A stretch of DNA of 64,000 nt, taken from Dinoroseobacter shibae DFL 12 = DSM 16493 (lineage in GTDB: Bacteria > Pseudomonadota > Alphaproteobacteria > Rhodobacterales > Rhodobacteraceae). Positions 1 to 64,000 of the stretch are shown piece by piece. The stretch spans positions 2,542,001 to 2,606,000 of the forward strand of contig NC_009952.1 of the NCBI RefSeq assembly GCF_000018145.1. The letters run 5' to 3'. The translations under genes were made by a program, and so were the position numbers. Every line of letters begins with the position of its first letter. Position 1 is the stretch's first letter. The notes beneath the pieces are model-generated. The model was given only the letters and a program-made list of their open reading frames with translations. It had not been told where the DNA came from and made no database searches.

Positions 1-1
1 G

Positions 2-1423
2 TTCTGGCCCCAAGGGCAGGTCACGCCGCCCGCGACCGCACCCGGGCTGGTGCCCGACGCGCCGGTCCTGACGATCAGCCCGATCCCCGAGGCCCCCGAC
101 GAGACCGAGGCCGAGGCCCGCGCCAGCGAGCGCGCCCTGGACCGGCCCGCGCGGGAGGCCTTGCAGCAGGCGATGCAGTGGTTCGGGTTCTACCGGGCGG
201 CGATTGACGGGGCGTTCGGCCCGGGCACGCGGCGGGCCATGTCGGAGTGGCAGGCCGATCGCGGCTTGCCGGTGACCGGCACGCTGACCACGGCGCAGCG
301 CGCGCAGCTGCTGGCCGAATGGCAGGGCGACCTGGCCGCGCTGGGGATGACCCGCGTGGCCCGCGAAGACGCCGGGATCGCGCTGGACATGCCGATGGGA
401 ATGGTGGCGTTCGACCGGATCGAGCCGCCCTTCGTGCATTACACCGGCGACGGCGGGCGCAAGGCACTGCTGATCAGCCAGGAGGGCTCGCCCGCGGGCC
501 TCGCCGGGCTGTACGAGATCATGCAGACGCTGGAGGTGATCCCGCGGGAGGGGGAACGGGCGCTCTCGGGCGACAGCTTCGAGATCCGCGGGCGCAACGG
601 CGAGATCGAGTCCTATACCTATGCCGCGCTGGAGGATGGGCTGATCAAGGGCTTCACCCTGGTGTGGCCGCCCGAGGACGCGCGCCTGATGGCGCGGGCG
701 GCGCAGATGATGCGCGCGAGTTTCGAGCCCGTGGGCGACAGCGCGCTGGACCCGACGCTGGGCGACCGCCAAGCCGAGCAGCGGATCGACCTGCTGGCGG
801 GGCTGGAGGTGCGGCAACCGATCCGCGCGGGGTCGGGGTTTTTCGTCACGCCCGCGGGAGACGTGCTGACGGCGGCGCGGGGGCTGGAGGGCTGCGCGCG
901 GCTGACCATCGGGGACGACATCGCGGCGGAACTGACACAGAGCGATCCGGATCTGGGCCTTGCGCTGCTCAGCCCGACCGAGACCGTGGCACCGATGGCC
1001 GTGGCGCGGTTCGCGCCCGGGCCTGCGCGGTTGCAGGCGGAGATCGCGGTGGCGGGCTATTCCTATGGCGGGCTGCTGGGGGCGCCGACGCTGAGTTTCG
1101 GGACACTGGCGGATCTGCGCGGCCTGACCGGGGAAGACGCGCTCGACCGGCTCGCCGTGACCGTGACCGAGGCCGATGCGGGCGGCCCGGTTCTGGACGT
1201 GGCGGGCGGGGTGCTGGGGCTGTTGCTGCCCCGGGGCATGGACGGGGGCCGGGTGCTGCCGGAGGACGTGAATTTCAGTGCCGATGCGGCCGCGATCACC
1301 GACTGGCTGGGCGCGGCGGGGGTCGAGATCGTCCAGAGCGATCCAAGTACCGCCCTGCCGCCCGAGCGGTTGGCCATGCTGGCGGAGAACCTCACGGTGC
1401 TGGTGTCGTGCTGGGCCGAGTAG
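2..1423 (+). CDS. Peptidoglycan-binding protein with degenerate trypsin-like domain (5' partial)
   Basis: The frame is open to the left edge of the window, so the true start and any signal peptide lie outside; the first in-window start is a GTG at 50. Counting from that GTG, residues about 36-92 form a peptidoglycan_binding_1 repeat (AIDGAFGPGTRRAM...WQADRGLPVTG). Residues about 265-400 look like a chymotrypsin/DegP-type fold (GSGFFVTPAGDVLTAA... and DAGGPVLD). The catalytic residues are not those of an active protease: the usual TAAH reads TAAR (Arg codon 878-880) and the usual NSGGP reads DAGGP (Ala codon 1178-1180). An Asp in SDPDLGLALL may be the remaining triad member. I infer an envelope protein that binds cell wall and has lost proteolysis. 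It converges on trkH with only 6 bp between them. The fold call is good; the role is unknown. Confidence 0.75.
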   Translation, partial: FWPQGQVTPPATAPGLVPDAPVLTISPIPEAPDETEAEARASERALDRPAREALQQAMQWFGFYRAAIDGAFGPGTRRAMSEWQADRGLPVTGTLTTAQRAQLLAEWQGDLAALGMTRVAREDAGIALDMPMGMVAFDRIEPPFVHYTGDGGRKALLISQEGSPAGLAGLYEIMQTLEVIPREGERALSGDSFEIRGRNGEIESYTYAALEDGLIKGFTLVWPPEDARLMARAAQMMRASFEPVGDSALDPTLGDRQAEQRIDLLAGLEVRQPIRAGSGFFVTPAGDVLTAARGLEGCARLTIGDDIAAELTQSDPDLGLALLSPTETVAPMAVARFAPGPARLQAEIAVAGYSYGGLLGAPTLSFGTLADLRGLTGEDALDRLAVTVTEADAGGPVLDVAGGVLGLLLPRGMDGGRVLPEDVNFSADAAAITDWLGAAGVEIVQSDPSTALPPERLAMLAENLTVLVSCWAE

Positions 1424-1429
1424 GGTCGC

Positions 1430-2878
1430 TCAGGCGCGCCAGAACCGCACGGTAAAGAGCGCGAAGACCACCATCAGCTCCAGCCGCCCGATCAGCATCG
1501 CGGCCGACAGGATCCATTTCGCGGTGTCGTTGAGGCCCGCGAAATTGCCTGCGGGCCCGATCTGGTCGCCGAGGCCAGGGCCGATATTGCCCAGTGCGGT
1601 GGCCGCGCCCGACACCGAGGTGATGAAGTCGAGCCCGGTCAGCGCGAGCAGCACCGACAGGATGCCGAGCGAGACGGTGAACATCACGAAGAACGCCATG
1701 ACCGAGGACAGCACGTCTTCGGTCACCGGCTTGCCGCCATAGCGGGGCGTGAACATGCCGTGGGGCGAGTGGATGCGCCGGATCTGCGCCACGATGGAGG
1801 CGATCAGCAGCTGGTAGCGGAACACCTTGATCGAGCAGGCGGTCGAGCCCGCGCAGCCACCGATCAGCCCGGCAAAGAACAGCACCACCACCGGGAAGGC
1901 CCCCCAGAGCATGTAATCGGCGCTGGCATAGCCCGTCCCGGTGATGATCGAGACCGTGTTGAACAGGGACTTGCGGAGGGATTCCTCGCCCGGCGTGTCG
2001 ATGGCGATCATCTTCCACGTGGCGATGATCAGCACGATCACCGCGACCGTGGCGAAGAAGGCCCGCACCTGCGGGTCATGCAGCAGGGGGCGTGCGGTGC
2101 CCGCGACCAGCTGGACATAACGCACGAATGGCAGGGCCGCGAGCAGCATGAACAGAGTGGCGGCGTATTCCATGGCCGCCGGGAAGGCGCCGAAACTGGC
2201 GTCGGAATTGGCGAAGCCGCCCGTGGCGACCGTGGTCATGGCGTGGACCACCGCGTCGAAGCCGGTCATCCCGAGGATCAGGTAGGTCAGCGCGCAGGCC
2301 CCGGTCAGGCCGAGATAGATCACCGAGATCCGGCTGGCGATCTGGGTGGCGCGGGGCAGGATCTTGCCGATCGTGTCGAACCCTTCGGAGCGGAAGATCT
2401 GCATCCCGCCGATGCGCAGCTCCGGCAGGAACACCATGGCCACCACGATGATCCCCACCCCGCCGAACCACTGCATCATGCCCCGCCACAGCAGCAGGCC
2501 GGGCGGCAGGGTTTCCAGCCCGGTGAAGACGGTCGAGCCGGTGGTGGTCAGGCCCGACATCGCCTCGAAGAATGCATCGACATAGCGCGCCTCGGTCGCC
2601 CCGAACACGAAGGGCAGCGCCGCGAAGACCGGCAGGGCGAGCCAGACGCCCGTGGTCAGCAGGAAGGTCTGCTGGATATTCAGCCGGTCGCCCACCCCGT
2701 TGGCGCAGGCAATCGCGGTCAGACCGCCGACAAGCCCCGACAGGATCGCGGATTCCAGGAAGGCGGGCCAGTGCCCGTTGCCCGCGATCAGGTCGAGCGC
2801 CATGGGCACCAGCATGGAGGCGCCCAGGGCGGCCACCAGCAGGCCGATCACGTATCCGACGGGGCGCAGGTCAAACAT
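1430..2878 (-). CDS. trkH: TrkH-family potassium uptake membrane protein
   Basis: A 482-residue polytopic inner-membrane protein of the Trk/Ktr K+ translocating subunit family. Visible hallmarks are the repeated selectivity-filter-like loops: SGLTTTGSTVF around residue 110, TTVATGGFAN around 220, SIITGTGYASAD around 310 and TALGNIGPGLGDQIGP around 430, each centred on a Gly-rich turn in a membrane-pore-membrane unit. Length matches TrkH/TrkG. The regulatory NAD-binding partner TrkA is not in this window. The ATG at 2878 puts the first membrane helix (VIGLLVAALGASMLVPMAL) at the N-terminus. The gene is monocistronic as far as can be seen: the upstream GST gene stops 45 bp away on the same strand. 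Confidence 0.92.
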   Translation of the reverse strand: MFDLRPVGYVIGLLVAALGASMLVPMALDLIAGNGHWPAFLESAILSGLVGGLTAIACANGVGDRLNIQQTFLLTTGVWLALPVFAALPFVFGATEARYVDAFFEAMSGLTTTGSTVFTGLETLPPGLLLWRGMMQWFGGVGIIVVAMVFLPELRIGGMQIFRSEGFDTIGKILPRATQIASRISVIYLGLTGACALTYLILGMTGFDAVVHAMTTVATGGFANSDASFGAFPAAMEYAATLFMLLAALPFVRYVQLVAGTARPLLHDPQVRAFFATVAVIVLIIATWKMIAIDTPGEESLRKSLFNTVSIITGTGYASADYMLWGAFPVVVLFFAGLIGGCAGSTACSIKVFRYQLLIASIVAQIRRIHSPHGMFTPRYGGKPVTEDVLSSVMAFFVMFTVSLGILSVLLALTGLDFITSVSGAATALGNIGPGLGDQIGPAGNFAGLNDTAKWILSAAMLIGRLELMVVFALFTVRFWRA

Positions 2879-2923
2879 GGCGCGCAGGGTTGGCCTGTGC
2901 CGGGGGGGCTGTCAACGCCTGGC

Positions 2924-3631
2924 TCAGGTCTTGGTCTTGAAGAGGGACGCGTGGGCGCCGGTTTCCTTGCGGAAATCGGCACGCTTGTCGGCATGGAGCG
3001 CGCGGCCCGCCTGCACGCCCGGGCGGGCCGCCAGCGTGTCGAGCCAGCGCGCCATGTGGGGTTTGTCGTCGAGGGTTTGCTGCTGACCCTCCCAGAGCGA
3101 CGCCCAGCCCCAGCAGGCCATGTCGGCAATGGAGTAGAAGTCGCCCGCGATGAATTCGTGCCTGGACAGTTGGGTGTCGAGCACCTTGTAGAGCCGCCCG
3201 GTCTCGGCCCGGTAGCGGTCCTTGGCGTAGGGCAGGTCGTTGGGCGGGTCCATGGCGGGGGCGTATTTAAGGAAGTGATGGGCCTGGCCCGCCATGGGGC
3301 CGAGCCCGCCCATCTGCCACATCAGCCACTGGTCCACGGCGATGCGGTCGCGCTCGGTCGCGCCGTAGAAGCGGCTGGTCTTGCGCGCGAGGTATTGCAG
3401 GATCGCGCCGCTCTCGAAGATCGAGATCGGCGCGCCGTCGGGGCCGTCGGGATCGGTGATGGCGGGCATCCGGTTGTTGGGCGAGATGGCGAGGAAGGCA
3501 GGCTTGAACTGGTCCCCTGCCCCGATGTTCACGAGATGCGTGGTGTAGGGCAGGCCCATTTCCTCCAGCGCGATGGAGGCCTTCCAGCCGTTCGGCGTGG
3601 GCCAGAAATAGAGCTCGATGGGTCGGGTCAT
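2924..3631 (-). CDS. Glutathione S-transferase family protein (YfcG/YghU-like)
   Basis: 235 residues with an N-terminal thioredoxin-like GST domain (IELYFWPTPNGWKASIALEE; cis-Pro context NNRMPAITD; ESGAILQYLA, the glutathione gamma-Glu binding SNAIL/ESGA motif) and an all-helical C-terminal domain. The TPNGWK segment resembles the Thr/Asn-based active site of nu-class GSTs such as E. coli YfcG and YghU, which act as disulfide-bond reductases rather than classical conjugating enzymes. Likely cytosolic. It follows the alpha/beta hydrolase remnant on the same strand, ending 45 bp before trkH. Family assignment is strong; the physiological substrate cannot be read from the sequence. Confidence 0.88.
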   Translation of the reverse strand: MTRPIELYFWPTPNGWKASIALEEMGLPYTTHLVNIGAGDQFKPAFLAISPNNRMPAITDPDGPDGAPISIFESGAILQYLARKTSRFYGATERDRIAVDQWLMWQMGGLGPMAGQAHHFLKYAPAMDPPNDLPYAKDRYRAETGRLYKVLDTQLSRHEFIAGDFYSIADMACWGWASLWEGQQQTLDDKPHMARWLDTLAARPGVQAGRALHADKRADFRKETGAHASLFKTKT

Positions 3632-3688
3632 GGGGCGGCTCCGCGGGGTTTGGTCCGACTATGACGGGTCGGGCCGCGGGCGCAAGGG

Positions 3689-4571
3689 TCAGGGCAGGCT
3701 GCGCGGCGGCGGGGCCAGATCGCGCAGGGCCTGCGGGCCGCGGTCGGTCAGCAGCGCGGAGTAGAGGTCCATCACCCCCGCGCGCAGGTAGGCGCCCCAG
3801 TGGCACACCGGCGCGCAGCGCGGGCCGATGGCGTGGCCGAGGGCCGCGAGATTGGCCAGCTCCGCCTCGTCGGCGAGGCTCAGCGCGATCCAGTTCTCCG
3901 CCCGGGGCGGGCGGCGGCCGAGGGCCGTGCCGGTCCCGGCCTCGCGGCGCAGGGCCTGTTCCAGCAGCCGGTCGAAGAGCCAGTTTTCCCGGGGGGCTGA
4001 TCTGCAGGATCTCGGCGCCCTGGGCGCCGGGCCGGGTCAGGACCGCCCGGGCATGGGTGTCGAAATCCGCGGGGGCCAGCAGGATCACCTGGCGCACCAT
4101 GGGCGCGGGCAGCGCGCCGAGCGCCGCGAGCGCGACCCGCCCGCCCAGGGAATGGCCCATCAGCTTGATCGGGCGCGCGGGGTAGCGCGCATGGAGCCGC
4201 GCGATGAACTGCGCAAGGTGCGTGCCCACCGCCTCGGCCTGGGCGAAAGCCTCGGCGAAGGTGCCGCGCGCGTCCCAGCCGATGGGCAGGCAGAGCCCCG
4301 GGTCGTCGGGATCGTCGCGAAACCCCAGCGCGGCGGGCCAGGAAAGCTGCCGCCGGGGCCGTTTGCGCCCGCCCGGCGCGGTCGCATAGAGGCTGTCATG
4401 GGGGTTGGTGGGGCCGCGCAGGGGCGAGTAGCGAAACCCGTGGATCAAGAGCACGATCGGGTCGGTCGGCCCGCCCGCCGCCGCCGCCCGGCCCAGCCGC
4501 CGGTCGAACCCGGTCTCGCCCCCGGCAAGCCCGGTGACGGTCTCGGTCACGGTCAGATTGAGGACGGGCAT
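3689..4571 (-). pseudogene. Alpha/beta hydrolase, frameshifted
   Basis: The start is the ATG at 4571 (MPVLNLTV), preceded by AGGGAG at good spacing. The N-terminal two thirds is a serine hydrolase: oxyanion-side LLIHGFRY, nucleophile elbow GHSLGG, and an Asp-containing LLAPADFD. At the run of six G at 3991-3996 (plus strand) the frame breaks. In the original frame the protein becomes a low-complexity Pro/Arg tail. Removing one base there restores a sensible continuation (ENWLFDRLLEQALRREAGTG..., then WIALSLADEAELANLAALGH) to a TGA at 3689-3691, giving about 293 residues. The frameshift may be a real inactivation, slippage in the homopolymer, or a sequencing error. The unbroken but wrong frame runs on to about 3267 inside the GST gene and should not be taken as a fusion. 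Confidence 0.75.
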
Positions 4572-4673
4572 GACGGCTCCCTTCGCTCTGCGTGGCACCA
4601 GATGTTGTGGATGGCGGGTAGTGCCAGACTACGAAGGGGGTGTGAAACTTTCGTTAGACTTCCGTGACGGTGC

Positions 4674-4702
4674 TTGACCGCGCCGCGCAACACCCCTAGA
4701 CC
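4674..4702 (+). promoter_or_regulatory. Putative sigma-70 promoter of metZ
   Basis: TTGACC at 4674-4679 and TAGACC at 4697-4702 are separated by 17 bp. This places a predicted transcription start around 4709, immediately before the SAM-II aptamer, which supports both calls. Inference from motif and position. Confidence 0.55.
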
Positions 4703-4708
4703 CGCGAC

Positions 4709-4768
4709 ACCGTGGTGATTTGGTGCCGGATTGCAGGCCACGTAAAACACGCTGCTAAAAGGACGCGG
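4709..4768 (+). ncRNA. SAM-II riboswitch (metA-type)
   Basis: The segment carries the recognisable SAM-II core: P1 5' arm CGTGG (4711-4715), TGATTTG, GCCGGATTGCAGG, P1 3' arm CCACG (4738-4742), then the A-rich GTAAAACA and the GCTAAAAGG pseudoknot strand (about 4752-4762). SAM-II aptamers are known from alphaproteobacteria upstream of metA, metX/metZ and metC, where S-adenosylmethionine binding lowers expression. It sits between a predicted promoter and a rho-independent terminator, 74 bp upstream of metZ. Confidence 0.9.
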
Positions 4769-4769
4769 A

Positions 4770-4801
4770 ACCCCCGAGCCCGTCCGGCTGCGGGGTTTTT
4801 T
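4770..4801 (+). terminator. Intrinsic terminator after SAM-II riboswitch
   Basis: CCCCGAGCC (4772-4780) pairs with GGCT-G-CGGGG (4787-4795, one bulged G) around a CGTCC loop and is followed by six T (4796-4801). It lies between aptamer and metZ, so it is the likely expression platform: termination when SAM is abundant, read-through when it is scarce. Confidence 0.8.
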
Positions 4802-4842
4802 CGTGCCCGGAACCCAAGCTCCGGCGCGACAGGAGACGAGAG

Positions 4843-6021
4843 ATGACCGAGAAACAGACCCGGACAAAGCTGGTCCATGCGGGCACGCGGCGCAGCCAGT
4901 ATGGCGAGGTGGCCGAGGCGATTTTCCTCACCCAGGGGTTTGTCTACGACACCGCCGAGGCCGCGGAGGCGCGGTTCATCGAGGCGGGCGCGGACGAGTT
5001 CATCTATGCCCGCTACGGCAACCCGACGGTGCGGATGTTCGAGGACCGGATCGCCGCGGTGGAGGGGACCGAGGACGCCTTTGCCACCGCGTCCGGCATG
5101 GCGGCGGTCAATGGCGCGCTGGCCTCGATGCTGCGGGCGGGCGATCACGTGGTCTCGGCGCGCGCGCTCTTCGGCTCGTGCCTCTATATCCTCGAAGAGG
5201 TGCTGACCCGCTACGGGGTGGAAGTGACCTTCGTGGACGGTACGGACCTCGCGGCCTGGCGCGCCGCGATCCGGCCCGACACCAAGGCGGTGTTCTTCGA
5301 GACGATTTCCAACCCGACGCTGGAAGTGATCGACATCGAAGCGGTCGCGAAACTGGCCCATGCGGTGGGCGCGCTGGTCATCGTGGACAATGTCTTCGCC
5401 ACGCCGATCTTTTCGCGCGCCAAGGACCAGGGCGCGGATGTGATCGTCTATTCCGCCACCAAGCATATCGACGGACAGGGGCGCTGCCTCGGCGGGGTGA
5501 TCTGCGGCACCAGGGACTTTGTGCGCAAGGTGGCCGAGCCCTACCTGAAACACACCGGCGGCTCGCTCAGCCCGTTCAACGCCTGGGTCATGCTGAAATC
5601 CATGGAGACGCTGGATCTGCGGGTGCGCGCGCAGGCGGAAACCGCGCAAGCGCTGGCCGAGACGCTGGAGGGGCACGCGGCACTGGAAAAAGTGATCTTC
5701 CCGCACCTGCCGAGCCATCCGCAATACGATCTGGCCCGGGCGCAGATGGCGGCGGGGGGCACGGTGCTGGCGCTGGACATCAAGGGCGGCAAGGCGGGGG
5801 CGTTCCGCTTCCTCAACGCGCTGGAGATCGTGACCATCTCGAACAATCTCGGGGATGCGAAATCCATCGCGACGCACCCGGCGACCACCACCCACCAGCG
5901 CCTGACACCGGAGCAGCGCGCGGGCCTGGGGATCACCGACGGGCTGATCCGGCTCTCGGTGGGGCTGGAGGATGCGGGCGACCTGCTGCGCGATCTGCAG
6001 ACCGCCCTCGCCGCGGTGTAA
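4843..6021 (+). CDS. metZ: O-succinylhomoserine sulfhydrylase
   Basis: A 392-residue PLP-dependent Cys/Met metabolism enzyme (fold type I). It makes homocysteine from O-succinylhomoserine and sulfide in direct-sulfhydrylation methionine synthesis. Diagnostic segments are YARYGNPT near the N-terminus, ATASGMAAVNGAL, VDNVFATP, and the PLP-lysine region YSATKHIDGQGRCLGG around residue 208. The last is typical of MetZ rather than cystathionine gamma-synthase. The ATG follows AGGAGACGAGAG. The leader holds a promoter, SAM-II riboswitch and terminator, so expression should answer to SAM level. Single-gene unit; folE2 follows after 172 bp with its own leader. Confidence 0.93.
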   Translation: MTEKQTRTKLVHAGTRRSQYGEVAEAIFLTQGFVYDTAEAAEARFIEAGADEFIYARYGNPTVRMFEDRIAAVEGTEDAFATASGMAAVNGALASMLRAGDHVVSARALFGSCLYILEEVLTRYGVEVTFVDGTDLAAWRAAIRPDTKAVFFETISNPTLEVIDIEAVAKLAHAVGALVIVDNVFATPIFSRAKDQGADVIVYSATKHIDGQGRCLGGVICGTRDFVRKVAEPYLKHTGGSLSPFNAWVMLKSMETLDLRVRAQAETAQALAETLEGHAALEKVIFPHLPSHPQYDLARAQMAAGGTVLALDIKGGKAGAFRFLNALEIVTISNNLGDAKSIATHPATTTHQRLTPEQRAGLGITDGLIRLSVGLEDAGDLLRDLQTALAAV

Positions 6022-6132
6022 ACCCCGGAAAAAAATGCGCCTTTCCCGCGCGCGGATTTGCCTGCAAAAATAGCGGTGCGGGTGATCCAGAAGGCGGACT
6101 GTCACGTATACTTGACACAAAGATGCTGGAAA

Positions 6133-6162
6133 CCCGGCATGCGGCCCCCATCTTATGCCGGG
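6133..6162 (+). other. Hairpin in the metZ-folE2 intergenic region
   Basis: CCCGGCAT (6133-6140) and ATGCCGGG (6155-6162) form a perfect 8-bp inverted repeat with a 14-nt loop, 31 bp before the folE2 start. No T-run follows, so a classical terminator is unlikely; it could be an mRNA leader structure or an operator. A TTGACA (6112-6117) lies just upstream, but no convincing -10 is present. Confidence 0.4.
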
Positions 6163-6193
6163 CTGTCACTTGGGATGCGAGGGAGCTGCCCAC

Positions 6194-7297
<1,104 letters not shown>

Positions 7298-7329
7298 GTT
7301 TCACGTTGGCTGCGCGGGCCTCCGGGCGC

Positions 7330-7379
7330 AAAATCCTTGAGGAAGGATTTTGCCAAGGATTTTACTTAAAATCCTTGGC
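7330..7379. terminator. Tandem hairpins between convergent folE2 and ClC gene
   Basis: Two adjacent perfect hairpins share the same arm. Hairpin 1 is AAAATCCTT (7330-7338), GAGG, AAGGATTTT (7343-7351). Hairpin 2 is GCCAAGGATTTT (7352-7363), ACTT, AAAATCCTTGGC (7368-7379). Arms of the two can also pair with each other, giving alternative folds. The position between convergent genes suggests a bidirectional terminator or REP-like element. The T-rich arms can serve as weak U-tracts in either direction. Confidence 0.6.
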
Positions 7380-7411
7380 CCAGCGAGACCGTTATGCGAA
7401 TAGGCCGTCGC

Positions 7412-9100
7412 TCAGGAATGCTCCTCGGCGGCGGTTTCGGCCAGCGCCCGGTTCAGCGCCTTCAGCGCATCGACCTGAAAGAGCGCGCCCCACAGCTCGG
7501 GCGGCTCCCCCTCGCCGCCCAGGCTGACCACGGGGATGAAATCATGATTGGCCCGCTCGAAGGCGGGCATGGCCGTCTCGAGACTGGCGGTGCCGTCCAG
7601 ATAGACCCCGTCCCCGATCAGGTCCCAACATCGCGCCTCGGGCGCGGCCCGGGGGTGGCTGGTGGGCCGCATGATCTTGGCCACCCGCACGGTACCGAGC
7701 AGATAGGCTTGCGGCCCCGCGGCGAGATGGACATTGCGCCGCTCCAGCTGTGTCAGGAAGAACGACCGGTCCACCACCCGGCTCGCCAGCGCGGTGGAGA
7801 GCGACACCGCCACCATCACCGCCAGCCCGGTCTGCCAGTCGCCGGTCAGCTCGAACACGATCAGGGTCGTCGAGATCGGCGCGCCCAGCACCGCGGCGGC
7901 CACCGCCCCCATCCCCGCCAGCGCGTAGAGCGCTTCGGAGCCTGACACATCGGGGAAGACGCCCGTGGCGATCATCCCGAAGGCCAGCCCCGTCAGCGCG
8001 CCGACCATGAGCGAGGGCGAGAAGATGCCGCCCCCCATGCGCCCGCCGATGGTGATCGCCACCGCGACCACCTTGAGGATGGCGAACACGATCGCCTCGT
8101 GCAGCAGCAGTTGCGAGGTCAGGGCGTTGGTCGTGGTCTCGTAGCCGACCCCGATGATATGCGGGAACCAGATCGCCAGCAGCCCCAGCAGCACCCCCGC
8201 GAAAGCCGGGCGCAGGTAGCGCGGAAGGCCGGTGACCTTCTGCAGGTGGTTGGCGAAATCCTCGGTCCAGAACACCGATTTCATCAAGACGATGGCGACC
8301 AGGCCGCAGACGAGCCCCAGCAGCAGGAAGGCCGGCAGTTCGACATAGAACGCCAGCGCGTTGGCCTCGGGCAGAGAAAACTCGGTCACGTCGCCGAATT
8401 CCAGCCGGTTGATCACCGTCCCGGCGGCCGAGGCGATGACGATGGGCGCGAAGGCGTGGACCGCGAAATGGCGCAGCACCACCTCCAGCGCGAAGAGCGC
8501 CCCGGCGATGGGGGCGTTGAACGAGGCCGACACGGCGGCGGCAACCGCACAGCCGAGCAGGTCGCGCCCGGTGATCCCGTCGGCATGGATGCGGTTGCTC
8601 ACCCAGCTGGAGATCACGGCGGCCAGGTGGACCACCGGCCCCTCGCGCCCGGACGACCCGCCGGTGGACAGGGTGATCCAGGAGGCGACCGCCGAGGCGA
8701 TGCCCGCGCGCTTCTCGACCCGGCCCTCGTAGAGCGCGGAGCCCTCGATCACATCCGCGACCGACCGCACCCGCCCGTCATCGGTGAAAAAATGCAGGAT
8801 CAGCCCCACCACCAGCCCGCCCAGCGTCGGCACGATCACCAGCCAGTACCAGGGCAGGCCCGCCGCGTGGTCGATCACCGCGCGCACATCCTCGTGGCCG
8901 TAGGCCATTGTCTGGAGCCAGTGAATCCCCTTGCGGAAGATCAGCGCCGCAAAGCCCGCCGCGATGCCCACGGCCAGCGCGATGAACCAGAACTGGATCT
9001 GGCTGGGGCCCTGGCGGCGGATCGTGACGGAGGCGCGCGCAAGCGCGCTGCGCCATGCACCCAGCTGCTGAGCAAAGAAGCCTTGGGGCGGGTTCGACAT
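7412..9100 (-). CDS. ClC-family chloride channel/transporter with C-terminal CBS domain
   Basis: 562 residues with the ClC fold followed by a C-terminal region (VAKIMRPTSHPRAAPEARCWDLI... ELWGALFQVDALKAL) that resembles CBS repeats. The gating-glutamate motif GREGP is present (around residue 171), as is the second anion-site motif GGIFSPSL (around 358). The first anion motif GSGIP is diverged: alignment on the following IEG places RSVAD there, keeping the serine but not the flanking Gly/Pro. That variant occurs in a broad bacterial ClC subgroup. Transport mode (channel or Cl-/H+ exchange) cannot be decided from sequence. The start ATG at 9100 gives a short cytosolic N-terminus. Confidence 0.88.
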   Translation of the reverse strand: MSNPPQGFFAQQLGAWRSALARASVTIRRQGPSQIQFWFIALAVGIAAGFAALIFRKGIHWLQTMAYGHEDVRAVIDHAAGLPWYWLVIVPTLGGLVVGLILHFFTDDGRVRSVADVIEGSALYEGRVEKRAGIASAVASWITLSTGGSSGREGPVVHLAAVISSWVSNRIHADGITGRDLLGCAVAAAVSASFNAPIAGALFALEVVLRHFAVHAFAPIVIASAAGTVINRLEFGDVTEFSLPEANALAFYVELPAFLLLGLVCGLVAIVLMKSVFWTEDFANHLQKVTGLPRYLRPAFAGVLLGLLAIWFPHIIGVGYETTTNALTSQLLLHEAIVFAILKVVAVAITIGGRMGGGIFSPSLMVGALTGLAFGMIATGVFPDVSGSEALYALAGMGAVAAAVLGAPISTTLIVFELTGDWQTGLAVMVAVSLSTALASRVVDRSFFLTQLERRNVHLAAGPQAYLLGTVRVAKIMRPTSHPRAAPEARCWDLIGDGVYLDGTASLETAMPAFERANHDFIPVVSLGGEGEPPELWGALFQVDALKALNRALAETAAEEHS

Positions 9101-9262
9101 GAAAAGCGGCGGTCCTTGCGCCGGATCAACGGGTTACAATTCTGTTACGCTACGCTCCCGCGCCGCCAAACCCAAGGGGACGCGGGGCCGCGCCCCCCGG
9201 GTGCGGGCGATTTGTTTCGGGCTTGCAACGATCTTTGCGCGGTCCCGGGGCACCGTTGCGCG

Positions 9263-10924
9263 TCAGGCAACGTCCAGCAGGGCGCGCGCCGCGGCCCGGG
9301 CCGCGTCCGTGACCACGTCGCCGGACATCATCCGGGCGATCTCGTCCACGCGGTCCGGCGGGGCGAGCGGGACGACCCGGGACAGGGTCACATCCGCCTG
9401 CACGGTTTTCTCCACCCGCCAGTGGTGAGCCCCGAGCGCCGCGACCTGGGGCGAATGGGTGACGACCAGCACCTGCCCCGCCTCGGCCAGGGATTGCAGC
9501 CGCCGTCCCACCGCGTCGGCGGTGGCCCCGCCCACGCCCCGGTCGATCTCGTCAAAGATCAGGGTCAGCCCCTCGGTCCCGGCGGTCAGGCAGACCTTCA
9601 GCGCCAGCAGGAATCGCGACAGCTCCCCGCCCGAGGCGATCTTGTTGAGCGCCCCGGCGGGCGCGCCGGGGTTGGTGGCCACGCGGAAGGTCACCTGGTC
9701 GGCCCCGTCCGGGCCGGGGGCGGCGGGCGTGATCTCGGTGCCGAAGACCGCGCGCTCCATCTTCAGGGGGGCGAGCTCGTCGGCCATGGCGGCGTCGAGC
9801 CGCCCGGCCGCCGCGCGGCGCGCCGCGGTCAGGGCCCCGGCGGCGGCGGCATAGGCGGCCTCGGCCTCGGCAAGGGCCTGCTCCAGCCCCTGCAGCCGGT
9901 CGGCACCGGCATCGAGCGTGTTCAGCCGCGCGCGCAGAGTGTCGGCAAACCCGCCGAGATCGTCGGCGGCCACCCCGTGCTTGCGCGCCAGCCCGCGCAG
10001 GGCGAAGAGCCGCTCCTCGGTCCGCTCCAGCTCCAGCGGATCGACGCCCAGACCGTCGAGCGCGCGCTCTGTGCCGTCGGAGGCCTCGCCCAGCTCCACC
10101 AGCGCGCGCGACAACGCCCCGATGGGCGCGTCCAGCGCTCCGTCCGCCTCTGCCGCGACGCCTTCGAGCCAGCGGGTCGCATCCACCACGAGGGATTCCG
10201 CCCCGCCATCGGGCGCGATCAGTGCCTGCAGGGCGCGGGCCACGTCGGCGCGGATCTTCTCGGCGGCCTGCATCCGGCGGCGGGCGATGTCGAGCTCGGC
10301 TTCCTCGCCGGGCTGGGGGTCGAGCGCATCCAGCTCGCCCACCGCATGGCGCAGGAATTCCTCGTCCGCGGCGACAGCGGCGACCTCGGCCCGGGCGGTC
10401 TCCAGCGCGCTCTGGGCCGCGGCCCGGGCGCGCCAGGCCGATGCCACCTCGCGCCGCAACCGGTCATGACCGCCGAAATCATCCAGCAACGCCCGGTGCC
10501 CCTTGGGGTCGAGCAGCCCGCGATCGTCCTGCTGGCCGTGCAACTCGACCAGCACATCCGACAGGGCCCGCAGGACCGTGCCCGAACAGGCGCGGTCGTT
10601 CACATAGGCCGATTTGCGCCCCTCGCCCGTGTTCACCCGGCGCAGGATCAGCTCGCCCTCGGGGTCCGGAAAGCCCGCCGCGCGCAGCACGGCGAAGGCG
10701 GGATGGTCCGGGGCCAGGTCGAACACCGCCGTCACCTCCCCCTGGGCGGCGCCCTGGCGCACCAGGTCTGCGCGCCCGCGCCAGCCCAGCACGAAACCGA
10801 GCGCGTCGAGCAGGATCGACTTGCCCGCGCCGGTCTCGCCTGTCAGCACATTGAGCCCGGCCCGGAAATCCAGAACCAGATGGTCGATGATCAGGATGTC
10901 GCGAATGTCGAGCCGCGCCAGCAT
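9263..10924 (-). CDS. recN: DNA repair protein RecN
   Basis: 553 residues from the ATG at 10924 (MLARLDIRDILIIDHL), preceded by GAGGGGCAGGGG; an upstream in-frame start at 10984 would add 20 atypical residues. It is an SMC-like ATPase used in double-strand break repair: Walker A GETGAGKS around residue 31, a long coiled-coil middle rich in Ala/Glu/Arg, the signature GGELSRFLLALK and Walker B LTLIFDEIDRGVGG near residue 470. Length matches the family. It lies downstream of bamD on the same strand, the usual order bamD-recN in Rhodobacteraceae. Confidence 0.95.
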   Translation of the reverse strand: MLARLDIRDILIIDHLVLDFRAGLNVLTGETGAGKSILLDALGFVLGWRGRADLVRQGAAQGEVTAVFDLAPDHPAFAVLRAAGFPDPEGELILRRVNTGEGRKSAYVNDRACSGTVLRALSDVLVELHGQQDDRGLLDPKGHRALLDDFGGHDRLRREVASAWRARAAAQSALETARAEVAAVAADEEFLRHAVGELDALDPQPGEEAELDIARRRMQAAEKIRADVARALQALIAPDGGAESLVVDATRWLEGVAAEADGALDAPIGALSRALVELGEASDGTERALDGLGVDPLELERTEERLFALRGLARKHGVAADDLGGFADTLRARLNTLDAGADRLQGLEQALAEAEAAYAAAAGALTAARRAAAGRLDAAMADELAPLKMERAVFGTEITPAAPGPDGADQVTFRVATNPGAPAGALNKIASGGELSRFLLALKVCLTAGTEGLTLIFDEIDRGVGGATADAVGRRLQSLAEAGQVLVVTHSPQVAALGAHHWRVEKTVQADVTLSRVVPLAPPDRVDEIARMMSGDVVTDAARAAARALLDVA

Positions 10925-11012
10925 CCCCTGCCCCTCTATACGCCCATACACCTCTAGATGATGTGGCGCGTTTCCCCGCCCCACGCAAGCCCTGCCATGC
11001 CGCGCGGCAAAC

Positions 11013-11855
11013 TCAGAGCCAGGTGCCGCGCACCATCTGGCGGTAGATCGTGCTGAGCCAACCGGTTTCCTGCGCGTCCGGGGACAATCCGCGCTCGGTC
11101 AGCAACCGGAAGCTGTCCTCGTACCAATCGGTGGCCTGGTAGTTGAAGCCGAGGATCGCGCCGGCGGTCTGCGCCTCCCCCTCCAGCCCGAGCGACAGGT
11201 AGGCCTCCACCAGCCGGTGCAGCGCCTCGGGGGTGTGGGTCGTGGTCTGGAAATCCTCCACCACCACGCGGAAGCGGTTGATGGCGGCGGCGTAATGGCC
11301 GCGCTTGAGGTAATAGCGCCCGATCTCCATCTCCTTGGCGGCGAGATGGTTGAAGGCGAGGTCGAATTTCAGGATCGAGGACTTGGCATAGCTGCTCTCG
11401 GGATAGACCTCGATCACCGTGCGCAGGGCCTGCAATGCCTGGAAGGTCAAGCCCTGGTCGCGGCCCACATCGTCGATCTGGTCATAATAGCTGAGCGCCA
11501 GAAGGTATTGCGCATAGGCCGCGTCCTCATCGGCCGGGTAGAAATCGAGATAGCGCTGTGCCGCGGCACGGCTGCTCTCGTATTCGCGGTTCCGGTGATA
11601 GGTGAAGGCCTGCATGATCAGCGCGCGCTTTGCGAATTCGGAGAACGGATAAAGCCGCTCGACCTCGCCGAAATAACGCGCGGCCTCGTCGAGATTGTTG
11701 GCCTGCAATTCGAACTCGGCGCGGTTGAAGATCACGTCCGGGGGCGATTCCTCCAGGGCGGGGAATTCGGGTTGCTGGCTGCCGCAGGCGGCCAGGATCA
11801 CGGCCAGCCCCAGCGCCAGCATCCGGTTACGGAGGGTCCCCACGCGCGTCATCAT
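11013..11855 (-). CDS. bamD: Outer-membrane assembly lipoprotein BamD
   Basis: 280 residues starting at the tandem ATGs at 11855/11852; the longer reading to 11915 would place non-signal residues before the leader. The N-terminus is a lipoprotein signal, MLALGLAVILAAC, with the lipidated Cys at residue 24. The mature part is a run of TPR-like helices beginning PDVIFNRAEFELQANNLDEAARYFGEVERLYPFSEFAKRA, characteristic of BamD/ComL. It is the essential lipoprotein of the BAM complex, anchored to the inner leaflet of the outer membrane. Downstream of lpxC and upstream of recN, all on minus. Confidence 0.95.
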   Translation of the reverse strand: MMTRVGTLRNRMLALGLAVILAACGSQQPEFPALEESPPDVIFNRAEFELQANNLDEAARYFGEVERLYPFSEFAKRALIMQAFTYHRNREYESSRAAAQRYLDFYPADEDAAYAQYLLALSYYDQIDDVGRDQGLTFQALQALRTVIEVYPESSYAKSSILKFDLAFNHLAAKEMEIGRYYLKRGHYAAAINRFRVVVEDFQTTTHTPEALHRLVEAYLSLGLEGEAQTAGAILGFNYQATDWYEDSFRLLTERGLSPDAQETGWLSTIYRQMVRGTWL

Positions 11856-11953
11856 GTCCCCGGTCTTGTCTGCACACGGCCGGATCCCATGACCCGCCCG
11901 GGCGGTGTTTAGCACGTTTGCCGGAAGTTAAAAACGGAGATTGCGCCGCGGCC

Positions 11954-12874
11954 TCAGGCCACCAGGCGCAGGTCCGTGCGATGCAGGCCCGAGCCCGGCA
12001 GGCGCGCGGCCATGGCGCGGCTGCAGGTCTCGACCACATAGCTGCTCGGGTCCGCGAAAAGCGCCCGCAGGAGCGTGTTGGTCATGGTGTGGCCGGCCCG
12101 TTCGCCGGTGTAGCGCCCGAAGATCGGCGCGCCGGCCAACGCCAGGTCGCCCACCGCGTCGAGCATCTTGTGGCGGACCGCCTCGTCCGGGTGGCGGAAG
12201 CCGCCGGGGCTGAGCACGCGCGCGCCGTCGACCACGACCGCGTTGTCATAGGTGCCGCCGAGGGCGAGGCCCTGGGCATGCATCGCGTCCACGTCCGACT
12301 GGCGGCAGAAGGTGCGGCTGTCGCACAGCTCCCGCACGAAGGTGCCGTTGGCCATGGACAGGCGCTTGGACTGGTCGCCGATGGCGCTGTCGACGAAATC
12401 GATGTGAAAGCGCAGCTCGAAACCGGGCGCCGGGTCGAGCCGGGCCATGGCAAGGCCATCGCGGACCTCGACCGGTTTGAGGATGCGCAGCAGGCGGCTC
12501 GGCTCGGACAGATCGCGGATGCCCGCGGCGAGGAAGCCTGCGACAAACTCGGCGGAGCTGCCGTCGAGGATCGGTACTTCGGGGCCGTTCAACTCGATCA
12601 GCGCATTGTAGATGCCGCAGCCCGACAGGGCGGCCATCACATGCTCCACGGTGGAGACGGTCATGCCCGCGTCGTTGCGCAGCTTGGTGCAGAGCGGTGT
12701 GCGGTCTACCTGGTCCCAGCGCGCGGCGACGAAATTGTCGCCCGCCAGCACATCGGTGCGCTTGAACCAGATCCCGTATTCTGCCGAGGCCGGGTGTACG
12801 ACCATGCGTACGGGTGCGCCGCTATGGAGCCCTACGCCTTCGAAGACGACCTTGGATTTGAGCGTTTTCTGCAC
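11954..12874 (-). CDS. lpxC: UDP-3-O-acyl-N-acetylglucosamine deacetylase
   Basis: 306 residues of the zinc deacetylase that commits UDP-acyl-GlcNAc to lipid A synthesis. The zinc ligands are visible: His in STVEHVMAALSG (about residue 78) and the HKMLDAVGDLALAG segment (about residue 237) with His and Asp. The catalytic-side GHTMTNTLLRAL follows. LHSGAPVRM and ELNGPEVPILDGSSAEF are further family signatures. It sits between ftsZ and bamD but is separated from ftsZ by a strong terminator, so it has its own promoter in the 219-bp gap. Confidence 0.95.
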   Translation of the reverse strand: MQKTLKSKVVFEGVGLHSGAPVRMVVHPASAEYGIWFKRTDVLAGDNFVAARWDQVDRTPLCTKLRNDAGMTVSTVEHVMAALSGCGIYNALIELNGPEVPILDGSSAEFVAGFLAAGIRDLSEPSRLLRILKPVEVRDGLAMARLDPAPGFELRFHIDFVDSAIGDQSKRLSMANGTFVRELCDSRTFCRQSDVDAMHAQGLALGGTYDNAVVVDGARVLSPGGFRHPDEAVRHKMLDAVGDLALAGAPIFGRYTGERAGHTMTNTLLRALFADPSSYVVETCSRAMAARLPGSGLHRTDLRLVA

Positions 12875-13044
12875 GTCACCACCTCATATACGCGACGGTT
12901 TTCCCGCCGTTATGAGGGTATTAAGTCAGCAATCGCGATGATCTCAACTCAATCTTTGCAACGGTGTGAAACATAGAAAATCGGGCTCGGCGGAACTTCG
13001 CCTGATTCAGGGGGGTCTGTGGGCAACCTTTTGTTATCAGGCAC

Positions 13045-13068
13045 AAAAAAGCCGCCCTGAGGCGGCTT
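13045..13068 (-). terminator. Rho-independent terminator of ftsZ
   Basis: Read on the minus strand, an 8-bp perfect stem (AAGCCGCC 13049-13056 with GGCGGCTT 13061-13068, loop 4 nt) is followed by a run of six T (complement of A at 13045-13050). It starts 25 bp after the ftsZ stop codon and isolates ftsZ from lpxC. Confidence 0.88.
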
Positions 13069-13093
13069 CCCTGTGCATTTTTCGTGACCAAAC

Positions 13094-14689
13094 CTAGTTG
13101 GCCTGACGCCGCAGGAAGGCGGGGATCTCGACCTTTTCGTGGTCCGGGTCGACCATTTGCGGTTCGCTCACGGGGCTGGGGCGGCGGGCCTGCGGGCTGG
13201 CCGCGTGGCCGTGATCGGCCGCCTGGCCGGTCATGCGGTTGATCAGGGAATTGATCCCGAAGCCGCGTTTTTCCGCCCCCTCCCCCGGGTCTGCCGGCGC
13301 GCGCGACGGCGCGGCCCCGACCGATTTGGTGGAGTTCACCGCCGTGCGCAGGCGCGCGAGGGTCTCGGGGGTCGGCGTGCCGGGCTTGCGCGGCTGGGGG
13401 GCGACGAACTCGGACGCGGGCGAGCCCGGCTCGAACCCGTTGGGGTCATAGGCATCGGGCTGGGCGCGGAAGGTTTCGACCTTCCGGCTCTCGGCGGTGG
13501 CGAAGAGATCCTCCTCGACCGGCTCCTCGGCGGGGGCGCGCTGCGCGACCTCCTGGAGGCGGGAGGGGGCCTCTTGCGGCTCCGGCGCGGCCTCGACCGC
13601 GGCGACCTCGGGCTGATAGACCGGCTCCGGCGTCTCGTCGGCCGGCTCGGCCGCGAAGCTCGATGCCGGGGTGAGCGGCTCGGACATCCGGCGGCGCGGC
13701 GTCGGCACGTCCTGCTGGGCCTCGACGGCGTCGATCCCCGTGGCCACCACGGAGACGCGCATCGCCCCTTCCATGGAGGTGTCGAGCGTCGAGCCGACGA
13801 TGATGTTGGCTTCCGGGTCCACCTCTTCGCGGATCCGGTTCGCGGCCTCGTCCAGCTCGAACAGGGTCAGGTCGTAGCCGCCGGTGATGTTGATCAGGAC
13901 GCCCTTGGCGCCACGCAGGCTGATCTCGTCCAGCAGCGGGTTGGCGATCGCCTTCTCCGCGGCCTGGGTCGCGCGATCCTCGCCAGTGGCCTCGCCGGTG
14001 CCCATCATCGCCTTGCCCATCTCGTCCATCACGGCGCGCACATCCGCGAAGTCGAGGTTGATGAGACCCGGCTGCACCATCAGGTCGGTCACCCCCTTGA
14101 CGCCCTGGTAGAGCACGTCATCGGCCATCGAGAACGCCTCGGTGAAGGTCGTCTTCTCATTGGCCAACCGGAACAGGTTCTGGTTGGGGATGATGATCAG
14201 GGTATCGACCACCTTTTGCAGGATCTCGACGCCTTCCTCGGCCTGGCGCATCCGCTTGGCGCCTTCGAACTGGAAGGGTTTGGTGACCACGCCGACGGTC
14301 AGAACACCCAGCTCCCGCGCCGCCTGCGCGATGATCGGGGCAGCACCCGTGCCGGTGCCGCCGCCCATGCCCGCGGTGATGAAGCACATATGCGCGCCCG
14401 CGAGGTGATCGACGATTTCCTCGATGCTCTCTTCGGCGGCGGCCGCGCCCACGCTGGGCCGCGCACCGGCGCCAAGCCCTTCGGTCACTTTCGCGCCGAT
14501 CTGGATTTTGGCCGGGGCGTTGGAGCCCTGCAGCGCCTGGCTGTCGGTGTTCGCAATGACGAATTCCACGCCATCGAGCTGCTTGTCGATCATGTTGTCC
14601 ACGGCGTTTCCGCCGGCGCCGCCGACACCGAAGACGGTGATCCGGGGCTTGAGTTCGTTATGCTCTGGCATGGTGAGGTTCAATGTCAT
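13094..14689 (-). CDS. ftsZ: Cell division protein FtsZ
   Basis: 531 residues. It is the tubulin-like GTPase of the Z ring: [13 protein letters not shown] at the nucleotide site, the [10 protein letters not shown] signature around residue 110, and the T7-loop [17 protein letters not shown] around residue 210. After residue about 320 there is a long Pro/Glu/Ala-rich linker of roughly 190 residues. It ends in the conserved tail [14 protein letters not shown] that binds FtsA and other partners. The long linker is typical of alphaproteobacteria. The 424-bp gap upstream and the terminator downstream suggest separate transcription from ftsQA. A CtrA-like site lies 36 bp upstream of the start codon. 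Confidence 0.97.
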
Positions 14690-15113
14690 GAAAAGGGTCC
14701 GCCTGCTCTTGGTTATCGCCGCAGGGTTAAGGGCGCGTTAACCCCATCCGCGACTGTATTAGCCCCGGATATTAGACGCTCGCGGCCTTTGCGTCACCCA
14801 AAAACAACGCTTCAGACACAAAATCTGCGCGTAATCTTGCAATTTTCCGCTGAGTCTCGGTGGCGGCGCAAGCTGTTGCGGTCGGGCGCGCTCATGCATC
14901 TAGGCGGACGCACTCGGTCACGAATGGCCCGGCCCTGCCGCGCGGATATCGCGGCGTATTCTCAGTGTTTGCGGGTGACTGCTCGGCCCCCCGGCGCGTC
15001 GTGGTTCGACGTCTGCGATCAGGATACGCCAAAAGCCCCGCGGCGTCACGCGTTCGACGCGGAAAAACGCCGCGGTGGGCGGATTTTTTGCGCGATTCGA
15101 CGGGGCGCGCGGC
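14690..15113. other. 424-bp ftsA-ftsZ intergenic region
   Basis: No supportable gene lies here; open frames crossing it have no motif and overlap ftsA or ftsZ antisense. It should contain the ftsZ promoter. The only clear motif is the TTAA-N7-TTAAC element at 14727-14742. The rest is GC-rich with no clean terminator for ftsA. Confidence 0.6.
14725..14743. promoter_or_regulatory. CtrA-like binding site upstream of ftsZ
   Basis: TTAA (14727-14730), seven bases, TTAAC (14738-14742): an exact match to the alphaproteobacterial CtrA consensus TTAA-N7-TTAAC, flanked symmetrically as GGTTAA...TTAACC. It lies 36 bp before the ftsZ start codon. In Caulobacter, CtrA directly represses ftsZ; a role here is inference. 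Confidence 0.5.
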
Positions 15114-16451
15114 CTACCAGTTGTCGCGCACCCAGCGGACCGCGCGCTTGAGTGATCGGGCCGGGTAGCGGTCATGGGGCATCTCGAAATCCCACCATTC
15201 GTCCTGGGGATGTGCGGCATGCAGGCACAGCCCCACCACCGAAGCGAATTCCGGCCCCGAGGTCGATTGCGGCAACCCGCGCACCCGCAGGGGTCGGCCC
15301 ACGCGCACCTGGGGCCCGAGTATCTTGGCCGCCAATCCGTCGAGGCCCTGCAACTGGCTGCCGCCGCCGGTGAGCACGATCTGCTGGCTGGGCAGCTGGT
15401 CGAACCCCGCCCCCACCAGCCGGTCGCGCACGTCTTCGAGGATCTCCTCCACCCGGGGGCGGATGATCCCGATCAGCTCCGACCGGCTGACCGTGCGACG
15501 GTCATGTTCCCAATCGCCGGTCTCGGAGGTGATCTCTATCTGCTCGCGGTCATCCATGCCCGTGGCCAGAACCCCGCCATAGATCGTCTTGATCCGCTCG
15601 GCGAAGGCGTGCGGCACGGACAGGCCCTTGGAGATGTCGGAGGTGATGTGATCGCCGCCCAGGCGCACGCTGTCGGCATAGATCATGTGTTTCTTGAGAA
15701 AGATCGACACGCCGGAGCTGCCCGCGCCCAGGTCGATGCAGGCGGCGCCCAATTCGCGCTCGTCCTCGACCAGGGCCGAGACGCCGGAGACATAGGAGGA
15801 CGACGCCAGGCCCGCGAGTTCGAGATCGCAGCGCTTGACCGCATAGAGAAGGTTCTGGATCGCGGTCTGCTGCACGGTCAGGACATGCATGTCCGCCACC
15901 AGCCGCTTGCCGATCTGGCCGCGCGGGTCGTTCAGGCCCGACCGATGATCCAGCGCGAAATTCACCGGCTGGGCATGGAGCACCTCGCGCCCCTCGCCGA
16001 AATCGGGCAGGTCGCAGCGCGCCAGCACCTGGGCGATGTCCTGCTCGGACACGGCCTCGCCCGCGACCTCCACCTGCCCCGACACCCCGTAGGAACGCGG
16101 CTCGGCGCCGGAGAAACTGGCGATGACGTGATCGACCCGGACCTGCGCCATTTTCTGGGCACCTTGCAGGGCGGTGCGGATCGCGCGCTCGGCCTCCACC
16201 ATGCCGTCGATCTCGCCGAAGCGGATGCCGCGCGACCGGGTCGCGGCGGCGCCGATCACCCGGAACCGGGACTGGCCCGCCATGGTGCCCACGCCGTCGG
16301 CCTCATGCTCGGGCGCGGGGCCGTCGAATTTCAGCACCAGGCAGGCCACCTTGTTCGTGCCGATGTCCAACACGGCCACCACCCCGCGCTGCATCGCGGC
16401 CTGCCGCATGTTCCGCATGGCCCGCTGGGCCGAATAAAGGTCCTTCATCAT
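15114..16451 (-). CDS. ftsA: Cell division protein FtsA
   Basis: 445 residues of the actin-like membrane tether for FtsZ. Phosphate-1 motif VLDIGTNKVACLVLKF is at residues about 27-42; ACIDLGAGSSGVSIF (phosphate-2) is around residue 230; IVLTGGGSQLQGLDGLA (adenosine motif) is around 360. The C-terminus PARSLKRAVRWVRDNW is a basic amphipathic helix that fits the membrane-targeting sequence. The ATG overlaps the ftsQ stop by four bases, indicating translational coupling. Confidence 0.96.
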   Translation of the reverse strand: MMKDLYSAQRAMRNMRQAAMQRGVVAVLDIGTNKVACLVLKFDGPAPEHEADGVGTMAGQSRFRVIGAAATRSRGIRFGEIDGMVEAERAIRTALQGAQKMAQVRVDHVIASFSGAEPRSYGVSGQVEVAGEAVSEQDIAQVLARCDLPDFGEGREVLHAQPVNFALDHRSGLNDPRGQIGKRLVADMHVLTVQQTAIQNLLYAVKRCDLELAGLASSSYVSGVSALVEDERELGAACIDLGAGSSGVSIFLKKHMIYADSVRLGGDHITSDISKGLSVPHAFAERIKTIYGGVLATGMDDREQIEITSETGDWEHDRRTVSRSELIGIIRPRVEEILEDVRDRLVGAGFDQLPSQQIVLTGGGSQLQGLDGLAAKILGPQVRVGRPLRVRGLPQSTSGPEFASVVGLCLHAAHPQDEWWDFEMPHDRYPARSLKRAVRWVRDNW

Positions 16452-17341
16452 TCGATCCTGTCGTTGGTGAGACCACGAATGGTCCAGAGCGCATCGAGCG
16501 CATCGGGGTTGAGCCGCACGGTCGGGCGGTCCGGAAGCCGCATGTCGACCACGGAAATGTCGCGCGCAAAGAGGTCTTCGGCCTGGTCAAGCTCGATCAC
16601 CCGGGCGAGGGCCAGTTCGGCCTCCCGCTCGGGCAGCAGGATGCGCTGGCCCTCGGTCAGCACCACGTCCCAGCGCCGCTCGCCCATCCGTTGCAGACCG
16701 ATGATCCGCGGGGCGAGCTCTTCGGCCACCTCCAGCAGGCGCAGCGCCTCGGCCACCGCCCGGTTGCCGCCCGGGCCCGCCACCAGCGGCAGGGCGGCAT
16801 GGGCCGCGCGGGATTCGATGGGCCCGACCCGGTGACCCTCGGCATCGAGGATCTCCAGCGTCTGGCGGGTCTGCCAGACCACCGCCGGCGTGCGTTCGAC
16901 GATCTCGATGGCGAGGATGCCCGCGGCCTGGATCGACAGGTCGACCTCGGCCACCGCGTCAAGCTCGCCGATGATCCGGTCCATCGCCTCGAGGTCCAGC
17001 GCGAAGGAGCTGACGGGGAAGTCGATGGGCACCACCTCGTGGATGTCCTCGATCAGTTCGGTGGAGGCGCCGGAGACCGACATGGCGTTGACCATGAATT
17101 CCGGGCGCTGCTCGATCTGGGTGCGCAGGGCGATGGTCTGGGCCACCAGCTCGTCGCGCAACTCCTGGTTCTGCAGCAGCCAGCCCACCCCGAAGGCCAG
17201 GACGAAGGCGGGCAGGCCGACCCGGATCAGCGCATGAAAAAGCGGCGTGAGCAGCAACCGCTGCACCCGGTAGCTGAGCCGCGAGGGCGCGGGGTCGGGG
17301 CGCGCCTGCGCGGTGCGGCGCCGGAAGCTCAACGGTCGCAT
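16448..17341 (-). CDS. ftsQ: Cell division protein FtsQ
   Basis: 297 residues: a basic cytosolic N-terminus, one membrane helix (LIRVGLPAFVLAFGVGWLL, about residues 39-57), then a POTRA domain (MVNAMSVSGASTELIEDI...) and the FtsQ beta domain (AVVWQTRQTLEILDAEGHRVGP). It is the bitopic scaffold of the FtsQLB divisome module. It overlaps ftsA (4 bp) and ddl (13 bp), consistent with one ddl-ftsQ-ftsA operon. Confidence 0.94.
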   Translation of the reverse strand: MRPLSFRRRTAQARPDPAPSRLSYRVQRLLLTPLFHALIRVGLPAFVLAFGVGWLLQNQELRDELVAQTIALRTQIEQRPEFMVNAMSVSGASTELIEDIHEVVPIDFPVSSFALDLEAMDRIIGELDAVAEVDLSIQAAGILAIEIVERTPAVVWQTRQTLEILDAEGHRVGPIESRAAHAALPLVAGPGGNRAVAEALRLLEVAEELAPRIIGLQRMGERRWDVVLTEGQRILLPEREAELALARVIELDQAEDLFARDISVVDMRLPDRPTVRLNPDALDALWTIRGLTNDRIE

Positions 17342-18255
17342 GAGGCGTCCTCCACGATCCAGCGGCAGAGCGCGCCGAAGCCCAGCCCCACATGCTGCGC
17401 CTGTTCGGGGGTCAGGGAGGTGGGCGTCATCCCCGGCTGGGTGTTGGTCTCCAGCAGGGCCAGCCCATCGAGGCTGCGGCGCGGATCCCAGCGGAAATCG
17501 GTGCGCGAGATCCCGCGGCAGCCGAGTACCCGGTGCGCGGTCTCGGCATGGGCCATGCAGGCGTCGTAGACATCCCCGGGCACCTCGGCCGGCAATACAT
17601 GGCGCGACCCGCCGGGGACGTATTTCGCGTCGTAATCGTACCAGCCCTCGGTCACGATATCGGTGACACAGAGCGCGCGGTCCCCCTGCACGGTCACGGT
17701 CAGCTCCCGCCCGGGCACGAAGGCCTCCACCATCAGCGTGTCGGGCAGGTCGTCCGCCAGCTCCGGCGCGGCCTCCGCCCCCTCGGGCACCAGGTACACC
17801 CCGACGGACGAGCCCTCATTATAGGGTTTGATCACGTAAGGCGGCGGCATCACGTGGCGCGCGGCGATCTGCGCCCTGGTGAAAAGCCCGCTCGTGGCGA
17901 TCGGCAGCCCGGCCGCCGCATAGGCGGCCTTGGTGCGTTCCTTGTCCATCGCCAGGGCCGAGGCCAGCACGCCCGAATGGGTATAGGGGATGCGCAGCCA
18001 TTCCAGCAGGCCCTGCACGCAGCCATCCTCCCCCCAGCGGCCATGGAGCGCGTTGAACACCACGTCCGGGCGCAGATCTTCGAGCCGCGCGGCCAGGTCC
18101 GGACCCGCATCGAGGTCGATCACCTCGAACCCCTCTGCCCGGAGCGCAGCCCCGCATTCGCGTCCCGACGACAGGGACACGGCGCGTTCCGACGAGGTAC
18201 CGCCCATCATCATGGCCACCTTGGGGGATGCCTTGCTCGACACGTCCCGCCTCAT
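17329..18255 (-). CDS. ddl: D-alanine--D-alanine ligase
   Basis: 308 residues with the ATP-grasp fold. N-terminal MMMGGTSSERAVSLSSG is the substrate-binding P-loop region with the conserved Glu and Ser. HGRWGEDGCVQGLLEW and the ATP-binding PYVIKPYNEGSSVGVYLV follow, and the metal-binding ALLETNTQPGMTPTSL lies near the C-terminus. It makes the D-Ala-D-Ala dipeptide for peptidoglycan. Its last 13 bp overlap ftsQ. Confidence 0.96.
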   Translation of the reverse strand: MRRDVSSKASPKVAMMMGGTSSERAVSLSSGRECGAALRAEGFEVIDLDAGPDLAARLEDLRPDVVFNALHGRWGEDGCVQGLLEWLRIPYTHSGVLASALAMDKERTKAAYAAAGLPIATSGLFTRAQIAARHVMPPPYVIKPYNEGSSVGVYLVPEGAEAAPELADDLPDTLMVEAFVPGRELTVTVQGDRALCVTDIVTEGWYDYDAKYVPGGSRHVLPAEVPGDVYDACMAHAETAHRVLGCRGISRTDFRWDPRRSLDGLALLETNTQPGMTPTSLTPEQAQHVGLGFGALCRWIVEDASCDR

Positions 18256-18319
18256 GTTTTCTCCGGGACTCTTTCGGACCCGGTTGCTGCTCGGTCCCCG
18301 GCCCGTCTGACGCAGGCGA

Positions 18320-19243
18320 TTATGCGGGGGGCGTCCGCCCGGGCTGGCCGATGCGGATCACTTCCCAGTGTAGCGAATGGCCCGTGGCTTGGAAAACCTT
18401 TTTTCGCACTTCCTCGCCGAGGGATTCCAGCTCGGCGGCAGTGGCGCCCCCGGTATTGACGAGGAAGTTCGGATGCTTGGGCGACATCTGCGCCGCGCCG
18501 CGCATGGCACCGCGCATTCCCGCCGCGTCGATCACCGCCCAGGCCTTGGCCTCGTGGGTGTCGTCCGCGCGCCCGGTGGAGCTGAACCCGGCCGGGTTGC
18601 GGAAGGTCGACCCGGCGGTGCGGTCTTTGGTGGGCTGTGTCGCCTCGCGCTTGGCCAGCTGGTCGGCCATGCGCGCCTCCAGCGCCTCCGGCGCGCCCGG
18701 CGGGCCTTCCATCACCACCTCCGTGATCACCGTGCCCGGGGGCAGATCGCTCTGCCGGTAGCGGAAATTCAGGTCCTCGCGCGTCAGGGTGATCGCCTCC
18801 CCCGCCCGGGTGAGCGCGGTGGCCTCGACGAAGACATCCGCCATGTAGGTGCCGTAGCAGCCCGCGTTCATCGCCACGGCCCCGCCGATCGTGCCCGGAA
18901 TGGTGCGCAGGAAGGTCAGGTCCACCCCCGCGGCGGCCGCCTTGCGCGCGACATGGGCATCGAGCGCGGCCGCCCCGGCCCGCACCCGGGTGCCGTCGAT
19001 CCGGATCCCGTTGAACCCCCGGCCCAGCCGGATCACCGCCGCGCGCAGCCCGCCGTCGCGCACGATCAGGTTGGACCCCACCCCCATCACGAAAACGGGC
19101 CGCGCGAGGTCCGCGCGCAGGAAAGCCGCGAGGTCGTCGGCATCCGCAGGCTGGAAAAACAGGTCCGCAGGCCCGCCCACGCGCAGCCATGTCAGGTCCG
19201 CCAATGGGCGGTTCTCGGTCAGCGTGCCGCGCAGGTCGGTCAC
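18320..19243 (-). CDS. murB: UDP-N-acetylenolpyruvoylglucosamine reductase
   Basis: 307 residues from a GTG at 19243 ([24 protein letters not shown]). A longer frame to 19345 runs through the preceding DUF2484 gene and is not credible. The GTG overlaps the DUF2484 stop as GTGA and is preceded by a G-rich stretch. FAD/NADPH enzyme: [26 protein letters not shown], the [19 protein letters not shown] signature, and AGSTFRNP with the catalytic Ser. Transcribed between DUF2484 and ddl. Confidence 0.95.
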
Positions 19244-19506
19244 TTGCCCGCCCCCGTCAGCCGCGCCCGCAGCCAGCCCATGGCATACCGCACCGGCCAG
19301 CGCAGGACCGACACCGCCGCCACCGCCGCGCCGAGCAGATACCAAGGGCCCAGTTGCGCCCAGATATAGCCCAGCAGGGGGACCAGCAACGCCATCAAGA
19401 CGAACGCCCCGCGCCAGTGATACCGGCTCGGCAGGACCGCGATCACCGCCGCGACCAGGATCCAGACGCAGAACAGGGTCAGGGACAGGGGAAATGTGGT
19501 GGGCAT
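19240..19506 (-). CDS. DUF2484-family small membrane protein
   Basis: 88 residues, two to three hydrophobic helices ([52 protein letters not shown]) and a basic C-terminal tail [21 protein letters not shown] recognise it as the small DUF2484 protein that sits between murC and murB in Rhodobacteraceae; its function is unknown. It is translationally coupled to murB by a GTGA overlap. Its position inside a strictly conserved cell-wall operon suggests an envelope or division role, but nothing in the sequence proves it. Confidence 0.82.
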
Positions 19507-19558
19507 GGCAAACCTCCGCGCCCGCCTGCCCTAGCGCAGGCAGGCCGCGCGGGCAACA

Positions 19559-20953
19559 TCACCCCATGCGCGCGGGCAGGTTATGCGCCCAGGTCGAGAT
19601 CGTCCCGGCCCCGAGGCAGACCACGATATCGCCCGGCTTGGCCTCGGCCCGGATCAGCGCCTCCAGCGCATCCTCGTCGGGCACCGCGACCGCGTGGCGA
19701 TGGCCATGGGCGATCAGCCCCTTGACCAGATCGTCGCGGGAGGCGCCCGGGATCGGGTCTTCGCCGGCGGCGAAAATGTCGGAGATGCCGACCACATCCG
19801 CCTCGTTGAAGCAGGTGCAGAAATCCTCGAACAGGCTCGCGAGCCGGGAAAACCGGTGCGGCTGGTGCACGGCGATCACCCGGCCCTCGCTGGCCTGGCG
19901 CGCGGCCTTGAGCACGGCGGCGATCTCCACCGGGTGGTGGCCGTAATCGTCGATGATGGTGACACCGCCCAGCTCGGCGACCTTTGTGAAGCGGCGGTTG
20001 ACGCCCGCGAACCCGGCCAGGGCCGCGCGGATCTCGTCGCGCTTCATGCCCAGGTGCCGGGCCACGGCAACGGCGGCCAGCGCGTTGGAGACGTTGTGAT
20101 CGCCCGGCATCGGCAGGGTGCAGCCCGAGATCACCTGCCCCTCGTTGCGCAGCAGGATGTCGAAATGGGCGACGCCGGACTTGTAGGTCAGGTTGACCGC
20201 GCGCACATCGGCTTGGGTGTTGAAGCCGAAGGTCACGACGCGGCGGTCGGTGATCCGCCCGACCAGCGCCTGCACCTCCGGGTGGTCGGTGCAGCAGACC
20301 GCCAGCCCGTAGAACGGAATGTTCGATACGAACTCGTGAAACCCGTCCTTGAGCCGCTCGAAGCTGCCCCAATGTTCCATATGTTCAGGATCGATATTCG
20401 TGACCACCGCAATGGTCGCGGGCAGACGGTTGAAGGTGCCGTCGCTCTCGTCGGCCTCCACCACCATCCACTCGCCCGCCCCGGCGCGCGCGTTGGAGTC
20501 GTAGGCATGGATGATCCCGCCATTGATCACCGTGGGGTCGATCCCGCCCCGGTCGAGCAGCGTGGCGACCATCGTGGTGGTGGTCGTCTTGCCATGGGTG
20601 CCCGCGATGGCGATGTTCGATTTCAGCCGCATCAGCTCCGCCAGCATCTCGGCCCGGCGCACCACCGGCAGGCCGCGGGCGCGGGCGGTCTCAAGCTCCG
20701 GGTTGCCCGGCTTGATCGCCGAGGAGATCACCACGACCTCCGCATCGGCCAGGTTCTCGCCCACCTGCCCGATGAAGATCTTCGCGCCCAGCCGCTCCAG
20801 CCTTTCGGTGATCTTCGACGGTTTCAGGTCCGAGCCCTGCACCGTGTAGCCATGGGTCAGCAGCACTTCGGCGATGCCCGACATGCCGATCCCGCCGATG
20901 CCGGTGAAGTGGATCGGCCCGAGCTGGGTGGGAAGTTTCGTGGCGGCGTTCAT
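19559..20953 (-). CDS. murC: UDP-N-acetylmuramate--L-alanine ligase
   Basis: 464 residues if read from the second in-frame ATG ([16 protein letters not shown]) at 20953; an ATG at 20971 adds MKDSFV and cannot be excluded, as neither has a strong ribosome site. Mur ligase: N-terminal Rossmann [22 protein letters not shown]-loop [13 protein letters not shown] around residue 115, [11 protein letters not shown] with the metal-binding Glu, and [10 protein letters not shown] and the HQPHRFSR motif of the C-terminal domain. Adds the first residue of the stem peptide. Confidence 0.95.
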
Positions 20954-20997
20954 GACGAAGCTGTCTTTCATATGGCGTGTCTCTGCGGTTGGCGCCC

Positions 20998-22107
20998 TCA
21001 GGCGGCGACATGGGTTGGGGGCGCTGCGAGGTGATCGACCAGGTCCACCAACCGGTCCGTGGCGTTCGGATGCCCGATGCGCAGCGCGGCATGGGCCATC
21101 TGCACCGCCCCGTCGGGATTGTCGAGGATCAGCGCGATCTGCTCGGCGAGTGTTGCGGGATCGAGCTTGGATTCCGGGATCAGGATCGCGGCCCCGGCCT
21201 CCACCAGCCCGCGGGCATTGGCGGTCTGGTGATCCGCCGCCGCCGCGGCATAGGGCACGAGGATCGAGGGCCGCCCGATCACCGTCAGGTCCGCCACCGT
21301 CGAGGCCCCGGAGCGGGAGATGACCAGCTGCGCCTCGGACATCCGTTTGGGCACGTCGTGGAAGAACGTCTGCACCTCGGCCCGGATCCCGGCGGCGTCA
21401 TAGGCGGCGACGACCCGGTCGAGGTCCTCGGCCCGGGCCTGATGGGCCACGCGGATACGGTCGCGCAGGGGGGCGGCCAGCCCCGCCACGGCGGTCGGCA
21501 CCACGTCCGACAGGATCCGCGCGCCCTGGCTGCCGCCCAGCACCAGCAGGCTCAGGGGCCAGTCGCCGGGGGGAATATAGGGGGCACCCGCCCGCTCCAG
21601 GATGGCGTTGCGCACCGGGTTGCCCGTGGGCGCACCCTGGACCCCTTCGGGCAGGGTCGTGGGCCAGGTGCCGCAGGCGATGGCGTGCACATGCTTGGCA
21701 AAGAGCTGGTTGACCCGGCCCAGCACGCCGTTCTGTTCGTGGATCATCCGCGGCAGGCGCAACAGGGTCGCCGCCGCCATGGCCGGGATCGCCGGGTAGC
21801 CGCCGAACCCCACCACCATCGCAGGCCGGTCGCGCAGCATGTCCAGCAGCGCCGAGGCGACCCCGGCGGCGATCTTCACCGGCACCACCACCTTGGCCAA
21901 CGCTCCGCCGCGCGCGAAGGTGGCCGAGGATTTCTCGACGATCTCGACCACATGGGGGAAGCCACCGGTATAGCGCGCGCCCCGCGCATCGGTCACCAGC
22001 TTCACCCGCCAGCCCTTGCGCAGCATCGCTTCGGCCAGCGCTTGCGCGGGGAACATATGCCCGCCCGTGCCGCCCGCTGCGATCACCAGAAGTGGTGCCG
22101 TGCCCAT
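20998..22107 (-). CDS. murG: UDP-GlcNAc:lipid I GlcNAc transferase MurG
   Basis: 369 residues, GT28 family. The acceptor-side G-loop [21 protein letters not shown] is at the N-terminus, the second G-loop [13 protein letters not shown] is around residue 190, and [35 protein letters not shown] is the UDP-GlcNAc site. It is a peripheral inner-membrane enzyme that completes lipid II. Three bases separate it from ftsW upstream. Confidence 0.95.
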
Positions 22108-22110
22108 ACC

Positions 22111-23277
22111 CTATCTTCCCCGCTTGATCAGAACGTCTTCGATCTGCCCCTGCGGGCGGCTGCGCGTAAAGGCCAAAAGACAGCCCAGCGCGATGCCCGT
22201 CGCAATGAGCGAGGATCCGCCATAACTGACCAGCGGCAGGGTCATGCCCTTGGCCGGCAGCATCCGGACCGCGACGCCCATGTTGATGATGGCCTGGGCG
22301 GCAAAGAGCAGCACCAGACCCGTGCCCGCAAGCCGCGCGAAAGGGTCGCGTTCCTTCATCAGGCGCCACAGGCTGCGCAGCACGATAGTGGCATAAAGCG
22401 CAATGATAACAAGGACCAGAAGGACGCCGTATTCCTCGGCCGCCACGGCGATGATGAAGTCGGTATGCGCGTCGGGGAGCACCCATTTCACTTGCCCCTC
22501 GCCCACGCCGACGCCGAAGAACCCGCCCTCGCGGATCGCGTTGGTGGCGTAGCCGAGCTGCGTCGTCGGGTCGACTTCGGTGGACAGGAAGCCGTCGATC
22601 CGGCGGGCGAAATGCTCCGACGCGTTATAAGCCACGACGCCCGCGAGCCCCACCATGCCCACCAGCGCCACGACCAGCAGCATCGAGGCCCCGGCCACGA
22701 AATACATCGCCGCCCAGCCGAACAGGATCAGGCAGGCCTGGCCGAAATCGGGCTGGATCACCAGGAAGGCCACCACGATGAGCGCCACGGCGAGCGACAG
22801 GCTCCGCCCTGGGGGGCCGTTGATCTCCTGCGCGGCGGCGAGCAGCCAGGCGCACAGGATGATGAAGGCGGGCTTGAGGAATTCCGACGGCTGCACGCTG
22901 GCAAATCCCAAGGAATACCAGCGGGTTGCCCCCTTGCCGAAGTCGGTTCCGAACAGCGGAAGGAAGGCCAGCGCCAGGAAGGTCGCCACGAACAGGAGCA
23001 CCCCCATCCGGCGGATCATCCGCGGGTCGCCGAGCGACAGAATCCCCATCACGCCCAGCGCCATGGTGCCGAAAATCAGCTGCCGTTCGACATAGTGAAA
23101 CGGCTGCAACCCGTTGCGCGTGGCAAGCGGCGGAGAGGCCGCGAGACCGAGCAGGAGCCCGATCGCGAAGAGCCCGAGGATCGCCAGGAGGCTCACCTTG
23201 TCCACGGTCCGCCACCACCGGGGGAGCACCGGCTCCCGCGCGCCGGACCGGACGGTGCCATACACCATCTCTGTCAT
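22111..23277 (-). CDS. ftsW: SEDS peptidoglycan glycosyltransferase FtsW
   Basis: 388 residues and about ten membrane helices of the SEDS family. Conserved segments include KGATRWYSLGFASVQPSEFLKPAFIILCAWLL, LVIQPDFGQACLILFGWAAMYF (the catalytic Asp region) and the C-terminal LPLVSYGGSSLIATGIALGCLL. It polymerises septal lipid II with FtsI. In related genomes murD normally lies just upstream; here the upstream neighbour is a divergent RTX gene, and murD is at 52.4-53.8 kb. Confidence 0.95.
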   Translation of the reverse strand: MTEMVYGTVRSGAREPVLPRWWRTVDKVSLLAILGLFAIGLLLGLAASPPLATRNGLQPFHYVERQLIFGTMALGVMGILSLGDPRMIRRMGVLLFVATFLALAFLPLFGTDFGKGATRWYSLGFASVQPSEFLKPAFIILCAWLLAAAQEINGPPGRSLSLAVALIVVAFLVIQPDFGQACLILFGWAAMYFVAGASMLLVVALVGMVGLAGVVAYNASEHFARRIDGFLSTEVDPTTQLGYATNAIREGGFFGVGVGEGQVKWVLPDAHTDFIIAVAAEEYGVLLVLVIIALYATIVLRSLWRLMKERDPFARLAGTGLVLLFAAQAIINMGVAVRMLPAKGMTLPLVSYGGSSLIATGIALGCLLAFTRSRPQGQIEDVLIKRGR

Positions 23278-23691
23278 CGAAATACCGCCTATGCCTCAGT
23301 CAAACGCCCGGTTTTCCGGGTCTGGATGGCAGGGTACACGATGCCGCGCCGCAAAGCCAGTCCGCAGGTCTTAACGGCGCCCCGGCACCCCCGGAATACC
23401 CCGGAATACCCCGTCGGATCCGGGTCGGGCTTGCGTCGGACATCTGTCGGGCAAGTGTCGGGCACCTCCGCGCGGTGCGGTAACGCCACGTTAGGGGATG
23501 CGGGCCGGACCCGGCCGAAGAGCCGATGGCGCCAAGGTGACAGAAGGGGCCGGCCCGAGGTCGAAATTACTTTGAACCGTTTTTCAACACGCGGCGACCA
23601 AGGGGTTCCTCAGCGCCCTGAGGCTTGCCGAACGTGATCGGTGACGGGGTGAGGAGGGGATTTTTCGAAACGCTCCAAGGAGAGAACCCAA
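23278..23691. other. 414-bp divergent intergenic region (ftsW / RTX gene)
   Basis: No gene is supportable. It must hold promoters for ftsW (minus) and the RTX gene (plus). Visible elements: a 10-bp direct repeat CCGGAATACC at 23391-23400 and 23401-23410, and the ECF-type promoter candidate at 23574-23599. It is the downstream-side junction of the 29-kb block separating ftsW from murD. Confidence 0.6.
23571..23599 (+). promoter_or_regulatory. Putative ECF sigma promoter of the RTX gene
   Basis: TTTGAACC (23571-23578), exactly 16 bases, then CGACC (23595-23599). The same TTTGAACC-N16-CGAC arrangement occurs once more in the window, upstream of the anti-sigma-like gene (26728-26756). A GAAC -35 with N16 and a CG-rich -10 is the general form of ECF promoters. 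The site ends 92 bp before the RTX start codon. Confidence 0.5.
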
Positions 23692-25371
23692 ATGGCACGC
23701 TTCAACTTTTTCAACCTGATCTTTGGTCACGGCAACACCCATGGCACCGAGGACAAGGACATCATTGTCGGTTCGTTCGGTGCGGACGATATCAACGCCA
23801 AGGGCGGCGATGACCTCGTTTTCGGCCTGTCCGGGGATGACAAGATCTCCGGCGGCGAGGGCGACGATCAGCTTTTCGGTGGCTTCGGAGATGACGTCGT
23901 CATCGGCAACCGGGGCAGCGATGCAATGTTCGGCGGACAGGGGGATGACCGTCTGGTCTGGAACAACGGCGACGGATCGGACCTGATGGACGGCGGCGAG
24001 GGCCATGATGTCCAGCAGGTGAATTTTGACACCGACCTGGTGAACGACGACCTGCAGAACGACGACGTGGCCGAGTTCACGGTGACCGACGCGGGCCTCC
24101 AGTTCGCCCGGATCGAGGTGAACGGTCAGTCCGAGCAGGGGCTGTTCCAGCTCGACATCCGCAACACGGAAGTGCAGGAGACGAATTTCGGCGGCGGCGA
24201 TGACACCGCGATCATCAACAGCGGTGTTCTGGACGCAATCCGGCTCGATCTCGACGGTGGCGACGGCATCGACACGCTCGACTTCAGCCAACTCGACACC
24301 AACGTGTCGGTGAACCTCGAAACCGGACAGATCGTGGACAACGTCTTCTTTGCCGCCTCTTTGCCCGAGGAGTTCGAGATCGGGGCAAGCCTCGCCGCGG
24401 CCCCGGTGGTCGAGACCTCGCAGGCGATCGATTTCGAGAACGTGATCGGCACGGAATTCAGCGACGCTCTGACCGGCAATGCCTGGGACAACGTGATTTC
24501 GGGCGGCGGCGGCAACGACCGTATCGCGGGCGGCGCAGGCAATGACACGCTCATCGGCAACAAGGGCAGCGACACCGTCGATGGCGGGTCGGGCGATGAC
24601 AAGATCGTCTGGAACAACGGCGACGGGTCGGACCTTTTTGACGGGGGCGCCGATGACGACGTGGTGCAGGTCAATTTCGATACCGATCTGGTGAACGAGG
24701 ATCTGCAGAACAAGGACGTGGCCGAGTTCTCGACCACCGACGCGGGCGTTCAGTTCGCCCGGATCGAAGTGAACGACCAGACCGAGAACGGGCTGTTCCA
24801 GCTCGACATCCGCAACACCGAGACCCTGGAGACCAATTTCGGCGGCGGCGCAGACACGGCGGTCATCACGGGCGACGTGCTGGGCGAGATCATGCTGGAT
24901 CTGGATGGCGGGGACGGCGTGGATACGCTCGATCTGAGCCAGGCCTCCGGTCCGGTCGGCGTGAACCTCGAGACCGGCGCGATCGAGGTCGACCACGGCG
25001 CAGGCCAGGCTGCGGCCGCGATCAACTTCGAGAACGTCACCGGGACCGACAGTAACGATGTCATCGTCGGGAACGCACAGGACAACGTCATCCGGGGGGG
25101 GCTCGGGGACGACACGATGTCCGGCGGCGCGGGTGCCGATACCTTCGTGTTCTTCGAAGCGGATATAGGCGTCGATGTCATCCTCGATTTCGAGATCGGA
25201 ATCGATCAGCTGGCCTTCTTCACCAACGATCCGGAGGTCACCCAGGACAGCCTGCTGTCGAACCTCGATCAGGTCGGGGATGACGTGGAACTGTCTCTCA
25301 ACAACAAGGTGATCACCTTCGAGGACACGCAGGTCGCGGACTTCTCGGCGGACATGTTCATGATCGCCTGA
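23692..25371 (+). CDS. RTX-type (hemolysin-type) calcium-binding secreted protein
   Basis: 559 acidic residues starting at an ATG with GGAGAG upstream. Glycine/Asp nonapeptides of the GGxGxDxUx type occur in three clusters: residues about 40-90 (GGDDLVFGLSGDDKISGGEGDDQLFGG), about 265-305 (GGGGNDRIAGGAGNDTLIG) and about 463-490 (GGLGDDTMSGGAGADTFVF). There is no N-terminal signal peptide, and the C-terminus (DVILDFEIGIDQLAFF... onward) fits a type I secretion signal. A module of about 130 residues is duplicated (from residue 84 and from residue 301; VWNNGDGSDL...VNFDTDLVN...LFQLDIRNTE...NFGGG). No enzymatic domain is seen, so a surface-layer or matrix role is more likely than a toxin. Its type I secretion partners are not in the window. 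Confidence 0.85.
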   Translation: MARFNFFNLIFGHGNTHGTEDKDIIVGSFGADDINAKGGDDLVFGLSGDDKISGGEGDDQLFGGFGDDVVIGNRGSDAMFGGQGDDRLVWNNGDGSDLMDGGEGHDVQQVNFDTDLVNDDLQNDDVAEFTVTDAGLQFARIEVNGQSEQGLFQLDIRNTEVQETNFGGGDDTAIINSGVLDAIRLDLDGGDGIDTLDFSQLDTNVSVNLETGQIVDNVFFAASLPEEFEIGASLAAAPVVETSQAIDFENVIGTEFSDALTGNAWDNVISGGGGNDRIAGGAGNDTLIGNKGSDTVDGGSGDDKIVWNNGDGSDLFDGGADDDVVQVNFDTDLVNEDLQNKDVAEFSTTDAGVQFARIEVNDQTENGLFQLDIRNTETLETNFGGGADTAVITGDVLGEIMLDLDGGDGVDTLDLSQASGPVGVNLETGAIEVDHGAGQAAAAINFENVTGTDSNDVIVGNAQDNVIRGGLGDDTMSGGAGADTFVFFEADIGVDVILDFEIGIDQLAFFTNDPEVTQDSLLSNLDQVGDDVELSLNNKVITFEDTQVADFSADMFMIA

Positions 25372-25399
25372 GCCGATCCCGCTGTCACAACATCCAGGG

Positions 25400-25424
25400 C
25401 CCCGCCGGCATCACGTCGGCGGGG
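25400..25424 (+). terminator. Hairpin downstream of the RTX gene
   Basis: CCCCGCCG (25400-25407) and CGGCGGGG (25417-25424) form a perfect 8-bp stem with a 9-nt loop, 28 bp after the stop and followed by the T-containing TTCGTCTTG. Plausible terminator, with a weak U-tract; it lies between convergent genes. Confidence 0.6.
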
Positions 25425-25451
25425 TTCGTCTTGCGCGGGGGGAGTGCGGGC

Positions 25452-26609
25452 TCATTGCGTGCAGACGTCTTCGGCGAGCGCGAGCCCGTACCCGAAAGTC
25501 GGATCGCGCCCTTCGGATCCAAGCTCTGCGCTGGTTCGGGCCAGCAACGCGCGGACGTCGGACGCATCCCGCGCCGCGGTGATCTCGGGATCCGCCGCGA
25601 GGCGCGCCGTCACGAAGGGGGTGGCGATCGAGGTCCCCGTGACGAAGCGCGGGCGGCCTTGCGTGCTGACCAGCACATCGACGCCGGGGGCCGCGATGTC
25701 CACATGGGGCCCGCGCACCGCGTTGCGATAGACCCGGCGGTCCGCGTCTATGGCCGTCACGGCGATCACGTCCCGGAACCCGGCGGGATACATCGGTTCG
25801 ACCCCGGGCCCGTCATTGCCCACCGCGGCGACCAGAACCAGGCCCCGCGCGGTGGCCCGCTCCACCGCCAGATCCAGCAGCTTGTTATAGGGCCCGGCCA
25901 GCGCAAGATTGACCAGGCGCACGTCTTCGCTGGCCAGCCAGTCGAGCGCGCGCACCAGCGCATCCGCTCCGGCGGCGAGATCCGGGGTCTGGGACTGGCC
26001 GAACACGTTGGCCCCGTAGATGCGAACGTCGCGCAGCCGCTCCGGGTCGGCCAGCACGGTGGCGACATCGGTGCCGTGGGTGGCCGCGGCGGACGGGCCG
26101 TCGAAGAACGTCCGGCTCGTCACGTCCACCCCCGAGAGGGCGGGCGCGGAGGTGTCGATTGCCGTATCGATCACCCCGATCGCCACATGGGCGCGGCAGC
26201 CCCCGTCAGCCCATCTCATGATGGTGTTGGCGTAATCGAGCGCCAGCGCCGACGACGGCTGCTGTTGCAAACGATAGGCGTGATCGACGCCGACGGTCGA
26301 TGCGGGGACCGCGCCTTCGAGGGCCGCGATCGCCTCCGGCCCCGTGACGCCGTCCGGCATCCGGTAGACCAGCATCGTCAGGCCGAGCCCGTCGAGCCGG
26401 GCCACATCAAGTTCGCGATACCCGGTCGATTGCGCCTCGAGGCGGATCTGGTCGGCGCTGGCGCGGTCGGGCACCAGCGCGATGATCTTTCGCGGGTCCA
26501 CCACGTCCGACGGCTGTGGCCCCGTCGCCTGTGGCACGGCGCAGCCCCAGGCGGCCATGGCGACCGCGACGGCCAGGACGCCCAGACGGATGCGTGCAAG
26601 CTGGGACAA
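25452..26609 (-). CDS. Subtilisin-family (S8) serine protease, exported
   Basis: 385 residues. The N-terminus is a signal sequence (LGVLAVAVAMAAWGC) ending in a Cys, possibly a lipobox although the AWGC context is weak. A propeptide-like region to about residue 140 precedes the catalytic domain, which has a complete triad: Asp in IGVIDTAID, His in ATHGTDVATVL, Ser in GTSIATPFV, plus oxyanion Asn in AAVGNDG. It lies back-to-back with the anti-sigma-like gene and near an ECF sigma gene, so it may be part of the same regulatory unit. It could process the neighbouring RTX protein, but that is only inference. Comparatively short C-terminus with no extra domains. Confidence 0.87.
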   Translation of the reverse strand: MSQLARIRLGVLAVAVAMAAWGCAVPQATGPQPSDVVDPRKIIALVPDRASADQIRLEAQSTGYRELDVARLDGLGLTMLVYRMPDGVTGPEAIAALEGAVPASTVGVDHAYRLQQQPSSALALDYANTIMRWADGGCRAHVAIGVIDTAIDTSAPALSGVDVTSRTFFDGPSAAATHGTDVATVLADPERLRDVRIYGANVFGQSQTPDLAAGADALVRALDWLASEDVRLVNLALAGPYNKLLDLAVERATARGLVLVAAVGNDGPGVEPMYPAGFRDVIAVTAIDADRRVYRNAVRGPHVDIAAPGVDVLVSTQGRPRFVTGTSIATPFVTARLAADPEITAARDASDVRALLARTSAELGSEGRDPTFGYGLALAEDVCTQ

Positions 26610-26727
26610 GCGGGCTTTCTTTCTCTCATGGCGCTTGGCACTCGGGGCTTTGCACCCGAGACGCCGCAGCGTTGAATGGCGCAGAAATACACTCTAGAAG
26701 TGAGCAATCGGCGGGCACGGACCCAAG

Positions 26728-26756
26728 TTTGAACCATTCCCTGGGATCCTTCGACA
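26728..26756 (+). promoter_or_regulatory. Putative ECF sigma promoter of the anti-sigma-like gene
   Basis: TTTGAACC (26728-26735), 16 bases, CGACA (26752-26756). It repeats the spacing and core of the element before the RTX gene (23571-23599). It ends 38 bp before the GTG start at 26795. Confidence 0.5.
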
Positions 26757-26794
26757 AAGAACCACTGGCATGACGATTTTGTGAGCGAGAACAC

Positions 26795-27361
26795 GTGGAC
26801 CGCGAAGAGACCATACTCGACTACTTCCAAGGCCGGCTGACGCCCGAGCGCCGGGCGGTTTTCGAGGAAGAGATGGCACAGGATGCGTCTCTTGCCGCCG
26901 AGGTGGCGTTGTTGCGGTCCGTGCGGGAGGACATGGCGCAGGCGCCCAGACATGAAAAGGCCGATCAGGTCTGGGATCGCGTGTCGGCAGAGATCGATGC
27001 CACCCCCCGGGCCGCGAATGACAACCGGCCCCTCTGGAAGGCGGCTTTGAAATATGCAGCCGTTGTCGTGCTGTCCGTGGCCACCTGGCATGTCGTGGTC
27101 GGACCGCGCCTCGGCCCGGATCCGGAGGGGTTTCGCACCGCGAGCGAGGACCCCGCCGCCTTCAGCGTGCAGGTGCAGTTCGTCCAGACCGCCAGCTATG
27201 GCGACATCGCCGCCTTGCTCGCGTCGCTCGGTGCCCGGATCACGGACGGGCCCAGTGCGCTTGGCCTCGTGCGTCTGTCCTTTGCGGACGCCGATGCGCG
27301 ACAAGAGGCCCTCGGCGTGCTGGAAGCGACCGGCGACCTCGTGGCGTTTGTCGCGGAATAA
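26795..27361 (+). CDS. Putative anti-sigma factor (single-pass membrane protein)
   Basis: 188 residues from a GTG. The cytosolic N-terminus (ETILDYFQGRLTPERRAVFEEEMAQDASLAAEVALLRSVREDM) has the shape of an anti-sigma domain in which the first helices bind sigma, but it lacks the HxxxCxxC zinc motif. One membrane helix follows at about residues 85-105 (WKAALKYAAVVVLSVATWHVVV), then an extracytoplasmic domain of about 80 residues. It converges on an ECF sigma gene with only 5 bp between the stop codons. Anti-sigma genes are usually co-transcribed with their sigma, so the convergent arrangement is unusual. The role is inferred from context and topology. Confidence 0.62.
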   Translation: MDREETILDYFQGRLTPERRAVFEEEMAQDASLAAEVALLRSVREDMAQAPRHEKADQVWDRVSAEIDATPRAANDNRPLWKAALKYAAVVVLSVATWHVVVGPRLGPDPEGFRTASEDPAAFSVQVQFVQTASYGDIAALLASLGARITDGPSALGLVRLSFADADARQEALGVLEATGDLVAFVAE

Positions 27362-27366
27362 AGGCG

Positions 27367-27903
27367 CTATCGCCGCAAGCCCCGTTCGAGACAGCGCATG
27401 AGCGCCCGTTTTGCATGATGGATGCGGGTCTTGATCGTACCGACCGGCACGGCTTCGATCTCTGCAACCTCGGGATAGGTCAACTCCTCGAGGAAGGCGA
27501 GCCGAACCGCGGCCCTCTGCGGGCCGGACAAGCCCTCGAGGCAGTGGTGCAGGCGCGCCCGCTCCGCCGCGGCAATGGCGGCGGCTTCGGGATTGGGGGC
27601 CGTATCCTCGACCTCGGGCACGTCCTCCACATAGGCGTGCTTTCCCCGCTTGCGCAGCGCGTCCACCAGCTTGTTGCGCGCGATGGAGAACAGCCATGTC
27701 TTGACGCTCGACCTGCCCTGGAACTTGGCCGCGGTCCGCCAGACATCGAGCATGGTGTCGTGGACACAGTCCGACGCCAGCTCCGGATTGCCGGCACGTG
27801 ACAGGCTGAACGCGTAGATGGCGTCGTTGTACCGCAAGTAGAGCGCGTGCATCGCCCGCTTGTCGCCCATCCCGATTTGCGCGACCAGATCTATGTCATC
27901 CAT
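27367..27903 (-). CDS. ECF-type RNA polymerase sigma factor
   Basis: 178 residues comprising only sigma regions 2 and 4. Region 2: ALYLRYNDAIYAFSLSRAGNPELASDCVHDTMLDVWRTAAKFQGRSSVKTWLFSIARNKLVDALRK. Region 4: CLEGLSGPQRAAVRLAFLEELTYPEVAEIEAVPVGTIKTRIHHAKRALMRCLE, a helix-turn-helix for the -35 element. The acidic linker between them is about 35 residues. It is probably controlled by the convergent membrane protein at 26795-27361 and probably reads the GAACC-N16-CGAC motif found upstream of that gene and of the RTX gene. No copy of the motif was found upstream of the sigma gene itself. Confidence 0.88.
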   Translation of the reverse strand: MDDIDLVAQIGMGDKRAMHALYLRYNDAIYAFSLSRAGNPELASDCVHDTMLDVWRTAAKFQGRSSVKTWLFSIARNKLVDALRKRGKHAYVEDVPEVEDTAPNPEAAAIAAAERARLHHCLEGLSGPQRAAVRLAFLEELTYPEVAEIEAVPVGTIKTRIHHAKRALMRCLERGLRR

Positions 27904-28226
27904 GGGCCATTACATCCGCACCTGAATGCCAGAAGGTACCCGACAGCGCATGCCATCTCCGAGAGTTGTGTTCAACGTCAATCCCATGCGGGCGTCGCCG
28001 CCATGTGCGACGATAGCAGGCGTGGCCGCGATTTCATGCGCGATGAGCGGCGGATCGCCGAAACAGCCCTGTTTGGGAACGAGCGCGGCCTGGCGTGCCG
28101 TGTTGCGAAGATGCGGAAGGTCCGTGCGGGTGCGCGGGGTCCGGCGGAGTGACGGGCCTTGGCGCCATGCCCGTTGCGCGCGCCGGTGGATGCAGGTTTG
28201 GCCCCGGGGGCGGGCGCGCGGTGTGG
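27904..28226. other. 323-bp region between sigma gene and rhaK
   Basis: It holds the promoter of the ECF sigma gene (minus strand). I see no credible gene, no strong terminator for rhaK and no repeat; short open frames here have no recognisable motif or ribosome site. Confidence 0.5.
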
Positions 28227-29612
28227 CTAGGGCGTTCGGCGCCGGGCCCGTTGCCGCCAATGCGCTGCGTAGTGCCGCAGGCGGGTCTTGGACGCCGCCG
28301 GTAGCGCGACGAGGCTGTCGGGGCGCGGCGGGGCGCCGGCATCGCCGCCCGCCAGCAGGGCCGCACCGGCGCTGGTTCCGGTGGTGCCGGAGGCGCGGAC
28401 CACATCCGCCTCCATCGCGACGCTGAGCATTTCGAGATAGAGGCGATTGCCGGCGAAAGGTCCCTCGACGATGATCTTGCCCGCATGCCCGATATTGGAC
28501 AGGCACTCGGCCGTCACCAGCGCCAGATAGAGCGCGACGGCCGCGCCGCGGGCGCCGGTCCCGGGCGCGGGGGCGTCGCCTTCCCATCGCGAGGCCTGGC
28601 CCTTGAACGGGCCTGTGTCGGGCACGACGGCGGGCAAAAGCAGGATCTGCCGCGACAGGATGTGGTCGAGGTCTTGGGCGCTCGGCGGCGGGCCGGTGCC
28701 CTCGGTGGCCAGGTCATGCTCGCGCCCGCCCATGAACCGGGCGGAGGGCGCGGGCTGGCCGAGGGCCGTGACGTTGATCAGCGTGTCGAGATCGGGATCG
28801 AGCACCACGGGCCTGCCGCCGACGGACATGGCAACGACCCAGGTGCCGGTGGAGATCACGCTGAAGGGGGAGGTCTGGGTCAACACGTAAGGCAGAAGCG
28901 AGGCGTTGGAATCGTGGATGCCGCAATGAACGGGCGTGCCGGGGGCCAACCCGGTCTGCGCGGCCACCGCTGGCAGCACCGGCCCGAGGATGTCATGCGG
29001 CTTGCGGACGGGGGCGAGCTTGCCCGTCAGCCCGAGCCTGTCGACCAGCGACGAGACCGCCCCGGCATGGGGGTTCCACAGATCGGTATGACACCCCAGC
29101 GAGGTGACATCGGTCGCGGTCACGCCGGTCAGCTTGGCGCCCCAGAATTGCGGGTAGGTGACGATCTGGCGGGTGCGGTCCCTGAGGGCCGGGTCGGTGT
29201 GGAACTGCCAGAAGAGTTGCGCGCCGATGTTCAGCCCGCCCGCCAGGCGCGGCGACCCGGTTTCCGAGAAAGGCGGGCGAAGCGCGTCATAGGCCAGCGC
29301 GGTGTCGTCCGGGCCGGGGTGTTCGTAGTCGAGAATGGGAGCGGCCAAGGCGCCGTCCTTTTGAAGAAGGGCCGCGCAGGCGCCATGCGTGGTGATCGAG
29401 ATCGCGTCGATCCCGTGGCGGGCCTGGAAATCGCGCAGCCCGTCCAGCAGGAAGGCCCAGTGCCCGTCCACGTCGAAATGCGGCCAGGGCGGACCCGGCA
29501 GGACCGTGTTGGGCCGCGTGATCACTGAGATTTCGGTCAGGCTCTGTCGGTCGACCAGGGCCAGCTTGGCGTTGGTCTTGCCGATGTCGATGACGGCGAC
29601 GTGACGTGTCAT
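28227..29612 (-). CDS. rhaK: Rhamnulokinase / FGGY carbohydrate kinase
   Basis: 461 residues from the ATG at 29612 ([21 protein letters not shown]); the open frame continues upstream to 29756 only as antisense-like sequence over rhaM. FGGY kinase: N-terminal phosphate loop [22 protein letters not shown] around residue 230, and a C-terminal [22 protein letters not shown]...[14 protein letters not shown] segment contacting ATP. As last gene of the operon it should phosphorylate L-rhamnulose. In Rhizobium leguminosarum the equivalent RhaK also affects rhamnose uptake. The start overlaps the rhaM stop (ATGA). Confidence 0.9.
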
Positions 29613-29923
29613 GGCATGTGGAACACGGTGTCGAGCGGGGTGACCACGGGCGCGTTGTCCGGCTGGGTTTGCATGATGTCGGCCATGTGCGCCCACCATT
29701 TCTGCATGACCGGATGGCTCGGGAGGTCGTCCATCCCGTGCCCCTCCTTGCGCCACAGGACGGCAAAGAGCGTGTCGGTCTCGGGGTCGAGGTGGATCGA
29801 GTAATCCGACACGCCGGCCTTGCGGAGAAGATCCACCAGTTCCGGCCAGATCGCGTCGTGGCGTTTGATGTATTCCTCCCGGCAGCCGGGGTTCAGCATC
29901 ATCTTGAAGGCGATCTTTTCCAT
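29609..29923 (-). CDS. rhaM: L-rhamnose mutarotase
   Basis: 104 residues beginning [29 protein letters not shown], a textbook RhaM/RhaU ferredoxin-like fold. The conserved His in [10 protein letters not shown], the central [16 protein letters not shown] strand pair and the C-terminal WWAHMADIM are all present. It interconverts alpha and beta anomers of L-rhamnose. This gene is easily hidden because its frame is open far upstream through the permease gene. The ATG overlaps the upstream permease stop by one base (TGATG), and its stop overlaps rhaK. In rhizobia the same gene is named rhaU. Confidence 0.94.
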
Positions 29924-30909
29924 CAGCGCGCCCGCCACATGGACCACAGCCGCGGCAGGGCGATCACCCCGATCAGCAGCGCGCCGATCACGATGGACAT
30001 CACGATCCCCGGCACGTTCAGCAGGCCGAGCCCGAAGGTCACAAGCCCCATCACGAAGGCGGCGATGACGACGCCCAGGATGGTGCCCGATCCGCCGAGG
30101 ATGCTGACGCCGCCGAGCACGACCATGGTGACCACCTCCAGCTCCCAGCCCATCGCGATGGAGGGGCGGGTGGAGCCGAGGCGCGCGGTCAGGCAGATCG
30201 CCGCGACGCCGGACATGAGGCCCGTGAGCAGGAACAGGATGAATTTCACGCGCTGCACCCGGATGCCCGAGAACATCGCGCCGGTGGCATTGTTGCCGAT
30301 GGCGTAGACCGCGCGGCCGAAATTGGTCTTGTGCAGAAGCATCGCGTAGATCACCGCGATGATGGCGAAGAGGACAAGCTCGAACGAGATCACCCACCAG
30401 ACATAGCCCTGGCCGAACCAGGAGAAGCTCTCGGGGTAGCCCCGGAAGGCCTGGTCGCCCAGAACGATGTAGCTGATGCCGCGAAACAGGCTCATGGTGC
30501 CGATGGTCACGACGATGGAGGGCAGTCCCATCCGGGTGACCAGCACACCGTTGAACGCGCCACAGAGCAGCCCGACCCCGAGCCCGATCAGCACCAGCCC
30601 GGGCGTGCCGACGCCCATCTGCACCGCCGCGCCCATGGCGGTCGAGGCCAGCGCAATGATGGAGGCGACCGACAGGTCGATCTCCCCCGAGATGATCAGC
30701 AGCGCCATGGCGAAGGCGATCATCGCCTTTTCGGTGAAGTTGAAGGTTGCGTCGCTCAGGTTCCAGGCGTTCAGGAAATAGGGGGAGGCGAAGCTGTTGG
30801 CGACGAAGATGCCGATGGCCACCAGCAAAAGAAGCGTCTCCCAGCTCTTGAGGCGCTGCTCCATCGGAGAGCGCAGGCGGTCGGGGATCATGCGGTCGGC
30901 TGTGCTCAT
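29923..30909 (-). CDS. rhaQ: Rhamnose ABC transporter permease (second)
   Basis: 328 residues from the ATG at 30909 ([15 protein letters not shown]). RbsC-like permease with about eight to ten membrane helices and the family signature [22 protein letters not shown] around residue 70, plus [30 protein letters not shown]. The EAA-like cytosolic loop with [28 protein letters not shown] contacts the ATPase. It is the second of two non-identical permeases, overlapping the first by four bases, as in the rhizobial rhaSTPQ transporter. Confidence 0.93.
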
Positions 30910-31889
30910 GATGTTTGCTCCGCGCGCTTGAGGATGATGCGACCCTTCTTGCGGTTGGCCTGGGCATTGAGCGCGACGGCGATGATGATCGCACCGCCCG
31001 AGATGGCCAGCTGCCAGAAGGGGGAGATATCGACGACCGGCAGGGCATTCTTGATGATGCCGAGGAACAAGGCCCCGAGCAACGCGCCGCCGACGGTGCC
31101 GACGCCGCCCATGATCGACACACCGCCGATGACGCAGGCGGCGACCACGTCCAGCTCGAACCCGCCGGCGATATCCACGTAGGACACCGCAAAGCGCGAG
31201 ACCCAGAGATACCCCGTCAGGCCCGCCAGGGCGCCGGAGATCGTGAAGGCCCAGAACTGGGTCTTGCCCACATCGATGCCCGCGTAGGTCGCGGCATGGG
31301 GGTTGCCGCCCGCCGCGTAGAAGGCACGCCCCAGGGTGGTCCGGGTCATCACGATCGTGAACAGGATCACGGCCAGGATCGCGATCCAGCTGAGGACCGG
31401 GAGGCCGAGGAGTTCCGCCCGCGGGAAGGCCTTGAAGGCGGGGCTCATCTCGTGACTGTTGACCCATTTTCCGTCGGAGATCAGGAAGATGATGCCGCGG
31501 AAGATGGTCATGGTCCCCAGCGTCACCACGATGGGCGGGATTTGCAGCTTCCACACGAGAAGCCCGTTGAACATGCCCAGCAGCGTGCCCAGTCCGATGG
31601 CGATGGCGAGGATCACGACAATCGGCAGGCCCGGAGCCGCAACATTGACCATCGACACGACCATGCCGGTCAATGCCAGGTTCGCCGCGACGCTGAGGTC
31701 GATGCACCGGGTCAGGATGACGATCATCTGGCCGATCGCCAGCAGGATCAGCGGCGATGTATCGTTGAACACATGCGCGAGGTTCGACGGCGCGATGAAT
31801 GCGGGGAACCGGGAGGCGATCAGCGCCAGCAGCAGCAGGATCGCCGCGATCAGCAGTGTTTCCCGGGAGGCGATCAGGCGTTTCAACAT
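30906..31889 (-). CDS. rhaP: Rhamnose ABC transporter permease (first)
   Basis: 327 residues, RbsC/AraH-type permease: [24 protein letters not shown] (around residue 60), [27 protein letters not shown], the coupling loop [28 protein letters not shown] and the C-terminal [39 protein letters not shown]. It pairs with rhaQ to form the membrane channel. Overlaps rhaQ by four bases; 12 bp after rhaT. Confidence 0.93.
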
Positions 31890-31901
31890 GACCCGTTTCC
31901 T

Positions 31902-33434
31902 TCAGATCCCCGCGGCGTGGCGGACAAGGGTTTCAGGTTGCAGGTCGTCACCCGCCAGTTCGGCCACGATGCGCCCCTCGCGCATGACGATCACGCGGTC
32001 GGACATGCCCAGCACTTCGGGAATTTCCGAACTGACCATGATCACGGCGAGCCCCTGGGCCGCCAGTTCCGCCATGAAGTCGTGCACCGCGGCCTTGGAG
32101 CCGATATCGACGCCTTTGGTGGGCTCGTCGAGGATGATCACCCTGGGCCGGGTGGCCAGCCATTTGGCGATCACGACCTTCTGCTGGTTGCCGCCGGACA
32201 GGTTGCCGACATGGGTGTCCAGCGAGGCCGCGCGCAGGTCGAGCCGTTCGGTGTATTCGCGGGCCAGGGCGAACTCCTCGGCCAGCCGCAGGAAGCCCTT
32301 GCGGGAGATCCGCCCGAGCGAGGGCAGCGTGACGTTCTGAAAGATCGGCAGGTCGAGGATGGCGCCTTGCTTGCCGCGGTCCTCGGGGACATAGACGATC
32401 CCGTGATCGACCGCGTCCGCGGGGGAGCTGATTTCGGCCCTGGCCCCGCCGATCTCGACCGACCCGGCGGAGGGGCGGGTGATCCCGAACAGGGATTGCA
32501 TGAATTCCGACCGCCCGGCCCCGACCAGTCCGTAGAACCCCAGGATCTCGCCCTCGCGCAACGTGAAGCTGATATCGTCGAATTCGGTGGGATGGGCATA
32601 GCCTTGGACGGTCAGAACCGTGTCGCCCACATTGGGCGCGCGCTGCGGGAAAATCTGGCTGACATCGCGGCCCACCATCATCTTGACCAGGTCGGCCTCG
32701 GTTACATCGGCGATCGCGCCGTCCCCGATCAGCTGGCCATCCCGGAAGACGGTGTAATTGTCCGCGATGCGGAAGATCTCGTCGAACTTGTGGCTGATGA
32801 ACAGGATCGCCTTGCCCTGGGCCTTGAGGCTTTCGACCAGCTCGTAGAGCTCTTCGATCTCCTTGTGGGAGAGCGCGGCGGTGGGTTCGTCCATGATGAC
32901 CACGCGCGCCTCGATCGACAGGGCGCGGGCGATCGCCACGAGGTGCTTGTTGGCAATGCCCAGGTCCTTGAGCTTGTGATCCGGGTCGAGCTCGGCGCCG
33001 ATGCTGGTCAGCAGGGCGCGGGCGTTCTCGGTCGTCTTTTTCCAGTCGATCAGACCGAAGGCCCCGCGCGGCGCATGGCCCAGAAAGATATTCTCGGCCA
33101 CGGACAACTCATCGAACAGGACCGTTTCCTGGTGGATCGCCGTGACCCCGTGATCGGCGGCGGCCTGCGGGGTGGAAAACGGCACCGGCTGACCGTCAAC
33201 GAGGATGCGGCCGCCATCGGGCTGGTAGATGCCGGTGAGGATCTTGACGACGGTGGACTTGCCGGCACCGTTCTCGCCGATCAGCGCGGTCACCTTGCCG
33301 GGGTACAGAGACAGCGAGACGTCGGACAAGGCCTTCACGCCCGGGAAGGTCTTGGTGATGTGCGCCAGGGCCAGCGCCGCCTGGGACACAGGCGGGTCTT
33401 CGGACGGCAAGGGTCTCTGCGTTTGGTGCAGCAT
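31902..33434 (-). CDS. rhaT: Rhamnose ABC transporter ATP-binding protein
   Basis: 510 residues from the ATG at 33434 (a TTG one codon earlier is possible). Two tandem ABC domains of the sugar-importer (RbsA/MglA) class. Domain 1 has Walker A GENGAGKST around residue 60 and Walker B VVIMDEPTAALSHKE. Domain 2 lacks an intact Walker A (GLVGAGRSEFMQ), as usual in this class, but has signature LSGGNQQKV and Walker B VIILDEPTKGVD. It powers rhamnose uptake with RhaS, RhaP and RhaQ. Separated from rhaS by a stem-loop. Confidence 0.94.
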   Translation of the reverse strand: MLHQTQRPLPSEDPPVSQAALALAHITKTFPGVKALSDVSLSLYPGKVTALIGENGAGKSTVVKILTGIYQPDGGRILVDGQPVPFSTPQAAADHGVTAIHQETVLFDELSVAENIFLGHAPRGAFGLIDWKKTTENARALLTSIGAELDPDHKLKDLGIANKHLVAIARALSIEARVVIMDEPTAALSHKEIEELYELVESLKAQGKAILFISHKFDEIFRIADNYTVFRDGQLIGDGAIADVTEADLVKMMVGRDVSQIFPQRAPNVGDTVLTVQGYAHPTEFDDISFTLREGEILGFYGLVGAGRSEFMQSLFGITRPSAGSVEIGGARAEISSPADAVDHGIVYVPEDRGKQGAILDLPIFQNVTLPSLGRISRKGFLRLAEEFALAREYTERLDLRAASLDTHVGNLSGGNQQKVVIAKWLATRPRVIILDEPTKGVDIGSKAAVHDFMAELAAQGLAVIMVSSEIPEVLGMSDRVIVMREGRIVAELAGDDLQPETLVRHAAGI

Positions 33435-33465
33435 CAACTGTCCCGGAATGAAAGGGGTGGGGTGT

Positions 33466-33489
33466 GACGCGGGCCCGAAAGCCCGCGTC
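33466..33489 (-). other. Stem-loop between rhaS and rhaT
   Basis: GACGCGGGC (33466-33474) and GCCCGCGTC (33481-33489) form a perfect 9-bp stem with a 6-nt loop, and no U-tract follows. Hairpins at this position in ABC-transporter operons commonly protect the upstream solute-binding-protein mRNA from 3' decay or cause partial termination, giving excess binding protein. Confidence 0.7.
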
Positions 33490-33506
33490 GGAGATCCGTC
33501 GTCGCC

Positions 33507-34508
33507 CTAGAAGATCGACTTGAACTGATCGATGTTGGAGGCGTCGTAGATGAACGGATCGGCCATGGCGGCCTCGTTGTTCTCGTCCAGGGTGATGGTC
33601 CCGACGCGCCCGATGGAGATCTCTGTCCCCGGCTCCGCCGTGGCCGCGCCGGAGGCGAGCGCATGGGCGATCATCGCGGCCGAGTAGCCCAGATCGATCG
33701 GGTTCCAGATCGCGAAGGACTTGGATGCGCCGCTTTCGATGGCACCGGCCATCTCGGAGGGCAGGCCAAGGCCGGTCACGTTGACCTGGCCGATCTTGCC
33801 CGCATCCGCGACCGCTTGTGCCGCGGCGACGATCCCGACGGAGGTGGGCGCGATGATCGCATCGAGGTCCGGGAAGGACTGCATCAGGCCCTGCGCTTCG
33901 CGGTAGGACTTGTCGGCCAGGTCATCGCCATAGACGGTGGAGACCACGTTGATGCCCGGATAGTCGCCCAGCACCTTGGTCATCTCTTCGATCCAGATGT
34001 TCTGGTTGGTCGAGGTGGTGGTCGCGGACAGAACCGCGACATCCCCGCCATCGGGCAAATGATCGGCGGCAAGCTTGATGATCATGTTCCCGATCAGGGC
34101 GTTGGAGGAGGGGTTCAGGTGCATCTGGCGCCCTTCGGGGGCCACGCCGGAATCCCAGGATATCACCGTGATGCCCCGCTGCATCGCCTTCTTGAGCGTC
34201 GGGACCAGCGCATCGGTGTCATTGGCCGACACCGCGATGGCATCAACGCCCTGGGCGATCAGCGAATTGATTACCTCGATCTGGCCCTCGGCCGTGGTGT
34301 CGGTGGGACCGGTATAGATGATCTCGACGCCCCCGAGTTCCGCGGCGGCTTCCTCGGCGCCCTGGGCGGCGGCCTCGAAGAAGCCGATGCCGAGGGCCTT
34401 CACGACGAGGGCGATGCGCATCTCGTCCTGGGCCATGGCGGTTGTGCCGAACAGGCTGGCGGCAAGGCTGAGCCCTGCGGTGAGTTTGGTGAAGGTGCGA
34501 CGTTTCAT
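33507..34508 (-). CDS. rhaS: Rhamnose ABC transporter periplasmic binding protein
   Basis: 333 residues from the ATG at 34508 (MKRRTFTKLTAGLSLAASLFGTTAMA-QDEM), with GGGAGG upstream; a frame to 34550 has no such site. Cleavable signal peptide of about 25 residues, then a type I periplasmic binding protein fold of the ribose/RhaS class (EMRIALVVKALGIGFFEAAAQGAEEAA, AISANDTDALVPTLKKAMQRGITVISWDSG-like, CGIVAAAQAVADAGKIGQVNVTGLGLPSEM region). First gene of the transporter operon after rhaR. Confidence 0.93.
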   Translation of the reverse strand: MKRRTFTKLTAGLSLAASLFGTTAMAQDEMRIALVVKALGIGFFEAAAQGAEEAAAELGGVEIIYTGPTDTTAEGQIEVINSLIAQGVDAIAVSANDTDALVPTLKKAMQRGITVISWDSGVAPEGRQMHLNPSSNALIGNMIIKLAADHLPDGGDVAVLSATTTSTNQNIWIEEMTKVLGDYPGINVVSTVYGDDLADKSYREAQGLMQSFPDLDAIIAPTSVGIVAAAQAVADAGKIGQVNVTGLGLPSEMAGAIESGASKSFAIWNPIDLGYSAAMIAHALASGAATAEPGTEISIGRVGTITLDENNEAAMADPFIYDASNIDQFKSIF

Positions 34509-34546
34509 TGGTTTCCTCCCTAAGGTACGATCGCGGATATGGCCGG

Positions 34547-35347
34547 TCACGAGGCCACGTTTTTCTGAGCGCCCCCCGAGTGGGCGACGATCAGGGTCAC
34601 TTCTGCGGCGTCGAGCATGGCGGCCGCCTTGTCTGAGATCCGGTCATCGGTGATGACCTTGGTGATGCGGTTGAGCGGGCACAGCACGAGGCTGGAGCGT
34701 TGCTCGAACTTGCTGCTGTCGGCCAGAACGATCAGCTCATCCGCCTGCCCGATCAGTTTCTGTTCCGCCTGGATCAGGAGCGGGTCCGCCTCCATCAGGC
34801 CCAGCGGCCCGAGGCCCTGGGCCCCCATGAACATGCGCCGCGCACAGAAATTGCGGGTCACGTCATTGTCGAACGGGGACAGGATGATGTTCTGTTCGCG
34901 GTAGATCGTGCCCCCCGACAGCATGACGGTGTTCTTGGAGTGCTTCAGCAGGTGTTCGGCGATCGGGAAGGAGTTGGTGAAGACCTGCATCCGGCGGCTT
35001 GCCAGCGGATGCACCATCTGGAACGTGGTCGTGCCGCCATTGATGATGATCGCGTCGCCATCGTCACACAGCTCCACCGCGGCCGCGGCAATCGCCTGCT
35101 TCTCTTCGATCCGCATGGTTTCGTTGACCGAAAACGGTCGCCCGGCGAGGCCCACGAATTGCGGCGGGCTCAGCGCCTCGGCACCGCCGCGCACGCGGCG
35201 CAGCAGCTTTTCGTGATCGAGCGTGGCGATGTCACGGCGGATCGTGGCCTCGGACGCGCCGGTCAGATTGCACAGGTCCCCGACGGTGACGACGGGGCGT
35301 TCCTCGACCGCGGACAGAATGATCGTATGACGTTCTTTTTCGTGCAA
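34547..35347 (-). CDS. rhaR: DeoR-family rhamnose regulator
   Basis: 266 residues from a TTG at 35347 (M-HEKERHTIILSAVEERPVVTVGDLCNLTG). The ribosome site GAGGGAGG lies six bases before it, while upstream ATGs lie inside the operator region. N-terminal winged helix-turn-helix ASEATIRRDIATLDHEKLLRRVRGGA is the DeoR signature. The C-terminal sugar-phosphate sensing domain carries DGDAIIINGGTTTFQM and VLADSSKFEQR. By analogy with rhizobial RhaR it represses the rha genes until an intermediate is made. It lies 38 bp upstream of rhaS and diverges from rhaD. Confidence 0.9.
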   Translation of the reverse strand: MHEKERHTIILSAVEERPVVTVGDLCNLTGASEATIRRDIATLDHEKLLRRVRGGAEALSPPQFVGLAGRPFSVNETMRIEEKQAIAAAAVELCDDGDAIIINGGTTTFQMVHPLASRRMQVFTNSFPIAEHLLKHSKNTVMLSGGTIYREQNIILSPFDNDVTRNFCARRMFMGAQGLGPLGLMEADPLLIQAEQKLIGQADELIVLADSSKFEQRSSLVLCPLNRITKVITDDRISDKAAAMLDAAEVTLIVAHSGGAQKNVAS

Positions 35348-35391
35348 ATCGAGCCTCCCTCGGCGCACAGGCTGTCCAGATTCGCACCATC

Positions 35392-35464
35392 TGTCAATCA
35401 TTATCCACCATATTCCGTCATTCTGCGGTGCAGAATGATTGCTTGTGATTGATAATGATTGACA
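35392..35464. promoter_or_regulatory. Inverted-repeat operator region of the rha regulon
   Basis: Nested inverted repeats fill the rhaR-rhaD gap. The outer arms are TGTCAATCATTATC (35392-35405) and GATAATGATTGACA (35451-35464), a perfect 14-bp pair. The inner pair is TCATTCTGC (35418-35426) and GCAGAATGA (35430-35438), 9 bp with a 3-bp spacer. The unit AATGATTG also recurs at 35434-35441. This is the natural place for RhaR binding to control both divergent transcripts. Confidence 0.72.
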
Positions 35465-35534
35465 AGCCCGGCTGCACCGCTCAGCGTAAAGGCCACAGAG
35501 ATGGATCGGCGTGCCGCGCCAGCCGGGAGGAAAC

Positions 35535-37637
35535 ATGTTGAAATCATTGGAAACGCAGCTGCTTGAAAGTCGGTGGGACGACGAGGTCGCCAAGGGCATG
35601 AGCGAATCGGAACTGTTGCTCTATCGGTCGAACATCCTCGGCGCCGACAAGCGGGTGACGAATTACGGCGGTGGCAACACATCGGCCAAGGTGATGGAGG
35701 CCGACCCCCTGACCGGCGCGCAGGTCGAGGTGCTTTGGGTCAAAGGGTCCGGCGGGGATATCGGCTCGATCAAGATGGACGGGTTCGCGACGCTTTACAT
35801 GGACAAGCTGCGCGCGCTGAAGGGGCTGTATCGCGGGGTCGCGTTCGAGGATGAGATGGTCAGCTACCTGCCGCATTGCACCTTCCGGCTGAACCCGCGC
35901 GCGGCCTCCATCGACACGCCCCTGCACGCTTACGTCCCGCGCAAGCACGTCGATCACGTCCATGCCGATGCGATCATCGCCATCGCCGCCTCCGACAATT
36001 CGAAGGAGCTCACGCAGGAGATTTTCGGAAACCGGATCGGCTGGCTGCCGTGGAAGCGGCCCGGCTTCGAGCTGGGCCTGTGGTTGGAGAAATTCTGCCG
36101 GGAGAACCCCGAGGCGGATGGTGTCGTGCTCGAAAGTCACGGGCTGTTCACCTGGGCCGACACCGCGAAGGAGTGCTACGATCAGACGATCGACGTGATC
36201 AACGTGGCGACCCGGTGGCTCGCCGAGCGCAGCGCGGGTGTCCCGGCCTTCGGCGGGGCGATCCACGAGAGCCTTCCGGCCGCGGCCCGCCGCGAGGTCG
36301 CCGCCCGGCTGATGCCCGCCATCCGCGGTTTCGTGTCGGACAATCAGCACATGGTTGGCCATTTCAATGACAGCGACGCGGTGCTGGAATTCGTGAACGC
36401 GCGGGACATGGAGGCGCTCGCGGCGTTGGGCACCTCCTGCCCGGACCATTTCCTGCGCACGAAGATCCGGCCCCTCGTGGTGCCGTTCGATCCGGCGCAG
36501 AATAACATCCTGGCGGTGCTGTCGGAGCTGCCGGACCAGGTTGCGGCTTACCGTGAGGCCTATGCCGCCTATTACGCGCGCTGCAAACATGACGACAGCC
36601 CGGCCCTGCGCGACCCGAACGCGGTGGTCTATCTGGTGCCCGGGGTGGGCATGATCACCTTTGCCAAGGACAAGGCCACGGCCCGGATATCGGGCGAGTT
36701 CTATGTCAACGCGATCAACGTGATGCGCGGCGCGTCGGCGGTCAGCACGTACCAGGGCCTGCCGGAACAGGAAGCTTTCGATATCGAGTACTGGTTGCTG
36801 GAAGAGGCCAAGCTGCAGCGCATGCCGAAACCGAAATCTCTTGCCGGCCGCGTGGCCCTCGTCACCGGCGGTGCGGGCGGGATCGGGGCGGCCACGGCCG
36901 AGCGGTTCCTGGCCGAAGGTGCCTGCGTGGTTCTGGCGGATATCAACGAGGACAGCCTGGCATCGACGCAGGAGAGGTTGTCGGAGCGGTTTGGCGCGGA
37001 TGTCGTCCGCTCGGTCGTCATGAACGTGACGCGCGAAGAGGCCGTCGCGGCGGCCTTTGCGGAGGCGTCGGTGGAATTCGGCGGGGTGGATATCCTGGTG
37101 TCCAACGCCGGGATTGCCTCCTCCGCGCCGATCGAGGAGACGTCGCTGGCGCTGTGGAACAAGAACATGGACATTCTGTCCACCGGTTACTTCCTGGTCA
37201 GCCGCGCGGCGTTCAAGCTGATGCGGGTGCAGGACATGGGCGGCGCGGTGGTGTTCGTGGCCTCCAAGAACGGATTGGCCGCGTCACCGAATGCGGCGGC
37301 CTACTGCACGGCCAAGGCGTCGGAAATCCATCTGGCCCGGTGCCTGGCCCTTGAAGGCGCGGAGGCCGGCATCCGCGTCAACGTGGTGAACCCGGACGCG
37401 GTACTGCGGGGCTCCAAGATCTGGGAGGGCGACTGGCTGGAACAGCGCGCGGGCACCTATGGCACCGACAAGGACGGGCTGGAGGAGATGTATCGCCAAC
37501 GCTCTCTGCTCAAGCGGTCGGTTCTGCCGGAAGATATCGCCGAGGCCTGCTATTTCTTCGCCGCGGACGCGTCGTCGAAGTCCACGGGCAACATCATCAA
37601 CGTGGACGCGGGCAATGTGCAAGCGTTCACACGCTAG
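35535..37637 (+). CDS. rhaD: Bifunctional rhamnulose-1-phosphate aldolase / short-chain dehydrogenase
   Basis: 700 residues from the ATG at 35535 (MLKSLETQLLESRWDDEVAKG), with GGGAGG five bases upstream. Residues about 1-420 are a class II aldolase with zinc ligands in KHVDHVHADAII and the later ESHGLFTW. From about residue 435 there is an SDR: NAD motif VTGGAGGIGAATAERFL, NAG in SNAGIASS, and the catalytic YCTAK. The fusion splits L-rhamnulose-1-phosphate to DHAP and L-lactaldehyde and oxidises the latter. This layout is the TIGR02632-type protein common in rhizobia and Bacillus. It is followed by rhaA. Confidence 0.94.
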   Translation: MLKSLETQLLESRWDDEVAKGMSESELLLYRSNILGADKRVTNYGGGNTSAKVMEADPLTGAQVEVLWVKGSGGDIGSIKMDGFATLYMDKLRALKGLYRGVAFEDEMVSYLPHCTFRLNPRAASIDTPLHAYVPRKHVDHVHADAIIAIAASDNSKELTQEIFGNRIGWLPWKRPGFELGLWLEKFCRENPEADGVVLESHGLFTWADTAKECYDQTIDVINVATRWLAERSAGVPAFGGAIHESLPAAARREVAARLMPAIRGFVSDNQHMVGHFNDSDAVLEFVNARDMEALAALGTSCPDHFLRTKIRPLVVPFDPAQNNILAVLSELPDQVAAYREAYAAYYARCKHDDSPALRDPNAVVYLVPGVGMITFAKDKATARISGEFYVNAINVMRGASAVSTYQGLPEQEAFDIEYWLLEEAKLQRMPKPKSLAGRVALVTGGAGGIGAATAERFLAEGACVVLADINEDSLASTQERLSERFGADVVRSVVMNVTREEAVAAAFAEASVEFGGVDILVSNAGIASSAPIEETSLALWNKNMDILSTGYFLVSRAAFKLMRVQDMGGAVVFVASKNGLAASPNAAAYCTAKASEIHLARCLALEGAEAGIRVNVVNPDAVLRGSKIWEGDWLEQRAGTYGTDKDGLEEMYRQRSLLKRSVLPEDIAEACYFFAADASSKSTGNIINVDAGNVQAFTR

Positions 37638-37646
37638 GGGATGAGC

Positions 37647-38885
37647 ATGGGCTACGAGAACGCGAAAGCCGCCTTTGCGGAGTGGGGTGTGGACACCGAG
37701 GCCGCGTTGGCGCGGCTGAAGACCATCCCGATTTCGATGCATTGCTGGCAGGGCGACGATGTTGTCGGTTTCGAGCAGAAGACCGGCAGCTCCGGCGGCG
37801 GCATTCAGGCCACCGGCAACCACCCGGGCCGCGCGCGCACGCCCGACGAGTTGCGCGCGGATCTGGAATTCGCCTACGCGATGATCCCGGGCCGGCACCG
37901 GTTGAACCTTCACGCGATGTATCTCGACACCGAGGCGACCCCGGACCGGGACGAGATCGAGATCGCGCATTTCGCGCCCTGGGTCGACTGGGCCCGGGCG
38001 CAGGGGATCGGCCTGGATTTCAACCCCACCTTCTTTGCCCATGCCAAGGCCGACGACAACCTGACGCTCAGCCACCCCGATCCGGGCATTCGCGACTTCT
38101 GGATCGAGCATGGCAAACGCTCACGGGAGATCGCGGCCGGGATGGGGGCAGCGCTTGGATCGGCATGTGTGAACAACATCTGGGTGCCCGATGGCTACAA
38201 GGACACGCCGGTGGACCGGATGGCTGCGCGGGCGCGTCTGGAGGCGTCGCTCGATGCGATGCTGGCGCCGCCGCAGGATCGGGCCCGGATGCTGGACGCG
38301 GTGGAAAGCAAGCTCTTCGGGATCGGGGTCGAGGCCTGCACGGTGGGCAGCCACGAATTCTACATGGGCTACGCGATCCGCAAGGGCACGTTGTTGTGTC
38401 TCGACATGGGCCATTTCCACCCGACCGAGAACATCGCGGACAAGCTCAGCGCCGTTGCCCTGTCCCTCGATGAGATCCTGCTGCACGTGTCGCGCCCCAT
38501 GCGGTGGGACAGCGACCACGTGATCCTGCTCGACGATGACATCCTGCAGATGGCGCAGGAACTCGTCAGTGCCGATTTGCTGGGGCGCACCCGGATCGGG
38601 CTGGATTTCTTCGACGCGACGATCAGCCGGACCGCTGCCTGGGTGATCGGGACGCGCAACATGCAAAAGGCGCTGTTGCGCGCGCTGCTGATGCCGCTCG
38701 ACAGGTTGCGGGCGGCGGAAGATGCCCTGGATTTCACCACCCGGCTCGTGGTGACGGAAGAGGTCAAGGATTTGCCGTTCGGCGCGGTCTGGGCCGAGTT
38801 TGCCGCCCGCGAAGACGTGCCGAATGGCCAGAAGTTGATCCGCGAACTCGACAGGTATCAGGCGCAGGTGTCAGGGCGCGGGTGA
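37647..38885 (+). CDS. rhaA: L-rhamnose isomerase (RhaA type)
   Basis: 412 residues. The ATG at 37647 is preferred because AGGGG lies six to seven bases upstream; the ATG at 37641 touches that site. Strong similarity to E. coli RhaA is visible throughout: LKTIPISMHCWQGDDVVGFE, GGIQATGNHPGRART, RLNLHAMYL, the metal-site segments VESKLFGIG, DMGHFHPTENIADK and MRWDSDHVILLDDD, and WVIGTRNMQKALLRALL. It converts L-rhamnose to L-rhamnulose with Mn/Zn. It shares a transcript with rhaD (9 bp gap). Confidence 0.95.
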   Translation: MGYENAKAAFAEWGVDTEAALARLKTIPISMHCWQGDDVVGFEQKTGSSGGGIQATGNHPGRARTPDELRADLEFAYAMIPGRHRLNLHAMYLDTEATPDRDEIEIAHFAPWVDWARAQGIGLDFNPTFFAHAKADDNLTLSHPDPGIRDFWIEHGKRSREIAAGMGAALGSACVNNIWVPDGYKDTPVDRMAARARLEASLDAMLAPPQDRARMLDAVESKLFGIGVEACTVGSHEFYMGYAIRKGTLLCLDMGHFHPTENIADKLSAVALSLDEILLHVSRPMRWDSDHVILLDDDILQMAQELVSADLLGRTRIGLDFFDATISRTAAWVIGTRNMQKALLRALLMPLDRLRAAEDALDFTTRLVVTEEVKDLPFGAVWAEFAAREDVPNGQKLIRELDRYQAQVSGRG

Positions 38886-38992
38886 CGCGCAGGCGGGGCA
38901 ACGCGCCCCGGCGCGCGCAAGGCCAGGGGCATGCATGCAGGCCGCGCATCTCGAGACGCCCGGCACCGCCGCCCGGCGAGGCGCCCGGGCTA

Positions 38993-39871
38993 TCAGAGCC
39001 CGTAGACCCGGTGGGCGGTGTCGTGGAACAGCGCCCGACGGGCGGCTTCGGGATCCTGTCGGGTGGCCGCATCGAAGCCCGAGAAGATGACATCGAACGA
39101 CCCGCACACCCCGTCGACCGGGAAATTCGAGGCGAACATGGCGCGCTCGGGTCCAAAGACGTCGATACAGGTCCGGATGATCGCGCGGTTGTCTTCCAGC
39201 GCCCAGGGACGGTCGGGCAGGCCGAGACCGGAGATCTTGATGACGCTCTGCGGCAGGGTGGCGAAGCGCCTCAGGGCCGCCTCCCACCCCGCCAGCCCCG
39301 CCGCGGAACGATCGGAGGGCAGACCGGCGTGGTTGAGAATGATCGGCGTCTCGGGCGCGAGCGCGGCCAGGTCCATCGCCTCGTCCAGATGCCACCACGG
39401 GGTTTGCAGATCGAACATCAGGCCGCTGTCGGCCAGGCGGCGGAACCCCTCGCGATAGGCGGTGTCCATCATGCCGCCGGCGGGGCCGCCCGGCGCCGGG
39501 TTGGCGCGGGGCTTGTGGCGGACGGATTTGACGATGGGCAGGGTCTTGTAGACGCTCAGAACCTCCGCCAGGTCCTCCCGGTCCAGCCATGCCTGGGCGA
39601 CATGGGCGGCCGGTCGGCCGGTGCGATTGGCCAGATCCTGCATCCAGTGCGCCTCGCCCACCGGGTCGGCCGGATCCCATTCGCCCTCCATCGTGACGGT
39701 GGCGACGATATCCCAGCCCCTAGAGACCGCGTCGTAGTCATCGGGCATGAACGGTTTGCGGATCGAGGAGTAATCGCCGTAGCGGAACGGGATCATCGGC
39801 TCGTCGCGCAGCCATGGGTGATAGTTCGCGACCGGGTCCCAGAAATGGTGATGGGCATCTATGATCTTCAT
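38993..39871 (-). CDS. Amidohydrolase-family protein (COG3618, sugar-lactonase-like)
   Basis: 292 residues with a TIM-barrel metal hydrolase core: HxH-type motif IDAHHHFWDP at the N-terminus, PIILNHAGLPSD around residue 185, and MFASNFPVDG near the C-terminus with the metal-side Asp. COG3618 members include L-fuconolactonase, L-rhamnonolactonase and galactarolactone isomerase, so a lactone-opening step on a sugar acid is likely. It is the last gene of the 13-kb operon, overlapping the transporter gene by four bases. The exact substrate is unknown. Confidence 0.8.
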   Translation of the reverse strand: MKIIDAHHHFWDPVANYHPWLRDEPMIPFRYGDYSSIRKPFMPDDYDAVSRGWDIVATVTMEGEWDPADPVGEAHWMQDLANRTGRPAAHVAQAWLDREDLAEVLSVYKTLPIVKSVRHKPRANPAPGGPAGGMMDTAYREGFRRLADSGLMFDLQTPWWHLDEAMDLAALAPETPIILNHAGLPSDRSAAGLAGWEAALRRFATLPQSVIKISGLGLPDRPWALEDNRAIIRTCIDVFGPERAMFASNFPVDGVCGSFDVIFSGFDAATRQDPEAARRALFHDTAHRVYGL

Positions 39872-41352
39872 GGACTTTCCTTCCGACGTGAGCGCATGGC
39901 CCGCATGATGGGCAGCACCCAGATCATGAGGACGATGAGTGCAAGGGCGGCGGCCACAGGGCGCGAGACGAATATCGCCAGGTCGCCCCGGGATTTCAGC
40001 ATCGATGTGACGAAGTTGAATTCCAGCATGCCGCCCAGAACGATGCCGAGGATGGCGGGGGCGATGGGGATCCTGTTTTCTTCGAAGATCCAGCCGACCA
40101 CCCCGAAGGCCAGCATGGTCAGCACGCCGTAGCTGGTGTTGTTGATCGCGAAGCTGCCGACGATACAGCAGGCCAGCACCACGGGCGCGAAATAGGCGGG
40201 CGGAATGCGCAGCAGGTGCCGCGCCATGCGGATCACGGCCCAGCCCAGCGGGATCAGCAACAGGTTCGCCAGCAGGAAGGCGAACAGGATCGCGTAGACC
40301 AGTTCCGGCGACTTCACGAAGATGATCGGACCCGGCTCCAGCCCCTTGAGATACAGCACACCGATCACGATGGCGGTGATGCTGTCGCCGGGGATGCCGA
40401 AGACCAGCGTCGGCACCCAGGCGCTGGAGAGCGCGGCGTTGTTGGCCGCCCCGGCCTCGATCAGCCCCTCGTCATGGCCCTTGCCAAAGGCCTCGGGCGT
40501 GGCCGAGCGGCGGCGGGCAATCGCATAGGCGACCCAGGCGGCGATGTCCGCCCCGGCCCCCGGAAGGGCCCCCACCAGCGAGCCGACCGCCCCGCCGCGC
40601 AGCAGATTGCGCCAGCGCTTGCGCAGCGTGGCGCCAAGCCCGGCCAGGATCGGGCCCATGGTCGGGGTCGCGATGCGCGGCTGCCGGGCGGTGAGATTGC
40701 GCAGGACCTCGGGCAAGGCGAACATGCCGATCATCGCGGGAATGAAGCTGACCCCGCCCATCAGTTCGATGGAGCCGAAGGTGAAGCGCGGCTGGCCTGC
40801 GACCGCGTCGATCCCGATGGTGGCGACCCAGAGACCGAAGAGCAGGGACACGATGCCCTTCAACGCCGACCCCGCTGCGATGATGGCGGCGCAACTCAGC
40901 CCCAGAAGGGCCAGCCAGAAATACTCCACCGAGGAAAAATTCGTGGCAAAGCGCGCCAGCAGCGGAGCCGCCACCATCAGCGCAATCACCCCCATCACCC
41001 CGCCGACGCAGGCCGAGACCATGGACAGGCCCAGGGCGCGTTCCGGCTTGCCTGCCTTGGTCATGGCATAGCCGTCCTCGACATAGGCGGCGGAGGCGGG
41101 TGTGCCGGGGATACGAAGCAGCGTGCCCGGGATGTCTCCGGCGAAGATCGCCATGGCCGCGAGAGACGCGATGGAGGCGATGGCCGGGACCGGATCCATG
41201 AAGAACGTGATCGGGATCAGCAGGGCGACGCCCATCACCGCCGTGAGCCCGGGAATGGCGCCGAGCGTGATGCCCAGGAGGCTGGCGATCAGGATCGCGC
41301 CCAAAGTCGCGGGTTCGGTGACCAGCACCAGGGCTTCCCAGTAGACATTCAT
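39868..41352 (-). CDS. TTT transporter large membrane subunit (TctA family), system 1
   Basis: 494 residues from the ATG at 41352 (MNVYWEALVLVTEPATLG); the frame is open upstream through the TctB gene but without membrane-protein character. About twelve helices. TctA signatures: GAIPGLTAVMGVALLIPITFFMDPVPAIASIASLAAMAIFAGDIPGTLLRIPGTPASAAYVEDGYAM and, in the second half, GALPGAGADIAAWVAYAIARRRS and GIPGDSITAIVIGVLYLKGLEPGP. It works with a TctB subunit and a TctC binding protein in secondary uptake of carboxylates. ATGA overlaps at both ends. Confidence 0.93.
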   Translation of the reverse strand: MNVYWEALVLVTEPATLGAILIASLLGITLGAIPGLTAVMGVALLIPITFFMDPVPAIASIASLAAMAIFAGDIPGTLLRIPGTPASAAYVEDGYAMTKAGKPERALGLSMVSACVGGVMGVIALMVAAPLLARFATNFSSVEYFWLALLGLSCAAIIAAGSALKGIVSLLFGLWVATIGIDAVAGQPRFTFGSIELMGGVSFIPAMIGMFALPEVLRNLTARQPRIATPTMGPILAGLGATLRKRWRNLLRGGAVGSLVGALPGAGADIAAWVAYAIARRRSATPEAFGKGHDEGLIEAGAANNAALSSAWVPTLVFGIPGDSITAIVIGVLYLKGLEPGPIIFVKSPELVYAILFAFLLANLLLIPLGWAVIRMARHLLRIPPAYFAPVVLACCIVGSFAINNTSYGVLTMLAFGVVGWIFEENRIPIAPAILGIVLGGMLEFNFVTSMLKSRGDLAIFVSRPVAAALALIVLMIWVLPIMRAMRSRRKESP

Positions 41353-41807
41353 GTCAGGAACCGTTCGATTGCCCCGAAAGGCAGCGGCACGCGCAGCAGA
41401 ATGCCGAAGACGAGATAGAGGAGACAGGCCATGACCAGCGCGGTGAGCGCCGCCGGGACGAGGCGCCCCCCCGCCACGAGGATCAGGATCCAGATCATCA
41501 GGGTCGTCGTCGCGATGAAGCCCAGGTAGGGGGAGACGACCACCCAGCCGATCACCGATGCCAGCGCCGCCGCGACCTGCCACTTGGCCGCCCCGCGCAA
41601 CAGAGCCGGCAGCCGCAGCCACGGCCCGTCAGCGCGCATTGCCAGCATCGCCGCCCCGGTCAGGATCAGGGCGGTCCCGACGATCCGCGGGAAAAACGCC
41701 GAGCCGAACTGCTGACCCGGCAGTTCCCGAAACCCGAGGGTGCCAACAATAATGGCCACGCCGCCACAAATGGCGAGCGCTCCGATCAGGCGGTCATTCA
41801 ATTGCAT
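41349..41807 (-). CDS. TTT transporter small membrane subunit (TctB family), system 1
   Basis: 152 residues with four membrane helices (LIGALAICGGVAIIVGTLGF, IVGTALILTGAAMLAM, VAAALASVIGWVVVSPYLGFIATTTLMIWILILVAGG, ALTALVMACLLYLVFGILL). TctB proteins are poorly conserved, so the call rests on topology and on the position between TctA (overlap) and TctC. Confidence 0.85.
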   Translation of the reverse strand: MQLNDRLIGALAICGGVAIIVGTLGFRELPGQQFGSAFFPRIVGTALILTGAAMLAMRADGPWLRLPALLRGAAKWQVAAALASVIGWVVVSPYLGFIATTTLMIWILILVAGGRLVPAALTALVMACLLYLVFGILLRVPLPFGAIERFLT

Positions 41808-41867
41808 GTCGGCACCCGGTTTGTGCGCGGTTGCCGATGTGTCGTGAACACCGGCAACCGGCTTTGC

Positions 41868-42830
41868 CTACTGGGCCAGGCCGAGGTCGGTCAGAAGGCC
41901 GGCCGCATCATTGGCGAAGGCCGCGGCATAGGACGAAAACGCCTCCGAGCCGTCGAAAAGTGGCGTGATGCCACGCTGCGCCAGGGCCTCTTGCACCTCG
42001 GCGGAGCCGTGGGCCTGTTCGGCGGCCGCTTCGATCCTGGCTTTCACGTCCTCGGGCAGGCCCGCGGGCGCGCACAGGGAGAACCAGTTGGTCAACGACC
42101 AGTCCACGCCGCTTTCCTTCAGTGTCGGCACATCCGGGAAGGCGGGCGAGCGTTCGTCGGACATGATGCCGAGGATCTTCACTTCGCCTGCGTCGGCCAG
42201 GGCGCGCGCCTCGATGGGCGATCCGGTGAACATGCTGATGCCGCCGGCCACGAGATCCTGAAGCGCCGGGGCCCCGCCCTGGGACGGGATGAACTGCACG
42301 GTGTTCACGTCGCCGCCGACCTGTTTCATCATGCCCGCGATGGCCATGTGCCATGGCCCGCCCAGGCCGGAGCCGGAGGAGCTCAACCCGCCCTTCTTGG
42401 CGGCGGCGATCAACTCCTCGAGCGAGTTGTAGGGACTGTCGGCCGCGACGGTCACCCCTGCCGGGATCACCGCGAGGCGCGAGATCAGATCGAAGCTCGC
42501 GGGCGTGATCGGGGCCAGGCCGATGGTTTCGAAATAGGTGATCTCGGAGGTACAGGCGCCCAGGGTGTAGCCATCCGGAGTGGCATTGGCGATGGCCGAG
42601 TGGCCGACGACGCCCGAGCCGCCGGTGCGGTTGACCACGTTGATGGGCTGGCCCATGGCCTCTTCGAAGCCGATGGAAAACAGCCGGATGATGGTATCGG
42701 TGCCGCCGCCGGCGCCCCATGGCACGATGATCGTGACGGGTCGTTCCGGGTAGTCCGCCAGCGCCGGGCTGGTACCCAACGCCAGAACACCGGCCATGAC
42801 GGCCGCGATCTGTGTCTTGAATGAAGTCAT
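41868..42830 (-). CDS. TTT transporter periplasmic binding protein (TctC family), system 1
   Basis: 320 residues. Signal peptide MTSFKTQIAAVMAGVLALGTSPALA. The mature part starts DYPERPVTIIVPWGAGGGTDTIIRLF, the TctC/Bug fold hallmark, followed by INVVNRTGGSGVVGHSAIANATPDGYTLG and the late segment PTLKESGVDWSLTNWFSLCAPAGLP. It captures the substrate for the TctAB pair downstream. The ligand is presumably a sugar acid or related carboxylate because of the enzymes around it. Confidence 0.92.
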   Translation of the reverse strand: MTSFKTQIAAVMAGVLALGTSPALADYPERPVTIIVPWGAGGGTDTIIRLFSIGFEEAMGQPINVVNRTGGSGVVGHSAIANATPDGYTLGACTSEITYFETIGLAPITPASFDLISRLAVIPAGVTVAADSPYNSLEELIAAAKKGGLSSSGSGLGGPWHMAIAGMMKQVGGDVNTVQFIPSQGGAPALQDLVAGGISMFTGSPIEARALADAGEVKILGIMSDERSPAFPDVPTLKESGVDWSLTNWFSLCAPAGLPEDVKARIEAAAEQAHGSAEVQEALAQRGITPLFDGSEAFSSYAAAFANDAAGLLTDLGLAQ

Positions 42831-42872
42831 TTCGAAGTTCCTCCCAGTTGAAAGTCCTGAAGTTCTGGTCGT

Positions 42873-44378
42873 TCAGTAATCGGCAGGCAAAAGGGCGTCC
42901 GGCATGTTCTGATAGCACACGGGCCGCAGGAATCGCCGGATCGAGAGTGTCCCGACCGAGGTCGCACCGAAATTCGTGGAGGCCGGATAGGGCCCGCCAT
43001 GCACCATGCTGTCGGCAACCTCGACGCCCGTGGGGAAGCCGTTGACAAGCATCCTGCCCGCCTTGCGTTCGAGCAGCGGCACCAGGGATCTCGCATGGTC
43101 GGTGTCGCCGTCCTCCATGTGGAGCGTACAGGTGAGCTGGCCCTGGAGGGACCTGGCGATCCGGGCCATTTCGGCCGCATCCTGCGCCTCCACCACCAGG
43201 CCGAGCGGCCCGAAGACCTCCTCTTGCAGGGTGTGATCGGCCAGCCAGTCCCTGGCCGCGACACGGTAGAGACAGGGGTGCGCCTCGCGCCCATCGCAGG
43301 GGGCGCCCAGCAGTTCCGAGGTTTGCGGGTGCGCGGCCAGACGGGCGACGCCGTCGCGATAGGCCGCGGCGATCCCCTCCGTCAGCATGGTTTGCGCGGC
43401 GGTCTCGCGCAGGGCGGCCTCGGCGGCGGCGACGAAAGCGTCGGCGCCCGGCAGCACCACCGCGATGCCGGGATTGGTGCAGAACTGCCCCGCCCCCATG
43501 GCCAGCGAGCCCGCCCAGCCCGCGCCGATCTCGGCCCCACGCGCCGCGATCGCCTCGGGCAGCAGGAACATCGGGTTGACCGAGCCCAGCTCGCCGAAGA
43601 ACGGGATCGGCTCGGGCCGTGCGGCGCAGAGATCGAAGAGCGCCCGCCCCCCGGCGAGCGAGCCGGTGAAGCCCACCGCGCGGATCAGCGGGTGTTGGAC
43701 GAGGGCTGTGCCCACGTCGCGCTTGCCGCCCTGGATCAGGCTGAAAACCCCCGCGGGCATCCCGGTCCTGGCGATGGCCGCGTGGATCGCTTCGGCCACG
43801 ATCTCCCCGGTGCCGGGATGGGCCGAGTGGCCCTTGACCACCACGGGGCAGCCCGCGGCCAGCGCCGCCGCGGTGTCGCCGCCCGCCACCGAGAAGGCGA
43901 GCGGGAAGTTCGAGGCGCCGAACACCGCGACCGGGCCGATGGGGCGTTGGACCAGCTTCAGGTCCGGGCGCGGCAGAGGCGCGCGGTCCGGCAGAGCCGG
44001 ATCATGCCGCCGGTCGAGGCAATCGCCCTTGAGGATATGTTCGGCAAAGAGGCGCAGCTGCCCGGTGGTTCGGCCCCGCTCCCCTTGCAGGCGGGCTTCG
44101 GGCAGGCCGGTTTCCTGGGTGCCGATCCCAGTGATGATCTGGGCGCGGGCGTCGATCTCGTCGGCGATGGCGTTCAGGAAGGCCGCGCGGGTGGCCGCGT
44201 CGCTGTAGCCATAGCTGGCAAAGGCGTCCTCCGCGGCAGCGCAGGCCTGATCGACCAGCGCGGGCGTGCCGACGGAGAATTCGTGGGCGGGCCCGTGGGC
44301 GGGATCGGAGGCGAAGGTCTGATCGCTCCCGACCCAGGCGCCGGCGATCAGGTGTTTTCCGTGGGGGGTGAAGCTCAT
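42873..44378 (-). CDS. Aldehyde dehydrogenase, 2-oxoglutarate-semialdehyde type
   Basis: 501 residues of the ALDH superfamily. Cofactor segment VFGASNFPLAFSVAGGDTAAALAAGCPVVVKGHSAHPGTGE, VGFTGSLAGGRAL, general-base Glu in PFFGELGSVNPMFLLP and nucleophile Cys in MGAGQFCTNPG. The KGHSAHPGTGE and GELGSVNP forms resemble the alpha-ketoglutaric semialdehyde dehydrogenases of non-phosphorylating pentose and hexarate pathways. In this operon it would oxidise 2,5-dioxopentanoate to 2-oxoglutarate. Family certain, substrate inferred. Confidence 0.85.
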   Translation of the reverse strand: MSFTPHGKHLIAGAWVGSDQTFASDPAHGPAHEFSVGTPALVDQACAAAEDAFASYGYSDAATRAAFLNAIADEIDARAQIITGIGTQETGLPEARLQGERGRTTGQLRLFAEHILKGDCLDRRHDPALPDRAPLPRPDLKLVQRPIGPVAVFGASNFPLAFSVAGGDTAAALAAGCPVVVKGHSAHPGTGEIVAEAIHAAIARTGMPAGVFSLIQGGKRDVGTALVQHPLIRAVGFTGSLAGGRALFDLCAARPEPIPFFGELGSVNPMFLLPEAIAARGAEIGAGWAGSLAMGAGQFCTNPGIAVVLPGADAFVAAAEAALRETAAQTMLTEGIAAAYRDGVARLAAHPQTSELLGAPCDGREAHPCLYRVAARDWLADHTLQEEVFGPLGLVVEAQDAAEMARIARSLQGQLTCTLHMEDGDTDHARSLVPLLERKAGRMLVNGFPTGVEVADSMVHGGPYPASTNFGATSVGTLSIRRFLRPVCYQNMPDALLPADY

Positions 44379-44411
44379 CTTGCGTATCCGTCTGTGTGAG
44401 GGGAATTCAGG

Positions 44412-44427
44412 GCGCCCGTACGGGCGC
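44412..44427 (-). other. 16-bp perfect palindrome between two operon genes
   Basis: GCGCCCGT followed directly by its reverse complement ACGGGCGC, in the 51-bp gap between the ALDH start and the upstream dehydrogenase stop. It could be a small RNA hairpin at an mRNA processing point. No U-tract. Confidence 0.35.
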
Positions 44428-44429
44428 TG

Positions 44430-45299
44430 TCAGGGTCGGTTCGGGTCGAAGAGTGTGGTGACGAACTCCGCGCCGCGACCCTGGGCCGCCAGCGCGCCGA
44501 GCCGCGCGGCGAGCGCCCCGGCGACATCGGCGCGGCCCGGGAGGGCGTCGGCCAGCAGGGCCTCGGCATAGCCCAGGTCCTTGGCCGCGTTGGAGATGGA
44601 GAACCGCGCGCCGGTATAGTCACCATCGAGCGCGGGGGGCACGGCCTTTTGCAGGGTGCCGGAGCGGGCCGCGCCGGTCATCATCACCTCGTAGAGCGCC
44701 CGGGGATCGACCCCAAGCCGACCAGCGGCCTGAAACGCGTCCGACAACAGCACCATGGTGCCCTGGGTCACGAGGTTGTTGAGCAGCTTGGCCGCATGGC
44801 CGGTGCCCGCATCGCCGAAACGGCGGATGGCGGTGGAATAGGTCCCGACCAGGGATGCGATGGTGTCGAACTGCGCGGCGGCACAGCCCACCAGGGAGGT
44901 CAGCGCGCCGTCCTGCGCCTGTTTCGGGCCGCCCGTCACCGGGGCGTCCGAGAACACCGCCCCCGCCGCGTCGAGCCGGTGCGCAAGGGTGGCGCTGGTC
45001 TCTGGCCGTGAGGTGGTCGTGTCGATCCAGATCTGGCCCGGGCGCGTATGGGGGAGGAGCGTGTCCGCCAGTCCCGCCACCGCCTCCGCGTCGGGCAGGC
45101 AGGTGAAGAGCACGTCGCAGCCGTCAAGGAGCGTCACCGCATCCGGGGCCTCCCGAGCGCCCCGGTCCAGCAGGGGGGTGAGCGGCGCGCGGTTGCGGTG
45201 GGCCAGCAGCGTGACCGGGTGCCCGGCGGACAGCAGGCATCCCGCCATCCCGGCCCCCATCATCCCGACGCCGATGAAGCCGACCGCGGGCAGGCTCAT
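44430..45299 (-). CDS. 3-hydroxyisobutyrate dehydrogenase-like NAD(P) oxidoreductase
   Basis: 289 residues from the ATG at 45299 (MSLPAVGFIGVGMMGAGMAGCLL); the frame is open far upstream but only as a shadow of the next gene. N-terminal Rossmann GFIGVGMMGAGMA, substrate motif SDAPVTGGPKQAQDG, and the catalytic Lys in GTGHAAKLLNNLV around residue 168. Relatives include tartronate-semialdehyde reductase and L-threonate dehydrogenase. Its ATGA overlap with the PdxA-like gene suggests consecutive or alternative steps on a hydroxy acid. Confidence 0.85.
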   Translation of the reverse strand: MSLPAVGFIGVGMMGAGMAGCLLSAGHPVTLLAHRNRAPLTPLLDRGAREAPDAVTLLDGCDVLFTCLPDAEAVAGLADTLLPHTRPGQIWIDTTTSRPETSATLAHRLDAAGAVFSDAPVTGGPKQAQDGALTSLVGCAAAQFDTIASLVGTYSTAIRRFGDAGTGHAAKLLNNLVTQGTMVLLSDAFQAAGRLGVDPRALYEVMMTGAARSGTLQKAVPPALDGDYTGARFSISNAAKDLGYAEALLADALPGRADVAGALAARLGALAAQGRGAEFVTTLFDPNRP

Positions 45300-46300
45300 G
45301 CCGCCGCCTCGTCCCTGGCGTTGCGCGCCATCCGGACCAGCAGGTCGAAAGCCTGCCGGGTGGCGCCCACATTGGCGATCCCCTTGCCCGCGATGTCGAA
45401 GGCGGTGCCATGGGCGGGGGTCGCCACCGGGATCGGCAGGCCGCCCGCGACGGTCACGCCCCGCTCGAACCCCATCAGCTTGATCGCGATCTGGCCCTGG
45501 TCGTGATACATGGTGACGACGGCATCGACTTCGCCCCGCTGGGCCTTGAGGAAGACCGTGTCCGAGGGCCAGGGGCCGGTGACGTTCATCTGCCGGTCCT
45601 GGCAGGCCTTCACGACCGGTGCGATCACGTCGATCTCTTCGCGCCCGAACTTGCCGTTGTCGCCCGCGTGGGGGTTGAGCGCGGCCACGGCCACATGGGG
45701 GCGCGCCTTGCCCGAGCGCGCCAGGGTGGCATGGGCGAGCTCGATGGCGCGCTCGATCCCCGGACCGTCGATTTGGGCCGCCACGTCTTTCAGACCGATA
45801 TGGCTGGTCACCCGGGTGGTCATCAGGTCGTCGAGCACGTTGATCTCGGAATGATAGCCGGTGAACCCGAGGTAGCGCGCCATGTAGCGATGCTCGTCCT
45901 CGGCATCGAGCCCCGCCGCGGTCATGGCCGACTTGTTGAAGGGCGCAAAGAGCACCCCGTCCACCTGCCCGGCCTGGGCCAGGTCGAGCGCCTTGTCGAG
46001 GCAGCGCAGCGACGTCGCGCCCCCGGCCACGGTGACCTCGGCGATCCGCACATCCTCCGGCGCGATGGTGTCGAGGTCGAGATGGGCCAGCCCGGTGAAG
46101 CTGCCGCTGTCGCGCGGGTCGATGGTGTCGAGCGGGATCTCCAGCCCGGCCTGGTCCGCGCCGCGCCGCCACAGATGGGCATCACCCACCAGCAGGATAT
46201 CGGCGGCCTCGCGCACGCCGTCTTCGGCCAGCAGCCTGGCGATCAGTTCCGGCCCGATCCCCGAAGGATCCCCGGGCACGATGGCAAGTCTGGGACGCAT
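45296..46300 (-). CDS. PdxA-family dehydrogenase (PdxA2-like)
   Basis: 334 residues with the metal-binding histidines of 4-hydroxythreonine-4-phosphate dehydrogenase: TSHIGLKDV, ALNPHAGDNGKFGREE and MYHDQGQIAIK, plus GDPSGIGPELIARLL at the N-terminus and PAHGTAFDIAGKG near the C-terminus. Canonical pdxA makes pyridoxal phosphate. Operon context with a hydroxyacid dehydrogenase, GntR regulator and TTT transporters points instead to the PdxA2 group that acts on phosphorylated four-carbon sugar acids. However, the DUF1537 kinase that normally accompanies such pathways is absent here. One-base overlap with gntR. Confidence 0.82.
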   Translation of the reverse strand: MRPRLAIVPGDPSGIGPELIARLLAEDGVREAADILLVGDAHLWRRGADQAGLEIPLDTIDPRDSGSFTGLAHLDLDTIAPEDVRIAEVTVAGGATSLRCLDKALDLAQAGQVDGVLFAPFNKSAMTAAGLDAEDEHRYMARYLGFTGYHSEINVLDDLMTTRVTSHIGLKDVAAQIDGPGIERAIELAHATLARSGKARPHVAVAALNPHAGDNGKFGREEIDVIAPVVKACQDRQMNVTGPWPSDTVFLKAQRGEVDAVVTMYHDQGQIAIKLMGFERGVTVAGGLPIPVATPAHGTAFDIAGKGIANVGATRQAFDLLVRMARNARDEAAA

Positions 46301-47013
46301 CAGTCGCTCTCCTTCTCAGAGGCAAGATCCGCCATGGCGGCGGCAATGTTGGTTTCGGCGGTGCGCAGATGCTGCTGCAGCGCCCGGCTGGCCGCCGCGG
46401 AGTCGCGCGCCTTGAGCGCCTGGACGATGTCGCGATGCTCCCGCCGGGTGGCTTCGCGGCCCGGTATGCGCTGGGAGGACAGGAACCGCACCCGCCACAG
46501 CCGCGCGTTGTAACTGGCATGGGTTTCAGCCAGAGCCGCGTTTCCGGCGGCCGCCACGATGGCGGTGTGGAACGCCATGTCCCTGCGAAAAGCCTCGAGT
46601 TGCCCGTCGGTGTCGCGGGCTTCCTTGATCGAGGCATTGATCCGCTCGATCTCTGCCAACTGGCGATCGGTGGCTTCGGAGCAGGCCAGCTCACCGGCCA
46701 GCGCCTCCAGCGCGCCCTGGACGCGCAGCCAGTCGTTGATCTCGTCGAGCGAGGGGTCGGCCACGCTCGGGCGGCGGGTCGGGCCGTAGACGATCAGCCC
46801 CTCGCTTTCGAGGATGCGCAGCGCCTCTTTCAGCGGTGTGCGGCTGATGCCGAACGCCTCGGCCAGGTCACGTTCGCGCACGGGCATGCCCGGGGCGAGC
46901 TTGCCCAGCATTATGAATTCACGCAGGTTCTCCGCCGCCTCCGCGGCGAGGGATTTGCGCGGTTTGAGGTCCACGAAATCGCGCAGCTCGTCGGTCCAGG
47001 CAGCGTCACTCAT
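46300..47013 (-). CDS. GntR-family (FCD) transcriptional regulator
   Basis: 237 residues: N-terminal winged helix (LREFIMLGKLAPGMPVRERDLAEAFGISRTPLKEALRILESEGLI) and a helical FCD effector domain with metal-site histidines (RRDMAFHTAIVAAAGNAAL; RREHRDIVQALKARDSAAASRALQQHL). FCD regulators usually bind sugar acids or other carboxylates. It lies inside the operon and is probably the factor that recognises the long palindrome at 52114-52145, whose core TTGGAATACCAA fits the GntR pattern of inverted TTGG/CCAA. Confidence 0.9.
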   Translation of the reverse strand: MSDAAWTDELRDFVDLKPRKSLAAEAAENLREFIMLGKLAPGMPVRERDLAEAFGISRTPLKEALRILESEGLIVYGPTRRPSVADPSLDEINDWLRVQGALEALAGELACSEATDRQLAEIERINASIKEARDTDGQLEAFRRDMAFHTAIVAAAGNAALAETHASYNARLWRVRFLSSQRIPGREATRREHRDIVQALKARDSAAASRALQQHLRTAETNIAAAMADLASEKESD

Positions 47014-47014
47014 C

Positions 47015-47926
47015 TCACCGCCCCCAACGCAGGACGAGGGGGTCGAGCGGGCGCAGCAGGTCGATCAGCCGGGCCCGGATCGCCGGGTGCAGGGGCGCGA
47101 TCGGGTGGCGGCAGAATTCCGAGGCGATCACGCCGCCCTCCACCATCGCGGCCTTGCAGGACTGCCAGCCGCATTGGCGGTTCTCGTGGATGATCGCCAT
47201 GGCGACCCGCCCGTAGGCCTCGGTCGCGCCGGAGACATCGCCTGCGTGGTACCTGGTCAGCACGGGCTTGATCTGGTCCACGATCATGCCGCTGGTCATC
47301 GTGCCGGTGGCCCCGGCATCGAGATCGGCCAGCAGGGTGATGGCTTCCTCCCCGTCGAACGGGCCCTCGATGGCCGCACCGCCCTGCGCGATCAAGGCGC
47401 GGATCTTGTTGGCCGCCCTTGGGCACTCGATCTTGAAGAGCTTCACGGCCTCGATCTCGCGCGCCATGCGCACCAGCAGGTCCACGGGCAGATCGACCCC
47501 CGAGAGCGGCGCATCCTGCACCATGATCGGGATGCCCACCTCGCCCACGGCGGCGAACTGCTCGAACGACTGCTCCGGCGTGCCCTTCAGGAGCGCGCCG
47601 TGATAGGGCGGCATCATCATCACGATATCGGCGCCGAGATCCTTGGCAAAGCGCGCGCGCTCCACCGCGATCTGGGTGGCGAAATGGCTGATGGTGACGA
47701 TCACCGGGACACGGCCGGCCACATGCTCCACGCTCAGCCGGGCCAGAACCTCGCGTTCGGCATCGGAAATCAGGAACTGCTCGGAGTAGTTGGCGAGCAC
47801 GCAGATCCCGTCCGCCCCCTGGTCGATCAAACAATCGAGGACCCGCTTCATGCCATCGAGATCGAGGGTGCCATCCTCGTTGAAGGGGGTCGGGGCGACG
47901 GGCCAGATGCCGGAATAGGTGTTCAT
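47015..47926 (-). CDS. DHDPS/NAL-family aldolase or dehydratase (keto-deoxy sugar acid)
   Basis: 303 residues of the dihydrodipicolinate synthase/N-acetylneuraminate lyase superfamily: [21 protein letters not shown] at the N-terminus and the Schiff-base lysine in [11 protein letters not shown] around residue 160. The YNxP tyrosine segment of true DapA is replaced by MVQDAP, so lysine biosynthesis is unlikely. With an aldonate dehydratase and a KGSA-type dehydrogenase in the operon, the best guess is a 2-keto-3-deoxy-pentonate dehydratase or 2-keto-3-deoxy-aldonate aldolase. Overlaps the dehydratase gene by four bases. Confidence 0.8.
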
Positions 47927-49098
47927 TCTGTGATCTCGAAATGTTTCAGGTGAGCGTCGCTGATGGTGATCCCGAGCCCGGGCGTGTCGTCATCCAGTTG
48001 CAGATAGCCGTCCACCGCCTCGGGATCGCCGTCGAAGATGTAGTAGAACAGCTCATTGCCCACTTCGACGTCGAAGACAGGGAAATACTCGCTGATGGGG
48101 CAGTTCATGTTGGCCATGGTCAGGTGGTAGTTGTGCATCTGGCCCGCATGGGGGATGACGATGATCTGCGCGGCCTCGGCGATGGCGTTGATCTTCTGCG
48201 CCGCGGTGATGCCGCCCACCCGGTTGGTGTCGTATTGCAGCACGCTGACGGCCTTGCGGTTGATCAACTCCGCACAGCCCATGACGCTGAATTCATGCTC
48301 CCCGCCCGAGATCGGCACGATCCCCATGGCGTTCAGCTCCGCATAGCCCGCCACGTCGTCGGCAATCACCGGCTCTTCGAGCCAGCGCGGCTCGAACCGC
48401 TCCAGTTTGGGCAGCATCCGCTTGGTGTAATCGAGGTTCCAGCCCATGTAGCACTCAAGCATCAGGTCCACGTCATAGCCCAGTACCTCGCGCAGGGCCT
48501 CCACGCGCTTGAGGTTCTCGCGCATCCCCGCCGGGCCGTCCTTGGGACCGTAGCCGAACCGGGTCTTGTAGCCTTGGTAGCCATGCTTTTGCGCCTCCTC
48601 GGCCTCTGCCTGCATCGCGGGGATGCTGTCGGCGTAAAGCTTGGAGTAGTAGACCGGGATCTTCTCCTTGGTGCGCCCGCCCAGAAGCTTGAACACCGGC
48701 TTGCCGACCAGCTTGCCCATCAGGTCCCAGATCGCGATGTCGATGGCACTGATCGCGGTCATGCCGATCCCCTTGCGGCCCCAGGCATGGGTGCGGCGAT
48801 ACATCTTTTCCCACAGGTAGGCATAATCGAACGGGTCCTCGCCGATGACCAGGGGCGCATACCATTCGTCGATGGCCTGTTTGACGACGTTGGGCGCCAG
48901 CGCCGCGTTGCCGATCCCGATGGTGCCATCCTCGGTCTCGACCTCGCAGGTCAGCCATTGGTGGAACCGGAAGGAGGCCATGGCGTCGCCCTGGATCCAC
49001 AGCGCATCGGACGCATTGGTGCAGAAATTGCCCTGCGGCGGGACGGTCGGGCCGGTCCAGTTCCAGACGCGCGTACGGACGGATTTGATCTTGGTCAT
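47923..49098 (-). CDS. Enolase-superfamily sugar-acid dehydratase (rhamnonate-dehydratase-like)
   Basis: 391 residues with the mandelate racemase/enolase two-domain layout. The barrel carries metal-ligand candidates in order: LMLECYMGW (Glu where Asp is usual, around residue 214), WLEEPV and ISGGEHEF, then the catalytic-His segment [30 protein letters not shown], with Lys-x-Arg at the end of strand 2, resembles the GPxDGxxGM stretch of L-rhamnonate dehydratases. Predicted reaction: an aldonate to 2-keto-3-deoxyaldonate. Despite the nearby rha operon, that operon is complete without it, so the substrate remains open. Confidence 0.8.
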
Positions 49099-49101
49099 GG
49101 A

Positions 49102-50598
49102 TTACTCTCCGGTTGAAACCATCGGGTCACGTTGCTTGAACAAACGCCAGAAAAACGGCCCGAACAACGCCAGGACGGTCAGAACAAAGAAGAAAAGCGT
49201 GAGCGGCCGGGTAAACATCAGCCACCACTGGTCGTCGAGCATGATCAGGGACTGGCCGAGACGCTTCTCCAGCATGCCGCCGAGGATCAGCCCGATGGCC
49301 AGCGGCACGACCGAGTAGCCGAAGCGCCGCATGAAATAGCCCACGACCCCGGAGGCCAGCGCGATGTAGACATCCAGCATCGACTGGTCGAGCGCATAGG
49401 CCCCGACGATCGAGAAGGTGAAGACAACCGGCCAGAGGATCTGCACCGGCACGAAGGTGACCCGGGCAAAGAGCTTGGCGCCAAACAGGCCCACGAAGAT
49501 GAACGTCACATTGACCAACAGCATGGCCCAGAAGATCGCATAGGCGAACTCGGCCTGTTCGGTGAACATGGTCGGCCCCGGTTGCAACCCGTGCACCATG
49601 AGCCCGGCCAGGATCACCGCCGCCGTGGGGCTGCCCGGAATGCCCAGGGCCAGCGTGGGCACCATGGCCCCCCCGGTGGCCGAATTGTTGGCCGCCTCGG
49701 ACCCGGCAATGCCCTCGATGGCGCCCTTGCCGAACTCTTCGGGGGTCTTGGACCAGCGTCGCGCCTCGTTATAGCCGATCATCGAGGCCACGGTCGCGCC
49801 CTCGGCGGGCAGGATGCCGATGAAGGTCCCGATGCCGGAACTGCGCAGGATGGTGCGCCAGACCTTGCGATAATCCTCCCGCGAGGGCAGCTTGATCGCC
49901 TTCATCTCGATCAGCTTGCGCTTGGCCTGCAGGCGCTCGGCCTGCACCAGCAACTCGGAGATGCCGAAAATACCGATCATCACGGGGACGAAGCCGATGC
50001 CCTCGGACAGCTCGTTGAAGCCGAACGTGAACCGCTCCACCGTGGTCAGCAGGTCCTTGCCCACGGTCGCGAGAAACACGCCCAGCGCCCCGGCGATGAT
50101 GTTCTTGAGCGGCGTGCCATCCCCGATGGTGGCCAGCATCGAGATGCCGAACACGGTCAGCGCGAAGTATTCGGGCGGGGCGAAGTTATAGGCCATGCGC
50201 GCCATCAGCGGCGCTGCCATCATCAGGCACACGACCGAGATGATCCCGCCGATGGTCGAGGACACGGTGGCCATGCCCAGGGCGCGGCCCGCCTCGCCGC
50301 GTTGGGCGAGCGGGTAGCCATCGAGGCAGGTAGTGGCGCTGGCCGAGGTGCCGGGCGTGTTGATCAGGATCGCCGTGATCGCGCCGGCAAAGGTCGCCGC
50401 GCAGTAGATCGTGGTCAGGATCGCGATCGCCGGGATCGGGTCCATGGTAATGGTGAAGGGCAGCAGGAGTGCCGCGCCGGTGGTCGCGTTCAGCCCCGGA
50501 AGCGCGCCGATGATCACCCCGCCGAGCGTGGCCGCGAAGAGCAGCACAAGCAGGGACGGGTCCATCAGGGCGTAGAGGCCCGCAAACAGTGGTTCCAT
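49102..50598 (-). CDS. TTT transporter large membrane subunit (TctA family), system 2
   Basis: 498 residues, about twelve helices. Same family as the gene at 39868-41352 but clearly diverged. Motifs: GALPGLNATTGAALLLPFTITMDPIPAIAILTTIYCAATFAGAITAILINTPGTSASATTCLDGYPLAQRGEAGRALGMA and GILPAEGATVASMIGYNEARRWS in the second half, GIPGSPTAAVILAGLMVHGLQPGP further on. The presence of a second, complete and different TctA-B-C set in one operon suggests uptake of two related compounds. Confidence 0.93.
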   Translation of the reverse strand: MEPLFAGLYALMDPSLLVLLFAATLGGVIIGALPGLNATTGAALLLPFTITMDPIPAIAILTTIYCAATFAGAITAILINTPGTSASATTCLDGYPLAQRGEAGRALGMATVSSTIGGIISVVCLMMAAPLMARMAYNFAPPEYFALTVFGISMLATIGDGTPLKNIIAGALGVFLATVGKDLLTTVERFTFGFNELSEGIGFVPVMIGIFGISELLVQAERLQAKRKLIEMKAIKLPSREDYRKVWRTILRSSGIGTFIGILPAEGATVASMIGYNEARRWSKTPEEFGKGAIEGIAGSEAANNSATGGAMVPTLALGIPGSPTAAVILAGLMVHGLQPGPTMFTEQAEFAYAIFWAMLLVNVTFIFVGLFGAKLFARVTFVPVQILWPVVFTFSIVGAYALDQSMLDVYIALASGVVGYFMRRFGYSVVPLAIGLILGGMLEKRLGQSLIMLDDQWWLMFTRPLTLFFFVLTVLALFGPFFWRLFKQRDPMVSTGE

Positions 50599-50603
50599 GG
50601 TCT

Positions 50604-51044
50604 CTATCCGTACCAGAGGTTGGTGAGCAGGCCCCGCGGGAAGCGGATTCGGAACACCAGGTCAAAGAGCAGGAAGATCAGCAGCGGGCTGAGGACCGAG
50701 ACCAGCCCGATCCCCCAGGGCCGCCGTTCGCCCCAGGTCCAGGCGAGACAGCCGGCAAAGACCCCCAGCCCGAGAAACAGGTCGATCTGCGCCACCAGCG
50801 CGAACACCACGAAGAGCCCCAGGCTGACCCAGACATTGGGGCCCACGGGTTTGTTTTCCTTCGGCGCGTCGAAGATCATCACAAGGACCGACAGCGCCAT
50901 GATCAGCAGCAGCACCATCTGCGGGAAGTCCGACGGCTGCATCCCGCGCAGCAGGATCGGCGGGACCCGGTCGAACTGCGTGCTGAGCCAATAGGCGATC
51001 ATGCAAAAGACAATCGTGCCGCAGGGAACCGCAAATCGCGTCAT
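50604..51044 (-). CDS. TTT transporter small membrane subunit (TctB family), system 2
   Basis: 146 residues from the ATG at 51044 (MTRFAVPCGTIVFCMIAYWL), with AAGGACGGATGAG just upstream; a longer frame to 51101 lacks a ribosome site. Four predicted helices, including MVLLLIMALSVLVMIFD and the second-half VSLGLFVVFALVAQIDLFLGLGVFAGCLAW. Assigned by topology and by position between TctC and TctA genes. Confidence 0.86.
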   Translation of the reverse strand: MTRFAVPCGTIVFCMIAYWLSTQFDRVPPILLRGMQPSDFPQMVLLLIMALSVLVMIFDAPKENKPVGPNVWVSLGLFVVFALVAQIDLFLGLGVFAGCLAWTWGERRPWGIGLVSVLSPLLIFLLFDLVFRIRFPRGLLTNLWYG

Positions 51045-51113
51045 CTCATCCGTCCTTGAAGGGGGAAGGGACCGGCCCGCAACGCCTGGCGGACCGGCCA
51101 TCCGTCGTGCGGC

Positions 51114-52058
51114 TTACTCGATGAAGCCCAGCTCACGCAGGGCGGCATCCATGTCTGCCTGCATCGAGGTGAGCTGGTTGCCCCAGACCTCGGAGCCCGC
51201 GACCGAGCTGGCATCCAGCCCCACGGAAGTCAGGAAGCCCTGATAGACCGTGTGGTTCATGGCGTTCAGGAGCGCCTCTTCGATCTTGGCCGCGACATCG
51301 TCGGGGGTGTCCGCATGGACCACGAAGCCCCGCACGGTGGAGAAGTTGGCGTCGATGCCAAGTTCCTGCGCGGTGGAGACATCGGGCAGACCGCTCATCC
51401 GTTCCGGCGCCAGAACCACGATGGGGCAGATATCGCCCGCTTCGATCTGGGAGCCTGCCTCGGCGAGGTTCAGGACCGCGACATCCACGGCGCCTGCGAC
51501 CAGCTGGGTGGCCAGCTCGCCGCCGCCCTCGAAGGGGACGATCCGCGGGGTGGCAAGCTCGCCGCGCCGGGCGAACATGAAGGCCGACACGTCGTCGATC
51601 CCGCCCAGGTGGGTGGTGCCATAGTTCAGCGGTTCGTCCTTCTGGGCGTCGACGAAGGCCTGGGCGGAGTCGTAGACACCGCAGCGCGTCATCAGGATCT
51701 GTGGATCATCGGTGCCGCGCGCGATCGGGCGCACATCTTCCAGCTTCATGTCGGTCTTGCCCAGCGCCACGGTGGCCGAGTGGCCGATGGTGAAGGTCAG
51801 AATGCTGTGACCGTCCGCGTCCTGGGTCAGGTAATAATCCATGGCGGAGGCCCCGCCCCCGCCGCGCTTGTTGACCACGACCATGTCGGTGCCCAGCTCG
51901 CGCCGCGCCCGGATCATCATCATCCGCGTGGTCACATCCGTGCCACCGCCATTGCCCGCATGGGTGATGACCTCGATGGTCTTGGCCGGAAATTCCTGTG
52001 CAACGACATCACCACCGACAATCGCAGCGGCCGCCGCCAAGGCAAAAACTTTCTTCAT
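51114..52058 (-). CDS. TTT transporter periplasmic binding protein (TctC family), system 2
   Basis: 314 residues from the ATG at 52058 (MKKVFALAAAAAIVGGDVVA-QEFPAKTIEVI), preceded by GGGAGGACTCC; an upstream frame to 52217 runs through the operator palindrome and is rejected. Signal peptide of about 21 residues. The Bug-type glycine-rich loop reads THAGNGGGTDVTTRMMM, followed by VVVNKRGGGGASAMDYYLTQDADGHSIL. It is the first gene of the operon, so its promoter region holds the main control site. Confidence 0.9.
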   Translation of the reverse strand: MKKVFALAAAAAIVGGDVVAQEFPAKTIEVITHAGNGGGTDVTTRMMMIRARRELGTDMVVVNKRGGGGASAMDYYLTQDADGHSILTFTIGHSATVALGKTDMKLEDVRPIARGTDDPQILMTRCGVYDSAQAFVDAQKDEPLNYGTTHLGGIDDVSAFMFARRGELATPRIVPFEGGGELATQLVAGAVDVAVLNLAEAGSQIEAGDICPIVVLAPERMSGLPDVSTAQELGIDANFSTVRGFVVHADTPDDVAAKIEEALLNAMNHTVYQGFLTSVGLDASSVAGSEVWGNQLTSMQADMDAALRELGFIE

Positions 52059-52433
52059 GGAGTCCTCCCGTTCATCCAGCGCATGCAGCGCCCGGACAAC
52101 CGGATACCATGGCATTCGAAATTTTGGAATACCAAAATTTCGAATATCGGGACAGATACGCCTTCGCTGAAGGTTCCCCCTTGGAAACGGGACCATCCGG
52201 ACTTTCACGCGATGCATCTTGCCCGGGGTGACGCGCGTTTTGGCACCGGTCCGTTGGCGCGTTGCGGCGCGACCGGCGCCGTCACGGAGGAGATGAAGGG
52301 GGCGCCCGAGGCCCTAGGGCGTAGCGCCCTGGCATGTGCAGGACCTCGGCTCGGCGCATCCCGAAGGTGCGGCGGGCATCCGATTCACGGCAGGATTTTG
52401 CGGCCGCACAAGCGGACCGGCCTTGCCGTCAGT
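52059..52433. other. 375-bp promoter region of the sugar-acid operon, downstream of murD
   Basis: It contains the long palindrome at 52114-52145 and little else that can be named. From 52218 to 52433 the sequence is GC-rich with no gene, clear hairpin plus T-run or repeat, so no terminator for murD is evident. Confidence 0.55.
52114..52145. promoter_or_regulatory. 32-bp palindrome, GntR-type operator candidate
   Basis: Arms ATTCGAAATTTTGG (52114-52127) and CCAAAATTTCGAAT (52132-52145) are perfect reverse complements around AATA. The core TTGGAATACCAA matches the inverted TTGG-N4-CCAA style of FCD-type GntR operators. It is strikingly AT-rich against GC-rich surroundings and lies 55 bp upstream of the first gene of the operon that encodes a GntR regulator. 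Confidence 0.7.
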
Positions 52434-53828
52434 TCATAAGTACTTCGCCACCTCGGCGATGAAGTCCTCGCCGCGTCGCTCGAAATTGTCGTACTGATCG
52501 AAGCTGGCCGCGGCAGGGGCAAGCAGGATCGTATCGCCCGGTTCGGCTTCGGCCACGGCTGCGGCCACGGCGCGGGCCATGGTCTCGCAGACCTCGTGGG
52601 GAGTGTCGGGAATGCCCAGGGCGAACTCGGCCGCCGAGCGCCCGATCAGGTAGGCCTTGCGGACCCCGCCCAGATGGGGGGTGAGGGCCGCGAGACCGCC
52701 CTCCTTCTCCAGTCCGCCGGCGATCCAGCGGATGCGGTCGAAAGCCTGTAGCGCCTTGGCCGCGCTGTCCACGTTGGTGGCCTTGCTGTCGTTGACGAAG
52801 GTGACGCCGTTCGCGGTGCCGACGATCTGGCTGCGGTGCGGCAGCCCCTTGAAACTGGCAAAGCCCGCCTCGATCTGGCGCGGGGCAAGGCCGAGGCTGC
52901 GGCAGGCGGCATAGGCGCAGGCGGCGTTCTGGTGGTTATGGGCCCCGGGCAGGCCCGGGATCGGGCGCAGGTCGATGGACCCGGTCTGGCGGCCCTTGCG
53001 GTGCTCGGCCAGGAACCCCTTGCGCGCGCTAACGACCCAGCCGGGCCCCGAGGGTTTGGCGGAGGTCACCCGGATCACCCGGTCATCGGCGGGCGCCACG
53101 GAGAGCTGGGAGGCGAGGAACAGGCCCTCGGGCTCGTCGGTGCCGATCACCGCACGGTCCGGCCCGCCGATGGTGAAGAGCCGCCGCTTGGCCGCGAAAT
53201 ACCCACCCATGCCACCGTGACGGTCCAGGTGGTCGGGGCTGAGATTGGTGAAGACCGCGATGTCGGGGGTCAGGGCGCGGGCAAGCTCGGTCTGGTAGCT
53301 CGACAGCTCCAAGACGACGATGCCGCCATCCTCGCCCGGGTCGATGTCGAGCACGCCGCGGCCGATATTGCCGGCCAGCTGGGTGGGCCGGCCCGCCGCC
53401 GTCAGGACGTGGTGGATCAGCGCGGAGGTGGTGGATTTGCCGTTGGAGCCGGTGACCGCGATGACCCGCGGGAGGCTGTCGAACTCGTCCCAGTCCGGCG
53501 TGGCGAAGGAGCGGAAGAACAGGCCGATATCGTTGTCCACGGGGATGCCGAGGGACATGGCCAGCGCGATCGTGGGATTCGGGGTCGGGTAGAGATGGGG
53601 GATGCCCGGCGAGGTGATCAGGGCCGCGACCCCGTCGAAGGCGTCGGCGTGTTTGAGGGGCGCGCAGGCGAAGCCCTCGGCCTCGGCCCGGGCGCGGGCC
53701 TCGGTATTGTCGTCCCAGCACAGCGGCGTGGCACCGCCGGCGCGCAGGGCGCGGGCCGTGGCGAGGCCGGAGCGGCCCAGTCCGAGCACAGCGATGGTTT
53801 CGCCGGAAAATCCGCGCACGGGGATCAT
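52434..53828 (-). CDS. murD: UDP-N-acetylmuramoylalanine--D-glutamate ligase
   Basis: 464 residues from the ATG at 53828 ([28 protein letters not shown]), with CAGGAG upstream; the longer frame to 54002 is repeat-bearing intergenic DNA. Mur ligase with P-loop [18 protein letters not shown] around residue 115, [30 protein letters not shown] and C-terminal [17 protein letters not shown]. Adds D-Glu to UDP-MurNAc-Ala. Same strand as, but 29 kb away from, the ftsW-murG-murC-murB block; no mraY or murF is beside it either. Confidence 0.95.
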
Positions 53829-53906
53829 GGGGGGCTCCTGTCTGTGGCCGGGTCGTCTGCGGGCGCAAGATGCACCGGGGCGCAGGCGGCGGCAAGGTGG
53901 GGCGGG

Positions 53907-53928
53907 CAAGCGCCTTCGAAGGCGCTTG
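53907..53928. repeat. 22-bp perfect palindrome, copy 1
   Basis: CAAGCGCCTTC followed immediately by its reverse complement. An identical copy lies at 54029-54050. Both are in the 227-bp gap between murD and the lysozyme gene; probably REP-like or part of a termination region. Confidence 0.7.
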
Positions 53929-54028
53929 GCGGGGCGCGGGCGGCCCCGTCGGGACAGAGGATCAAGGGGCGGTGGCGTTGGAACCCGGCTCGCCCCGGCC
54001 ACCGGGCCCGCGGGGTCGAGACCGGGCC

Positions 54029-54050
54029 CAAGCGCCTTCGAAGGCGCTTG
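54029..54050. repeat. 22-bp perfect palindrome, copy 2
   Basis: Identical to 53907-53928 and only 5 bp downstream of the lysozyme stop codon. It could act as an RNA hairpin ending that transcript, though no T-run follows. Confidence 0.7.
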
Positions 54051-54055
54051 CGGGC

Positions 54056-54997
54056 TCAGCGGGTGGGTTGGACGCGGACGTTCACGTCCACATCGCCGCT
54101 AACCCCCGGCACCGCACCCTTGTCGGTGAACTGCCACATCACGGTGTTGAACCCCTCCAGCGCCGCAGGCGCCGAGCCGCTGTCGGTGGGGGCTGCCGTG
54201 TAGTCCGCCAGCCAGACCGGGTAGCGCTTGCCCAGGTCCGCCCCTGCATCGCCGATCCGCGCGGTCCACCAGTCGCGATTGGTGTAGATCACCGGGGTCT
54301 GGCCCGTGGCCAGGGCCACCGCACGCATCCAGGTGTCCACGGCGGCGACGATCTGGGCCGGAGTTTTCTGTTCCCAGCGGTCGACTTTCTTCTCGGTATA
54401 GTCCCATTCCACGTCCAGAACCGGCGGCAGGTCGCTGGAGCTGCGCGCGTCATAGACCGACAGGAAGAACCGCGCCTGGGCCGCCGGATCCGACAGCGCC
54501 GACAGGAAGTGATAGGCCCCACGCGGGATCTTGGCCTTGCCCGCTTCGTTCCAGCTGGTGTCGAACTCGGAATCCTTCACCGTCCGGCCCTGGCTGGCCT
54601 TGATATAGACATAAGCCACCTTGCTCTGGGCCACGTCTGCCCAAGTGATGTTGATCTTCGCGTTGCCCTTCTGGATGTTGTAATGTGACACGTCGATGCC
54701 GAACTCGGTGCTGCCTTCGGGTACGTTCGTGGGAAAGCCGAAGGCGCCGCCCGGGGGGATCACCGATGCCGTGGCCGGCGTCCCGGCGGTTGCGGCGGGC
54801 GCTTCCGTGCCGTCCTGCGTCGCGGGGGCCGTCGGGGAGGGTGTGCCGGACGCCGCGGCGGTCTCCCGCGCGATGGCCTTGCGCTCGGCCCGGGTCAGTT
54901 CCCGGGACGAGATGTCCGCGGGCGGAACCGTGATCAGGGCCAGGGCGAGGACTGTGAGCACGGCCAGCAGGATGGCGCTGAGAGCGGGCATCGACAT
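54056..54997 (-). CDS. GH25 lysozyme (N,O-diacetylmuramidase), membrane-anchored or exported
   Basis: 313 residues, ATG preceded by AAAGGAG. Residues about 5-25 ([20 protein letters not shown]) form an uncleaved anchor or signal peptide. Residues about 45-95 form an Ala/Thr/Pro linker, and the rest is a GH25 barrel: [35 protein letters not shown], catalytic LDVEWD (DxE motif) and VIYTNRDWW. It cleaves the glycan strands of peptidoglycan. It lies 51 bp downstream of the eCIS genes on the same strand, so it may be co-transcribed and help the particle assemble or exit. A housekeeping wall-remodelling role is equally possible. Confidence 0.88.
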
Positions 54998-55048
54998 GGG
55001 GTCTCCTTTCAGAGGTGACCGAAACGCGCGCAGGCGCGTAGGGTGGCG

Positions 55049-56080
55049 TCAGACAGTGACATAAATCGTGGACCAGGCCTCGGGGCCGTTGGGCCCCTGT
55101 TCGAGGGCGGTGTTGGCGGGCCCCGGCTGCGGCAGCTGCCGGGGCGGCGGGGGTGGTCCTGCCTCCGCCGGCAGGGTCAGGGCGATGCGGCGGGCGGGGG
55201 CGGGGCGCAGGGCCAGCGGGATCGGCCCCGCGCTCTCGCAGAGCCACACGGTGCGCCCGTTGCGCATCGCCTTGCGCGGGGCGGCAAAGCGCAGCGGGTC
55301 GGGCGCGCTGATGGCCGCGGCGCCGAGATCGCGCGCAGCGCTTCGGCTCTGGAGCACATAGCGCCAGCGCGGGGCGCGGGCCCGGAACCGCACGGTCAGG
55401 GTTCTGGGTGTCTCCCGTGGCCCCACCGGCGTGGCACCCGCCAGCGGCACCGTCACCAGCCCGTAGAGCCGCGCGGGCGGTTCGTCCGACAGGATCAGGT
55501 CGCGCAGCGGCTGGTCGTCGACCTCCAGCCGGTAGGTGCCCTCGGGCACTTCATTCGCCGCAAGGTCGAGGTGACTGTGTTTGCCCGGCGGCAGCGGCGC
55601 GCTCCAGGCGGGGTCGTCGGCGGGGTCGGCGCCAAGGGCGCGCAGGGCCATCCGGCCGCCCGCGACCGCCGCCTCGAGCAACACGCGCCCGCGCCGGGCC
55701 ACCACCGGAAGGGTCCGACCGCGGGCACTGGGAAGGCTGCCCTGCGGATCGAGCCCGCCGGGGCCGAGGCTGAGCGCATCGCGGGCACTTTCGGCGCCCC
55801 AGTCCGGCTCGGTCACAAGTGCGAAATCCGGATCGCGCAAGCCCAGTCGGAAGGTCACCAGCGCCGGCGCCGCGGGGTCGAGCGCGGGAGGCGCGCCAAA
55901 GGGCATCTGGGCATAGATCTCCGCCACATCCTGGGTCACCCGCAGCCGACAACAGCCCCGCCGCAGAGCCGCGGCGGTCTCGGGCGTCGGCTCGAAGGCG
56001 ATCGGCACCGCGGCGGGGTCATAGTAGTCATGGGCGATCCGCAGGCTGAGGAGCGGCGCGAGGGTGATCCCGATGGTCAT
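55049..56080 (-). CDS. Uncharacterised eCIS-associated protein
   Basis: 343 residues starting at an ATG after AGGAGACAGGATA. I do not recognise a named domain. The N-terminus MTIGITLAPLLSLRIAHDYYD looks like a beta-strand entry. The whole is rich in Ala, Pro and Arg with alternating hydrophobic residues (probable beta-sandwich), has no signal peptide or membrane helix, and ends PEAWSTIYVTV. Segments GTYRLEVDDQPLRDLILSD and RTLTVRFRARAPRWRYVLQSRS look like immunoglobulin-like strands. It directly follows the DUF4255 gene (43 bp gap), so a structural, capping or accessory role in the injection particle is the natural guess. Confidence 0.6.
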   Translation of the reverse strand: MTIGITLAPLLSLRIAHDYYDPAAVPIAFEPTPETAAALRRGCCRLRVTQDVAEIYAQMPFGAPPALDPAAPALVTFRLGLRDPDFALVTEPDWGAESARDALSLGPGGLDPQGSLPSARGRTLPVVARRGRVLLEAAVAGGRMALRALGADPADDPAWSAPLPPGKHSHLDLAANEVPEGTYRLEVDDQPLRDLILSDEPPARLYGLVTVPLAGATPVGPRETPRTLTVRFRARAPRWRYVLQSRSAARDLGAAAISAPDPLRFAAPRKAMRNGRTVWLCESAGPIPLALRPAPARRIALTLPAEAGPPPPPRQLPQPGPANTALEQGPNGPEAWSTIYVTV

Positions 56081-56123
56081 TATCCTGTCTCCTGAAGGCT
56101 ACATCCAAGACGGTGGGGCATGG

Positions 56124-56690
56124 TCAGGTCTCCACGGCGGTGGAGGTGATACGCGAGACATCGGTGCCGACGAAGCCGTCCTCGACCACCAGCATCCGCG
56201 CCTTGTAGACCGCCGAGGGCAGGTAGGTGCCGCCGAGCACGGTCCACAGGTTGTGGATCGATTGCAGGTCGAGATCGCGCCATTCCACCGACAGCCTCTC
56301 GATCCCCTCGGGCAGGGTCGGGTCTGATTGCGGGGTGAAAAGCGGTCGGGCCTGGAAGGCGCCGATGCCCGCCGAGAGCACCCGCAGCCCGTCGGCATAC
56401 TGGTCGGGAAAATTGGCCGACAGCAGGAAGATCAGGTTGATGTTCAGGGGCTGGGGCGCGCGCCGGGTGACGCCGCCCTCTTCGCGGTAGACCCGGCCGG
56501 TATTGCCGGCAGTGCCCTCGCGTTCGATGTTCACCAGCGTCAGGACGAGGCGGTTGGCGGTTTCCTCCCCCCCTGCCCCGGGATCGCGCGCAACGCTTTC
56601 GAGCGCCACCAGATCGCTGGCGGCGGCAAAGCGTGTGCGCAGTTCCTCGTTCAGCATGGCGGTGAGGAATTTCAGGGTGGCATCGATCAT
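56124..56690 (-). CDS. DUF4255 protein, Pvc16/Afp16-like tube or sheath cap
   Basis: 188 residues from the ATG at 56690 ([21 protein letters not shown]). DUF4255 features: VLTLVNIEREGTAGN near residue 55, then LNINLIFLLSANFPDQYADGLRVLSAGIGAFQARPLFTP and the C-terminal half with IERLSVEWRDLDLQSIHNLWTVLGGTYLPSAVYKARMLVV, a pattern shared by the terminator proteins that cap the tube/sheath of PVC and Afp particles. It overlaps the ATPase gene by four bases. This is one of the best single markers of an extracellular contractile injection system. Confidence 0.9.
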   Translation of the reverse strand: MIDATLKFLTAMLNEELRTRFAAASDLVALESVARDPGAGGEETANRLVLTLVNIEREGTAGNTGRVYREEGGVTRRAPQPLNINLIFLLSANFPDQYADGLRVLSAGIGAFQARPLFTPQSDPTLPEGIERLSVEWRDLDLQSIHNLWTVLGGTYLPSAVYKARMLVVEDGFVGTDVSRITSTAVET

Positions 56691-58018
56691 GGTCCGGCTC
56701 CTGCCAGTTTCCCGGCCTTGTGCAATTCGCGGGCGATGGCCGCGCGCAGACTTGCGGCGGTGACGGTCGGGGCGCCTGCGCGCAGACGTGTCAGGTGGGC
56801 GGTGCGGGCGGTGTTGACGATCTCGCCGCCCGACAGCGCGACCTCCTCGGCCAGCGCCACAAGGTCGACCTCCGGGGCCAGAAGGTGGGCCTCGGGAAAG
56901 GCGTTGCGCCAGATCGCCAACCGCGCCGCGGGGTCGGGCAGATCGAACCGGATCATCGACTGGAACCGGCGGGCGAAGGCCGCGTCGATATTGCTGCGCA
57001 GGTTGGTGGCCAGCAGCACGATGCCTGCGAAATCCTCGACTCGTTGCAGGATGTAGGACACTTCCTGGTTGGCGTAGCGGTCGTTGGATTGCGTCACGTC
57101 CGTGCGCTTGCCGAAGAGCGAGTCCGCTTCGTCGAAGAACAGGATCCAGCCCTCCGCCTCGGCCTGGTCGAAGACGCGGGCGAGGTTCTTTTCGGTCTCG
57201 CCGATCCATTTCGACACCACCAGAGACAGGTCGACCCGGTAGACATCGCGCCCGCTGCGCTGACCCAGGAGCGCGGCACTGAGGGTCTTGCCCGTGCCCG
57301 AGGGGCCGTAGAACAGGCTGCGATAACCTGGAAGGATCAGCCGCCCGATCCCGGCGGTCGCGGCCAGCGCCGCACCGTGCTCGGTCCAGGCGAGCACCTC
57401 TTCGAGCTCGTGCAGGGTGCGCTCGGGCAGGATCAGATCCTCCCAGCGCATCTGTGTTTCCAGCCGCTTGGCCGGGAAGTCGGGCCGAAACTCGGGCCGG
57501 TGCCGGGTGCCCAGCAGGATCCGGCCCACGAATTGCGGCGCCAGCTCCAGAGGGGCGTGCAGACCTGGGGCGTCCAGCCCGCGCAGAGGCAACAGGAACC
57601 CCCCGGCGACCAGCGCCCCGTCGGCACTCAGCATTTCAAGCGCAGCGCGGCGGTCGCCCTCGGTGTCGAGCAGGAACATCGCCGTGCCGAGGCTGGGCTG
57701 AGCCCCGCCCTCGGGCCGGGCTGCCAGGCAGAACTCGGAAAACACCCGATCCGTGGCGGGGTTACGGGTGAGGAACGGGTCCAGCGCCTCGGGCCGCAAG
57801 ACCGGGGCCAGCGCCAGCGCGAGCAGCAGGCGACCCTCCGGGGGGACTTGCGCCCGGCGCAGCGCCCGGGCCAGCGGGCAGGTCTTGGGGCTGAGTCTGG
57901 GCGGCGAAGGCGAGGCGGCCTGCCCGGTGCCGAAATGGCGCGCGATCCGGGCGGCAATGGCGGCCTCCAGCCAGTCAAGCTCGGCCTTGAGGGTTCGGGA
58001 AGTGGCGATCATGTCCAT
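56687..58018 (-). CDS. eCIS AAA+ ATPase (Pvc15/Afp15-like)
   Basis: 443 residues from an ATG at 58018 ([21 protein letters not shown]; an ATG at 58012 is also possible). The frame is open further upstream only as a shadow of the tape-measure gene. The N-terminal about 200 residues are helical and variable; residues about 210-430 are an AAA+ module with Walker [14 protein letters not shown], Walker [19 protein letters not shown], sensor-1 [20 protein letters not shown] and a C-terminal lid. eCIS clusters carry one such ATPase, thought to act in particle assembly. The start overlaps the upstream gene by ten bases. Confidence 0.9.
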
Positions 58019-61000
58019 GAGACGTGCAGCGCCTCCGGCATCCAGGGCAAGGCCACCACCGACCACGGCCATGGGATACCCCCCAAAAGCATGTCGAACG
58101 GGCCCTTGGTGACCTGCAGCGTCAGGGCGGCGTCCGGGCCGGGGCGGCGGATCACCCCGTGGCGCATCACGAAGGTCTCGCGCAAGGCGTCGGCATCGGT
58201 ATTGGCGAAGGCCGCGACCTGCGACGCGGTGAAGCCGAGCAGGCTCTCGGCCAGCGCGGCCTCCTCCGGGGTCGCGGCACCGCCCGGGGCAAGAGGCGTC
58301 GCAAGGGGCATCCCGCAAAGCAGCTTGGGCAGGGCCAGCTCGTGCTCGGGCAGGTCCATGCGTCCGCTGGCCAGCAGAGCCAGCAGGTGGACGGCCCTGG
58401 GGCGGCTGTCGTCACGCAGCCCACCGGAGGGATCGAGGCAATCGCTGCGCGCGAGATAGGTCGCGAGGTGGACATGGAGCAGGACCAGCCCCGCCAGCCC
58501 GGTATGGATTTCGCCCGCGGGCGCAAGGGGCGCGGGCGGGGGGGCGAGATGGGCAAGCAGGATCTCGACCGAGGTGTCCAAAGCCGCGGCCAGGGCTGCG
58601 TGAAACGCCCCCGGCCCTTCGGGCGCGTCGATCGGCGCGGCGGCATGGGCCGCGGCGAGGCGCGCCGCCAGATCCCGCGGATCAAGGCCGATGCCCGCCC
58701 GGCGGAGCGCCCGGGCGACGGTTTCGAGCGCATCGACGTGGCGGGCCGGAGGCGTGGGCAGGCCCATGGGAGAGAGATGGTCCATCAGGGACCCGAGCGG
58801 AGTGCCCAAACCCGCCGCCAGTGCCGCGTGGAACGCCCCTGGCCCGTCTGGTGCATCGATCGGGGCGGCAGCATTGGCCGCCGTGAGGCGCCTGGAGAGA
58901 TCCTGCGGATCGAGACCAAGACCGGCCTGCCGCAGCCTCTGGGCGACCTGCTGCAGCGCAACCTGCGCATCCGGGCCTGGCGCCCGGGCGTCCGTGCGAT
59001 TGCCATCGGCAGGATCGGTCGGCGTAGCTCCGTCCTCGGGCGTTTCGGCGGCGAGCCCCCCCGTGACTGACCGGTCGAACGGCGATGAGGCAGATTGGTC
59101 GCGCCCACGTTCCGAAGACCGCACGCCAGCCGTGTCCTGTGCTGCAACGCCGTCCGGAGGCGCGGATGTCGGGACTGGGGATGCCCCGCGCGCCGGGGCG
59201 GGTGCCGCCGCGGTGCGGACAGTCTCCGGGGAGGTTGGGTCCGGCGTCGGGGGGGCGGCGGTTTCGGGACGCTGAGGCCGTCCTATCGGATTGCCATCCA
59301 CATGACCATCCGAGGCAGTCTCGGGCATGCGCCCGTGCGGCGGAACTTCCCCGGCGATCGGCGCAATGTCGCGCGATTTCAGAGGCGTGACATTCGGGTG
59401 GGTCTCAGCGGACGCGGAGGTGTCCAGCGCCTCCGCCAGGGCGGCGCGCAGGCTTGCCAGCTCATGCGCTGACAGGCCCGAGAGCGCCTGCCCCGCCTCG
59501 CCCTCCGGCGGCTCTGAGAGATCGCGCGCCATCCGGGCGCGCACGGTCTCCAGCGGCTGAGCGGCGCGCTCCGACGCGATCTCCGCAAGCGCCGAGAGAA
59601 CGGATTCCAGCGGCACGGGGGCCGACGGGTCCGGCCCGGACGCTGCCCCGTTCGCCCAGGCGCGGAGCGTGGCCTGGGTCAGGTCCGCAGCACTCAGTGG
59701 CACGTTCGCCACCGCCGCGAGCCACGCGGCCGCCCGGCGCGCCAGCTGCGCCTGGTCCTGGCCGAGGCGTGCGGACAGTGTCGCGGCACGTTGCGCCGGG
59801 CTGACCTGTTCCAGGGCGGCGGCAAGGGCTGCTGCCAGGGGCGGCGGCCCGGACGGCGTGACGCGGGCCGCATCGGGCCGGAGGTAGCGCGCGACCAGCG
59901 CGGTCGCAACGTCCATTGCGGCAGATGGCGTCTCGGTCGCGGCAGGCGGGCGGGGGAGCACCACCTCGGCACGCATCGGTGGCTCTTCTGCGGGGCTGCG
60001 CCCTTGGGCGCGGGTGGTGGCGGGCGGAGGGTCGGTATCCTGCACGCGGTCCCGCGGTGCGGACTCCTCCGCCTGCAGGTCGCGCAGCATCTCGATCAGG
60101 GGCGCGAAGCGGGGCTCGGCGGCGCGCCCCGATGCCAGCGCGGAGAGTTGTGCTGCGAGCGCTCCCGGCGTCTCGGCAGTCCGGCCCCGGCTTCCGGCCC
60201 GCAGAACGGCGCGTAGCCAGCGGCGGGCATCGCCCTCGAACCCCCCACCCGCAAGAAGGGTCAAGCTCGCCTCCGCCAGATGCGGACCCAGTGTGTCATC
60301 CGGCGCCGCGGCCCGCAGGATGGTCACGGCGAAGCCGCCAAGGGTCGGCAGCAGCGCCAGATGCGCCGCCTCGATCCGCGTCCAGTCCAGCGGCGAGAGC
60401 AGCGCTTGCCGCCCGGTCGGGGTCTGCAGGAGACCGGCCCAATCCATACCGATTTCGGGGGGCGCGGGCGGCGTTTCGTCGCCGCGGATATGGCTTGGCT
60501 GGCGCGGTTGGGAGGCGTCTTGCCCGTCGGGATGCGCGCCTGCGCGGACAGCCAGGACAGGGGCGGCGCCCGGATCCTGCGGCGGGGGGCGCAAGGCGGA
60601 CGGCCGCGCCGGCGCCCCCGGGTTCGGCGCGGTAAGACCCGGGGCTGTCGGGAGTGACGCCGCGGGCGCGCGCTCTCCGGAGGCGGCGGCAGCCAGCGAG
60701 TCTTCGGGCGCCGCTCGGGTGTCCTCGGACACCTCGGCCCGCGCGTCGTTGACCCGGGGCACTGCGTCGGGTGCTTGGGCCCGCGGCGGATCATCGTGCG
60801 GGGTACGTGCGGTTGTGTCGACGGGGGACCGTGCCCCGTCACGAGCGGGTAAGGGATCCGCCAAGACCGGGCCGGGCGCCTCCGTAGCCTCGGGCGCCCT
60901 GCGCGCGCCCAGTGCGGGAGGGGCGTTCGGTGGCGCGGCTCTGGGCACAACAGGCGGCGCGGTCTCGGGCGCCTGTGGTCTGGCCGGACCGACCTTGGCC

Positions 61001-62622
61001 CCCTGGCCGAGCATGTCCGGGGTATCCGGGTCGCCCCGCTGACGTGAGGGGGCGGTCGGAAAGGCCCTGGCGGTGTCTTCGGCAGGGTCCGAACCAGGCG
61101 AGGCGTTGGTCCGAGACGTGGGGTCCGGGGCGCGCGCCCCGCGATCCACCTCCGATCCTGAAGGCTGATGCGACGGCTCTGACGGGTCCTGCGGCCCATG
61201 TGACGGTGGCGCGGCAGGTGCGCGCGGGACAGGCCCGGCCGAACCTGACGACCCGATCCCCGTCGGGTCGGAAGCAGGCGGCGGGGTGTCTGTCGCACCC
61301 CCTTCGAAGACGTTCTGCGCCCTGGAGCCCCCCGGTACGGAGGATGGCCCCGGGCGGGGGACGTCTTGCGCGGGCGCTACCCGCCGGATGGGGGATGCGG
61401 ATGGACCGCTGCGCGCGGCTCCTGGGGGATCCGCTTGCGCTCCCGCAGGGGCCCGCGCCGCTGGGGATGCGGAGCGGGGGCCGGTCGGTGTGTCCAGTCC
61501 TGCGGGGAACTGTCCGGTCCCGGTCGCAGCCGGCGTGGGCGATGCCGGGTCGGCCGAGGACAAGGGCAACACTCGGTCACCTCCGGGCGGCACGCGGGCG
61601 TCCGGAGCGTCCACGGCAGGGGGCGGGCTCGGCGCGGCCGAAGGTGCCTTCGGAAGACCGGGAGACGGTGGGCGCCCAGAACCGCCCGCGGGCAAGGACC
61701 GCTCGTTCGCGGCGCCCGGCCCTTGCGGTGCGGTCGGACCTGCGGGAGCAGGGTCGGACGGGGTGGCCCCGCGGGAGCCTGCCGCTTCGGACGGATCGAC
61801 GGGATGCCCCGGCGCGGCCCGCGGCATCGGAGGCACGGCGTTTTCGGCAGGCAGATCGGCAGCGGACCCCGCGCGGCGCTGTGGCGGGGATGGTGCGGCC
61901 CGCGTGGACGGGTCCAAAGCGGCGGTTGGATCCCCGGGAACGGCAGATGTGGCTGCGCGGTCTTCCCTGGCCTCAGGCCCTGCGGCAGGCGGGGCGGAGA
62001 CCGCCGGTTGCGCCGGGGAGGCGTGCGAGAGCGGCTTGTCCGACCCGGGGAGGCCGGCCTCGGGGGCCAGCGCGGCCAGTCGGGCGCGCAGGGGCGCAGG
62101 CACATGGGTTGCCAGGCGTTGCGCCACGGCAGGCTGGTCGGCCAGCGAAGCCAGCAGCGCCCGCAAGCCGTCGGGATGGTCGGCCAGGCAGGGCTCCAGC
62201 AGGCCGGACAGCCCGGGCGCGGCGGCGCCGGGCCAGTGCGGATAGGTGCCGTGCTGGAGGTAATGGGCGAGATCACGCAGCCGGGCGGGCTGGAGCGGGC
62301 CACGGGGCATGCGAGCCCGTGCGAGCGATCCCGCCGCCGCCACCGCCTGCTCCGCGCGGTGCGCATCGAGAGCGGCGCGCAGAGCCTCGGTCAGCCGCCG
62401 GGCAAGCTCGTCTTCCAGCACGAAGGCAGGGATATCTCCCAGATCGAGCGCGAGCTGATCGAGGCGCAGGTCCACGCCCGCCTCCTCCAGCAGCTCGGTC
62501 AGCAATCCGGGCAGGCGCGCGGCGGCGAAATCACTGAGCCGGGTCTGCACCGCATCCGCCTGTTCGGGATCGGGCAGGTCAATGGCGAAGGTCAGCCGGT
62601 CTATGCGGTGATCGAGGCTCAT
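58009..62622 (-). CDS. eCIS tape-measure-like protein (CIS_TMP family), very long
   Basis: 1,537 residues. The N-terminus (IDRLTFAIDLPDPEQADAVQTRLSDF...LPGLLTELLEEAGVDLRLDQLALDLGDIP) and C-terminus (GLAGLVLLHVHLATYL..., RAVHLLALLASGR, ELALPKLLCGMPLATPL, LLGFTASQVAAF, LRETFVMRHGVI, VTKGPFDMLLGGIPWPWSVVALPWM) are the conserved ends of contractile-injection-system tape-measure proteins. Between them lie about 530 residues (about 190-720) of Pro/Ala/Gly/Ser-rich low-complexity sequence, a helical middle, and two related repeats of about 65 residues near 1220-1360 (AAPIDAPxGPGAFHAALAA in both). Known relatives, as I recall, are roughly half this length. It should set tube length. Confidence 0.85.
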   Translation of the reverse strand: MSLDHRIDRLTFAIDLPDPEQADAVQTRLSDFAAARLPGLLTELLEEAGVDLRLDQLALDLGDIPAFVLEDELARRLTEALRAALDAHRAEQAVAAAGSLARARMPRGPLQPARLRDLAHYLQHGTYPHWPGAAAPGLSGLLEPCLADHPDGLRALLASLADQPAVAQRLATHVPAPLRARLAALAPEAGLPGSDKPLSHASPAQPAVSAPPAAGPEAREDRAATSAVPGDPTAALDPSTRAAPSPPQRRAGSAADLPAENAVPPMPRAAPGHPVDPSEAAGSRGATPSDPAPAGPTAPQGPGAANERSLPAGGSGRPPSPGLPKAPSAAPSPPPAVDAPDARVPPGGDRVLPLSSADPASPTPAATGTGQFPAGLDTPTGPRSASPAARAPAGAQADPPGAARSGPSASPIRRVAPAQDVPRPGPSSVPGGSRAQNVFEGGATDTPPPASDPTGIGSSGSAGPVPRAPAAPPSHGPQDPSEPSHQPSGSEVDRGARAPDPTSRTNASPGSDPAEDTARAFPTAPSRQRGDPDTPDMLGQGAKVGPARPQAPETAPPVVPRAAPPNAPPALGARRAPEATEAPGPVLADPLPARDGARSPVDTTARTPHDDPPRAQAPDAVPRVNDARAEVSEDTRAAPEDSLAAAASGERAPAASLPTAPGLTAPNPGAPARPSALRPPPQDPGAAPVLAVRAGAHPDGQDASQPRQPSHIRGDETPPAPPEIGMDWAGLLQTPTGRQALLSPLDWTRIEAAHLALLPTLGGFAVTILRAAAPDDTLGPHLAEASLTLLAGGGFEGDARRWLRAVLRAGSRGRTAETPGALAAQLSALASGRAAEPRFAPLIEMLRDLQAEESAPRDRVQDTDPPPATTRAQGRSPAEEPPMRAEVVLPRPPAATETPSAAMDVATALVARYLRPDAARVTPSGPPPLAAALAAALEQVSPAQRAATLSARLGQDQAQLARRAAAWLAAVANVPLSAADLTQATLRAWANGAASGPDPSAPVPLESVLSALAEIASERAAQPLETVRARMARDLSEPPEGEAGQALSGLSAHELASLRAALAEALDTSASAETHPNVTPLKSRDIAPIAGEVPPHGRMPETASDGHVDGNPIGRPQRPETAAPPTPDPTSPETVRTAAAPAPARGASPVPTSAPPDGVAAQDTAGVRSSERGRDQSASSPFDRSVTGGLAAETPEDGATPTDPADGNRTDARAPGPDAQVALQQVAQRLRQAGLGLDPQDLSRRLTAANAAAPIDAPDGPGAFHAALAAGLGTPLGSLMDHLSPMGLPTPPARHVDALETVARALRRAGIGLDPRDLAARLAAAHAAAPIDAPEGPGAFHAALAAALDTSVEILLAHLAPPPAPLAPAGEIHTGLAGLVLLHVHLATYLARSDCLDPSGGLRDDSRPRAVHLLALLASGRMDLPEHELALPKLLCGMPLATPLAPGGAATPEEAALAESLLGFTASQVAAFANTDADALRETFVMRHGVIRRPGPDAALTLQVTKGPFDMLLGGIPWPWSVVALPWMPEALHVSWT

Positions 62623-64000
62623 CCTTGCACGGCGTCGCCGCGCCGCCGGGCCCGCAAGGCACGAAACTCGCGGCAGAAAAGATCATGTATCTGGCGGCGC
62701 AGGGTCTGCGAGGCCTGCGCGCCCGCCGCAAGTGCTTCGGCAGATGGGGTGCGGGTCGCACGCACGCAAAGCTGCGCGGCGCACCAGGCGGCGTAGGCCC
62801 GTGCGAAATCACGCGCCTCCTGCGGGGTCTCCCCATCGAGCCAGAGCATGGCAGGCAGGGTATGGGCAGGCATCTCCTCGGTGACGATGTCAGCCAGATA
62901 GGCCCGACGTGCCGGCGAGGTGCCCGAGGCATCCGGGGCCAGCGCGAGGGTGGCACCCCGGGCCGCGAAATCGAGCGGCATCACCACCGGGGTGAAGACC
63001 GCATCGAGCGCCCGGGCATCGCGCCCGGCCCCTTGGCAGGTGGCAACCATGCGGGCGATCCAGTCGGCGGCATGGGAGCGGGACCGGAAATTCTCCACCA
63101 CTTCGATCGAGAGCCCATTAGGACCGACGAGGCTAACGGTCGTGCCATAGCCACGCTCGGGCGACGTGGTGTAATGGGCCGGATCCGCGCCGAGCGCACG
63201 GAGTTGCGGCAGCAGCATCTCCAGCGGTGGCAGGGCGGGATCTGGCTCCAGCACCCAGTGCACCGCCCGGTCCCCGATCGCCAACCGGAAGGTCGAGCGC
63301 GGCAGGGGGGCGGAAATCGCGAAGCTGGTGCCGATCTCCTCGCGGCCGATCCTGGCCTCCAGCCCGTCATCCTGCAACAGAACGTGCTCGATCAGGAACA
63401 TGGGCGCGTCATGGCCCGACCGCAGGGCGATCCGGCGCAGCAGCGGGCAGGTCTCCGGCGCGGCGAGATCGACCCCCTGCCCCCGCCCTTGCCCGAGCGC
63501 GATCACGTCCCGCAGGAGCGCGGCCTTGCGGTCGAGCAGCCAGCGCTCGAAGATCTCCAGCGGTTGGGCCTTGTCATCGTAGAGCCGCTTCAGCTCGGCG
63601 GTGTCGATCCTCTCGCCGAACCTTGCCAGCAGGTGGTCGAGGGCACGGTTGCGCCGCGCCAGGGGGCGGTCCTGGCTGTCGCGCAGCTCCGCCAGACCGT
63701 CCTTGTAGGCCGTGAACCAGCCTTGGGTCCGGCCCGGCTCGGGTGTCTCCGGCTGGCCCAGTATCGGGCCGAGGGCAGGCGCATCGTCCGGGCTTGGCTC
63801 AGGCCGCGTCAGGGGCTGCACATGGTAGCTCGGCCCCTCGGACGGCAGGGCCAGCAGGTCCGCGGTGGCATCGAGCTGCGCAAGGTGATTGGCGAGCATC
63901 TGTTCGAAGATCGCGAGATAGGCCTTGAGCTGGCGCGCCTGGGCCTGGCGGGCATCGCGGGCGGCCCGGGTGTCGGCCACCCCCTCGGCCAGCGGGGCAC
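62619..64000 (-). CDS. eCIS baseplate-associated protein (5' partial)
   Basis: The reading frame runs off the right edge, so the N-terminus is missing; the first in-window start is a GTG at 63980 (453 residues from there). Near the visible start is LKAYLAIFEQMLANHLAQLDATADLLAL, which resembles a segment I recall from large eCIS proteins encoded directly upstream of the tape-measure gene. The rest includes FTAYKDGLAELRD, RRNRALDHLLARFGERI, a middle FLIEHVLLQDD...FAISAPLPR...FRLAIGD and a helical C-terminus. It overlaps the tape-measure gene by four bases. Exact particle position is not known to me; baseplate or spike-side is inferred from order. Confidence 0.7.
   Translation of the reverse strand, partial: APLAEGVADTRAARDARQAQARQLKAYLAIFEQMLANHLAQLDATADLLALPSEGPSYHVQPLTRPEPSPDDAPALGPILGQPETPEPGRTQGWFTAYKDGLAELRDSQDRPLARRNRALDHLLARFGERIDTAELKRLYDDKAQPLEIFERWLLDRKAALLRDVIALGQGRGQGVDLAAPETCPLLRRIALRSGHDAPMFLIEHVLLQDDGLEARIGREEIGTSFAISAPLPRSTFRLAIGDRAVHWVLEPDPALPPLEMLLPQLRALGADPAHYTTSPERGYGTTVSLVGPNGLSIEVVENFRSRSHAADWIARMVATCQGAGRDARALDAVFTPVVMPLDFAARGATLALAPDASGTSPARRAYLADIVTEEMPAHTLPAMLWLDGETPQEARDFARAYAAWCAAQLCVRATRTPSAEALAAGAQASQTLRRQIHDLFCREFRALRARRRGDAVQG

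Follow-up and report, generated by a model that had tools for sequence, protein, structure and literature searches.

The 64,000-nucleotide window analysed here (G000:C1:2542001-2606000, from a genome of 4.4 Mb) ends within a complete contractile injection system (CIS) locus which, as read from its genes, is of the eCIS superfamily and on its AlgoCIS/tCIS side. The core of the system is ordinary; what is new is a tail fibre with hydrophobic helices and its companion GH25 muramidase, from which we infer anchoring. On this evidence it is probable, if only by a little, that the fibres anchor the particle in the inner membrane of the producer and that the muramidase is exported and opens the wall. 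The term extracellular belongs to the superfamily name and is no evidence of where these particles are located.

The contractile injection locus and its nearest relatives

DNA past position 64000 was read from the same genome, and coordinates above 64000 extrapolate the window numbering past the window end. This end cuts the CIS gene set, and the remaining particle genes lie within the next 13 kb; ten of them, besides the rest of Cis12, were read past 64000 together with the fibre, 340-aa and 351-aa genes. Fifteen genes form one minus-strand block from 77167 down to 55049; they are listed here with the divergent gene at the head of the block and the muramidase gene that follows it.

77370-78425, plus strand: divergent gene of 351 codons, at the head of the block
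76145-77167, minus strand: Ala-rich 340-aa protein
74568-76061, minus strand: sheath (PF17482 1.1e-13, PF04984 1.2e-7)
74086-74544, minus strand: first gp19-like tube (PF06841; the two tubes at 1.2e-46 and 6.7e-45)
73591-74073, minus strand: second gp19-like tube (PF06841, as above)
72711-73373, minus strand: CIS_tube/LysM-side protein (PF19266 7.8e-45)
70931-72718, minus strand: spike (position and homologues in 11 other loci)
70621-70920, minus strand: PAAR protein (PF05488 1.7e-23)
70167-70616, minus strand: gp25 (PF04965 2.5e-20)
66289-70149, minus strand: baseplate J (PF04865 4.7e-8)
65235-66275 (L003:10736-11776), minus strand: fibre, 346 aa (fibre position, between baseplate genes)
62619-65219, minus strand: Cis12 baseplate protein, 866 aa (in-window part 62619..64000)
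58009-62622, minus strand: tape measure, 1537 aa (PF19268 6.3e-68)
56687-58018, minus strand: AAA ATPase, Cis15 type (PF00004 9.4e-25; Walker A and B strings)
56124-56690, minus strand: short cap, Pvc16_N/DUF4255, 188 aa (PF14065 4e-33)
55049-56080, minus strand: cap adaptor, Cis16B/Alg16B type, 343 aa (All3326 profile and fold match)
54056-54997, minus strand: GH25 muramidase (PF01183 1.1e-38; PHROG endolysin 7.5e-37)

The eCIS core of sheath, gp19 tube, spike/PAAR, gp25, baseplate J, tape measure, AAA and DUF4255 genes is contiguous, the spike being assigned by homology only. A further short frame (about 57 codons, start MPVEIREIV), seen by eye, separates the second tube from the LysM-side gene and resembles the small Afp6-type protein. 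The first-pass annotation, made from the window, had placed a CIS at its edge and predicted sheath, tube, spike, PAAR, LysM-side, gp25 and baseplate J genes past 64000; all were found within 13 kb, and sheath and tube are thus present in the 20 kb upstream where their absence was to count against a CIS. Its tape measure (58009-62622), Walker-motif ATPase and DUF4255 cap are borne out by the profile matches listed, and its partial baseplate-side protein is Cis12, the gene of which runs on to 65219. The product that it left as unknown, at 55049-56080, is the cap adaptor. For canonical type VI secretion, TssM/IcmF (PF06761) gave no match in this genome; the profile matched E. coli, one of 14 controls.

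The core gene order of PVC and Afp, namely Cis11, Cis12, tape measure, ATPase and cap, recurs at this locus. PVC and Afp have three sheath proteins (Pvc2-4, Afp2-4) against one here and gave weaker matches than AlgoCIS and tCIS; their cap is larger and a separate cap adaptor is absent (PMC8894135). Cap length, adaptor, single sheath and best matches point to SalCIS, AlgoCIS and the Anabaena tCIS as the nearest solved systems, the likeness of the sheath being read from pairwise matches only. The combination of a short cap, a cap adaptor and a single sheath gene sets the locus closer to AlgoCIS and to the tCIS of cyanobacteria than to PVC/Afp; the earlier description of the particle as PVC/Afp-like was therefore right as to a contractile injection system but too specific as to its type.

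AlgoCIS, from Algoriphagus machipongonensis, is alike in its short cap with cap adaptor, single sheath gene, long Cis11 and Cis12, and the short single-domain cap (188 aa here) with separate cap adaptor that marks the AlgoCIS-like subtype Ib (PMC8894135) is present. The AlgoCIS fibre, Alg19, is described with Ig-like folds (PMC8894135), whereas the fibre here differs in type and carries hydrophobic helices, and the locus here, unlike that of AlgoCIS, is closed by a GH25 gene. The cap adaptor is matched best, by profile and by fold, by All3326 of the Anabaena tCIS (All3315-All3327), a system that also supplies the best solved match of Cis11 (All3317); in the PDB the cap matched All3327 (9r9n_B, 5.3e-21) and also the AlgoCIS cap. 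In Anabaena, a transmembrane (TM) helix of Cis13 and an extension of Cis12 hold the CIS in the thylakoids, and 9 of 14 particles were free when the TM part of Cis13 was missing (PMC8894136). The two systems would work alike if the fibre here is a membrane anchor. The TM helix of Cis13 is C-terminal and stands on a triple alpha helix (PMC8894136), whereas the helices here interrupt a beta domain, and a PDB search with the fibre, as single sequence and as profile, gave no sequence match to solved Cis13. Judged by length, Cis12 here, with 866 aa against 1335 in All3315, has no room for the extension (residues 610-1100 of All3315); the other solved Cis12 chains listed have 804-966. The Anabaena study reports the Cis13 TM domain from filamentous cyanobacteria only (PMC8894136). 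The main text of a 2026 catalogue of 3445 eCIS fibres mentions membrane-bound tCIS fibres but does not contain the word "transmembrane" (PMC12923769). Among the titles and abstract openings searched, no CIS of this kind was described for Rhodobacter, Roseobacter or alphaproteobacteria, or with a GH25.

The fibre and its hydrophobic helices

The 346-aa fibre has a fibre-type N-terminus followed by a tailspike-like beta domain that is interrupted by hydrophobic helices. The N-terminus is shared by proteins encoded between Cis11 and Cis12 in G134 and G379 that resemble ordinary fibres; by eye, the end of the G379 fibre resembles what we take to be a peptidase-S74-type tail. The hydrophobic insert is common to five loci, which group together on the spike tree (98/97), and the helices are absent from the non-hairpin fibres that could be read. 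In the Roseovarius fibre, 48% identical, the hydrophobic segments are retained. One segment of the fibre reaches a hydropathy of 3.04 and is followed by a strongly positive stretch. Charges are unevenly placed: eight K/R residues and not one D/E follow the second segment, against 2 K/R and 5 D/E in the loop (7 and 0, and 2 and 5, in Roseovarius). Under the positive-inside rule, this distribution would place both ends in the cytoplasm. The first segment is weak (0.92-1.29) in the three hairpin members other than G000 and Roseovarius, which leaves room for a single span or for a first helix that is re-entrant.

Sequence searches of the PDB, single or profile, returned no relative of the fibre; a match at 0.027 to a designed pentatricopeptide protein was set aside, being spread over repeats that were each weak. 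With Foldseek, no structure in the PDB or BFVD was matched at E<=0.001, and the VIA-align rows for the fibre held no CIS fibre among the matches listed. When genome contigs were scanned with the fibre alignment, at least three loci were returned, not including that of G076. A class-wide search with three fibres matched only the present genome (1 of 385, in a sample without the family members found elsewhere), and across the genus Roseovarius no second locus came up (1 of 84). Plasmids gave no match at E<=1e-3, and none of the 29 stretches of viral contigs that fit the fibre pattern was confirmed. At two related loci, in G134 (L027) and G150 (L031:7042-10377), a protein of 1084 or 1111 aa with three C-terminal TM segments is encoded directly after the ATPase gene, perhaps another route to membrane contact.

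The muramidase, the insertion site and possible cargo

The GH25 gene lies 51 bases after the cap adaptor and is the last gene of the inserted block. Its product has an N-terminal hydrophobic helix (residues 6-24, KD 2.80) and shares with its Roseovarius counterpart the strings FGIDVSH and LDVEWD, which we take to be catalytic. The Roseovarius GH25, 36-46% identical, also directly follows the cap adaptor, and two of the three hairpin loci with a readable 3' end have a GH25 (G000 and L092, that of Roseovarius; not G076). GH25 as an old neighbour of murD was considered and rejected, since the matches in seven of 20 other genomes (29-36% identity) were always on a contig other than that of murD. 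Between GH25 and murD a perfect 20-base palindrome, AAGCGCCTTCGAAGGCGCTT, occurs in two copies (53908-53927 and 54030-54049); the genome contains no more than five such sites, and four of these form two pairs about 120-130 bases apart.

The block and the divergent 351-aa gene lie inside a division/wall cluster, between mraY (78435 on) and murD (52434-53828). The two genes are 24.6 kb apart here and about 50-1400 bases apart in all ten relatives with the murD region read, five of them congeners (the ten come from 17 other genomes with a murD match at the cut-off); in G010 murD is inverted. CIS_TMP was found in only one of the six genomes of the genus, four of which are at least 90% complete, so it is simplest to suppose that the block was inserted in this lineage. 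Across the family, the sheath was matched at E<=1e-40 in 13 of 394 genomes. Flanks fetched for the other loci held no mraY, murE, murF or murD match, so the insertion site is not conserved. The closest locus found, in Roseovarius 2-342, is collinear across the CIS genes at 35-88% identity (sheath 72%, tubes 88% and 68%, Cis11 45%, Cis12 47%, ATPase 59%, cap 57%); its tape measure matched at the two ends only, and PAAR has no gene call there. Its cap adaptor, 35% identical, directly follows the cap gene (L092), and a 31% homologue lies downstream of the AAA gene in G076. With related loci also in the same family (G102, G250), this fits the Roseobacter-type placement first proposed.

Just upstream of murD, a promoter-like pair, TTGCNG-17-CATCTT, was seen by eye and is common to the congener G003; murD may thus still have a promoter of its own. 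A second interruption of the wall cluster lies at 23700-52200, where about 28 kb, mostly of transport and catabolic genes, stand between murD on one side and ftsW (22111-23277) and murG (20998-22107) on the other; in G003, the distance from murD to murC is only about 2.5 kb (names by eye). About 103 kb past the window end lies a second, different contractile locus (G000:C1:2709454-2730398) with a sheath, a gp19-like tube (by eye), gp25, a weak Tail_P2_I, DUF6519 (the domain of the eBAP5 fibre in PMC12923769), an AAA protein that has a winged helix, and its own Pvc16_N protein. In G250, RodA-like, penicillin-binding-protein-like and MreD-like genes were seen by eye at about 16-20 kb of contig C87 (L100:4237-7869), several kb from the sheath, and the position of this hairpin locus near wall genes may be coincidence; its baseplate J is in several frames (L036:220-5614), from decay or an assembly error.

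Cargo genes of eCIS tend toward the 3' end of the operon (PMC8213781), and any cargo here is putative. In Roseovarius an unrelated 747-aa gene directly follows GH25. This gene, a 321-aa gene of G102 and the 340-aa and 351-aa genes (the last searched as 335 aa) were without a Pfam match at E<=0.1 and showed no significant similarity to one another; for the 340-aa gene there was a chance match at 2.5. The divergent 351-aa gene contains, by eye, GSSVTGKSG...SDIDVGVVG, which presumably resembles a polymerase-beta nucleotidyltransferase motif; the profile library gave no support for a nucleotidyltransferase. A perfect dyad, TTGTGGA-N9-TCCACAA, stands between this gene and the particle block (77253-77275; L004:5753-5775) and is perhaps a shared operator, not clearly above chance: the reversed pattern had two genome matches at one mismatch against one for the dyad, and the Roseovarius upstream region held only matches with three mismatches.

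Anchoring or release

The gene set, the hydrophobic insert kept in five related loci, and a GH25 with an N-terminal hydrophobic helix that shares its place in two loci can be read from the sequence. The mechanism proposed from them would have a tail fibre converted to a membrane anchor. Its N-terminal domain would attach to the Cis12/Cis11 baseplate, and the hydrophobic hairpin in the tailspike-type beta domain would sit in the producer's inner membrane with both ends cytoplasmic, so that the anchored fibre would keep the loaded particle close to the envelope, on its inner face. GH25, encoded with the particle and presumably exported, would cut the wall locally, allowing the tube to be fired out; alternatively it would cut the wall globally, and lysis would expose the anchored particle.

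In an ordinary released eCIS, the hairpin would be buried in the fibre trimer or would enter the membrane of the target cell after release, and GH25 would only lyse the producer. Against this, a segment of hydropathy 3.04 followed by a strongly positive stretch is expected to enter the producer's own membrane during synthesis. Such helices are also missing from the readable non-hairpin fibres, and we regard release as unlikely, although the core parts of released systems are present, GH25 resembles phage endolysins, and AlgoCIS, the nearest of the solved systems of marine origin, is reported to be compatible with an eCIS (release) mode (PMC8894135). In Streptomyces, contraction requires the membrane protein CisA, the gene of which is near baseplate genes (PMC12237407); the 346-aa gene is between baseplate genes here too, and its product might be no part of the particle but, like CisA, a membrane protein of its own that catches the particle and sets off firing. 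This is improbable, since the protein shares its N-terminus with the ordinary-looking fibres between Cis11 and Cis12 of G134 and G379, whereas CisA, described as having a single TM segment, a domain in the periplasm and an N-terminus that is unstructured (PMC12237407), is not fibre-like. The patchy presence of the system, in one of six congeners by CIS_TMP and 13 of 394 family genomes by sheath, could point to a decayed or silent remnant with hydrophobic segments of no present role; with the genes open and collinear with those of Roseovarius 2-342, and the segments kept at 48% fibre identity, a remnant is very improbable.

That a proteobacterial CIS lineage left free-particle life, with a fibre hairpin as inner-membrane anchor gained independently of the cyanobacterial route and with a dedicated muramidase, is possible and falls a little short of probable. 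The membrane-type helices in the fibre suggest that the syringe may stay fixed in the membrane of the cell that makes it and not be released, so that a search for particles in the supernatant only could miss them. If true, the change from fibre to anchor in Rhodobacteraceae, with related fibres free of helices, would show how a free nanosyringe becomes membrane-bound, a step that could be tested by removal of one hairpin. It would also be a warning that loci named "extracellular" by homology may not be so.
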